Below, piece after piece: positions 1 through 44,264 of a DNA stretch of 44,264 bases. How positions within the stretch are numbered: position 1 is the stretch's first letter; each line of letters starts with the position of its first letter. Origin of the DNA: Thermobrachium celere DSM 8682 (GTDB lineage Bacteria; Bacillota; Clostridia; Clostridiales; Caloramatoraceae). The notes under the pieces are model-generated. The model saw nothing but the letters and a program-made list of their open reading frames with translations, made no database searches and was not told the origin of the DNA. The stretch is from NCBI RefSeq assembly GCF_000430995.1, contig NZ_HF952022.1, forward strand, positions 1 to 44,264. Reading direction: 5' to 3'. Made by a program: the position numbers and the translations under genes.

Positions 1-419
<419 letters not shown>

Positions 420-487
420 TAACCTGAGCTTCAAAGTACGTTCGCTCTCGCTGTTCAGTTTTCAAGGACCGTCATTCAACATCATTT

Positions 488-516
488 ATTTTATAACACT
501 CATCTTATTTTGTCAA
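488..516 (-). promoter_or_regulatory. rrn promoter P2 (proximal)
   Basis: On the minus strand: -35 TTGACA (516-511), 17-bp spacer, -10 TAAAAT (493-488). It lies about 70 bp upstream of the mature 16S 5' end and reads into it. Confidence 0.8.
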
Positions 517-558
517 CAGCTTTTTTATTTTTTTCTTCAGTGCCGCTAACAGATATTA

Positions 559-587
559 ATATTATCACTAAAAATAAATTCTGTCAA
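559..587 (-). promoter_or_regulatory. rrn promoter P1 (distal)
   Basis: On the minus strand: -35 TTGACA (587-582), 17-bp spacer, -10 TAATAT (564-559). It lies 71 bp upstream of the second promoter in the same orientation. Tandem promoters are usual for rrn operons. An A/T-rich stretch upstream of the -35 could act as an UP element. Confidence 0.75.
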
Positions 588-611
588 CATGTATTTTAAT
601 TTTTTATATAA

Positions 612-658
612 AAAAGAGAATGTGCTTAAGATACAAGGTTTGAAGCACATTCTCTTTT
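612..658 (-). terminator. Rho-independent terminator after gyrA
   Basis: A 16-bp inverted repeat (612-627 with 643-658, core GAGAATGTGCTT) with a 15-nt loop. On the minus strand it is followed by a T run. It closes the gyrase operon just before the rrn promoters. Confidence 0.85.
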
Positions 659-661
659 AAA

Positions 662-3091
662 TTATTCATTATCTTCATTAATTATCTTTGCAATGGATAC
701 TATTTTTTCGTTTCCGTCAGTCTTCATTAAAGTTACTCCCATTGTATTTCTGCTTGTTCTTGAAATTTGTGCAACCTCTAATCTAATTATTACACCATTG
801 CTATTTATAAGCATTATTTCATCTTTATCCTTTACTGTCTTTGCACCAACTATATGTCCTGTCTTTTCTGTAACTTTATATGTTATTAATCCTTTTCCTC
901 CTCTGTTTTGAACAGAGTATTCTGCACATGGAGTCCTCTTTCCATATCCATTTTCACTAACTACTAAAAGATCTGCGTCTTCTTCAAATACGTCCATAGC
1001 AACAGCAACATCATTATCTCTTAATGTAATACCTCTTACCCCTGCTGCAGTTCTGCCCATACATCTAACATCGTTTTCTTCAAATGTTATTGAATATCCA
1101 TTTTGCGTAACTATAGTTATTTTGCTATTACCATCAGTTAATTTAACCCCAATTAATTCATCATCAACTTTTAGGTTTATAGCATTTAACCCACTTCTTC
1201 TTATTGAACTAAACTCACTTAATGATGTCTTTTTAACAATACCATTCTTTGTTGCAAAGAATATAAACTTATCTTCATCAAACTCTTTTATCGCTATTAC
1301 TGCTTGTATTCTTTCTCTTGGGCTTAAAGGAAGTATATTTACTATATTTGTTCCTCTTGCTGTTCTACCTGCTTCTGGTATTTCATAAGCCTTTAACTTA
1401 TATGCTCTTCCTAAATTAGTAAAGAACAGTATGTTATTATGTGTTGATGTTATAAATATATTTTCTACAAAGTCATCTTCTCTTGTGGTTATACCTTGAA
1501 TTCCTTTTCCACCTCTTTTTTGGCTCTTATACGTGTCTATAGGAATTCTCTTTACATATCCTGCATGTGTAATAGTTATTACTACATCTTCTTCTTGGAT
1601 TAAATCTTCTATGTTAATTTCTTCTGTACTATTTACTATTTTTGTTCTTCTTTCATCAGAATACTTTTCTTTAATTTCTATTAGTTCATCTTTAATTATA
1701 TTTAAAACAAGTCTTTCATTTGCAAGTATTTCCCTTAATCTGTTTATTGTTTTAATTAATTCTTCATACTCTTGTTCAATTTTATCTCTCTCTAATCCTG
1801 TTAATCTTTGAAGTCTCATATCTAAGATAGCTTGAGCTTGTTTTTCAGAAAGACCAAACCTAGCCATCAAACCATTTCTAGCATCCTCTACAGTTTTAGA
1901 AGCTCTAATTAAATTTATCACTTCATCTATATGATCAAGAGCAATTTTTAAACCTTCTAAAATATGAGCCCTTGCTTCTGCTTTATCAAGTTCATACTTA
2001 GTTCTTCTTTTTATAACTACTTTTTGGAAATCTAGATAATGGGTTAAGACTTCCTTAAGGTTAAGTATCTTAGGTTCTCCTTCAACTAATGCAAGCATTA
2101 TAACACTAAATGTGTCTTGCATTTTAGTATGTTTATATAACAAGTTTAATACAACATTTGGATTTGCATCCCTCTTTAATTCAATAACAATTCTCATTCC
2201 TTCTCTATCTGATTCATCTCTTAAATCAGATATACCATCTATCTTTTTATCTTTAACTAATTCTGCTATCTCTTCTATCAATTTTGCTTTATTAACTTGA
2301 TAAGGTATTTCTGTTACAATTATACGATGTTTTCCCTTTTCTTCTTCTATTTCTGCCTTTGCTCTTACAGTAATTCTACCTCTACCTGTTTCATATGCTT
2401 GTCTTATTCCTTCTTTTCCAAGTATTATACCTGCTGTTGGAAAATCTGGCCCTTTAACTTTTGTCATTAAGTCCTTAACTGTAACGTCAGGATTATCAAT
2501 TAAATAAACTATCGCATCTATTACTTCACCTAAATTATGAGGTGGAATATTCGTTGCCATACCAACAGCAATACCTGAAGAACCATTAACCAATAAATTT
2601 GGAAACCTTGAAGGAAGAACTGTTGGTTCTTTTTCAGTACCATCGAAGTTATCTGTAAAATCAATTGTATCTTTATTTATATCCCTCAACAGTTCCATTG
2701 ATATTTTAGAAAGTCTAGCTTCTGTATAACGCATTGCAGCTGCTCCATCTCCATCAATGGAACCAAAATTACCATGACCATCAACTAAAGGATATCTTGT
2801 TGAAAAGTCTTGTGCTAGCCTAACCATTGCCTCATAAACAGCACTATCTCCATGTGGATGATATTTACCTAGCACATCCCCAACGATTCTTGCAGACTTT
2901 CTGTATTGTTTATCAGGATATAATCCTAATTCATGCATAGAATATAAAATTCTTCTATGAACAGGCTTTAGGCCATCTCTAACATCTGGAAGCGCACGTC
3001 CAACTATAACGCTCATCGCATAATCTATATAACACTTTTTCATTTCATCCTTTATGTCAACAGAAATTATCTTTTCCATTCTCTCTTCCAT
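662..3091 (-). CDS. gyrA: DNA gyrase subunit A
   Basis: Breakage-rejoining subunit of gyrase (A2B2), which supercoils DNA using ATP hydrolysed by GyrB. The 809 residues match the family length. The catalytic tyrosine is Y122 in [10 protein letters not shown]. The quinolone-pocket segment [14 protein letters not shown] has S83 and E87, the unmutated Gram-positive pair. The C-terminal beta-pinwheel domain carries a GyrA box (QKRGGKG, about residues 520-530), which separates it from ParC. The ATG at 3091 is preceded by GAGGTGA at good spacing; a second in-frame ATG four codons on is less well placed. It lies 12 bp after gyrB, so the two are cotranscribed, and it ends in a strong terminator. Confidence 0.98.
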
Positions 3092-3103
3092 TGTTTCACC
3101 TCA

Positions 3104-5020
<1,917 letters not shown>

Positions 5021-5278
5021 TTATAGTTCATTCAAAAATCCTGTTCGTTTTACCAATGTAACAGAAGAAATAGGAGAAAGATATATTATACTCTTTTTAT
5101 TTCTCTCGGTTAATACAAATGATTTTGGTGGATCATCTGTAATCCTTGTAACAAATCCTTCTTCTTCGGCTATCTTTAAAAAATTTCTTGTGTCAGAATT
5201 AAAAGTTGAATTAACATCAAATATTGCAATAACCTCACTTAAAGGAATAACAACATTTTCTCCCAAATGAAGAAACAT
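5021..5278 (-). CDS. remB: RemB/YaaB-like regulator (DUF370)
   Basis: Small 85-aa protein of the DUF370 family that sits between recF and gyrB in many Firmicutes. The B. subtilis homologue was named extracellular matrix regulatory protein B, and RemA of the same fold binds DNA. The sequence starts MFLHLGENVVIPL and has the typical FDVNSTFNSDTRNFL segment. The start has a GGGAGG ribosome binding site. The family and position are secure, but its function in this organism is only inferred. No membrane segment or cysteine motif is present. Confidence 0.85.
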   Translation of the reverse strand: MFLHLGENVVIPLSEVIAIFDVNSTFNSDTRNFLKIAEEEGFVTRITDDPPKSFVLTERNKKSIIYLSPISSVTLVKRTGFLNEL

Positions 5279-5344
5279 AAAAAAGCCTCCCTATTTTAAA
5301 ATCATTTTTATTATAAATCTAATTTTTAAAATAAACAACATATT

Positions 5345-6454
5345 TTACTCTAATCGAACAATAGTTCCCTTTTTTACCTCAAAAACGCTCTTTTCTACAA
5401 ATTTTTTAATATCTATATCCTTTATACTAGTACAAGTTATTATAGTTTGAATATCTTTTAAAGAATTTAGTAAAAAAAACTGCCTTTTAGGATCAAGCTC
5501 AGATAAAACATCATCTAAAAGCAAAACAGGATATTCTCCAACCTCTGATTTTACAATTTCTAATTCAGATAGTTTTAAAGACAGGGCCGCTGTTCTTTGT
5601 TGGCCTTGGGATCCAAAATTTCTTACATCCACACCATTAATGAATATAACTAAATCATCTCTATGTGGCCCTATTAGAGTAAAACCCTTATCTAAATCAT
5701 CCTTAACATTTTCAATATATTTTTTAAGTAAACTTTCTTTAATTTCACTTAACTTACCATTAACATCAACATCACTTTTATATAAAACATCAAGTTCTTC
5801 TTTACCATCCGTAATCTTTCTATGGATAAGTCTTGCTATAAGGGAGAGTTTCTTCACAAACTCTATTCTATTTTGAATAATTATACTTCCATAATCTGCA
5901 AGTTGTTCGCTAAATATTTCTAAAGTAGCTTTATTTGATGTTGAATTATTTAATGTTTTAAGCAAATTATTTCTTTGCATTAAAGTTTTATTATATTGAC
6001 TTAAAATATAATGATATTTAGGCCTTATTTGGCTTAGTTCATTATCTATAAATCTTCTTCTTAATGAAGGTCCTTCCTTGATAAGCTTTAGATCCTCTGG
6101 AGAAAAAATAACTGTATTTACTGTACCTAATACTTCGGATGATTTGTTTATCTTTACTCCATTTAGTTTAATTTGTTTTTTTCCCTCTGAATCAATTAAA
6201 AATTCAATCCTATAGTTTCCTAAGTTTTTTACTATTTCTCCCTTTAAATAGGCTTTATTTTTATTCCATAATATAAGTTCTTTATCTCTATTTGTTCTGT
6301 GTGATTTCAATGAACTTAAAAAATACATGGCTTCTAATACATTTGTCTTACCTTGTGCATTTTCACCTACAAATATGTTTATCTTGTTATTAAGCTTTAG
6401 TTCAAGTTTTTCATAATTTCTAAAGTTTATTAATTCAAGTATATCTATATACAT
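5345..6454 (-). CDS. recF: DNA replication and repair protein RecF
   Basis: SMC/ABC-type ATPase that loads RecA at gaps and stalled forks. The 369 aa are full length. It has Walker A GENAQGKTN near residues 34-42, ABC signature region GSQGQQRTAALSLKLSE, and Walker B LLLDDVLSELD near the C-terminus. It starts at an ATG with AGGTGAG upstream and lies 8 bp after yaaA, so it is probably cotranscribed with yaaA and perhaps dnaN. Confidence 0.97.
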   Translation of the reverse strand: MYIDILELINFRNYEKLELKLNNKINIFVGENAQGKTNVLEAMYFLSSLKSHRTNRDKELILWNKNKAYLKGEIVKNLGNYRIEFLIDSEGKKQIKLNGVKINKSSEVLGTVNTVIFSPEDLKLIKEGPSLRRRFIDNELSQIRPKYHYILSQYNKTLMQRNNLLKTLNNSTSNKATLEIFSEQLADYGSIIIQNRIEFVKKLSLIARLIHRKITDGKEELDVLYKSDVDVNGKLSEIKESLLKKYIENVKDDLDKGFTLIGPHRDDLVIFINGVDVRNFGSQGQQRTAALSLKLSELEIVKSEVGEYPVLLLDDVLSELDPKRQFFLLNSLKDIQTIITCTSIKDIDIKKFVEKSVFEVKKGTIVRLE

Positions 6455-6462
6455 AAGCTCAC

Positions 6463-6672
6463 CTATACCACCTTAAAGCTTCCTACACCATTTACTTCTA
6501 TAATATCACCTTTATATATCTTTTTACCTCTACTTAAAACTACTTCACCATTTACTTTAACATCACCATTTTGAATGATAAGCTTTGCAAATGCTCCTGA
6601 ATCTGCTATATTAGCCCACTTTAACAATTGATCAAGCTTTATATATTCTGTATGAATATTAATCTCCTGCAT
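6463..6672 (-). CDS. yaaA: S4-domain RNA-binding protein YaaA
   Basis: 69-aa S4-domain protein, a constant neighbour between dnaN and recF in Firmicutes. Its homologue has been linked to ribosome assembly. The S4 fold is visible in LDQLLKWANIADSGAFAKL followed by GDVKVNGEVVLSRGKKI. The start is the ATG at 6672, which has a near-perfect AAGGAGG at 6680-6686. A further in-frame upstream start would place the N-terminus inside the hairpin ahead of the gene and is not supported. Confidence 0.88.
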   Translation of the reverse strand: MQEINIHTEYIKLDQLLKWANIADSGAFAKLIIQNGDVKVNGEVVLSRGKKIYKGDIIEVNGVGSFKVV

Positions 6673-6697
6673 TATAAAACCTCCTTTATTAAAAGAT

Positions 6698-6730
6698 AAA
6701 AAGCAACGGGTATCCCCCACATTGCTTTTT
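6698..6730 (-). terminator. Hairpin between dnaN and yaaA (terminator or attenuator)
   Basis: Inverted repeat AAAAAGCAA / TTGCTTTTT (6698-6706 with 6722-6730) with an inner GGGTATCCC element, followed on the minus strand by T-rich sequence. It lies 8 nt past the dnaN stop and about 12 nt before the yaaA ribosome binding site. It probably lowers readthrough from dnaN into yaaA-recF-remB-gyrBA. Confidence 0.65.
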
Positions 6731-6738
6731 ATTTAAGT

Positions 6739-7842
6739 CTATTCTTCTACTAATCTAACTGGAAGTACTAAATATATATAATCATCTGAATTACATTTCT
6801 TAACTACACAAGGACTTACGTTTGTTGTAAATTCTAAATAAATTTCTTCTGAATCTATTATTCTTAAAGCATCTAAGAAATATTTAGAGTTAAATGCTAT
6901 CTTTAAGTTTTCACCTTCAAGTTCTATATTAACTTCTTCATAAACTTTACCTAATTGTGAATTTGAAGTAATAACCATACAAGAATCCTTTATATCAAAC
7001 TTAATTAAGTTAGTCTTTCCTTCTCTTGCAAGTAATGATGCTCTTTCTATACTATCAAGAAGTTCATTTCTATTAACTTTAACCTTCAACCTATATTCTT
7101 CAGGTATTATTTGTCTGTAGTTTATAAACTCTCCATCTAATAATCTTGAGATTACTTTAGTATTCCCTAAGTTAAACAATATATGATTTGGAGTAAAAGT
7201 TATTTTTGCCTTTTCATCTGTTGTTTCTAGTATCTTAGATATTTCATTCAATGTTTTTCCTGGAATTACTGCACTTATTTCATTATCTGAATCAATATCA
7301 TATCTTTTTAAAGCTAATCTATATCCATCTAATGCAACAAAACTTAACTTTCTATCTTTTACTTCAAATAAAACTCCTGTCAATATAGGTCTTGTTTCTT
7401 CTTGAGCAATTGCAAAAATAGTTGATTTAATCATGCTTTTTATTAAATCTTGTGATATTTCATACATGGAATTTTCGTTTATTGTTGGAAGCTTTGGAAA
7501 CTCATCAGGATTGCTTCCTAAAAGAACAAATTCTGATTTTTGACAAGTTATATATACATTATTATCTTCCATTTTTATTATAACCTTATCATTTGGAAGT
7601 TTTCTTATAAATTCACCAAATAACTTTGAATTAATTACAGTAGCTCCTTCTTGATAAACTTCTGTTTCTATATATGTTTCGATTCCAAGATCTAAGTCAG
7701 TAGCTGTAAATGTAACTTTATTATCTTTAGTAGCTTTTATGTGTATTCCTTCAAGTATTGGATACGTAGTTTTTGATGATGTAGCCTTTTGAACTGTATT
7801 TATAGCTTCTTGTAAAAGTTCTTTTTCACAAATAAACCACAT
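6739..7842 (-). CDS. dnaN: DNA polymerase III beta subunit (sliding clamp)
   Basis: Ring-shaped processivity clamp that tethers DNA polymerases. It has 367 aa in three repeated clamp domains, beginning MWFICEKELLQEAI and ending in a VLPVRLVEE-type tail, the usual clamp C-terminus (family form VLPVRL or VMPMRL). The start has AAAGGAGG at correct spacing. It is separated from dnaA by 261 bp that hold the second part of the origin. Confidence 0.98.
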   Translation of the reverse strand: MWFICEKELLQEAINTVQKATSSKTTYPILEGIHIKATKDNKVTFTATDLDLGIETYIETEVYQEGATVINSKLFGEFIRKLPNDKVIIKMEDNNVYITCQKSEFVLLGSNPDEFPKLPTINENSMYEISQDLIKSMIKSTIFAIAQEETRPILTGVLFEVKDRKLSFVALDGYRLALKRYDIDSDNEISAVIPGKTLNEISKILETTDEKAKITFTPNHILFNLGNTKVISRLLDGEFINYRQIIPEEYRLKVKVNRNELLDSIERASLLAREGKTNLIKFDIKDSCMVITSNSQLGKVYEEVNIELEGENLKIAFNSKYFLDALRIIDSEEIYLEFTTNVSPCVVKKCNSDDYIYLVLPVRLVEE

Positions 7843-7857
7843 TTTTAAATCCTCCTT

Positions 7858-8071
7858 TTATCCACAGTGGATAATTTTTTATTTATTGATAGAGGTTATA
7901 AACAAATTTTTAGTAGTAATAGTAATAGGTGTTGTTAATATGTTGATAAGTGCTTTAATACTAGATAATAAAGGGATCATATAAAAAAATAATTTGTGGA
8001 TAAGTTGATAAAAAGTAATTAATATTATCCACATTGTTAGATATTAAAAATTAAAAATACAACTATCCACA
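7858..8071. other. oriC: Origin, dnaA-dnaN part: DnaA boxes and unwinding region
   Basis: The stretch between dnaN and dnaA holds perfect DnaA boxes TTATCCACA at 7858-7866 and 8025-8033 and TGTGGATAA at 7995-8003. One-mismatch boxes are at 7866-7874 (overlapping the first to form a small palindrome), 7941-7949 (TGTTGATAA) and 8063-8071 (CTATCCACA). Between 7875 and 7910 the sequence is nearly pure A/T. The order A/T-rich stretch, DnaA-trios, DnaA box matches the basal unwinding system described for B. subtilis, so I infer that strand opening happens here. Confidence 0.85.
7911..7928 (+). promoter_or_regulatory. DnaA-trio element (six trios)
   Basis: TAG TAG TAA TAG TAA TAG, six consecutive triplets that read 3'-(G/A)AT-5' when followed from the neighbouring DnaA box toward the A/T-rich stretch. 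DnaA-trios guide DnaA filament growth on single-stranded DNA during origin melting. The nearest box on the correct side is TGTTGATAA at 7941-7949. Confidence 0.75.
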
Positions 8072-8103
8072 AATTATAAACTTTGTTTATTAACATGTGT
8101 GAA

Positions 8104-9480
8104 TTATTTTTGATTTATCTTTTTGATTAGCTCATCTATTGTTTCCTTTAGTGCGTCGTCCTTTTCTAAGTCCTCAGATATCTTTTCATAGGCGTGAATT
8201 ACTGTAGTATGATCACGTCCACCAAATTCTTCTCCTATCTTTGGTAGAGATAAATCTGTAAGTTTTCTAGCTAAATACATCGCTATTTGTCTTGGATATG
8301 CAACATTTTTAGTTCTTCGTTTTGACTTAAAGTCTTCTATTCTTAGATTGTAATAGCTAGCAACTACATCCTGTATTAATTCAACTGTAATCTGCTTATT
8401 ATTTTTGTTTGAAATTATGTCCTTTAAAACATCAGTTGCAAGCTCTACACTTATTTCTTTATTAGAAAGTGATGCAAATGCAACTATTCTTATAAGTGCA
8501 CCTTCTAGTTCTCTTATATTAGATTGAATTTTATTTGCTATATATACCATAACTTCATTTGGAACCTGTAGGTTTTCCATGTCAGCCTTTTTCTTTAAAA
8601 TTGCTATTCTGGTTTCAAAATCTGGTGGTTGTATATCTGCAATAAGTCCCCATTCGAATCTTGATCTTAATCTATCTTCTAAAGTTGGAATTTCTTTTGG
8701 AGGTCTATCACTTGATATAATAATTTGCTTATTAGCCTCATATAATGCATTAAATGTGTGGAAGAACTCTTCTTGAGTTCTTTCTTTTCCAGCTATGAAT
8801 TGTATGTCGTCAATAAGAAGGACATCAACATTTCTATACTTGTTTCTAAATTCTACATTTTTGTCGTCCTTTATAGAATTTATTAGTTCATTAGTAAATT
8901 TTTCAGAAGAAACGTAAACAACTCTAGCTTTTGGATTATTGTTTAGTATATAGTGACCAATTGCATGCATTAGGTGTGTTTTACCAAGTCCAACACCACC
9001 ATATATGAAAAGAGGGTTGTAAGCTTTAGCAGGGGCTTCTGCAACTGCTAAAGATGCAGCATGGGCAAATCGGTTGCTATTTCCTACCACAAAAGTATCA
9101 AATGTATACTTTGGATTTAATGTAGAGGTTGTAAGTTCATCATTTGTTTGCTTTGGTTGAGACGAAGGTGTATCTTGTTCATCCTTTATTTGTGGTTCTT
9201 TGTTTGAATCTAGCTCTTTAAATATGTCATCTGTTTCTAAAACGAACTTGATTTCATATTTTTTTGAAGCAACCATTTTAAAAGCATTTCCAATTAAGTC
9301 TTTATATCTTGCGTCAAGTATATTTTTTGAGAATTCAGTTGGTGCTAAAAGATAAAATGAGTCATTTGTTAGTTTTATGGGCTTTAGAGATTTTATCCAT
9401 GTATTAAAACCAACTTCAGTTAGCTCTGTTTTTACGATATTAAGCGTTTTTTCCCAGAGAGAATGGATATCTGTGCCCAT
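8104..9480 (-). CDS. dnaA: Chromosomal replication initiator DnaA
   Basis: AAA+ initiator that binds DnaA boxes and melts oriC. The 458 aa show domain I (about 1-80), a polar linker rich in Q, D and T (about 95-120), AAA+ domain with Walker [11 protein letters not shown] (about 160-169) and Walker B LLIDDIQF, and domain IV with the DnaA signature [15 protein letters not shown]. The ATG at 9480 has CAGGAGGA upstream. DnaA-box clusters lie on both sides, which suggests autoregulation. Confidence 0.99.
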
Positions 9481-9546
9481 GTTAATCCTCCTGTTCTAGA
9501 TAAATTTTTTGTAACAATTAGTATTGTAGAATTTATATTAACAGAG

Positions 9547-9889
9547 TTATTCACAGATAGAGATTCAAAAATAAGTTGTTGACAAAAAAATAAAAAGTTA
9601 TACACAGCATGTGAAAAAAATATTATATAAAAAATGATTTATAAAATTATTCACAATGTAAAATTCACAAAATAAACAGTGTTTAAAATTAGAATTTTCA
9701 AGGTTAAAAAGAAATGAAACAGATAAATTCAACAAGTTATACACAAGCTTATCCACAGAATGTGAATAACTTTAAAAAATCCACAAATAATAAACAAAAG
9801 CATATCTAATTATCCACATTGTATAAATATATTATCAAATTAATTATTCACAGGCAATAGTTATCCACAAAAAACACATATGTGGATAA
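9547..9889. other. oriC: Origin, dnaA-rpmH part: dense DnaA-box cluster
   Basis: The 534-bp non-coding gap 9481-10014 holds at least ten boxes. Perfect boxes are at 9749-9757, 9810-9818 and 9861-9869 (TTATCCACA) and 9881-9889 (TGTGGATAA). TTATACACA occurs at 9598-9606 and 9737-9745. TTATTCACA or its reverse occurs at 9547-9555, 9647-9655, 9761-9769 and 9844-9852. The density rises toward rpmH. The stretch 9890-9960 is A/T-rich and also contains the rpmH promoter. With the dnaA-dnaN cluster this gives the bipartite origin usual in Firmicutes. Confidence 0.92.
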
Positions 9890-9915
9890 AAAAATATCAA
9901 CAATAAATGTATTCC

Positions 9916-9944
9916 TTGACATTATAACAACATAAATATATAAT
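9916..9944 (+). promoter_or_regulatory. rpmH promoter
   Basis: Perfect consensus: TTGACA (9916-9921), 17-bp spacer, TATAAT (9939-9944). The start point would be near 9951, about 65 nt before rpmH. It abuts the last DnaA box (9881-9889), so DnaA binding could affect it. Confidence 0.85.
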
Positions 9945-10014
9945 TTTTATGTAATATGCCTTTTTGAAAAATGTGACCCTGACATATATATTCTTTTAAA
10001 GGAGGTGTATTGGG

Positions 10015-10149
10015 ATGCTAAGAACATATCAACCAAAAAAGAGACAAAGAAAAAAGGAACATGGTTTCAGAAAGAGAATGAAGACTAAGAATGGAAGAAA
10101 GGTTCTTCAAAGAAGAAGAAGAAAAGGAAGAAAGAGATTGACAGCATAA
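10015..10149 (+). CDS. rpmH: 50S ribosomal protein L34
   Basis: 44-aa ribosomal protein, very basic, beginning [18 protein letters not shown] and ending GRKRLTA, which is the full family pattern. A strong AAAGGAGGTG ribosome binding site lies at 9999-10007. L34 next to rnpA and dnaA is one of the most conserved bacterial gene orders. It has its own consensus promoter upstream and a hairpin immediately after the stop. Confidence 0.97.
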
Positions 10150-10171
10150 GGCCGCGGAATGTGGCCTTTTT
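10148..10171 (+). terminator. Terminator or attenuator after rpmH
   Basis: AAGGCCGC / GTGGCCTT (10148-10155 with 10161-10168, one G-U pair), 5-nt loop, then a T run. It overlaps the rpmH stop codon and lies 36 bp before rnpA. It probably gives much more L34 message than RnpA message. Confidence 0.75.
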
Positions 10172-10206
10172 GTTCAATTATAGTATTTTTGTCTTGAGGG
10201 ATTATT

Positions 10207-10551
10207 ATGAAAAAAATTGAAAGAATTAAAAAGAATGCTCACTTTAGGTTGATATATAAGAAAGGAAAATCTGTGAGTGATTCTAATCTTGTTATGTACT
10301 GTAGTAAAAATGGGAAGGATTATAATAGAATTGGTGTGTCTGTAAGCAAAAAGATAGGGAAAAGCGTTGTGCGTAATAGATATAAAAGATTAATTAAAGA
10401 AAGTTTTAGAAAAAATAAGTCTATTTTTAAGCAAGGATATGATATAATATTTATAGCAAGAGTTGGAATATTAAAATGTCAATATAAAGATGTTGAAAAA
10501 TCAGTAATAAGCTTGATGAAAAAATTTGGGCTTGTAAAAGAGGGAAAATAA
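10207..10551 (+). CDS. rnpA: Ribonuclease P protein component
   Basis: Protein cofactor of RNase P, which cuts the 5' leader from pre-tRNA. The 114 aa include the RNR signature [15 protein letters not shown] and the basic, aromatic N-terminus [13 protein letters not shown] that contacts the leader. GAGGG lies 6 nt before the ATG. Its stop overlaps the yidD start (TAATG). Confidence 0.96.
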
Positions 10552-10760
10552 TGCGAAAATTTTTGATTTTTATAATCAAGTTATACAGAAAGTACATATC
10601 ACCTTTGAAACCTCCAAGCTGTAGATTTTATCCTACGTGTTCAATGTATGCAATTGAGGCTATAGAGAAGTATGGTGTTATTAAGGGTGGTTATTTGTCT
10701 TTAAAAAGAATTCTTAGGTGTCATCCATTAAATAAAGGTGGATATGATCCTGTTCCATAA
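10551..10760 (+). CDS. yidD: Membrane protein insertion efficiency factor YidD
   Basis: 69-aa protein with the family core [26 protein letters not shown] and the three conserved cysteines (SCRFYPTC and RCHP). YidD homologues aid YidC-dependent membrane insertion. The N-terminal amphipathic or hydrophobic stretch [13 protein letters not shown] suggests peripheral membrane attachment. The start codon shares one base with the rnpA stop, so translation is coupled. Confidence 0.95.
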
Positions 10761-10774
10761 AGGAGGTAATTTGT

Positions 10775-11452
10775 TTGTCAGGAATTAATTCAGCACTTAC
10801 AAGTTTTTTTAATTTGATACATAGCTTTGTTAGTATGGGAGTTAAGAATTTAAGCTTAGCTTATTTCTTAGATATTTTTATATTTACAGCAATAATAAAG
10901 CTTATACTACTACCTCTTACAATAAGCCAAACTAAGTCACAAGCTAAAATGACTGAAATGCAGCCTAAACTAAAGGAAATACAAGAAAAGTATAAGGGAG
11001 ATCCTCAAAAGATACAACAAAAACAAATGGAACTATATAAAGAGATGGGAGCTAACCCATTTTCAGGATGTCTTCTTATTTTAATTCAATTTCCTATATT
11101 CATTGCGATGTATAATGTTATTTACAGATATACAGGCTTTAATGATGTTGGATTTTTATGGGTTAAGAGTTTAGGTCAAAAGGATACACTTTACATACTT
11201 CCAATTTTATCAGGTTTAACTACATATATTCAGGGTATTATGATGACTCCAAAGGGTGATGATGCACAAGCAAAGAGTCAAAAGCAAATGAATATATTTA
11301 TGACTCTATTTATTACATGGGTAAGTATTAATTTTAAAGCTGCTCTTGTATTATATTGGATAATAAGCAACTTAATTCAAATTGCTATTCAATACTTTAT
11401 AATAAATAAGATAAAAAATAAGGAACAGGAAGCGATAGCTATTAAGAAGTAG
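10775..11452 (+). CDS. yidC: YidC/Oxa1 family membrane insertase
   Basis: Inserts proteins into the cytoplasmic membrane, alone or with SecYEG. The 225 aa are the short clostridial form without an obvious lipoprotein signal. Hydrophobic segments are near residues 27-47, 88-110, 128-150 and 165-215. The cytoplasmic coiled loop (about 55-85, SQAKMTEMQPKLKEIQEKYK) and the groove motif FPIFIAMY are present. It uses a TTG start at 10775 with AGGAGG 8 nt upstream. Position after yidD and before jag matches spoIIIJ of B. subtilis. Confidence 0.95.
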   Translation: MSGINSALTSFFNLIHSFVSMGVKNLSLAYFLDIFIFTAIIKLILLPLTISQTKSQAKMTEMQPKLKEIQEKYKGDPQKIQQKQMELYKEMGANPFSGCLLILIQFPIFIAMYNVIYRYTGFNDVGFLWVKSLGQKDTLYILPILSGLTTYIQGIMMTPKGDDAQAKSQKQMNIFMTLFITWVSINFKAALVLYWIISNLIQIAIQYFIINKIKNKEQEAIAIKK

Positions 11453-11469
11453 GGTGGTGATTTGGGCCT

Positions 11470-12096
11470 ATGAAGTCAATTGAAATGACCGGAAGAACAG
11501 TAGAAGAAGCTATTGAATCGGCCTTAAAGGAACTTGGAGTAAAAAGAGAGTCAGTAAATATTGAGGTTCTAGACAGGGGGAGCAAAGGTATATTTGGATT
11601 AATTGGTTCAAGACCTGCAAAGGTTAAGGTGACTATAAAGAAGGATTATGCAGCTTTAGCTAAGAGTTTCTTAAGAGATGTTTTGGATAAGATGGGAGTT
11701 AAGTGTGAAATACACATAAAGGATGAGGATGATATATTAAAGATTAATTTAGTAGGTCAGAGATTAGGTGTATTAATAGGTCATAGAGGAGAAACTCTAG
11801 ACGCACTTCAGTTTTTAGTTGGCTTGGTTATAAATAAAGATAACCAAGAAAATGAACATAAAAAGGTTATTTTAGATGCAGAAAATTATAGAAAGAAGAG
11901 AGAAGAGATACTTATTGGCTTGGCTAAAAAGCTTGCATATAAGGTACAAAAGACAAATAGATGTGTTAAGCTTGAACCAATGAATCCATATGAGAGAAGA
12001 ATCATCCATTCTGCATTACAGGATCATCCATACGTTACTACTTATAGTGAAGGAGAAGAACCATTTAGAAAAGTTGTAATTGATCTTAAAAAGTAA
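11470..12096 (+). CDS. jag: RNA-binding protein Jag/KhpB
   Basis: 208-aa RNA-binding protein with an N-terminal Jag_N domain (MKSIEMTGRTVEEAIESAL), a KH domain with GHRGETLDALQFL (about 98-110), and a C-terminal R3H domain (NPYERRIIHSALQ). In Gram-positives it pairs with KhpA and affects cell-wall and division transcripts. It is 17 bp after yidC and ends at a strong hairpin. Confidence 0.93.
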   Translation: MKSIEMTGRTVEEAIESALKELGVKRESVNIEVLDRGSKGIFGLIGSRPAKVKVTIKKDYAALAKSFLRDVLDKMGVKCEIHIKDEDDILKINLVGQRLGVLIGHRGETLDALQFLVGLVINKDNQENEHKKVILDAENYRKKREEILIGLAKKLAYKVQKTNRCVKLEPMNPYERRIIHSALQDHPYVTTYSEGEEPFRKVVIDLKK

Positions 12097-12100
12097 TAAC

Positions 12101-12122
12101 ATGCCTGCCAATTGGCAGGCAT
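12101..12122 (+). terminator. Terminator after jag
   Basis: ATGCCTGCC / GGCAGGCAT with an AATT loop; a T-rich run (TTGTTTTTTTAT) follows about 13 nt downstream rather than directly. It ends the rpmH-jag block. Confidence 0.75.
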
Positions 12123-12150
12123 ATTTCATGATTATTGTTTTTTTATATTT

Positions 12151-12159
12151 TGGTATAAT
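12151..12159 (+). promoter_or_regulatory. Extended -10 promoter for mnmE
   Basis: TGGTATAAT, an extended -10 (TGn plus consensus TATAAT), 32 bp before the mnmE start. A weak -35 (TTATTG at 12132-12137, 16-bp spacer) precedes it. Confidence 0.55.
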
Positions 12160-12191
12160 ATATAATGATTACTAACATAGAGGTGAATTTT

Positions 12192-13574
12192 ATGTTTATA
12201 GATGATACTATAGCAGCAATATCTACTCCTGTTGGAGAAGGTGGAATAGGTATTGTTAGAATGTCAGGAAAGGATTCCTTAAGTATAGCTGAAAAAATAT
12301 TTAGAAGTTTTAAAGGTAAAAATATTAGGGATATGAAATCATATACAATGATGTATGGATTTATAATAGATCCAAAAACCAATGAGAAGGTTGATGAAGT
12401 TATCATAAGCTATATGAAGGCTCCAAATACATATACAAGAGAGGATATAGTTGAGATCAACTGTCATGGAGGAGTTGTTGCTGTTAAGAAAATACTTTCA
12501 TTAGTTTTGCAAAATGGAGCAAGACTTGCTGAACCTGGAGAATTTACTAAAAGAGCCTTTTTAAATGGAAGAATAGATTTATCGCAGGCAGAGGCTGTAA
12601 TTGATCTAATCAGAGCTAAAACAAGTGAAAGTATGCACATTGCCTTAGAGCAGACACAAGGGAAATTATCCTCAAAGATAAAAGATATAATGAATAGACT
12701 CTTAGGGATATTAGCTCATATTGAAGCATCTGTTGATTTTCCAGAGGATGATATAGAAAATGTTGTTTCTTCAAAGATAATAAAGGATTCAAGAGAGATT
12801 ATTAATGATATAGAATATCTAATAAAAAATGCTGAAACTGGAAAAATTTTAAGAGAGGGATTGAATACAAGTATTGTTGGGAAGCCTAATGTAGGGAAAT
12901 CTTCTCTTCTTAACGCACTTTTAGAGGAAAAAAGAGCTATTGTTACGGATATACCTGGAACTACAAGAGATGTTATTGAAGAATATATAAACATTAGAGG
13001 AATTCCTGTAAAAATTATTGATACAGCAGGAATTAGAGAAACTGAAGATATAGTTGAAAAAATTGGTGTTGAAAAGTCTAAAGAGTATATTGAAAAGTCG
13101 GATTTAATAATATTTATGGTTGATTCAAGTAGGCCTTTAGATGATGAAGATTATGAGATTATTCAACTTATAAAGCATAAGAAGGTAATAGTAGTAATAA
13201 ATAAAATTGACCTACCATTAGCTATTGATTTAGATGTTATAAAGAGCAATTTTAAAGAGGAAAATTTAGTTTTTGCGTCAATAAACACAGAAAAGGGAAT
13301 TGAGGATATTAAACAAAAAATAGAGGATTTTGTTTTTTCAGGAGAGGTAAAATCTAAAGATATCTATGTAACAAATGTAAGGCATAAGGATATTTTATTT
13401 AAGGCAAAGGAGAGCATAAATAAAGGAATAGAGACAATAGAACTGGGGTTACCCCTTGATATTGCATCGGTTGAATATAAAGATGCATATTTAAAACTTG
13501 GAGAAATAACAGGCGATACAGCAGCGGAGGATATAATAGATAGAATATTTAGTGACTTCTGTATAGGTAAATAG
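12192..13574 (+). CDS. mnmE: tRNA modification GTPase MnmE
   Basis: With MnmG it makes the (carboxymethyl)aminomethyl group on U34 of several tRNAs, using a tetrahydrofolate one-carbon unit. From the ATG at 12192 (AGAGGTGA upstream) it has 460 aa. An in-frame ATG nine codons earlier lacks a ribosome binding site. Visible: N-terminal folate-binding domain (DTIAAISTPVGEGGIGIVR), G domain with GKPNVGKSS (about 229-237), DIPGTTRD, DTAG and NKID, and the C-terminal CIGK motif with its essential Cys. Confidence 0.97.
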   Translation: MFIDDTIAAISTPVGEGGIGIVRMSGKDSLSIAEKIFRSFKGKNIRDMKSYTMMYGFIIDPKTNEKVDEVIISYMKAPNTYTREDIVEINCHGGVVAVKKILSLVLQNGARLAEPGEFTKRAFLNGRIDLSQAEAVIDLIRAKTSESMHIALEQTQGKLSSKIKDIMNRLLGILAHIEASVDFPEDDIENVVSSKIIKDSREIINDIEYLIKNAETGKILREGLNTSIVGKPNVGKSSLLNALLEEKRAIVTDIPGTTRDVIEEYINIRGIPVKIIDTAGIRETEDIVEKIGVEKSKEYIEKSDLIIFMVDSSRPLDDEDYEIIQLIKHKKVIVVINKIDLPLAIDLDVIKSNFKEENLVFASINTEKGIEDIKQKIEDFVFSGEVKSKDIYVTNVRHKDILFKAKESINKGIETIELGLPLDIASVEYKDAYLKLGEITGDTAAEDIIDRIFSDFCIGK

Positions 13575-13586
13575 GAGGTGGATTAT

Positions 13587-15467
13587 TTGTATTTTGCTGG
13601 AAGTTATGATGTTATAGTTGTTGGTGCAGGTCATGCAGGTTGTGAGGCGGCACTTGCAGCAGCTAGAATGGGATGTAAAACTCTATGTATTACTTTAAAT
13701 CTAGACAGTATTGCTATGATGCCATGCAACCCTTCAATTGGAGGTACTGCAAAAGGACATTTGGTTAGGGAAGTTGATGCACTTGGTGGACAGATGGGTA
13801 TAGCTATAGATAATACGTATCTTCAGTCTAGAATGCTTAATACAGCAAAGGGACCTGCTGTTCAATCATTAAGAGCTCAAGCGGATAAAAAAAGATATCA
13901 AGAATATATGAAGCATGTTCTAGAAACACAAGAAAATTTAACTTTAAAGCAGGATGAAGTAATAGAGTTAGATGTTAAGGATAATAGGATAGTGGGATTA
14001 AAGACAAAGAATGGAGCTTATTTTGAATGCAAAACAGCTGTAATTACAACAGGTACTTATCTAAAAAGTAGAATTATAATTGGGGATGTAAGCTACAATG
14101 GAGGTCCAAACGGGTTATTTCCTGCCAACGAATTATCAGATAGTTTAAAGGCTTTAGGTATTTCTTTGAGAAGGTTTAAAACTGGTACTCCAGCAAGAAT
14201 TAATAGAAGATCTATAGATTTTTCAAAAATGATAATTCAACCAGGGGATGAAAGGGTAATACCTTTTTCATTCATGTCAGACAATATAGATAGGGTTCAG
14301 ATACCTTGCTATTTAACTTATACAACAGAAGAAACTCATAAAATAATAAGAGAAAACCTTCATAGATCACCACTTTTTACAGGAGATATTGAAGGGGTAG
14401 GACCAAGATACTGTCCTTCAATTGAAGATAAGATTGTTAAATTCCCTGATAAAGAAAGACATCAAATATTTGTTGAACCTGAAGGAGAAAATACAGAGGA
14501 AATGTATATTCAGGGAATGTCAAGTTCTATGCCTGAGGATGTTCAAATTAAATTTTACAGATCAATCCCAGGGCTTGAAAATGCAGAAATAATGAGAACT
14601 GCATATGCAATTGAGTATGATTGCATAGATCCTCAACAGCTTAAGCTTTCACTTGAACTTAAGTTTATAGAAGGTTTGTTTTTTGCAGGTCAAATTAACG
14701 GAACATCAGGATATGAAGAGGCTGCAGCCCAAGGTATAATAGCTGGTATAAATGCTGCATTAAAGGTTAAAAATAAAGAACCTTTAATTTTAGATAGATC
14801 AGATGCATATATAGGTGTATTAATTGATGATTTAGTTACTAAGGGTACAAATGAACCATATAGAATGATGACATCTAGAGCAGAATATAGATTGCTTTTA
14901 AGACAGGATAATGCGGATTTAAGACTTACTGAAAAGGGATATAAGGTAGGCCTTGTTACAGAAGAAAGATATCAAAGATATTTAAAAAGGAAAAAGGCAA
15001 TTGAGCAAGAAATAGAAAGGGTTAAGAAGATAGTATTACCTCCATCTGAAGAAGTTAATGATTTCTTAAGAAGAAATAACAGTTCAGAGATAAAATCAGG
15101 AATACATCTTTATGATTTAATAAAGAGACCTGAAATAAGCTATGAGGCTACAAAGGAGATAGATAAGGATAGGCCAGATATTCCATTTGATGTTGCAAGG
15201 GAAGTAGAAAATCAAATAAAATATGATGGATATATTCAAAAACAAATGCAGCAGGTTGAACAATTTAAAAAGTTAGAACAAAAGAGAATACCAGAAGATA
15301 TAGATTATAATGATATACAGGGATTAAGAATAGAGGCTAGACAGAAACTTTCAAAGATAAGACCTCAAAATATAGGTCAGGCTTCAAGAATATCAGGTGT
15401 ATCTCCTGCAGATATTTCTGTTTTACTCATATATTTAGAACAGTTAAGAAGAAAAAAGGGAGAGTAG
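13587..15467 (+). CDS. mnmG: tRNA U34 modification enzyme MnmG (GidA)
   Basis: FAD-dependent partner of MnmE. The N-terminal dinucleotide fold is [19 protein letters not shown], followed by the conserved [25 protein letters not shown] and GTPARI. The C-terminal helical domain binds MnmE and tRNA. I take the TTG at 13587 (626 aa), because the in-frame GTG nine bases earlier is part of the Shine-Dalgarno AGGAGGTG. It follows mnmE by 12 bp. Confidence 0.97.
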
Positions 15468-15470
15468 TAT

Positions 15471-16190
15471 ATGGAATTAAGAGAGCTTCTATATGAAGGT
15501 GCAAAGTTTTACGGTATTGAGTTAGATGATAAAAAAATAGAACAGTTTATGCTATATAAGGAGTTACTTAAGGAATGGAATGAAAAAATAAATTTAACTG
15601 CAATAACAGATGATGAAGGTATAATAAAAAAGCATTTTATAGATTCTATATCTATTGTAAAAAGTGAATGTATTAAAGATGGAATAAAGTTAATAGATGT
15701 AGGAACTGGTGCAGGATTTCCTGGTATTCCTGTAAAGATAATTAATGAAAATATTGAAGTGGTGCTTTTAGACTCATTAAATAAAAGAATTAATTTTTTA
15801 AATGATGTAATAAATAAATTAGGATTAAAAGGAATAGTTGCTGTACATGGTAGGGCAGAGGATATGGCAAGGAAAGAGGAATTTAGAGAAAAATTCGATG
15901 TAGCAACAGCAAGAGCAGTAGCAAATATGATGGTTCTTACAGAGTACTGTATGCCATATGTAAAGGTTGGGGGTAAATTTATTGCACTTAAGGGGCCTTC
16001 AGCTTATGAAGAAGTAAATGAGGCAAAAAATGCTATTGGTACATTAGGAGGAAAACTAAATAGTATTGTAGAAACAGTAATTATAGGTGAAGATATAAAA
16101 CATAACTTGGTTATAGTCGATAAAATAAAGAGCACCGATAAAAGATACCCAAGAAAACCTGCTCAGATAGAAAAAAAGCCTCTTAGGTAA
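15471..16190 (+). CDS. rsmG: 16S rRNA m7G527 methyltransferase RsmG (GidB)
   Basis: Methylates N7 of G527 in 16S rRNA using SAM. The 239 aa have SAM motif [18 protein letters not shown] and a substrate region [19 protein letters not shown]. It starts 3 bp after mnmG. Loss of RsmG gives low-level streptomycin resistance in other bacteria. No defect is visible here. Confidence 0.96.
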
Positions 16191-16213
16191 TTTATTATAA
16201 AGGGATGGTGGAA

Positions 16214-17002
16214 ATGAAGGCTGAAAGAGAAATTATAAATATTCCAATAAATAAAATAAGACAGAATATATATCAGCCAAGAAAGGTATTTAACCAAGAG
16301 TCACTAATTGAACTTTCAGAATCTATAAGAGAATATGGAGTTTTACAGCCAATAAGTGTTAGAAGAATTAATGATAATTTGTATGAGTTAGTTGCAGGTG
16401 AAAGAAGACTTAGAGCCTCACAGCTTGCAGGACTTACAGAGATACCTGCTATTGTAGTTAATCTTACAGATACTGAGTCTGCTGTTCTTGCATTAATTGA
16501 AAATCTTCAGAGAGAGGATCTAAACTATATAGAAGAAGCTGAGGGATACTACAACTTAATTAAAGAACATGGATTTACTCAAGAAGAACTTGCAGTTAAA
16601 ATAGGTAAAAAACAGTCTACTATTGCTAATAAATTGAGACTTTTGAAGTTATCTGATGAAGTTAAAAACAAATTAATTAGTGAAGGATTAACAGAAAGAC
16701 ACGCAAGGGCATTACTTAAACTTGATGACGAAGAGTTACAAAAAAAGGTAATAGATGAAGTGGTAAAAAAAGGATTAACAGTTAAGAAGACAGAGGAATT
16801 GATTGACAAAATATTAAATGACTTACAAAAAAACAACAAAGAAGATAAAAATACAAAAAATAAATATAAATGGAATATAAATCCTAAAATAATAACAAAT
16901 ACCATAAAGCAGATAATGGAAAAGAATGGAATAGAAGCTGAGTATAAACAAAAAGAATTAGAAGAGTATTTAGAGATAGTAGTAAGGATACCAAAAAAGT
17001 GA
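16214..17002 (+). CDS. noc: Nucleoid occlusion protein Noc (ParB family)
   Basis: ParB-like CTPase/DNA-binding protein of the kind that blocks Z-ring assembly over the nucleoid. It has 262 aa from the ATG at 16214; AAAGGGA lies 9 nt upstream. An earlier ATG (16205) abuts that motif and is less likely. Motifs: IRQNIYQPRKVF, CTP-binding GERRLRASQLAGL, ENLQREDLNYIEEAEGY, and HTH region FTQEELAVKIGKKQSTIANKLRLLKL. The C-terminus is lysine/asparagine-rich then dimerising. Position after rsmG distinguishes it from parB further on. I saw no clear Noc-binding palindrome in the window. Confidence 0.88.
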   Translation: MKAEREIINIPINKIRQNIYQPRKVFNQESLIELSESIREYGVLQPISVRRINDNLYELVAGERRLRASQLAGLTEIPAIVVNLTDTESAVLALIENLQREDLNYIEEAEGYYNLIKEHGFTQEELAVKIGKKQSTIANKLRLLKLSDEVKNKLISEGLTERHARALLKLDDEELQKKVIDEVVKKGLTVKKTEELIDKILNDLQKNNKEDKNTKNKYKWNINPKIITNTIKQIMEKNGIEAEYKQKELEEYLEIVVRIPKK

Positions 17003-17060
17003 TGATCAAAAAGTGTAATAAAGAAAATTCTGAAAATAAAAGGTAAAAACAGCTGAATAA

Positions 17061-17168
17061 ATAAATTAGCCCCATGAAAGGATTTGAAATGGTAGTATGA
17101 GTTTAAGTGGGTTTTAAGTGCTTAAACTCATAAGCCTAACCTAAAAATCCATCATGGGGTTAATTTAT
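17061..17168. repeat. 108-nt long imperfect hairpin between convergent genes
   Basis: Non-coding gap 17003-17188. Outer stem of 17 bp (17061-17077 with 17152-17168, core CCCCATGA/TCATGGGG, one G-U). A second 6-bp stem GGATTT/AAATCC (17080-17085 with 17145-17150). An asymmetric internal loop (GAAATGGTAG against AGCCTAACCTAA). An inner perfect 12-bp stem TATGAGTTTAAG/CTTAAACTCATA (17096-17107 with 17121-17132) with a 13-nt loop. It could be a bidirectional terminator for noc and the reverse-strand gene, a structured RNA or a small MITE-like palindrome. I do not recognise it as a known RNA family. Confidence 0.75.
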
Positions 17169-17188
17169 AAAATAATTTTTGTACACAT

Positions 17189-17458
17189 TTATATTTTATT
17201 AAATAATAGCAGAATACCTACTGTTATAAATGCTATTGCAGCCCCCTTTTGTATATATTCAGCTGGTATAAGTCTATTTAGTTTATCACCTAATAAAACT
17301 GCTACAAGGGAAGAACATATAAGTGCTAAACTTGAACCTATGAAGATAACTATTTTTTGTTTAGAGTTAGCTGCTAGCATCATTGTAGCTATTTGTGTTT
17401 TATCTCCTAGTTCAGCCAAGAATATAGTTATAAAGGTTGATATAATTAATTTAATCAT
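17189..17458 (-). CDS. UPF0016/TMEM165-family cation transporter (single repeat)
   Basis: 89-aa membrane protein with three hydrophobic segments and one copy of the family motif ELGDKTQ near residues 16-22, where the acidic residue takes part in Mn2+/Ca2+ transport. Most members have two such repeats (about 190 aa). Half-size forms work as dimers, and no second half is present here, so a homodimer is likely. Start ATG at 17458 with AGGAGGA. It is the only reverse-strand gene between noc and soj, breaking an otherwise co-directional cluster. A Mn exporter role is inferred from the family. Confidence 0.85.
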   Translation of the reverse strand: MIKLIISTFITIFLAELGDKTQIATMMLAANSKQKIVIFIGSSLALICSSLVAVLLGDKLNRLIPAEYIQKGAAIAFITVGILLLFNKI

Positions 17459-17548
17459 AAAATCCTCCTAAATCTATTTAAACAAATCCATTCTTACTGT
17501 AAAATATATTATATGACATCGTATAATATACATGGGGGTGTAAATTTA

Positions 17549-18316
17549 ATGGGAAAAATAATAGCGATATTTAATCAAAAAGGTGGTGTAGGTAAGACAA
17601 CTACTAGCATTAACTTAGCAGCGTATCTTGCAAGCTTTGGGAAGAAAGTATTATCTGTTGATATAGATCCTCAAGGAAATACTACAAGTGGATTTGGTGT
17701 AAATAAGGATGATTTAGAATTTTCAATGTATGATGTTATTATGGGGGTAGATGCAAGAAAAGCAGTATTAGAAATAAATGAAAATTTATTCTTACTACCT
17801 GCTAATGTTGAGCTTGCTGGGGCAGAAATAGAATTGACTGCGAGAATAAATAGAGAAAGCAAACTAAAGGAAGCTTTAAGCGCCATAAAAGAAGAGTATG
17901 ACTATATTTTCATTGATTGTCCTCCATCATTAGGCTTATTATCAATAAATGCTTTAACTGCAGCAGATAGTGTGATTATACCAATACAATGTGAGTTTTA
18001 TGCACTAGAGGGAGTAGGACAGCTAATGAATACAATTCAGCTTGTGAAAAAAAGTTTAAATCCAAATTTAGAGATACAAGGCGTTATAATGAGTATGTTT
18101 GATGGTAGAACTAACCTATCTATAGAAGTTGTTGAGGAGGCAAAGAAGTATTTTAAAGGTAAAGTTTATACAACTATAATACCTAGGAATGTAAAGCTAG
18201 CTGAAGCACCAAGTCATGGTGTACCAATTATGCTTTACGATAAAAATTCTAGAGGTGCAGAAGCATATATGGAACTTGCAAAGGAATTTTTAGAATATGA
18301 TGAAGGAGGTTATTGA
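17549..18316 (+). CDS. soj: Chromosome-partitioning ATPase Soj/ParA
   Basis: Deviant-Walker ATPase that works with ParB on origin segregation and regulates DnaA in B. subtilis. It has 255 aa from the ATG at 17549, preceded by GGGGGTG at 8 nt. An ATG 12 codons earlier lies in the likely promoter region (TATAAT at 17522-17527) and is rejected. Motifs: MGKIIAIFNQKGGVGKTTTS at the very N-terminus, VDIDPQGNTTSG, and FIDCPPSLGLLS. The parB gene follows one base after its stop. Confidence 0.96.
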   Translation: MGKIIAIFNQKGGVGKTTTSINLAAYLASFGKKVLSVDIDPQGNTTSGFGVNKDDLEFSMYDVIMGVDARKAVLEINENLFLLPANVELAGAEIELTARINRESKLKEALSAIKEEYDYIFIDCPPSLGLLSINALTAADSVIIPIQCEFYALEGVGQLMNTIQLVKKSLNPNLEIQGVIMSMFDGRTNLSIEVVEEAKKYFKGKVYTTIIPRNVKLAEAPSHGVPIMLYDKNSRGAEAYMELAKEFLEYDEGGY

Positions 18317-18317
18317 T

Positions 18318-19109
18318 ATGTCTGCTAAAAAGAGCGCGCTTGGCAGAGGATTAGGAGCACTAATACCAGAGGTTGAGAAAAATGAAACAGAAGGTATAAA
18401 AGAGGTAGATATAAATGATATTTTCCCAAATGAAGAACAGCCAAGAAAAAATATTGATAATGAAAAGATTGAACAATTAGCACAATCAATAAAAGAACAT
18501 GGAATTATTCAACCTATTATAGTAAAAAAAGATGGGGATTTTTATAAGATCATAGCAGGAGAAAGAAGATGGAGGGCAGCAAGATTAGCTGGATTAAAAA
18601 AAGTTCCTATTATTGAAAAAGAAATAAGTGAAAAAGAGGCTATGGAAATATCATTAATTGAAAACATACAAAGAGAGGATTTAAATCCAATTGAAGAGGC
18701 TCTGGCCTATAAAAAATTAATAGATGAATTTGGTTTAACTCAAGAGGAACTTGCAAATAGATTAGGAAAATCTAGACCTGCTATAACAAACTCATTAAGA
18801 CTTTTGTCGCTTGACAAAAGGGTAATTGATATGATATTAAATCAAGATATAACTGAAGGGCATGGTAAAATTATTGCAGGTATTGATGATAAAGATAAAC
18901 AGTACGAGATTGCAATTAAAGTTGTAAATGAAGGTTTAAATGTAAGACAGACAGAAAAACTAATACAAAGTATAAATGTAATTAAGGATAAAAAAGAAAA
19001 AAGTAACACTAAGGATATATATATAAAAGATATAGAAGAAAGATTAAAAAATATATTTGGTACTAAGGTTAGCATTAATAAAGGTAGAAAAAGGGTAAAA
19101 TTGAGATAG
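18318..19109 (+). CDS. parB: Chromosome-partitioning protein ParB/Spo0J, C-terminus apparently frameshifted
   Basis: Centromere-binding CTPase that loads at parS and spreads. It has 263 aa as read, from the ATG at 18318 with GAAGGAGG. Motifs: MSAKKSALGRGLGALIPE (Soj-stimulating tail), NEEQPRKN, GERRWRAARLAGLKKVP, ENIQREDLNPIEEALAYKKL, and HTH region LTQEELANRLGKSRPAITNSLRLL. The reading ends in GRKRVKLR, but a -1 shift at the A run 19088-19092 gives KGKIEIEYYSDEDLQRI and runs on to a stop at 19165. That is the usual clostridial ParB ending (282 aa). So one A seems to be missing, removing about 20 residues of the dimerisation tail. This may be real or a sequencing error. Confidence 0.93.
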   Translation: MSAKKSALGRGLGALIPEVEKNETEGIKEVDINDIFPNEEQPRKNIDNEKIEQLAQSIKEHGIIQPIIVKKDGDFYKIIAGERRWRAARLAGLKKVPIIEKEISEKEAMEISLIENIQREDLNPIEEALAYKKLIDEFGLTQEELANRLGKSRPAITNSLRLLSLDKRVIDMILNQDITEGHGKIIAGIDDKDKQYEIAIKVVNEGLNVRQTEKLIQSINVIKDKKEKSNTKDIYIKDIEERLKNIFGTKVSINKGRKRVKLR

Positions 19110-19168
19110 AATATTATAGTGATGAAGATTTACAAAGAATATTAGATTTATTTAATCTACAATAGAAA

Positions 19169-19184
19169 TGTTTCACGTGAAACA
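19169..19184. promoter_or_regulatory. parS: parS centromere site
   Basis: TGTTTCACGTGAAACA, a perfect 16-bp match to the Firmicute parS consensus and fully palindromic. It lies 4 bp after the restored parB stop and upstream of the DUF4446 gene, about 10 kb from the origin cluster. It is the only perfect parS I saw in the window. Confidence 0.97.
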
Positions 19185-19208
19185 TAAAATAAAATTAAAG
19201 GGGTTGAT

Positions 19209-19703
19209 ATGATGGAATTGCTGAAGAGTTTATTTCAAGAATACGGATTTATAATTAACATAACAATTTTAGTTTTATTATTAATTGTACTATTTTTAGA
19301 AGTTTTAAATAGAATTGAACTAAATAGAGTAGAAAAAAGATATAGAAAGCTTATGAAGGGAAACAATAAAAATTTAGAAGAATTAATTATGAGTTATACT
19401 GAAAATATAGATAGTGCAGTAGAAAAGGTAAATCAAATAAATGAAAGTTTAAAAGATGTTGACAGTAGATTAAAAAAATGTATACAGAAAGTTGGAATTG
19501 TAAGATACAGAGCATTTGATGATGTTGGAAGTGATTTAAGTTTTTCTGTTGCACTTCTTGATGAAAATAATGATGGTATAGTTCTAACTGGCTTGTTTGG
19601 TAGAAGTGAATGTACAACTTTTGCAAAGCCTATAGAAAATGGAATATCAAAATATGATTTATCCGATGAAGAAAAACAAGCTCTAGATCAAGCTTTAAGG
19701 TAA
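19209..19703 (+). CDS. DUF4446 membrane-anchored protein
   Basis: 164-aa protein of unknown function that commonly follows parB in clostridia. One transmembrane segment at about residues 13-32, then a charged, probably coiled-coil region (about 35-95), then a conserved beta-rich domain (QKVGIVRYRAFDDVGSDLSFSVALLDENNDG, GRSECTTFAKPI). The topology would put the conserved domain in the cytoplasm. Two adjacent ATGs (19209, 19212) are possible; the second has the better spacing from AAAGGGG. The function is unknown, but its position beside parS makes a link to segregation or envelope worth testing. Confidence 0.85.
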   Translation: MMELLKSLFQEYGFIINITILVLLLIVLFLEVLNRIELNRVEKRYRKLMKGNNKNLEELIMSYTENIDSAVEKVNQINESLKDVDSRLKKCIQKVGIVRYRAFDDVGSDLSFSVALLDENNDGIVLTGLFGRSECTTFAKPIENGISKYDLSDEEKQALDQALR

Positions 19704-19707
19704 TAAT

Positions 19708-19747
19708 AAAGCACCTCCTGTGAAATAATAAAAACAGGAGGTGCTTT
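19708..19747 (+). terminator. Hairpin containing the ykuS-like gene's ribosome binding site
   Basis: Perfect 14-bp stem (19708-19721 with 19734-19747), loop GAAATAATAAAA, ending in TTTT. It follows the DUF4446 stop by 2 nt, so it looks like a terminator. Its right arm contains AGGAGGTG (19736-19743), which is the Shine-Dalgarno of the ATG at 19749. Folding would hide that site. Confidence 0.8.
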
Positions 19748-19748
19748 T

Positions 19749-20003
19749 ATGATTATTAGTGTTCAAGATAACTTAAAAGAGATAATTTTGAATTTAGAAA
19801 GTTTAGGTTACAACGTTCATAAATTTAGTGAAGGAATCCCTTCGGATGTTTATATTTATAAAGATGAAGAATTAGGTCTATCTAATTTAACTAATCATGT
19901 TAGAACACCTAATTCAGGAGCACTTTTAATTAACGTTGATAATAAAAGTATGAAAGAAATATTATATGCTATAAATAACAGAACTTATTCTCCTCTATTT
20001 TAA
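19749..20003 (+). CDS. YkuS family (UPF0180) protein
   Basis: 84-aa soluble protein of the UPF0180 family, function unknown. The pattern matches: an N-terminal ISVQDNLKEIILNLESLGYNV helix-strand, a middle segment SNLTNHVRTPNSGALLINVDN and a final short helix MKEILYAI. Its ribosome binding site is buried in the preceding hairpin. It ends by overlapping the convergent yyaC stop by 4 bp, so no terminator separates the two genes. Confidence 0.75.
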   Translation: MIISVQDNLKEIILNLESLGYNVHKFSEGIPSDVYIYKDEELGLSNLTNHVRTPNSGALLINVDNKSMKEILYAINNRTYSPLF

Positions 20004-20581
20004 TCTATTGCAACTTTGTAGTTGTATATTTGTTTTAAGGATGTATATATGCTAGTAGTTATAACTTCAGCCATCTTCATTACAACACTAAGTCGAGTAT
20101 TCTGTAAAACAATGTATTCCATAAAACCAGAAGTGTTTACAATACCAGTTATACTTATATCACCTATAGGCTGAAGTTTTTTATTTACACCTGCTCCGGG
20201 ATAAACTGGACCTAAAAGTAAATTAATGTTTCCTATATTTTCACTTTTACCTAAAGATGCGTCGATAGCTAATACAAAGGGATTTTGAATTGACTCTTTG
20301 ATATAAATAATGTTTTCATCAAGATTTTTTGCATGAACAGGATTGTTTAAAGTTCCTAATATTGTTATGTTTTTAGATAAGGATAGTTTGCTTAGTTTAT
20401 AACCTACAAGAGGTCCTAAACAATCACCTGTAGAACGATCTGTACCTATACAGAAAATAACGAGATTTTTATTGTAAATATCATGTTGTAATAACAAATC
20501 AGTTAATTTACATGATAACATATAACTTGCATTTATTTTATCTGTATTTATGGAGAAATAAATTTTATTGTCTAAAGGCAT
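20000..20581 (-). CDS. yyaC: Spore protease YyaC
   Basis: 193-aa sporulation protein related in fold to the germination protease GPR. Conserved segments are IFCIGTDRSTGDCLGPLVGYKL, NPVHAKNLDENI and LAIDASLGKSENIGNINLLLGPVYPGAGV. The start is the ATG at 20581. Further upstream in-frame starts would lie within the hairpin carrying its GGGAGG ribosome binding site. Its presence marks the organism as a spore former by descent. The exact substrate is not known to me. Confidence 0.92.
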   Translation of the reverse strand: MPLDNKIYFSINTDKINASYMLSCKLTDLLLQHDIYNKNLVIFCIGTDRSTGDCLGPLVGYKLSKLSLSKNITILGTLNNPVHAKNLDENIIYIKESIQNPFVLAIDASLGKSENIGNINLLLGPVYPGAGVNKKLQPIGDISITGIVNTSGFMEYIVLQNTRLSVVMKMAEVITTSIYTSLKQIYNYKVAID

Positions 20582-20582
20582 T

Positions 20583-20635
20583 ATAAAACCTCCCATTTTC
20601 CTTTATTGTAAGTTTATCCAAATGGGAGGTTTTAT
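20583..20635 (-). terminator. Hairpin containing the yyaC ribosome binding site
   Basis: Perfect 16-bp stem (20583-20598 with 20620-20635, core AAAACCTCCCATTT) with a 21-nt loop. Read on the minus strand it follows the YtvI-like gene and its 3' arm holds GGGAGG, the yyaC Shine-Dalgarno, 8 nt before the start. Same layout as 19708-19747. Confidence 0.8.
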
Positions 20636-20639
20636 ATTC

Positions 20640-21683
20640 CTATAATATGTTTATTTTTTTAAGTATATTATAGAGTACCATTAGAAAAATTAAATAGAGC
20701 ATACCAACAAATCCATAGGCTTTAATTCCAATAAAAATTGCAGCAAGAACTGCTACAGGATGTAATCCTAAAGAAGTAGAAACCAGTTTAGGTTCAAGGA
20801 TTTGTCGTACTATAGTTACTATTAAGTATAAAATCAATAATCCTATAGCAACTATATATTTCTTTATAATTATATGATATATTGCAACGCTAAGGTATAC
20901 AGCTCCTACTCCTAGTATTGGTAAAACATCAAATATTGCAGCTACAATACTTAGTATTAAAGCGTAGTTTATTCTTAAGATAGTAAAGCCTATAAATGTT
21001 TCTAAAAATGTTATTGTTACTATGAAGGAGTAGGCCTTAAAATAGTTTGTTATTGATTTTGTTAACTCATGTACAAATCGAGTAAATTTTATTTTTCCTT
21101 CAGTTGTAAATATATTTAATATAGATGATTTAAAATTAAGCATATCTTTACTAAAAAAGTAGGATGATAAGAATGATACGAATAATATCAAAAACATTAC
21201 AGGCAGTTTAAGTACTAGTGAAAGTAGCTTATTAAAAATTGTTATCGTAATATCTAAACTGGAATATGCAAATTTTGTAATTTGCTCTTCGATTTTTGGT
21301 ACTAAAGAAGGATCAATATTATCATAATATAGTCTCAATTTATCAAAGTATTCTTGAATATATGGAATAATTGTGTTAATTTTAGGTATAGAGGATATCA
21401 GTTGTTTTGTCTCATATGTTATCTTTGTAAATATACCAATTAAAATCAATATAAATATTGTATATACAAAAATTACAGCAATTAGAGAAGATAAAGATTC
21501 TTTGAATTTAAGTTTATATCTTAAGAACTTTACAATAGGTAGGGAAACTAAAGAAACAATAATACCTATTACAAAGGGTAGTGTATAAGATAGAGTAGAA
21601 AAGAACAAAACAAAAATTAGAGTGTATACTACAATAAATATCATAAAGTTTCTAAGTTTATTTAAAAATTCTTGATTAAACAT
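20640..21683 (-). CDS. AI-2E transporter / YtvI-like membrane protein
   Basis: 347-aa integral membrane protein of the AI-2E transporter (PerM/YtvI) family. It has a pair of N-terminal hydrophobic segments, a central soluble region (about 85-150, IPYIQEYFDKLRLYYDNIDPSLV), then the conserved C-terminal half with FDVLPILGVGAVYLSVAIYHII and ILEPKLVSTSLGLHPVAVLAAIFIG. Some members transport autoinducer-2, others move Na+/H+ or have unknown roles, and the clostridial sporulation homologue is YtvI. The ATG at 21683 has AAAGGAGGG. Divergent from the ArsR gene 65 bp away. Confidence 0.9.
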   Translation of the reverse strand: MFNQEFLNKLRNFMIFIVVYTLIFVLFFSTLSYTLPFVIGIIVSLVSLPIVKFLRYKLKFKESLSSLIAVIFVYTIFILILIGIFTKITYETKQLISSIPKINTIIPYIQEYFDKLRLYYDNIDPSLVPKIEEQITKFAYSSLDITITIFNKLLSLVLKLPVMFLILFVSFLSSYFFSKDMLNFKSSILNIFTTEGKIKFTRFVHELTKSITNYFKAYSFIVTITFLETFIGFTILRINYALILSIVAAIFDVLPILGVGAVYLSVAIYHIIIKKYIVAIGLLILYLIVTIVRQILEPKLVSTSLGLHPVAVLAAIFIGIKAYGFVGMLYLIFLMVLYNILKKINIL

Positions 21684-21748
21684 CTTTAGCCCTCCTTTGA
21701 GTTTATTATAACACATTAGATTATAATTATCTAGAAGAGGTGGAATAT

Positions 21749-22042
21749 ATGAACAATTTAACTAATGAAATTTTTCAAGAAACTGCGGAAATATTAAAGG
21801 TCATAGGACATCCTATTAGATTATGCATATTAAAAGGGCTTTATGTTGAAGGAGAAAAAAATGTTACTACAATGCAGGAATGTTTAAATATTCCTCAATC
21901 AACGGTTTCACAACATTTAGGTATTTTAAAAAATAAAGGTATAATAAAGGGAAGAAGAAATGGACTTGAAATAAATTATTCTATATGCAATGAAAAGGTG
22001 ATAAAGATACTTGAAACACTTTTAAAAGAGGAATTGATATGA
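21749..22042 (+). CDS. ArsR-family winged-helix repressor
   Basis: 97-aa DNA-binding protein: helix LKVIGHPIRLCILKGLY, recognition region LNIPQSTVSQHLGILKNKGIIKGRRNGLEINYSI. The classic arsenic/cadmium site (ELCVCDL) is absent, but single Cys residues occur in the IRLCIL and MQECLN positions and one near the C-terminus (SICNE), so thiol or sulfide sensing is possible. Start ATG at 21749; the GTG at 21740 is within the Shine-Dalgarno GAGGTGG. It overlaps the sigma-54 activator by 4 bp (ATGA), so they form a two-gene operon. Confidence 0.9.
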   Translation: MNNLTNEIFQETAEILKVIGHPIRLCILKGLYVEGEKNVTTMQECLNIPQSTVSQHLGILKNKGIIKGRRNGLEINYSICNEKVIKILETLLKEELI

Positions 22043-23757
22043 AGGAGCTTAAAGATATAAAGGATTATGCTCAAAATATAGCAGAAATAATCAAGAGCGT
22101 TGTAGGTGTTGATGTTACTATTGTTGACTCAAATAATGTAAGAGTTGCAGCTACAGGAATGTACAAGGATTTAATTGGTAAGAAGATAGTTCAAAAGTCA
22201 GCCTTTAGACGAGCAATGGAATTAAAAAAGATATTAATCATTGATGAGCCAAGGATAGATGAGGTTTGTAGAGAATGCGAGAATAAGTTAAAATGCATAG
22301 AATATGCTGAAGTTTGCTCTCCAATTATTGTAGATGATAGGGTTGTTGGTGTAATAGGTTTAGTTGCCTTAGAAGAAGAACAAAAACAGCAATTAAATAA
22401 AAATAAAGAAAACCTTATTAAATTTTTAAATAAAATGAGCGATATGCTTAGTACTAAAATTTCAGAGCTTAATATTTGCGAAAAACAAAAACTTCTCATA
22501 AATCAAATTGAAACAATTGTTAATTCTATAGATGAAGGAATTATAGCTTTAGATTTAGAACAAAATATTTTATTTAAAAACAAAATTGTAGATGACAATT
22601 TTGATGAAGACGAGATAAAAAAGTTTATAGAAAAGATTTTAGATGAAAGTACTTATATCGATGTAATGCAGGGAAGAGAAAAACGTAACATGCAGTTTGG
22701 TATTGGCGAAAGAAATTTTTTAGTAACGCTAAAACCAATAATTTATAATAACAAAACACAAGGTATAATAATATCCCTTAAAAGTATGAAGGATATAAAT
22801 AAAATAATAAGAGATGTTACTTTTATAAATATAAATACGACTTTTGAAGGTATAATAGGTAGGTCTGAAAAATTTTTAAAGGTTATTGAAATAGCAAAGA
22901 AAACATCTAAGGCTGACTCTACAGTTTTAATACTTGGAGAAAGTGGTACAGGTAAAGAGCTTTTTGCAAGAGCTATACATAATGAAAGTAAAAGAAAGAA
23001 TAAACCTTTTATTGCAGTAAACTGTGCAGCAATACCTGAGTCCTTACTTGAAAGTGAACTGTTTGGATTTGAAGAAGGAGCCTTTACAGGAGCCAAAAAG
23101 GGAGGCAAAATAGGTAAGTTTGAATTAGCAAATGGAGGAACATTGTTTTTAGATGAGATAGGGGATATGCCTCTTCATCTTCAGGTAAAACTATTAAGGG
23201 TGCTTCAAGAAAAATGTATAGAAAGAATAGGAAGTAATAGGCAGGTAAGTGTAGATATAAGAATTATTGCAGCTACTCATAAAAACCTAGAGGATATGGT
23301 ATTAAAAGGTGAGTTTAGACAGGATCTATATTATAGATTGAATGTTATACCTATTAAAATCCCTCCATTAAGGGAAAGAAGAGATGATATAAAAATATTA
23401 ATGGATTATATATTAAATAAGTTCTGTATTAAATTTAATAAAAGAATATATGGATTTGATGAAGATGTTTATAGTGCTTTTTTAAAATATGAGTGGCCAG
23501 GTAATGTAAGGGAATTAGAAAATGTTATTGAATATCTAGTTAATATGTATAATGAATGTTTTATAACATATGATATGCTTCCTGAAAAATTAAAGGGAGA
23601 TAACAACGCTATAAATACATTTAATTTAAAATATCATGAAAAGCTTTTAATAAAGGAAGCATTAAAGAAATTTAATTCAAGAGATGAAGCTGCAAAGGCA
23701 TTAGGAATAGGTAGGGCAACTTTGTTTAGAAAAATAAAGGAATATGATTTAGATTAA
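22039..23757 (+). CDS. cdsR: Sigma-54-dependent activator, CdsR-like
   Basis: 572-aa enhancer-binding protein. N-terminal sensor (1-120) with a Cys cluster C77-x2-C80-x5-C86-x6-C93 just before SPIIVDDRVVGVIGLVA, a GAF/PAS-like edge; a second PAS-like region (about 150-255); AAA+ domain with GESGTGKE (about 300-307), the sigma-54-contacting GAFTGA (about 347-352), Walker B TLFLDEIGD and an arginine-rich IPPLRERRDD; then a Fis-type HTH DEAAKALGIGRATLFRKI. The next gene is a cysteine desulfidase with a sigma-54 promoter, the arrangement of CdsR-CdsB in Clostridioides difficile. The Cys cluster could bind Fe-S or another metal, which is inference. The stop codon lies inside palindrome 1. Confidence 0.9.
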   Translation: MKELKDIKDYAQNIAEIIKSVVGVDVTIVDSNNVRVAATGMYKDLIGKKIVQKSAFRRAMELKKILIIDEPRIDEVCRECENKLKCIEYAEVCSPIIVDDRVVGVIGLVALEEEQKQQLNKNKENLIKFLNKMSDMLSTKISELNICEKQKLLINQIETIVNSIDEGIIALDLEQNILFKNKIVDDNFDEDEIKKFIEKILDESTYIDVMQGREKRNMQFGIGERNFLVTLKPIIYNNKTQGIIISLKSMKDINKIIRDVTFININTTFEGIIGRSEKFLKVIEIAKKTSKADSTVLILGESGTGKELFARAIHNESKRKNKPFIAVNCAAIPESLLESELFGFEEGAFTGAKKGGKIGKFELANGGTLFLDEIGDMPLHLQVKLLRVLQEKCIERIGSNRQVSVDIRIIAATHKNLEDMVLKGEFRQDLYYRLNVIPIKIPPLRERRDDIKILMDYILNKFCIKFNKRIYGFDEDVYSAFLKYEWPGNVRELENVIEYLVNMYNECFITYDMLPEKLKGDNNAINTFNLKYHEKLLIKEALKKFNSRDEAAKALGIGRATLFRKIKEYDLD

Positions 23758-23795
23758 TCTCAAATTGATACTTTAAGTATCAATTTGAGATTAAT
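23753..23795. promoter_or_regulatory. Palindrome 1 upstream of the desulfidase gene
   Basis: 43-bp perfect palindrome: two 21-nt arms around one central T at 23774. It begins in the last codons of the activator gene and contains TTGATAC (23765-23771) and GTATCAA (23777-23783). No T run follows, so it is a poor terminator. Its centre is about 105 bp upstream of the -24 element, a usual distance for an enhancer-binding-protein site. Confidence 0.8.
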
Positions 23796-23822
23796 GTTTG
23801 ATAAAGATAAATATTATATGAT

Positions 23823-23861
23823 AGACCTTTTAAAGTATCAATTTGATACTTTAAAAGGTCT
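23823..23861. promoter_or_regulatory. Palindrome 2 upstream of the desulfidase gene
   Basis: 39-bp perfect palindrome with 19-nt arms and a 1-nt centre at 23842. It contains GTATCAA T TTGATAC (23835-23849). It shares the 14-mer AAGTATCAATTTGA with palindrome 1 (23775-23788 and 23833-23846). It is followed by TTTTTATTTT, so it may also end the activator transcript. Confidence 0.8.
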
Positions 23862-23878
23862 TTTTATTTTAAAAAACT

Positions 23879-23894
23879 TGGCATATCTTTTGCT
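23879..23894 (+). promoter_or_regulatory. Sigma-54 (-24/-12) promoter for cysteine desulfidase
   Basis: TGGCAT-N5-TTGCT (23879-23884 and 23890-23894), with correct GG-to-GC spacing against consensus TGGCAC-N5-TTGCA. It lies 45 bp upstream of the desulfidase ATG and directly downstream of the activator gene. Confidence 0.85.
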
Positions 23895-23939
23895 TTAAGG
23901 TTATTAGTAAAATGAAAAATTATTATGGAGGTAAATATA

Positions 23940-25232
23940 ATGAAAGAGATGATAAAGGATATATTAAAACAAGAGGTTGTATTGGCGTTAGGATGCACTG
24001 AACCTGTAGCAGTTGCTTTAGCATCAGCTTCAGCTTATAGTTTAATAAATGGTGAGATAAATAAAATAAATGTTATTGTAAGTTCAAACATATTTAAAAA
24101 TGCTTTTGCTGTTGGAATTCCAGGTACTAAAAATGTGGGGCTTCATATTGCAGCAGCCCTTGGAGCAGTTGGAGGAGACTCTAGATTAAAACTTCAAGTG
24201 CTTAAGAATATAAATTCTAATCATGAAAAATTAGCTAAAAAGATAGTAGAAGAAAATAGGGTTAATATTGGGGTTGATGATTCAAAGGCTCGCTTTTATA
24301 TAAGGGTTGAGGTTGAAACAAGTAAAGGATTAGGTGTATGTGAGATTAGAGATAAGCATTCAAATATTGTTTATCTTGAAGCAAATGGTAGAGTTATATT
24401 TGAAAATAGAGAAGTTGCAGTTGACAATGCTAATAAATCATATGATATAAGAAAGTATAAGTTAATGGATTTTATAAATGAAATATTAAACATGGAATAT
24501 GATGACTTAGAATTTCTATTGGAGGGAGCAGAGGTAAACTTTAAAATAGCTCAAGAAGGATTAAATAATAATTATGGTATGGAAATAGGAAAAAGATATA
24601 AAAGGATGATAGAAGAGGGAGTTCTCTCTGATGATATTCAAAATAATATAATAATGATGACAGCAGCAGCATCGGATGCAAGAATGGCTGGATGTTTTAT
24701 GCCTGTTATGAGTAGTGCAGGTTCGGGTAATCATGGAATAACAGCTATAATCCCTGTAGCAGTTTGTGCAAAATATTTAAATAAAGATAATAAAGATTTG
24801 GTAAAGGCTTTAGCAATATCACATATAACAACAATTTATATAAAACAATTCACAGGAAGACTATCTAGTGTTTGTGGATGTGGAGTAGCTGCAGGAGTTG
24901 GTGCTGCATGTGGTATTTGTTACTTGTTAGGGGGAAAAGATAAAGAGTTTGAAAATACGATAAAGAATATGGTTGGAGATATTACTGGAATGGTATGTGA
25001 TGGAGCAAAACCAGGATGTGCTATAAAATTATCAACAGCAGCATCTGCTGCCTATAAGGCTGCTATACTTGCTGTACGTGGAGTAAGTGTTCCATGTGGA
25101 AATGGTATAGTTGGATGTGACATTGAAGCTACAATAAAGAATTTAGGTGTTTTTTCACGAGAGGGAATGAAGAATGCCGATAAAACAATTATAGATATAA
25201 TGTTAAAGAGAGATATTGAATATATGTGTTAG
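23940..25232 (+). CDS. cdsB: L-cysteine desulfidase (UPF0597 / serine dehydratase alpha-like)
   Basis: 430-aa iron-sulfur enzyme of the CyuA/YhaM/CdsB family that converts L-cysteine to pyruvate, ammonia and sulfide. Family signatures: ALGCTEPVAVALASA (C19), GIPGTKN, SVCGCGVAAGVGAACGICY (near 310-330) and MVCDGAKPGCAIKLSTAAS (near 350-370), whose cysteines hold the cluster. True start is the ATG at 23940 with GGAGG 9 nt before it; an in-frame ATG at 23925 overlaps that site. It is a single gene between the sigma-54 promoter and a terminator, so expression should depend on the neighbouring activator. Confidence 0.93.
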   Translation: MKEMIKDILKQEVVLALGCTEPVAVALASASAYSLINGEINKINVIVSSNIFKNAFAVGIPGTKNVGLHIAAALGAVGGDSRLKLQVLKNINSNHEKLAKKIVEENRVNIGVDDSKARFYIRVEVETSKGLGVCEIRDKHSNIVYLEANGRVIFENREVAVDNANKSYDIRKYKLMDFINEILNMEYDDLEFLLEGAEVNFKIAQEGLNNNYGMEIGKRYKRMIEEGVLSDDIQNNIIMMTAAASDARMAGCFMPVMSSAGSGNHGITAIIPVAVCAKYLNKDNKDLVKALAISHITTIYIKQFTGRLSSVCGCGVAAGVGAACGICYLLGGKDKEFENTIKNMVGDITGMVCDGAKPGCAIKLSTAASAAYKAAILAVRGVSVPCGNGIVGCDIEATIKNLGVFSREGMKNADKTIIDIMLKRDIEYMC

Positions 25233-25254
25233 AATTATGGATTGGATAATTATT

Positions 25255-25306
25255 AAAAAAGCTCAATGGATGGATTGATTAACTTAACCATTCGTTGAGC
25301 TTTTTT
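25255..25306 (+). terminator. Terminator after the desulfidase gene
   Basis: AAAAAAGCTCAA / TTGAGCTTTTTT (25255-25266 with 25295-25306), with a further partial TGG/CCA pairing inside and T-rich sequence after. It ends the desulfidase transcript ahead of glnA. Confidence 0.8.
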
Positions 25307-25393
25307 ATTTACAAAAATTTAACAGTAATTAATTTTATATCTATATTTTTTATTCTAATGTATATTATAATAGATTTAAGGAGGATGATAGAA

Positions 25394-26716
25394 TTGAATA
25401 AAATGGAAATATTAGACATAATCAAAGAGGAAGATGTAGAATTTATATATCTACAATTTACTGATATATTTGGAATAATGAAAAATGTTGCAATCACAGT
25501 AAATGAACTTGAGAGGGCATTAAATAATGACATAGTGTTTGATGGATCTTCAATAGATGGATTTGTTAGAATAGAAGAATCAGATATGTATCTTTATCCT
25601 GATCTAGATACTTTTTTAGTGTATCCTTGGTATTCAAGTTTTGGTAAAGAGGCACGATTTATTTGTGATATATATGATTCAGATGGAAAGCCATTTGAAG
25701 GAGATCCGAGATATGTTTTAAAGAAGGTGTTAAAAGAAGCGGAGGAAATGGGATATACAGTTAAAATAGGACCTGAATGTGAGTTTTTTTTATTTAATAC
25801 AGATGAGATGGGTAAACCAACATTAATAACTCATGATGATGCTAGTTATTTTGATTTGGCTCCAGTTGATTTAGGAGAAAATGCTAGAAGAGAGATGGTT
25901 TTAACTCTAAATAGAATGGGATACGATGTTGAAGCATCTCATCATGAGGTTGCACCAGGACAACATGAAATAGATTTAAAATATGATTATGCATTAAGAG
26001 CAGCAGATAAGATAGTTACATTTAAACAAGTAGTTAGGAAAATAGCAAAAAATCATGGTTTACACGCAACATTTATGCCTAAACCAATATATGGCATACC
26101 GGGTTCTGGATTACATACCAATATTTATTTATATAAAGATGGAAAGAATGTATTTTACGATAAAGATGATAAATATAATCTATCAAAAGAAGCCTATGGA
26201 TTTATAGCTGGTATTATGGAACATGCAAAGGCGATATGTGCAGTAACAAACCCTAATGTTAATAGTTATAAAAGGTTAGTATCTGGGTATGAAGCACCCA
26301 TGTATATATCATGGTCATGTAAAAATAGAAGCCCTTTAATTAGAGTTCCATCAAGATTAGATAAAAATGCCAGAATAGAACTTAGAAATCCAGATCCATC
26401 ATGTAACCCATATTTAGCAATAGCTGTTATTATTAAGGCAGGGCTTGATGGTATAAAGAGAGGATTAAAGCCTTGTGATCCTGTTGATAAGAATTTATAT
26501 GAAATAACAGATGAAGAGAGAATTGAAGCAGGTCTCAATTTACTTCCACAGTCCTTAAGAGAGGCTGTAAAGGAACTTAAAAACAATGAGTTAATTAAAG
26601 AAGCATTAGGTGGACATATTTATAATAGGTTCATAGAGGCTAAAGAGCTAGAGTGGAAGGAATATAAAAGTGTTGTCACATCATGGGAAATAGAAAGATA
26701 TTTAACTAAGTATTGA
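25394..26716 (+). CDS. glnA: Glutamine synthetase, type I alpha
   Basis: Makes glutamine from glutamate, ammonia and ATP. From the TTG at 25394 it has 440 aa (MNKMEILDIIKEEDVEF). AAGGAGG lies 9 nt upstream. Starts further upstream would overlap the terminator and give a hydrophobic non-homologous head. Signatures: FDGSSIDGF, GPECEFFLF, HHEVAPGQHEID, HATFMPKPIYGIPGSGLH and NRSPLIRVPSR. The adenylylation-loop NLYDLP of type I beta is absent (NLYEITDEE). A TATAAT at 25366-25371 may be its -10, though the -35 is weak. An ANTAR regulator follows 13 bp later, as in other clostridia where it controls glnA by antitermination. Confidence 0.97.
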   Translation: MNKMEILDIIKEEDVEFIYLQFTDIFGIMKNVAITVNELERALNNDIVFDGSSIDGFVRIEESDMYLYPDLDTFLVYPWYSSFGKEARFICDIYDSDGKPFEGDPRYVLKKVLKEAEEMGYTVKIGPECEFFLFNTDEMGKPTLITHDDASYFDLAPVDLGENARREMVLTLNRMGYDVEASHHEVAPGQHEIDLKYDYALRAADKIVTFKQVVRKIAKNHGLHATFMPKPIYGIPGSGLHTNIYLYKDGKNVFYDKDDKYNLSKEAYGFIAGIMEHAKAICAVTNPNVNSYKRLVSGYEAPMYISWSCKNRSPLIRVPSRLDKNARIELRNPDPSCNPYLAIAVIIKAGLDGIKRGLKPCDPVDKNLYEITDEERIEAGLNLLPQSLREAVKELKNNELIKEALGGHIYNRFIEAKELEWKEYKSVVTSWEIERYLTKY

Positions 26717-26729
26717 TGAGGGGCTAAAT

Positions 26730-27323
26730 ATGGATAGACTTAAAGTTGCAGTTGGAGATAATGATGAAGAGGTATTAAAGTCAATTCAGATAATGCTTGT
26801 ACAAATGGGGTGTAATGTTGTTGCACTTGAAACGTCAGGGTCAGCCCTTTTAAGAAAGATTAGAAGTCTAAACCCAGATGTATCAATTATTGATGTAAAC
26901 TTAAGAGGTATGTCGGCCTTTGAAATATCAGATGTAGTTGAAAAACAGGGTATTTGCCCTTGTATTATTACAATTAAAGGAAGTATAGATGAGTACTATG
27001 ATAAGCTTAAAGACAAGTTAGTTTTTGCATATTTACAAAAACCTATAAATGCATTTAATTTAAGATATGCTATAGAATCAGCATATTTTAACTATAAAAA
27101 TTTAATAAACATGGATAAAAAACTAAAAGAGAGAAAGATAATAGATAAGGCGAAGGGATTAATAATGAAAAAATACAATCTTACAGAAGAGAGGGCTTAT
27201 GAATATATTAGAAAAAAGAGTATGGATAAAGGGGTAAGTATGGCTAGAATTGCCCAGGCAATAATTGATATAATAGAGGATAAGGACAAAAAAGTTGGAG
27301 GGGATGTAGATGAAAAAGATTGA
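26730..27323 (+). CDS. Response regulator with ANTAR RNA-binding domain
   Basis: 197-aa regulator. N-terminal receiver-like domain with D10, D12, phosphoacceptor D55 (SIIDVNLRG) and K104 (LQKPI), then an ANTAR domain (about 125-185: KIIDKAKGLIMKKYNLTEERAYEYIRKKSMDKGVSMARIAQAII) that binds two-hexaloop RNA hairpins to prevent termination. Downstream of glnA it is likely a NitR/GlnR-type antiterminator for nitrogen genes. Its 3' end overlaps yedF by 14 bp. No partner kinase gene is in the window. I could not find a clear dual-hexaloop leader before glnA. Confidence 0.92.
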   Translation: MDRLKVAVGDNDEEVLKSIQIMLVQMGCNVVALETSGSALLRKIRSLNPDVSIIDVNLRGMSAFEISDVVEKQGICPCIITIKGSIDEYYDKLKDKLVFAYLQKPINAFNLRYAIESAYFNYKNLINMDKKLKERKIIDKAKGLIMKKYNLTEERAYEYIRKKSMDKGVSMARIAQAIIDIIEDKDKKVGGDVDEKD

Positions 27324-27888
27324 TTGTAGGGGGCTTGCTTGTCCAAAACCAGTAATCATGACTAAGAAGGAATTAGATAACATAAATTCTGGAGAAATTG
27401 AAGTTTTAGTAGATAATGAAGGCGCAAGAGAAAATCTATCAAAACTTGCTCAAAATTATGGATATGAATATAGAGTTTTAGAGGATGTAGAAGGAATACA
27501 TGTTATTATAAAGAAGTTAGAAAAATGTAATACAACTGATTTAAAGGATAATGGTAACATTGTTATAGTAATTACAAGTGATACTTTAGGACATGGAGAT
27601 GATGTTTTAGGTAGAACTTTAATGAAGAGCTATGTATATTCACTAACAGAGGTTGAAGAAAAGCCAAAAACAATAATATTTATAAATGCAGGTGTAAAAC
27701 TAACAACAGAAGGTTCAGATGTATTAGAAAGCTTAAAGGTTTTAGAACAACATGGAGTAGAAATACTATCATGTGGAACATGTTTGAATTTTTATAATCT
27801 ATCTGATAAATTAAAAGTAGGTACAGTATCAAATATGTATACAATTGTTGAAAAAATGCATAGAGCTACAAATACTATAAAAATATGA
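27310..27888 (+). CDS. yedF: Selenium-metabolism protein YedF (TusA-DsrE fusion)
   Basis: 192 aa. N-terminal TusA-like sulfur-carrier domain with the active Cys in DCRGLACPKPVI (C11), then a DsrE-like domain with IVITSDTLGHGDDVLGRTLM and ILSCGTCLNFYNL. YedF proteins co-occur with selenium traits and are thought to carry S or Se between proteins. The ATG at 27310 with GGAGGGG upstream is inside the ANTAR gene, so translation is coupled to it. Next is a DUF3343 gene, its usual partner. Confidence 0.93.
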   Translation: MKKIDCRGLACPKPVIMTKKELDNINSGEIEVLVDNEGARENLSKLAQNYGYEYRVLEDVEGIHVIIKKLEKCNTTDLKDNGNIVIVITSDTLGHGDDVLGRTLMKSYVYSLTEVEEKPKTIIFINAGVKLTTEGSDVLESLKVLEQHGVEILSCGTCLNFYNLSDKLKVGTVSNMYTIVEKMHRATNTIKI

Positions 27889-27902
27889 GGATGATGTAGA
27901 TT

Positions 27903-28160
27903 ATGGAATATATAATAATTACTTTTGAAAGTACAAATTTTGCTATACAGGCGGAAGCAGCACTTAAAAATTCAGATGTTAATGTTCAAATTATACCAAC
28001 ACCAAGAGAAATCACATTAAGCTGTGGTATTTCTATCTTAACTTCAGAAGAAAATTTAAGTAAAATTGATAAGCTTGTTAATGAAGGAAAAATTAGAATT
28101 AAAGAAGTTTATAGATATATAAAGGACGATGTTAAGAAGTTAGAAAGATTAAGGCCATAG
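27903..28160 (+). CDS. DUF3343 protein (putative Se/S carrier-like)
   Basis: 85-aa protein starting MEYIIITFESTNFAIQAEAAL, with the conserved PREITLSCGISI (C41), the likely chalcogen-binding Cys. DUF3343 genes usually sit beside yedF and selenium genes. It is 14 bp after yedF and presumably in the same transcript. Its end overlaps a stable hairpin, so the glnA-antar-yedF-DUF3343 group seems to end here. The family assignment is good, the biochemical role is not established to my knowledge. Confidence 0.85.
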   Translation: MEYIIITFESTNFAIQAEAALKNSDVNVQIIPTPREITLSCGISILTSEENLSKIDKLVNEGKIRIKEVYRYIKDDVKKLERLRP

Positions 28161-28172
28161 CCTTAATCTTTC
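28143..28172 (+). terminator. Hairpin at the end of the DUF3343 gene
   Basis: Perfect 13-bp stem GAAAGATTAAGGC / GCCTTAATCTTTC with a 4-nt loop CATA, followed only by ATTTT. Part of the stem is inside the coding sequence. Termination is plausible but the T run is weak. Confidence 0.65.
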
Positions 28173-28191
28173 ATTTTGGGGAGGTGAAAAA

Positions 28192-29040
28192 GTGAATTTT
28201 GTAAATAAATTTAAAGAGGCAGTAGAAAGTAATTTAACTCAAGAAAAAATAGTGGATGGTACATTGAAATTTTCAAGGGCTATAGCTATACTTGTGATTT
28301 GCTTAGTTATAATCAAAATAGGTGAAAAGATAATTCATTCATTTTTTGAAAGACAAAAGAGGTCAAAGTTTGGTTTAAATGAAAAGAAGGCGGCTACTTT
28401 ACAGGAACTTTTTAAAAGTTTATTAAGATATTCCATGTATTTTGTGGCTGCAATTTGGATATTTGATATAAAGACTGTTATTGCAGTAACTGGAGTTGCT
28501 GGTGTTGCAATAGGATTTGGAGCTCAAAATTTAGTGAAGGATATAATATCTGGTGTATTTATTCTTTTTGAGGATCAATTTGCAGTTGGAGATTATGTTG
28601 TAATTGATGGTCTATCAGGGTTTGTTGAAGCTATAGGAATTAGAGTAACTAAACTTAGGGATTTTTCGGGAGATCTTCACATAATTCCAAATGGAACAAT
28701 AAGCAAAGTTACAAATAAATCAAGAGGAAATATGAGGGCATTAGTTGACGTTGATATAGCATATGAGGAGGATATAGATCATGCAATTTTTGTAATAAAG
28801 GAAGTATGTGATGATGTAAAAAAGGATATTCAAGATATAGTTGAGGGTCCAGATGTTCTAGGTGTAGTAAAACTAGGTGAATCTGGAATAACAATACGAA
28901 TTGTGGCAAAAACTATCCCAATGAAACAGTGGGCTGTTGAAATGGAACTTAGAAGAAGAATAAAATACAGGCTAGATAAAGAAGGTATAGAGATTCCATA
29001 TCCAAGAAGAGTTATATTAAATAAGGAAGGAGGAAAGTAA
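28192..29040 (+). CDS. mscS: Small-conductance mechanosensitive channel, MscS family
   Basis: 282-aa membrane channel that opens under osmotic downshock. Three hydrophobic segments (about 22-45, 72-92, 95-120). The pore helix and following beta domain carry VAGVAIGFGAQNLVKDIISGVFILFEDQFAVGDYVVI, the hallmark of the family. Starts with GTG at 28192 (GGGGAGGTG at 5-nt spacing). The DUF951 gene starts at the base after its stop, so they are an operon. Confidence 0.94.
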   Translation: MNFVNKFKEAVESNLTQEKIVDGTLKFSRAIAILVICLVIIKIGEKIIHSFFERQKRSKFGLNEKKAATLQELFKSLLRYSMYFVAAIWIFDIKTVIAVTGVAGVAIGFGAQNLVKDIISGVFILFEDQFAVGDYVVIDGLSGFVEAIGIRVTKLRDFSGDLHIIPNGTISKVTNKSRGNMRALVDVDIAYEEDIDHAIFVIKEVCDDVKKDIQDIVEGPDVLGVVKLGESGITIRIVAKTIPMKQWAVEMELRRRIKYRLDKEGIEIPYPRRVILNKEGGK

Positions 29041-29262
29041 TTGATTAAGGTTTTTAATTTGGGAGATATAGTTGAAACAAGAAAAGTCCATCCTTGTGGT
29101 AGTAAAACGTGGGAAATTATAAGACTTGGGGCGGATATTAAGATTAAATGTACAGGATGTGGGCGAATAGTTATGCTTCCTAGGGTTAAGTTTGAAAAGG
29201 TAGTTAAGAAAGTAGTTAAATCTGCATCTGAACAAAATGAAGACTTGACTAATTTAAAATAA
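29041..29262 (+). CDS. DUF951 small zinc-finger-like protein
   Basis: 73-aa protein of unknown function with three cysteines placed like a metal site: HPCG (C19) and KCTGCG (C37, C40). The motif VHPCGSKTWEIIRLGADIKIKCTGCGR is the family core. DUF951 commonly sits just before rpsF in clostridia. It uses a TTG start directly after the mscS stop, with AAGGAGG upstream. The rpsF promoter lies inside its last codons. Confidence 0.85.
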   Translation: MIKVFNLGDIVETRKVHPCGSKTWEIIRLGADIKIKCTGCGRIVMLPRVKFEKVVKKVVKSASEQNEDLTNLK

Positions 29263-29273
29263 TGTGTTATTAT
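29245..29273 (+). promoter_or_regulatory. rpsF operon promoter
   Basis: TTGACT (29245-29250), 17-bp spacer, TATTAT (29268-29273). It overlaps the DUF951 stop and would start transcription near 29280, about 57 nt before rpsF. Confidence 0.75.
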
Positions 29274-29286
29274 GTAACAGTTGTAA

Positions 29287-29323
29287 TCCCTGCTCATTTA
29301 ATGAGCCGTTTAGTCCGGAGGGA
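29287..29323 (+). promoter_or_regulatory. Probable S6:S18 autoregulatory leader
   Basis: An RNA fold in the rpsF leader: P1 TCCCT/AGGGA (29287-29291 with 29319-29323) stacked on P2 GCTCAT/ATGAGC (29292-29297 with 29301-29306), leaving a 12-nt 3' bulge that contains CCG. Known S6:S18-binding leaders resemble the 16S site, with a CCG in a bulge near an apical stem. P1 abuts the GGAGGAGGTG ribosome binding site, so binding would limit translation. Assignment is by analogy. Confidence 0.55.
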
Positions 29324-29336
29324 GGAGGTGAACGAG

Positions 29337-29624
29337 ATGAGAAAGTATGAAGCACTTTACGTATTAGCACCAAACCTAAGCGAAGAAGAAGTAAAGGCTA
29401 ACGTAGAAAAGTTTAAGAACGTTGTTATCAATGGCGGAGGAGAAGTTGAGAACATAGACGAATGGGGAAAGAGAAAGCTTGCTTATGAAATTAAGCACAT
29501 GAATGAAGGATACTATGTTCTTATGAACTTCTCAGGTAATGCCGAATTACCAAAAGAATTAGACAGAGTGCTAAGAATCTCCGACGGTGTTATAAGACAT
29601 ATAGTTGTTAAGTTAGAAAAGTAA
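29337..29624 (+). CDS. rpsF: 30S ribosomal protein S6
   Basis: 95-aa ribosomal protein beginning MRKYEALYVLAPNLSEEEV, with the conserved LAYEIKHMNEGYYVLMNF. The start is the ATG at 29337 with GAGGAGGTG; an in-frame extension to 29262 has no homology. It heads the conserved rpsF-ssb-rpsR operon. Confidence 0.97.
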   Translation: MRKYEALYVLAPNLSEEEVKANVEKFKNVVINGGGEVENIDEWGKRKLAYEIKHMNEGYYVLMNFSGNAELPKELDRVLRISDGVIRHIVVKLEK

Positions 29625-29643
29625 TTAATAGGTGGTGTTTAAT

Positions 29644-30081
29644 TTGAATAAGGTTATTTTAATAGGCAGGTTAACAAGAGACCCTGAATTAAGATTTACT
29701 GCTGGGTCTGGTATTGCCGTAGCCACCTTTACTGTTGCTGTTGACAGAAACTACGTAAGCCAAACAGGACAGAGAGAAACAGATTTCATTCCAGTTATAT
29801 GCTGGAGGAAGCTTGCTGAAAATGTTGCAAACAACCTAGGAAAAGGAAGGCTTGTGGCAGTGTCTGGGTCTATTCAAACAAGAAAGTATCAGGCCCAAGA
29901 TGGCAGCACAAGGTATGTGACAGAGGTTGTTGCGGATGAAGTTAAGTTTTTAGATTGGCCAAAGGACGGAGGTTCAGCACAAAGAGGAACTTCAAGTGTT
30001 TATGGCCAAGATTACGAATCTCCTATAGATGATTATAATCACGATTTTATACCGGTTGAAGGAGAAGAAGTTCCATTCTAG
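29644..30081 (+). CDS. ssb: Single-stranded DNA-binding protein
   Basis: 145-aa OB-fold protein that covers ssDNA at forks. Begins MNKVILIGRLTRDPELRFT from a TTG at 29644; AGGTGGTG upstream is the ribosome binding site, and the two in-frame GTGs lie inside it. The OB fold is about 1-105, followed by a flexible linker and an acidic tip ending EEVPF that recruits partner proteins. The tip is shorter in acid residues than the usual DDDLPF but recognisable. Confidence 0.97.
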   Translation: MNKVILIGRLTRDPELRFTAGSGIAVATFTVAVDRNYVSQTGQRETDFIPVICWRKLAENVANNLGKGRLVAVSGSIQTRKYQAQDGSTRYVTEVVADEVKFLDWPKDGGSAQRGTSSVYGQDYESPIDDYNHDFIPVEGEEVPF

Positions 30082-30111
30082 TCTAATTCTTGAGGTAAGG
30101 AGGGTAGAAAG

Positions 30112-30351
30112 ATGGCAAACGCTAAGGGAAACTTTAAGCAAAGAAAGAAGAAGAGAGTTTGTGCTTTCTGTATGGATAAAGTTGAATACATCGATTACAA
30201 GGATGTAGCAAGACTTAAGAAGTACATTACAGAAAGAGGAAAGATTCTTCCAAAGAGAATAACAGGAAACTGTGCAAAGCATCAAAGAGAGCTTACAATA
30301 GCTATAAAGAGAGCAAGAAATGTAGCTCTACTTCCATATACAGCAGAATAA
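30112..30351 (+). CDS. rpsR: 30S ribosomal protein S18 (zinc-binding C+ form)
   Basis: 79-aa protein that pairs with S6 in the platform. The N-terminal [16 protein letters not shown] and later NCAKHQREL give a Cys/His metal site, so this is the Zn-containing paralogue type. Clostridia normally use this form. Followed by a strong terminator. Confidence 0.97.
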
Positions 30352-30352
30352 G

Positions 30353-30380
30353 AAAGTGCCTAAATTTTAGGCACTTTTTT
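30353..30380 (+). terminator. Terminator after rpsR
   Basis: AAAGTGCCTAA / TTAGGCACTTT (30353-30363 with 30367-30377), loop ATT, then TTT and T-rich sequence. Confidence 0.9.
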
Positions 30381-30383
30381 ATT

Positions 30384-30411
30384 TTTACAATAGTAATAAA
30401 TATGCTATAAT
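30384..30411 (+). promoter_or_regulatory. Promoter of the mazG-like/yybS/gdpP operon
   Basis: TTTACA (30384-30389), 16-bp spacer, extended -10 TGC TATAAT (30403-30411). Start point near 30418, about 32 nt before the first gene. It directly follows the rpsR terminator. Confidence 0.7.
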
Positions 30412-30449
30412 TGTATTAATGTAATTTAACTTGTGGTGGGGGGATTTTG

Positions 30450-30773
30450 ATGTTTAGTTCAGATGAACTTAATATATTAGATAATATAAAATTAATAGAG
30501 AATTATAAAGCCTTTTTACTTTCATCTGTTGCCGATCTTTTTACAAGTATGGCAAAGGGAAATAAGTCAAGTACAGATGAAATAATAGATGAGCTTTCAG
30601 AAATAATAATATTGTCTTATATGCTAGGAAGAAGACTAGGTATAAGTTTTTCTGAAATTGATGATAAAATAGTTAAAAAGTTAAAGCTTGGTTTATTAAA
30701 GGAGGAGACAGATACACAATATCAAGATTGTGCAAAGCTTATATCTTATATAAAGGAAGGAAGAGAGGTTTAA
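30450..30773 (+). CDS. MazG-like family protein
   Basis: 107-aa all-helical protein of the clostridial MazG-like family, related in fold to nucleotide pyrophosphohydrolases. Sequence MFSSDELNILDNIKLIENYKAFLLSSVADLF then DEIIDELSEIIILSYMLGRRLG. The Mg-binding EExxE-type motif is weak, so catalysis is uncertain. Starts at the ATG at 30450 behind a GTGGGGGG ribosome binding site; the in-frame TTG just before is less likely. Next gene begins 2 bp later. Confidence 0.65.
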   Translation: MFSSDELNILDNIKLIENYKAFLLSSVADLFTSMAKGNKSSTDEIIDELSEIIILSYMLGRRLGISFSEIDDKIVKKLKLGLLKEETDTQYQDCAKLISYIKEGREV

Positions 30774-30775
30774 TT

Positions 30776-31738
30776 ATGCAGAATAGGACACAGACACGTT
30801 CTATAGTGGAAGCAGGTCTTCTTACCGCAATTAATGTTGTTCTTATATTAGCTAGTATATATTTACCATTTTTATATTTTATAGGATTATTTTTGTGGCC
30901 TATGCCTATAGCTCTTGTACATTTAAGACATGGTTTTAAATACAGTATATTATCAATAATTGCTACTGGTTCAATTGTTGCATTTACTGTGGATCCTGTA
31001 ACAGCTGTAACATTTGCTTTAATTTACGGTCTTTTAGGGCTTGCTATGGGATATTGTATAAAAAATAGAAAAAGTGTCTTATTGACAATAATAATTATGT
31101 CAGCTGTTGTGTTTATTTCAACTGCAGTTATTGTAAAGATATCTGGATTAATATTAGGACAGGATATAATAAAAACAATGACAGAGATGATAGATGAATC
31201 TGTAAAAATGGCAAAGCAAATGTATGGGGCAATAGGAGTTCCTCAAGAACAAATAGATTCAGTTTTAAATAGGGTTATACCTAATGCAGATATTATAAAA
31301 ATGATATTTCCTTCTACTATGATCATATATTCAATAGTAACTTCACTTATAAGTTATTTGTTTGCACATAAAATTTTCAATAGGTTTGGTTATAATGTTG
31401 AGAGGATAAAGCCTTTATCAGAATGGTTTGTGTCTGTAAAACTAGCAACAGCAATTTTTGTTATAGTTCTAATCAGTTTTCTACTTGTTTTAATGAAAGT
31501 AAATAATTCTGCAATGTATTACTTTAATGCTCAAATACTTTTTAATTTTATATTTAGCATAAATGGTATAGCAGCGGTAGACTATTATTTTATTAAAAAG
31601 AATATGAAGGGTACCTTAAGATTTTTGATAATACTTATGATAGCAACATCGCCTTTATCTAACCTTTTATTTATAGTTGGAGTTCTAGATTATATATTTA
31701 ACTATAGAGGATTAGACTATATGAGAATCAGAAGATAG
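30776..31738 (+). CDS. yybS: YybS family membrane protein (DUF2232)
   Basis: 320-aa membrane protein with about eight hydrophobic segments, starting [32 protein letters not shown]. Conserved [25 protein letters not shown]2232 proteins always sit beside gdpP (yybT) in Firmicutes, and their role is unknown. Some share the look of ECF-type substrate-binding subunits. Start ATG at 30776; an earlier in-frame start would overlap the preceding gene. Confidence 0.9.
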
Positions 31739-31764
31739 AAATTCCTCGCAGGAGGAGATATATT

Positions 31765-33747
31765 ATGGATAATAAATTTTACAAATTTTTTCCTAACACA
31801 AAACTTTATATGACATTTATTGCTTTGCTTTTGGCTATACTTATGTTTTATAATATACCATTAGGATTTATAGGTCTTGCTTTTTATGCTTATCTTATCT
31901 ATTACAATTTACAGATTAATAAGATAAGGAGCCAAGAATTTTCAAAGTTTGTAGAGACATTGTCGGCTGACATTGACATTGCTGGTAAGAACACACTATC
32001 CAAAATTCCTATACCACTTGTTATAGTAGATAGTAGTGGAAAAATTCTATGGGCTAATTCGCTTTTTTATGGTAATACCAAGGTGAATTTATATGGTAAG
32101 GATATAAAATACTTTATCAAGGACTTTGATTCAGAGAAAATTTTAAAAGATAGGAAGAATGTTTATGAAAAGGTTATTATAAATGATAAGGTATTTAATG
32201 TATTAATAAGTCCTGTGGAAACAGAAAAAGAAAAGGATAGGTATATATATCTTTTGTATTTTATAGATTATACAAACTATTATACTCTTTATGAAATGTA
32301 CAATGATAAAAAATCAATTGTTGCGTTATTAGAAGTAGATAATTTTGATGAAGTTATAAAGAGTACAGAAGATATAAATAGACCAACACTTTTAGCTGAA
32401 ATAGATAACAGAATTAATGCCTTTGCATTTTCAATTGATGCATTGATTAGAAAGTATGAAAATAGTAAGTACATTCTTGTTTTTGAAAATCAATATTTTG
32501 ATTCTTTAGTTGAAAATAAATTTGATATATTAGATAAAATAAGAGAAATTGATGTTGGAAATAAAATACCTGTGACTTTAAGCATTGGTATTGGAAGAAA
32601 TGGAGATACAATAGGAAAAACACATCAGTTTGCAGTAGCTGCTAAGGATTTAGCATTAGGTAGGGGTGGAGACCAAGCGGTAGTTAAAGATGGAGATAGA
32701 TTATCCTTTTTTGGTGGAAAGACTAAAGAGGTTGAAAAAAGAACAAGGGTTAGAGCAAGGGTTATTGCACATGCTTTATCAGATTTGATAGATCAGACAG
32801 AAGAAGTTGTTATTATGGGACATGAGTCACCCGATATTGATTCATTAGGTGCAGCTCTTGGAATGTACAGAGGAGTAAAACTTCTTGAAAGGGATGCTTA
32901 TATAGTATTAAATGGTATAAATAGTTCTATAGAAAAAATAATGGATAAAGTAAATAAAACAAATGCATATAATGGGGTTTTTATAAATTGTGAAACTGCT
33001 CTACAAAAGGTAATGTCTGGGGCACTTCTTATTATAGTTGATGTTCATAGAAAAAAGTTTGTAGAATGTCCTCAGCTTGTTGATCATGCTAAGAATATAG
33101 TTATAATTGACCATCATAGAAAGAGTGCAGATTTTATAGATAATGCAACTATGACATATATAGAACCTTATGCTAGTTCAACATGTGAACTAGTTACTGA
33201 GATACTTCAATATTTAAGCGAAAAGCCACATATAGAACAAATAGAACTTCAGGCGCTTATGGCTGGTATATATATGGATACTAAGAATTTCTCATTTAAA
33301 ACTGGTGTTAGAACATTTGAGGCAGCAGGATTTTTAAAAAAGAATGGAGTAGATATTGTAGAGGTTAAAAAGTTATTTATGGATGATTTAGAGACATACA
33401 AAGAGAGGACAAAACTAGTTGCAAATGCAGAGATTAATGATAAAATAGCTATTGCAGTGTATGAAGGGATGGTTAAAAATCCTTTGGTTATACCTCAGGC
33501 TGCAGATGAACTTTTAACTTTAGAAGGTGTAGAGGCATCCTTTGTTCTTGCTAAGTTAAATGATGAAGTTGTAATAAGCGGGAGATCATTAGGAACAATT
33601 AATGTTCAGTTGATTTTAGAAAACTTAGGTGGCGGAGGCCACATGACAATAGCAGGTGCACAACTTGATGACATAAATATTTCTGATGCTAAGAAGTTAC
33701 TTTTAGAGTCAATAAAAAATTACTTAAAGGAGAGTGACGAAAAATGA
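31765..33747 (+). CDS. gdpP: Cyclic-di-AMP phosphodiesterase GdpP
   Basis: 660-aa membrane enzyme hydrolysing c-di-AMP to pApA, so it controls osmotic and cell-wall state. Two N-terminal transmembrane segments (about 12-50), a PAS-like domain (about 75-155), a degenerate GGDEF domain (about 170-300), then DHH-DHHA1: [28 protein letters not shown] (about 447-453), IYMDTKNF and [12 protein letters not shown]. All metal-binding residues appear intact. It ends in ATGA overlapping rplI by 4 bp. Confidence 0.96.
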
Positions 33748-34190
33748 AGGTTATATTAACAGCTGATATTAAGGGTGTAGGTAAGAAGGATGAAGTTATA
33801 AATGTTTCAGATGGATATGCAAGAAACTATTTATTTCCAAAAAAACTTGCTGTTGAGGCTACTGAAGGAAATTTAAGAGTTCTTCAAGAGAAAAAAGCAA
33901 AGGAAGCAGAGAAAAAGAGAGAAGAGCTTTTGGCTGCTCAAGAACTTTCAAAGAAATTATCTCAACTTACTGTTGAAGTAGCAGTTAAGGTTGGAGATAA
34001 TGGAAAGATTTTTGGTTCTGTTACATCAAAGGATATAGCAGATGCATTAAAAAAGCAGCATAACATAGAAATTGATAAAAAGAAAATAGAGTTACCTGAA
34101 GCTATAAAGATTGCAGGTGTATATACTGTTGATGTAAAGGTATATCCAGAAGTTGTTGCAAAACTTAAGGTATCTATTTTACAAAAATAG
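33744..34190 (+). CDS. rplI: 50S ribosomal protein L9
   Basis: 148-aa two-domain ribosomal protein: N-terminal rRNA-binding domain [40 protein letters not shown], a long connecting helix rich in K and E, and a C-terminal domain with [16 protein letters not shown]. Start overlaps the gdpP stop. Confidence 0.97.
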
Positions 34191-34204
34191 AGAGGAGTAT
34201 TTCA

Positions 34205-36079
34205 TTGAACAGAAAAAATAATTTAGCAGTAGATCTAAAAAACAATTTCACAAACATGATGAATGACATTGACGTTCAAGTTGAAGCACTAAAGGAGCTA
34301 CTAAACAAGCTATATGGTGAAAAATATGTTAATGAAGCATTAAAGAAGTTGAATTTAAAAAAGCATTATAAAAGTGATAAAGTAGAAGAAAAGATATATG
34401 CTCTACAGAGGCTTGTTTTAAAAAAGAATGATTATGTAGACGACCCAATAAATTGTATTCAAGAAATCAAAAAGGAGCTTTCTAAAAAGATAGCTTTAAG
34501 ATATGTTGAAGATGAGATTGATCAAGAGGTTGAAAAGTATCTTCTTGAAAAACAAGACAAGCTTATTGAAGAAGTAAAACTAAATATAATTAAAAAGAAA
34601 AATGGAGTAGAAAACAGCAGGACATTAAAAAAGCTAGTTGAACTGCAAAAGCTTGATACAATAAAGCTTTCAAAATCAATAATGGAATTTTTAAGGCCTG
34701 ATAATAAGGATGAAATTGTAGGTCAGGAGAGGGCCTTAACAGCCTTGATATCAAAACTTTGTTCTCCTTATCCTCAGCATGTAATACTTTATGGTCCGCC
34801 AGGTGTCGGAAAAACTACTGCAGCAAGATTAGCCTTAAAAATAGCAAAGGAATTTAAAACGTCTGTATTTAGAGAAGATGCACCATTTGTTGAAGTTGAT
34901 GGTACAACATTAAGATGGGATCCAAGAGAAATAACAAGTCCACTATTAGGTTCAGTACATGATCCTATATATCAAGGAGCAAAAAGGGATTTTATAGAAA
35001 CAGGTATCCCAGAACCAAAGCTTGGACTTGTAACTAAGGCCCATGGTGGAGTTCTTTTTATAGATGAAATTGGTGAAATGGATGAAATGCTTCAAAATAA
35101 GCTGTTAAAGGTACTAGAGGATAAGAAGGTTGAATTTTCATCTTCATATTATGACCCAGACGACGAAAGTGTACCTCAGTATATAAAGAAGCTATTTAAT
35201 GAGGGGGCACCAGCTGATTTTATATTAATTGGTGCTACAACAAGGGATCCAAGTGAGATAAATCCAGCGTTAAGATCAAGATGTGCAGAAGTTTATTTTG
35301 AACCTTTAACTAAAAAGCACATAATTCAGATTGTTTCAAATGCTGCAAAGAAGTTAAAAATTGAAATAGAAGATGAAGCAAAAGAGGCAATAAGCGAATA
35401 TACTCTTGAAGGTAGAAAGGCTGTAAATATTCTTTCTGATGTCTATGGATATGTTGTTCAAAAACGTGGAACAGAGAATATAACTATAACTCTTCAAGAT
35501 GTTTATGAAGTTGCAGCACTATCAAGATTGACTCCACAGTTTAAGAATTATTCAAAAGATACAAAGGAAGTAGGTAAGACCTATGGACTTGGAGTATATG
35601 GATTTTTAGGTTCAGTTTTAGAAATAGAAGCAGTTGTATTTAAAAAGGATTCTCCTTCAGGTACAGTAAGGTTTAATGATACTGCAGGAACTATGGCAAA
35701 AGATTCAGTGTTTAATGCTGCAACTGTAATTAGACAGCTAACAGGAGAAGACCTATCATATTATGATGTTCATGTTAATGTGATAGGTGGAGGAAATATA
35801 GAAGGTCCTTCAGCGGGACTTGCTATTACACTAGCTATATTAAGTGCAGTTGAAAATAGGCCAATAAGACAAGATATTGCAATAACAGGAGAGATATCAC
35901 TTACAGGAGGGGTAAAGCCTGTTGGTGGTATACCAGAAAAAATATATGGGGCACTTCAGGGTGGAATTAAAAATATAATAATTCCTAAGGAAAATGAGAA
36001 GGATGTTCCATTAAATATAGAAGATGCAAATATAATTGCTGTTAGTGATATAAGAGAATTACTTGATATTGTATTTTAG
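34205..36079 (+). CDS. lonC: LonC-type ATP-dependent protease (Lon family)
   Basis: 624-aa protease of the clostridial spore-associated Lon subfamily (LonC). A helical, charged N-terminal region (1-150) with no classic Lon N-domain, AAA+ module with GPPGVGKTTAA (about 198-208) and Walker B GGVLFIDEIGEMDEMLQ, and C-terminal protease domain with catalytic Ser in GGNIEGPSAGLAITLAI and Lys in TGGVKPVGGIPEKIYGA. TTG start at 34205 with AGAGGAG. Position between rplI and dnaB is common in clostridia. I infer a role in protein quality control or sporulation. Confidence 0.9.
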   Translation: MNRKNNLAVDLKNNFTNMMNDIDVQVEALKELLNKLYGEKYVNEALKKLNLKKHYKSDKVEEKIYALQRLVLKKNDYVDDPINCIQEIKKELSKKIALRYVEDEIDQEVEKYLLEKQDKLIEEVKLNIIKKKNGVENSRTLKKLVELQKLDTIKLSKSIMEFLRPDNKDEIVGQERALTALISKLCSPYPQHVILYGPPGVGKTTAARLALKIAKEFKTSVFREDAPFVEVDGTTLRWDPREITSPLLGSVHDPIYQGAKRDFIETGIPEPKLGLVTKAHGGVLFIDEIGEMDEMLQNKLLKVLEDKKVEFSSSYYDPDDESVPQYIKKLFNEGAPADFILIGATTRDPSEINPALRSRCAEVYFEPLTKKHIIQIVSNAAKKLKIEIEDEAKEAISEYTLEGRKAVNILSDVYGYVVQKRGTENITITLQDVYEVAALSRLTPQFKNYSKDTKEVGKTYGLGVYGFLGSVLEIEAVVFKKDSPSGTVRFNDTAGTMAKDSVFNAATVIRQLTGEDLSYYDVHVNVIGGGNIEGPSAGLAITLAILSAVENRPIRQDIAITGEISLTGGVKPVGGIPEKIYGALQGGIKNIIIPKENEKDVPLNIEDANIIAVSDIRELLDIVF

Positions 36080-36090
36080 GAGGTGAGGAC

Positions 36091-37425
36091 ATGGAAGCAC
36101 AATTAAGAGTTCCTCCACATAATTTAGAAGCTGAACAGTCAGTTTTAGGTGCAATGATAATTGAAAATGATATTATATATGAAGTTTCAGAGATATTAAC
36201 AGGTGATGAGTTTTATAAAGAAGGACATAAACTTCTTTATAAAACAATAATGGAGATACACAATGATGGAAAACCTGTTGATATGATTACATTAATAGAT
36301 ACATTAAAAGGAAGAGATTTACTTGAGGCGGTTGGAGGAATTTCTTATATAAGTGACCTTATCTCCTCAGTACCCATTGTGTCTAATGCCAAATATTATG
36401 CTAAAATTGTGGAAGAAAAATATTTGTTGAGAAGTTTAATATCTGCTTCTCATAGAATAATGGATAGATGTTATAACGAACAGGATGATGTTGAAGAAGT
36501 TTTAGGAGAGGCAGAAAAAAGTATATTTGACATATCCCAAAAGAAGAAAAATGAGGATTTTGAGTCCATTAAACCTATATTAGAAAGAAGTTTTGAACAA
36601 ATAGAGCATGTATATAAATTTAAAGGTGATACAACAGGTATACCATCTGGTTTTATAGATTTAGATAGAAAAACTTCAGGATTTCAAAAGGGAGATTTTA
36701 TTCTTGTAGCAGCTAGACCTTCAATGGGTAAGACAGCCTTTGTTTTAAATATAGCCCTTCATGCAGCATTAAGGGCAGGTAAGAGTGTTGCAATATTTAG
36801 CCTTGAAATGTCAAAGGAACAACTTGTATATAGAATGCTCTGTTCAGAGGCTAATGTTGATATGTTAAAGCTTAGGACAGGAGATTTAGACGATGAGGAT
36901 TGGTTAAGACTTGCAAGAGCAGCTAGTCCAATGTCTAAGGCATCTATTTTTATTGATGATACACCAGGTATATCTATAATGGAGATGCGTTCAAAATGCA
37001 GAAGATTAAAGATGGAAAAGGGACTTGATTTAATAATGGTAGACTATCTTCAGCTTATGAGTGGGGGTAAAAAATCTGAAAGTAGACAACAAGAAGTATC
37101 TGAAATATCAAGATCCCTTAAGGCTCTTGCAAAGGAGATGAATGCTCCTGTGATTGCACTATCACAGCTTTCACGTGCTCCAGAGGCTAGAGCAGATCAT
37201 AGACCAATCCTTTCAGACCTTAGAGAATCAGGTTCTATAGAACAGGACGCTGACCTTGTTATGTTTTTATATAGAGATGAATACTATAACAAGGAATCAG
37301 AGAAGAAAAATATAGCTGAAGTAATCATAGCAAAGCAGAGAAATGGTCCAACAGGAACTGTAGAACTTGCTTGGCTTGGACAATATACTAAGTTTGGAAA
37401 TCTTGATAGATATCATAATGCATGA
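36091..37425 (+). CDS. dnaB: Replicative DNA helicase DnaB (DnaC in Bacillus)
   Basis: 444-aa hexameric helicase. N-terminal domain RVPPHNLEAEQSVLGAMII, linker, RecA-like domain with ARPSMGKTAFVLNIA (about 208-220), SLEMSKEQLVYRML, MVDYLQLM and DLRESGSIEQDADLVMFLYRDEYY. No intein is visible. ATG at 36091 with AGGAGGTG. It ends at a convergent terminator shared with nadE. Confidence 0.98.
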   Translation: MEAQLRVPPHNLEAEQSVLGAMIIENDIIYEVSEILTGDEFYKEGHKLLYKTIMEIHNDGKPVDMITLIDTLKGRDLLEAVGGISYISDLISSVPIVSNAKYYAKIVEEKYLLRSLISASHRIMDRCYNEQDDVEEVLGEAEKSIFDISQKKKNEDFESIKPILERSFEQIEHVYKFKGDTTGIPSGFIDLDRKTSGFQKGDFILVAARPSMGKTAFVLNIALHAALRAGKSVAIFSLEMSKEQLVYRMLCSEANVDMLKLRTGDLDDEDWLRLARAASPMSKASIFIDDTPGISIMEMRSKCRRLKMEKGLDLIMVDYLQLMSGGKKSESRQQEVSEISRSLKALAKEMNAPVIALSQLSRAPEARADHRPILSDLRESGSIEQDADLVMFLYRDEYYNKESEKKNIAEVIIAKQRNGPTGTVELAWLGQYTKFGNLDRYHNA

Positions 37426-37461
37426 AAGTCCTTTTGGCAGTTGCCAAAAGGACTTTTTTAT
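37425..37461. terminator. Bidirectional terminator between dnaB and nadE
   Basis: Near-perfect palindrome: arms 37425-37439 and 37442-37456 (core AAGTCCTTTTGGCA), tight loop, with T run on the plus strand and A run on the left. It serves both converging genes and overlaps the last base of dnaB and the 3' end of nadE. Confidence 0.9.
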
Positions 37462-39374
37462 AGCCATATACTTGAGTCAGCATCTGATGGCATTCTAAGG
37501 TCTCCTCTAGGAGAGAAGCATACTGTTCCAACTTTTGGTCCATCAGGCATGCAGGAACGTTTAAACTGTTGAGTGAAAAATCTTTTGTAAAATACATTTT
37601 GCCATTTTTTTATATAATCTCTATCGTATTTACCTTTAAACGCATGTTCTGCAAGGAATAATACTTTTTCAGATGGCATGTTATATCTTATAGCATAGTA
37701 TATGAAGAAATCATGAAGTTCATATGGGCCTACCGCATCCTCTGTTTTTTGTTTAATCTTTCCTTCTTTATCTGGTGGAAGAAGTTCAGGGCTAATAGGA
37801 GTTTCAAGTATATCTATTAAAATATCTTTTGTCTTTATGTCTTCTGTTTTTTCTGCATACCAGTTGACTAAAAATTTTATTAGTGTCTTTGGTATGCTTG
37901 AATTTACTGCATACATAGACATATGATCACCATTATATGTACACCAACCTAAAGCAAGTTCGGATAGATCTCCTGTTCCAACCACTATTCCACCTATCTT
38001 ATTTGCAATATCCATTAATATTTGAGTTCTTTCCCTTGCTTGAGTGTTTTCATAGGTTAAATCATGTATATCTTTGTCATGACCAATGTCCTTAAAGTGC
38101 TGTAGACAAGCATCTTTTATATTTATTTCTTTTAAAGTACATCCTAGAGATTTTATTAAGTTAACTGCATTTGTATATGTTCTATCTGTTGTTCCAAAGC
38201 CGGGCATAGTAATAGCAATTATGTTTTCAGATGGTATTTTTAGTTCTTTAAATGTTTTATATGTTACAAGTAAAGCTAGGGTAGAATCAAGTCCCCCAGA
38301 TATTCCTATTACGGCTTTATTTAAACCAGTATGTTCAATCCTCTTTGCAAGGCCTGTAACTTGTATATTGAATATTTCTTCACACCTTATATCTATTTCT
38401 TGTTTATTTGAAGGGATAAATGGAGTAGGATTTATAATTCTATCGAAGTTATCTAAGCTTATGTTGTTAAATTTAATATCTACAGTTTTGTATGTCATAT
38501 TTGAAACTCTTAAACTATCTGAAAATGTTTTATTTACTAGTCTTTCTGAATTTATTCTGTCAACATCAATATATGAATATATTATTTGACTCTCTCTTTT
38601 AAACTTTTCAGAAGAATTTAAAAGAGATCCATTTTCACAAATCAAAAGATCACCACTAAAGACTAAATCTGTAGTTGATTCATAAACTGAGGCTGAAGCG
38701 TATACATAACCACATATACATCTTGCACTTTGTCCTTTAATTAATTCACGTCTATAATCTGATTTTGCAACAACTTCGTTGCTGGCAGATAAATTTAATA
38801 TAATGTTTGCTCCATTTATGCAAAGAAAACTGCTTGGAGGTATTGGAGCCCATACATCTTCACATATTTCTACTCCTATTCTTACGTTCAAATCTTTATC
38901 TTGTACTATTACGTTGCCAAAGGGTACTTTTTGTCCTAATATATTTATTTCATCTATGTTAGAAACTTCAAATCCAGATGTAAACCATCTTTTCTCATAG
39001 AATTCTTTATAATTTGGTATGTACATCTTAGGTATTACTGCAAGTATTTTTCCTGATTTAAATAAAACAGCACAGTTTAAGAGGATATGATTTAATACAA
39101 TAGGCATTCCTACAGCACAAAGAATGTCTGTGTTGGAAGTTGAATCAATGAGTTCCTTTAATGCCTTATAGCTTTCGTCTATTAATTTTTTTTGTAAAAA
39201 CAGATCAGCACATGTATATCCTGTTATACAAAGCTCAGGAAACACTATTATTTTGGCTAAATTTTTGTCTGCTTCAAGTATAATTTTTTTTATTTCCTCA
39301 GCATTATAAAAAGGGTTTGCAACTTTAAGCTTTGGAGAAGAAGCTGCCACCTTTATAAATCCCAAGTTATCCAC
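37458..39374 (-). CDS. nadE: NAD+ synthase, glutamine-hydrolysing
   Basis: 638-aa two-domain enzyme: last step of NAD synthesis. N-terminal nitrilase-type glutaminase with catalytic triad E47 (VFPELCITGY), K116 (IPKMYIPNY) and C171 (VEICEDVW). C-terminal synthetase with GISGGLDSTLAL (about 356-367) and GTGDLSELALGWCTYNGDHMSMY. The GTG start at 39374 has AAGGAGTGA upstream and coincides with a DnaA box. It is the only minus-strand gene in the right half apart from the IS transposase. Confidence 0.96.
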   Translation of the reverse strand: MDNLGFIKVAASSPKLKVANPFYNAEEIKKIILEADKNLAKIIVFPELCITGYTCADLFLQKKLIDESYKALKELIDSTSNTDILCAVGMPIVLNHILLNCAVLFKSGKILAVIPKMYIPNYKEFYEKRWFTSGFEVSNIDEINILGQKVPFGNVIVQDKDLNVRIGVEICEDVWAPIPPSSFLCINGANIILNLSASNEVVAKSDYRRELIKGQSARCICGYVYASASVYESTTDLVFSGDLLICENGSLLNSSEKFKRESQIIYSYIDVDRINSERLVNKTFSDSLRVSNMTYKTVDIKFNNISLDNFDRIINPTPFIPSNKQEIDIRCEEIFNIQVTGLAKRIEHTGLNKAVIGISGGLDSTLALLVTYKTFKELKIPSENIIAITMPGFGTTDRTYTNAVNLIKSLGCTLKEINIKDACLQHFKDIGHDKDIHDLTYENTQARERTQILMDIANKIGGIVVGTGDLSELALGWCTYNGDHMSMYAVNSSIPKTLIKFLVNWYAEKTEDIKTKDILIDILETPISPELLPPDKEGKIKQKTEDAVGPYELHDFFIYYAIRYNMPSEKVLFLAEHAFKGKYDRDYIKKWQNVFYKRFFTQQFKRSCMPDGPKVGTVCFSPRGDLRMPSDADSSIWL

Positions 39375-39375
39375 A
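39367..39375 (-). promoter_or_regulatory. Isolated perfect DnaA box over the nadE start
   Basis: TTATCCACA on the plus strand (TGTGGATAA on the minus), a perfect DnaA box, overlapping the GTG start codon of nadE. It is about 30 kb from the origin clusters. A chance match is possible: an exact 9-mer in an A/T-rich window of this size is not rare. Confidence 0.55.
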
Positions 39376-39484
39376 ATATCACTCCTTCTTTAGTATCTAC
39401 TTCTAATTTACTACAAATTTTTAATTTTGGTAAGAAGGATATATTAATATTAAATAGAACTTTTACTATGAAGGGAGTGATAAA

Positions 39485-40303
39485 ATGTATAGAGCAAGTA
39501 AAACTGTTAAAGTTGAAAGTCTACTACTTATAATGTTTGGAATAGCAGTAGGGGTTATACCTATATTTAGTGGGAAGAATATAGGTTATGAAGTCGTATT
39601 GACTTCTATACTAATAATTACATTAGGAGTTTATACATACTTTAGAGTAAATAGGATAAAGGTTATAATTCACAATGATAGGATAGAATACTATGGTGAA
39701 TCGAAAAAAAATGATAGAGTTATATACTTTAACAACATATATCTTGTGGAAACTGTGAATAAATCGGGAGTTTTTTTAACCTTTATTGTGGATAAATACA
39801 AAGAGGGAAATAGGTGGCTTATAAGAGGAACAAATCCTCCCTCTACAGAAAAGGAAATGGGAAGAGATAAGGATATAAAACTTGACTTTAAAAAAAGCCT
39901 TTGTATTGACAGTAGAAAAATAGAAAAAAGTAAAGAAATAGTACAAATAATTTGTTCTAAAATATCTAAAACTAGAATTGGAGATGGAACGGAAAGATAT
40001 ATTAATGATATAAAGCAAGAAGTAATTGAGGAGATTAATAATACTAAATTAAATAGGATTATATATAAAACAATAATGTCAATTAATTTAATTGGTTTAC
40101 TTATTGTTTTAATGATTTTAGAGGGGAAATCACCTATTTTAACAAATAAATATTTTAAAGTAGTTTCTCTTTTAGTCTATTTTATAAATGGAGCATTTTC
40201 TTTATATTTAAGATTAAAATTTAAAAATGTACCTAGTTATAAAATAATATTTAATATAGGAATAATATTAAGTGTATTAATTATAATAATGTTAATTGTA
40301 TAG
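39485..40303 (+). CDS. Unknown multi-pass membrane protein
   Basis: 272 aa, not recognised. Two N-terminal hydrophobic segments (about 12-28 and 36-54), a soluble middle region (about 55-190) that begins with a beta-rich stretch RIKVIIHNDRIEYYGESKKNDRVIYFNNIYLVETV resembling bacterial PH-like domains, and three C-terminal hydrophobic segments (about 195-212, 222-240, 250-271). Coding bias looks like its neighbours. AAGGGAG lies 6-7 nt before the ATG. Flanked by the divergent nadE and a terminator, so it is transcribed alone. It may be lineage-restricted. Confidence 0.75.
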   Translation: MYRASKTVKVESLLLIMFGIAVGVIPIFSGKNIGYEVVLTSILIITLGVYTYFRVNRIKVIIHNDRIEYYGESKKNDRVIYFNNIYLVETVNKSGVFLTFIVDKYKEGNRWLIRGTNPPSTEKEMGRDKDIKLDFKKSLCIDSRKIEKSKEIVQIICSKISKTRIGDGTERYINDIKQEVIEEINNTKLNRIIYKTIMSINLIGLLIVLMILEGKSPILTNKYFKVVSLLVYFINGAFSLYLRLKFKNVPSYKIIFNIGIILSVLIIIMLIV

Positions 40304-40304
40304 G

Positions 40305-40326
40305 CCCTACATAATGTAGGGTTTTA
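40305..40326 (+). terminator. Terminator after the unknown membrane gene
   Basis: CCCTAC / GTAGGG with loop ATAAT, preceded by GG and followed by TTTTATATG. Confidence 0.75.
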
Positions 40327-40423
40327 TATGTTATTATACAAATATTATACATTTAAAATTTAAATATATTTTGTTATATAACGAATATTATATAAATCAA
40401 CAATAAAATTATTCGAATTTTGA

Positions 40424-40452
40424 TTGACTTATATAAATGGGTTTGGTAGTAT
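40424..40452 (+). promoter_or_regulatory. Promoter of the FAD oxidoreductase-purA pair
   Basis: TTGACT (40424-40429), 17-bp spacer, TAGTAT (40447-40452), just before AAAAGGAGGGG and the ATG at 40480. Confidence 0.65.
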
Positions 40453-40479
40453 TTTATTGGAGTAAAAAGGAGGGGTATT

Positions 40480-43153
<2,674 letters not shown>

Positions 43154-43161
43154 AAGATTAT

Positions 43162-43199
43162 AGCCCTATGAATAATTAGGTTATTCATAGGGCTTTTTA
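43162..43199 (+). terminator. Terminator after purA
   Basis: 14-bp stem AGCCCTATGAATAA / TTATTCATAGGGCT (43162-43175 with 43181-43194), loop TTAGG, then TTTTT. Confidence 0.92.
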
Positions 43200-43247
43200 T
43201 TCTATTTATTTTCCAATATTTACTGAAAAAAATTTTTAAAAAAGGTG

Positions 43248-43276
43248 TTGACTTAACACGAAAAATAGTGTAATAT
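43248..43276 (+). promoter_or_regulatory. tRNA operon promoter
   Basis: TTGACT (43248-43253), 17-bp spacer, TAATAT (43271-43276). Transcription would start near 43284, about 35 nt before the first tRNA. Confidence 0.85.
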
Positions 43277-43318
43277 ATACAAGTGTCGGGGCGATGAGCC
43301 GAGACAGTGAAAGATGAT

Positions 43319-43393
43319 GGCCCCTTGGTCAAGTGGTTAAGACACCACCCTTTCACGGTGGTAACAGGGGTTCGAATCCCCTAGGGGTCACCA
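43319..43393 (+). tRNA. tRNA-Glu (anticodon TTC)
   Basis: 75-nt cloverleaf with acceptor GGCCCCT/AGGGGTC, D arm, anticodon loop CTTTCAC (TTC), T arm GTTCGAATC and encoded CCA. Confidence 0.97.
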
Positions 43394-43396
43394 TAT

Positions 43397-43472
43397 GGGC
43401 GCGTAGCTCAGCTGGGAGAGCATCTGCCTTACAAGCAGAGGGTCACAGGTTCGAGCCCTGTCGTGCCCACCA
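43397..43472 (+). tRNA. tRNA-Val (anticodon TAC)
   Basis: 76-nt cloverleaf, acceptor GGGCGCG/CGTGCCC, anticodon loop CTTACAA (TAC), T loop TTCGAGC, encoded CCA. Confidence 0.97.
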
Positions 43473-43477
43473 AAAAT

Positions 43478-43554
43478 GGCCCAGTAGCTCAGCTGGTTAG
43501 AGTGCCGGCCTGTCACGCCGGAGGTCGAGGGTTCGAGCCCCTTCTGGGTCGCCA
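43478..43554 (+). tRNA. tRNA-Asp (anticodon GTC)
   Basis: 77-nt cloverleaf, acceptor GGCCCAG/CTGGGTC, anticodon stem CCGGC/GCCGG with loop CTGTCAC (GTC), discriminator G, encoded CCA. Confidence 0.97.
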
Positions 43555-43559
43555 TATTT

Positions 43560-43635
43560 GCCGGCTTAGCTCAATTGGCAGAGCAACTGACTTGTAATCA
43601 GTAGGTTGTAGGTTCGATTCCTATAGCCGGCTCCA
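43560..43635 (+). tRNA. tRNA-Thr (anticodon TGT)
   Basis: 76-nt cloverleaf, acceptor GCCGGCT/AGCCGGC, anticodon stem ACTGA/TCAGT with loop CTTGTAA (TGT), encoded CCA. Last of the four-tRNA operon. Confidence 0.97.
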
Positions 43636-43637
43636 TT

Positions 43638-43662
43638 AAGCACGCGATGAGCGTGCTTTTTT
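43638..43662 (+). terminator. Terminator of the tRNA operon
   Basis: AAGCACGC / GCGTGCTT with loop GATGA, then TTTTT. Confidence 0.92.
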
Positions 43663-43722
43663 ATTTAGGTTTTATAATTGAAATGTGTATTTGATTAGAA
43701 TGCATATCTTTGTTTATAAAAA

Positions 43723-44264
43723 GGCTCTTTGTCAATAGTTGGGGCGGGTATTCATTTAGAATGCCTGTCCTTTCTTATTTGAGAGGAATTTTAGAAAGAT
43801 AAATTGGTTTTGAGGGAGTTTGCCTAAAAGTTTGCATGACAAAAAGACCAACGGTAGTTGGGTTCTTTTAAATATAATATTTTATAAAATTTAGTTACAA
43901 CAATGAAGTATTCTATTTCTAAACCTATCAAAATTTTTAAAGCCGAAGGCATTTCTTTTAATAACTTTAATCTTGTTATTAAATCCTTCTATACAAGCAT
44001 TTGTGTAAGGAATATCAAAAGAATTAACTATTCCATCGAAATATCTAATATAAGTATCAGCACATTTTTTGAATTCTTTAAGACCACTATTTTGAGCAAG
44101 TTTTATCCATTCCTTTAATAAAGTACGAGCTTCCTTAGAAGAAGATGCAGTTTCAGTAATTTTTAATAACTTTTCTTTTAATGCATGAGCAATAGCTAAA
44201 TCGCTATTATAAGAAAGCATAACATGTAAAGCAGCTTTTGATTCATTATTAAGCAATTCAAATC
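43723..44264 (-). mobile_element. ISL3-family insertion sequence, one end (continues past the window)
   Basis: The end is marked by GGCTCTTTGTCAATAGTTGG at 43723, a sequence typical of ISL3-family terminal repeats, just outside the 3' end of a transposase gene. The non-coding stretch 43743-43890 belongs to the element. The preceding 8 bases (TATAAAAA, 43715-43722) could be one copy of the 8-bp target repeat, though the second copy lies outside the window. It begins about 60 bp after the tRNA operon terminator. Confidence 0.8.
43891..44264 (-). CDS. ISL3-family transposase, C-terminal part
   Basis: About 124 codons, open to the window edge, so the true start lies beyond 44264. C-terminal region of a DDE transposase of the ISL3 family: the segment SFDIPYTNACIEGFNNKIKVIKRNAFGF (with the catalytic Glu in ACIEGFNNKIK) followed by NFDRFRNRIL. 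No disruption is visible in the part present, so the element may be intact. Confidence 0.88.
   Translation of the reverse strand, partial: FELLNNESKAALHVMLSYNSDLAIAHALKEKLLKITETASSSKEARTLLKEWIKLAQNSGLKEFKKCADTYIRYFDGIVNSFDIPYTNACIEGFNNKIKVIKRNAFGFKNFDRFRNRILHCCN

Follow-up and report, generated by a model that had tools for sequence, protein, structure and literature searches.

Candidate activator sites upstream of a cysteine desulfidase gene in Thermobrachium celere, one of them nested in a probable terminator

The two long palindromes between a sigma-54 activator gene and a cysteine desulfidase gene of Thermobrachium celere DSM 8682 very probably form an array of upstream activating sequences (UAS), through which a CdsR-like activator would act on the sigma-54 promoter of the desulfidase gene, the second palindrome being a third UAS extended into a terminator. 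Sequence comparison shows candidate sites, their pairing, their link with the promoter, a conserved core in the second palindrome and a compensated outer stem around that core.

The locus and its two palindromes

In the window (the whole stretch of 44,264 nucleotides that was analysed), the activator gene is followed by palindrome 1 (P1), palindrome 2 (P2), a -24/-12 promoter and the desulfidase gene, in that order. The activator gene (22039-23757, + strand; Pfam matches PF00158, E 3e-76, PF02954 and PF15714) encodes a SpoVT_C-type sensor region, an AAA+ domain with GAFTGA and a Fis-type HTH (PF02954). The top NCBIfam model for its product is PrdR, at 424 bits below the cut-off of 795, and no CdsR model matched; the name CdsR therefore follows from synteny, domains and common sites. 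An ArsR-family regulator gene (21740-22042, + strand; PF01022, and NF033788 above cut-off) overlaps the start of the activator gene, with which it likely forms one operon. CdsR is reportedly also used as the name of an ArsR-family regulator in Bacillus.

The cysteine desulfidase gene (CdsB/CyuA-like, SDH_alpha; 23940-25232, + strand; PF03313, E 1e-62; no NCBIfam match) was assigned its start at 23940 for the GGAGG at about 23928 ahead of it, and its product is 82-84% identical to those of the named relatives found, Caloramator proteoclasticus, Caloramator sp. mosi_1 and a Caloramator MAG. The promoter, TTGGCAT-N5-TTGCT (23878-23894, + strand; recognised by sequence pattern), had originally been predicted as a well-spaced -24/-12 element, and the genome bears this out, as the pattern TTGGCAY-N5-TTGC occurs at 14 sites in T. 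celere DSM 8682 against 0 for the backwards pattern. Judging from the position of the -12 box, sigma-54 transcription would start at about 23905. Further downstream (26730-27888) the window holds glnA and, behind it, genes for a response-regulator-like protein and a TusA/YedF-like sulfur carrier, all named by eye from their translations.

P1 (23753-23795, no strand assigned), which overlaps the activator stop codon (23755-23757), is 43 bp long with arms of 21 bp, and P2 (23823-23861, + strand) is 39 bp long with arms of 19 bp; each is 100% complementary around a centre of 1 nt, and 27 bp separate them, exactly as the original prediction had it. The common 14-mer core that it had pointed out, AAGTATCAATTTGA, is present in three copies in the whole 2.64-Mb genome, all of them in P1 and P2, and the predicted fourfold heptad was also recovered, with GTATCAA twice and TTGATAC twice across the two palindromes. 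The longest perfect arm in 100 second-order Markov versions of the window (loop of at most 3) was 14, so that arms of 21 and 19 are not explained by chance. Two more palindromes in the window, with arms of 12 (30353-30377) and 15 (37425-37456), each have a T-tail and resemble ordinary terminators, so this place is not alone in having a long perfect terminator stem.

The inverted UAS pair across the order

The repeated unit, as seen in 32 desulfidase loci with the activator directly upstream, is a 13-14 bp dyad, T(A/C)TCA-N3/4-TGA(G/T)A. By this comparison P1 is an inverted pair of candidate sites, UAS1 (TCTCA-AAT-TGATA; 23758-23770, + strand) and UAS2 (TATCA-ATT-TGAGA; 23778-23790, + strand), arranged head-to-head with their centres 20 bp apart. 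What had appeared as two giant palindromes reduces to a simple grammar, in which one 13-14 bp dyad is used three times and from which the sites of CdsR-like activators can be predicted throughout the order. The palindromes had been said to exceed an ordinary protein site; their lengths are real, but P1 is longer because it consists of two sites and P2 because it looks like an intrinsic terminator with a site in its stem, a terminator character that the original prediction missed.

The comparison covered 96 desulfidase loci of the order, made up of 13 family loci, 20 loci, 60 fetched stretches and L011, L012 and L014, with loci L004-L009, which overlap L034-L039, counted once; the 299-313-bit matches in G167, G174, G188, G165, G214, G189 and G162, nearly all weaker matches, matches beyond those listed and the fragment G002:C58 lie outside this set. 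A UAS pair with starts 18-21 bp apart is present in 31 of the 32 loci with the activator directly upstream when each site is required to match at least 8 of 10 positions, and a stricter cut of at least 9 of 10 per site retains it in 28 of the 32 and in none of 96 reversed sequences. In the 31 loci the start of the first UAS ranges from 19 bases ahead of the activator gene's end to 64 bases past it, and in 27 of them the second site is closer to the reverse complement of the first than to the first itself.

The pair is also linked to the promoter. Across all 96 loci it occurs in 34 of the 42 with a strict sigma-54 promoter, as opposed to 3 of the 54 without one, and the strict promoter itself is found in 29 of the 32 activator-adjacent loci versus 13 of the 64 lacking an adjacent activator. 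Nine of these 64 carry the UAS pair, and all nine have the strict promoter. The conservation of the unit, of the 18-21 bp pairing and of the promoter link across the order argues for the originally predicted operator pairs of a CdsR-like activator.

Symmetry in P1 goes beyond what each site requires. The gap bases, which are unconstrained by each site's own dyad, are complementary at 83 of 104 positions over 30 distinct pairs, against a mean of 62.7 and a maximum of 79 in 5000 permutations that ignore relatedness. Incompletely complementary gap pairs occur in L035, L040, L041, L066, L068, L069, L078 and L079, and L037 and L083 have one G-T each. Covariation extends beyond the sites by about 4 bp outward in the 17 N3 loci and about 2 bp in the 14 N4 loci, again by permutation that ignores relatedness, and each of the two sets adds a single marginal position farther out (out6, P about 0.045). 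Three causes could each have a share in the symmetry of the whole of P1: proteins arranged head-to-head, a hairpin in the RNA, and correction of palindromes by template switching.

P1 was also considered as a general terminator and this was dropped, since a directional test over the 31 loci, comparing downstream T-richness with upstream A-richness, found no difference (p 0.66). The symmetry of the UAS pair holds in many loci without a T-tail. A T-rich tail does follow the pair in most g24 loci (for example L068 and L080), L037, L039 and L014, which is only suggestive of P1 terminators there.

P2 as a probable terminator and the competing readings

P2 is probably the intrinsic terminator of the activator gene, holding at its centre a third candidate site recognised by dyad comparison, UAS3 (TATCA-ATT-TGATA; 23836-23848, + strand). 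It scores as an intrinsic terminator on the activator's strand, with 18 pairs, of which 5 are GC, and a T-tail directly after the stem (TTTTATTTT; 23862-23870, + strand, from sequence and terminator scoring), and stem plus tail folds at -22.8 kcal/mol. Three terminator-like sites lie between 23400 and 25500, against a shuffle mean of 0.4, and P2 is the sole one on the + strand. A perfect match to GTATCANNNTGATAC is found in the T. celere genome only inside P2, at UAS3; allowing one mismatch adds two further matches, which does not exceed the number for the backwards control.

In four Caloramator species (L034, L035, L036 and L038), UAS3 is identical as far as 8 bases from its centre, the middle bases apart, while the outer pairs d9-d18 all vary, with two to three pair types each, yet 40 of 40 cells are Watson-Crick. 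The common stem stops after d18, with one additional pair in L034 and four in L036, and a T-rich stretch comes next. Because the core is kept and the outer pairs are compensated, the core behaves like a protein site and the flanks like an RNA stem. Two constraints that can be told apart act on a single stretch of DNA, with the core kept for recognition by protein and the flanks for pairing in RNA. The Caloramator sp. mosi_1 locus (L008/L036, genome G004) has six stops in the activator frame in this assembly, resulting from either sequencing error or decay, and its sites, terminator and promoter are intact.

Stem and T-tail would suffice for a terminator, and P2 could be that only, its UAS-like centre coincidental or borrowed without enhancer function. 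This is improbable given that the centre is nearly invariant, its middle bases excepted, while the outer stem changes freely, and that UAS3 persists without the stem in two relatives, L037 and L039, in each of which 5 of the 10 outer pairs are broken (UAS3 itself has one base changed in L039). In these two loci a lenient scan places the T-tailed hairpin at P1 instead.

The distance from UAS2 to UAS3 is 58, 59, 58, 59, 90 and 69 bp in L034, L035, L036, L038, L037 and L039, corresponding to 5.5-5.6 helical turns in the first four, 8.6 in L037 and 6.6 in L039. These near whole-turn changes in length, which represent two events, give a weak hint that both sites may be read on DNA; in L039 the spacing between UAS3 and promoter departs from the whole-turn pattern. 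About 36 bp separate the centre of UAS3 from the -24 box, which is unusually close in view of the 100-250 bp reported for most UAS (PMC6615313).

The terminator scan of the 32 loci was lenient for AT-rich DNA, also calls P1 of the window, and was not used for frequency; it matched 26 of the 32 loci, 22 of them with a UAS inside. The terminator-like hairpins of L110 and L126 hold no UAS, and neither does the stronger hairpin of L011.

The ArsR-family regulator next door is quite unlikely to be the protein that uses the palindromes as its operators, in place of the sigma-54 activator. ArsR proteins bind inverted repeats, the ArsR-family gene overlaps the activator gene, and such a gene also lies upstream of the activator in L005, L008 and L009 (the L006 and L007 sequences end too near the activator to show an upstream gene). 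No ArsR match, however, is present in the upstream flanks of L011 (about 0.95 kb) and of L012, L014, L021 and L023 (1.5 kb), all of which have at least one site of the dyad type, and this persistence of the sites disfavours the regulator as their reader.

Slightly less credible still is the RNA switch or attenuator that was raised in the original prediction, in which the left arm of P1 would pair with P2 in RNA, block termination and attenuate read-through into the desulfidase gene. Such pairing could draw on the terminator-like character of P2 and on a perfect complementarity of 17 nt between 23760-23776 and 23830-23846, which is explained by the repetition of one palindromic site. It was rejected on fold energy, the cross-paired fold reaching -24.3 kcal/mol against -48.5 kcal/mol for the two local hairpins, and on position, as the inferred sigma-54 start is downstream of both palindromes, which leaves them outside the regulated transcript; moreover, the palindromes match no Rfam family at gathering scores, and L037 and L039 have equivalent sites without the P2 stem. 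A dispersed REP/MITE-like repeat inserted here by chance, which the long perfect palindromes with their common core might recall, is contradicted by the absence of the 14-mer core and of perfect dyad matches elsewhere in the genome and by the position of the sites beside the same gene pair across the order, and was rejected as very nearly inconceivable.

For the preferred reading, a UAS array of the CdsR-like activator, we infer binding by the activator, termination, cysteine as the inducer and insulation as the purpose of the arrangement, as follows. Activator dimers would bind UAS1 and UAS2, about two helical turns apart and turned to much the same side of the helix, and these side-by-side dimers would start the assembly of a hexamer, with UAS3 bound nearer the promoter. 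In the presence of the inducer, which by analogy would be cysteine, the hexamer would reach the waiting sigma-54 polymerase by looping and cause the desulfidase promoter to open. P2 would act twice, as duplex DNA recognised by the activator and as an RNA hairpin that stops transcription of the activator gene, and this terminator would keep that transcription out of the desulfidase gene, leaving the latter silent until sigma-54 activation. A site that is already palindromic would be an economical source of a terminator stem.

Known systems and other activators

In Clostridioides difficile, expression of cdsB requires CdsR and SigL and is induced by cysteine, and the required cdsB segment contains inverted repeats at -179/-190 and -200/-211, 21 bp apart (PMC5767170); CdsR1/2 is likewise listed as a group of predicted UAS motifs (PMC6615313). 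The C. difficile and T. celere systems share an activator gene directly upstream of the desulfidase gene, a sigma-54 promoter and paired repeats about 20 bp apart. They differ in that the C. difficile pair lies farther from the start (-179 to -211) and in that the available part of its description does not mention a third UAS in a terminator.

Like intrinsic terminators, P2 lies where the activator gene ends and has a stem with GC pairs near its base and a T-tail behind it; unlike them, it has a conserved recognition dyad with two nearby copies at the centre of its stem. Terminators related to DNA-uptake sequences, which Kingsford et al. in 2007 are said to have described, similarly use a short protein-recognised DNA motif in the stem; there the motif serves DNA uptake, whereas that of P2 would act as an enhancer for the neighbouring sigma-54 promoter. 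The activator, its target and the paired site are of a known kind, and the candidate UAS inside the activator gene's probable terminator is new; the literature searches made found no description of a UAS inside an activator's own terminator.

Other activators were compared using a recurrence test, which asked whether the centre of a hairpin recurs in its own activator-to-promoter gap better than in the gaps of other activators. From T. celere and five relatives, 94 of 97 sigma-54 sites were analysed (three in G001 and G004 being left out, and L145 being placed in the CdsR group), and the gap set comprised 38 gaps, 28 of them with a T-tailed hairpin. Recurrence reached p <0.01, near the minimum of the test and uncorrected over the 28 hairpins, in 4 of the 16 activator groups with a hairpin. 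The CdsR-like group gave p 0.006 in three species and 0.15 in L206, which has its hairpin at P1. L138 gave 0.006 (its relatives 0.034 and 0.062), L140, with a weak T-tail, and L143 each gave 0.005, and L142 was marginal at 0.07. The remaining groups showed no recurrence in this test, with a lowest p of 0.097, and L159, L135 and L219 are examples of terminators without it.

In the group of L138, L160, L177 and L226, one of the TGCAAA..TTTGCA sites is nested in the activator's terminator and the adjoining stem is compensated; across the four sequences the inner TGCAAA..TTTGCA is kept, and four of the six adjoining pairs vary with 24 of 24 cells paired. In L140, L142 and L143, a terminator-like stem holds a dyad, of the TGTCC, TTCCG and TGTCA types, that recurs in the gap.

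These comparisons suggest the same nesting in three other activators of the T. celere genome. That a terminator-embedded UAS is a general part in these clostridia, where the bound activator would also be a roadblock strengthening termination, is doubtful; were it so, read-through from the activator gene and activation of the target would be coupled through one DNA element. If the fusion of terminator and enhancer proved general, enhancers would escape motif scans in which terminators are masked, deleting a terminator in clostridia could leave the following gene without activation, and the possible link between activator binding and termination would become directly testable.

The HTH of the activator contains the segment ATLFRK, and ATL(Y/F)RK is present in 29 of the 32 orthologues (L064 and L128 deviate, and L125 is cut off) and in L132, another activator encoded in the T. 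celere genome, whose palindrome has sites of the same TTATCA type. At this segment most activators that go with other motifs are different; since NTLYRK in L136 and ASLYRK in L159 come close to it, the link between HTH and site is supporting and not decisive.

L132 (G000:C26:2969-4804 region) is CdsR-like, with 45% identity, and lies ahead of a threonine-synthase-like gene named by eye. Its recurrence p was 0.23, both of its sites being inside the hairpin and so invisible to the test. Its gap contains a perfect 41-bp palindrome that consists of two TTATCA-type sites and is followed by TTTTTTG, and another TTATCA-type site lies within the last codons of the activator gene.
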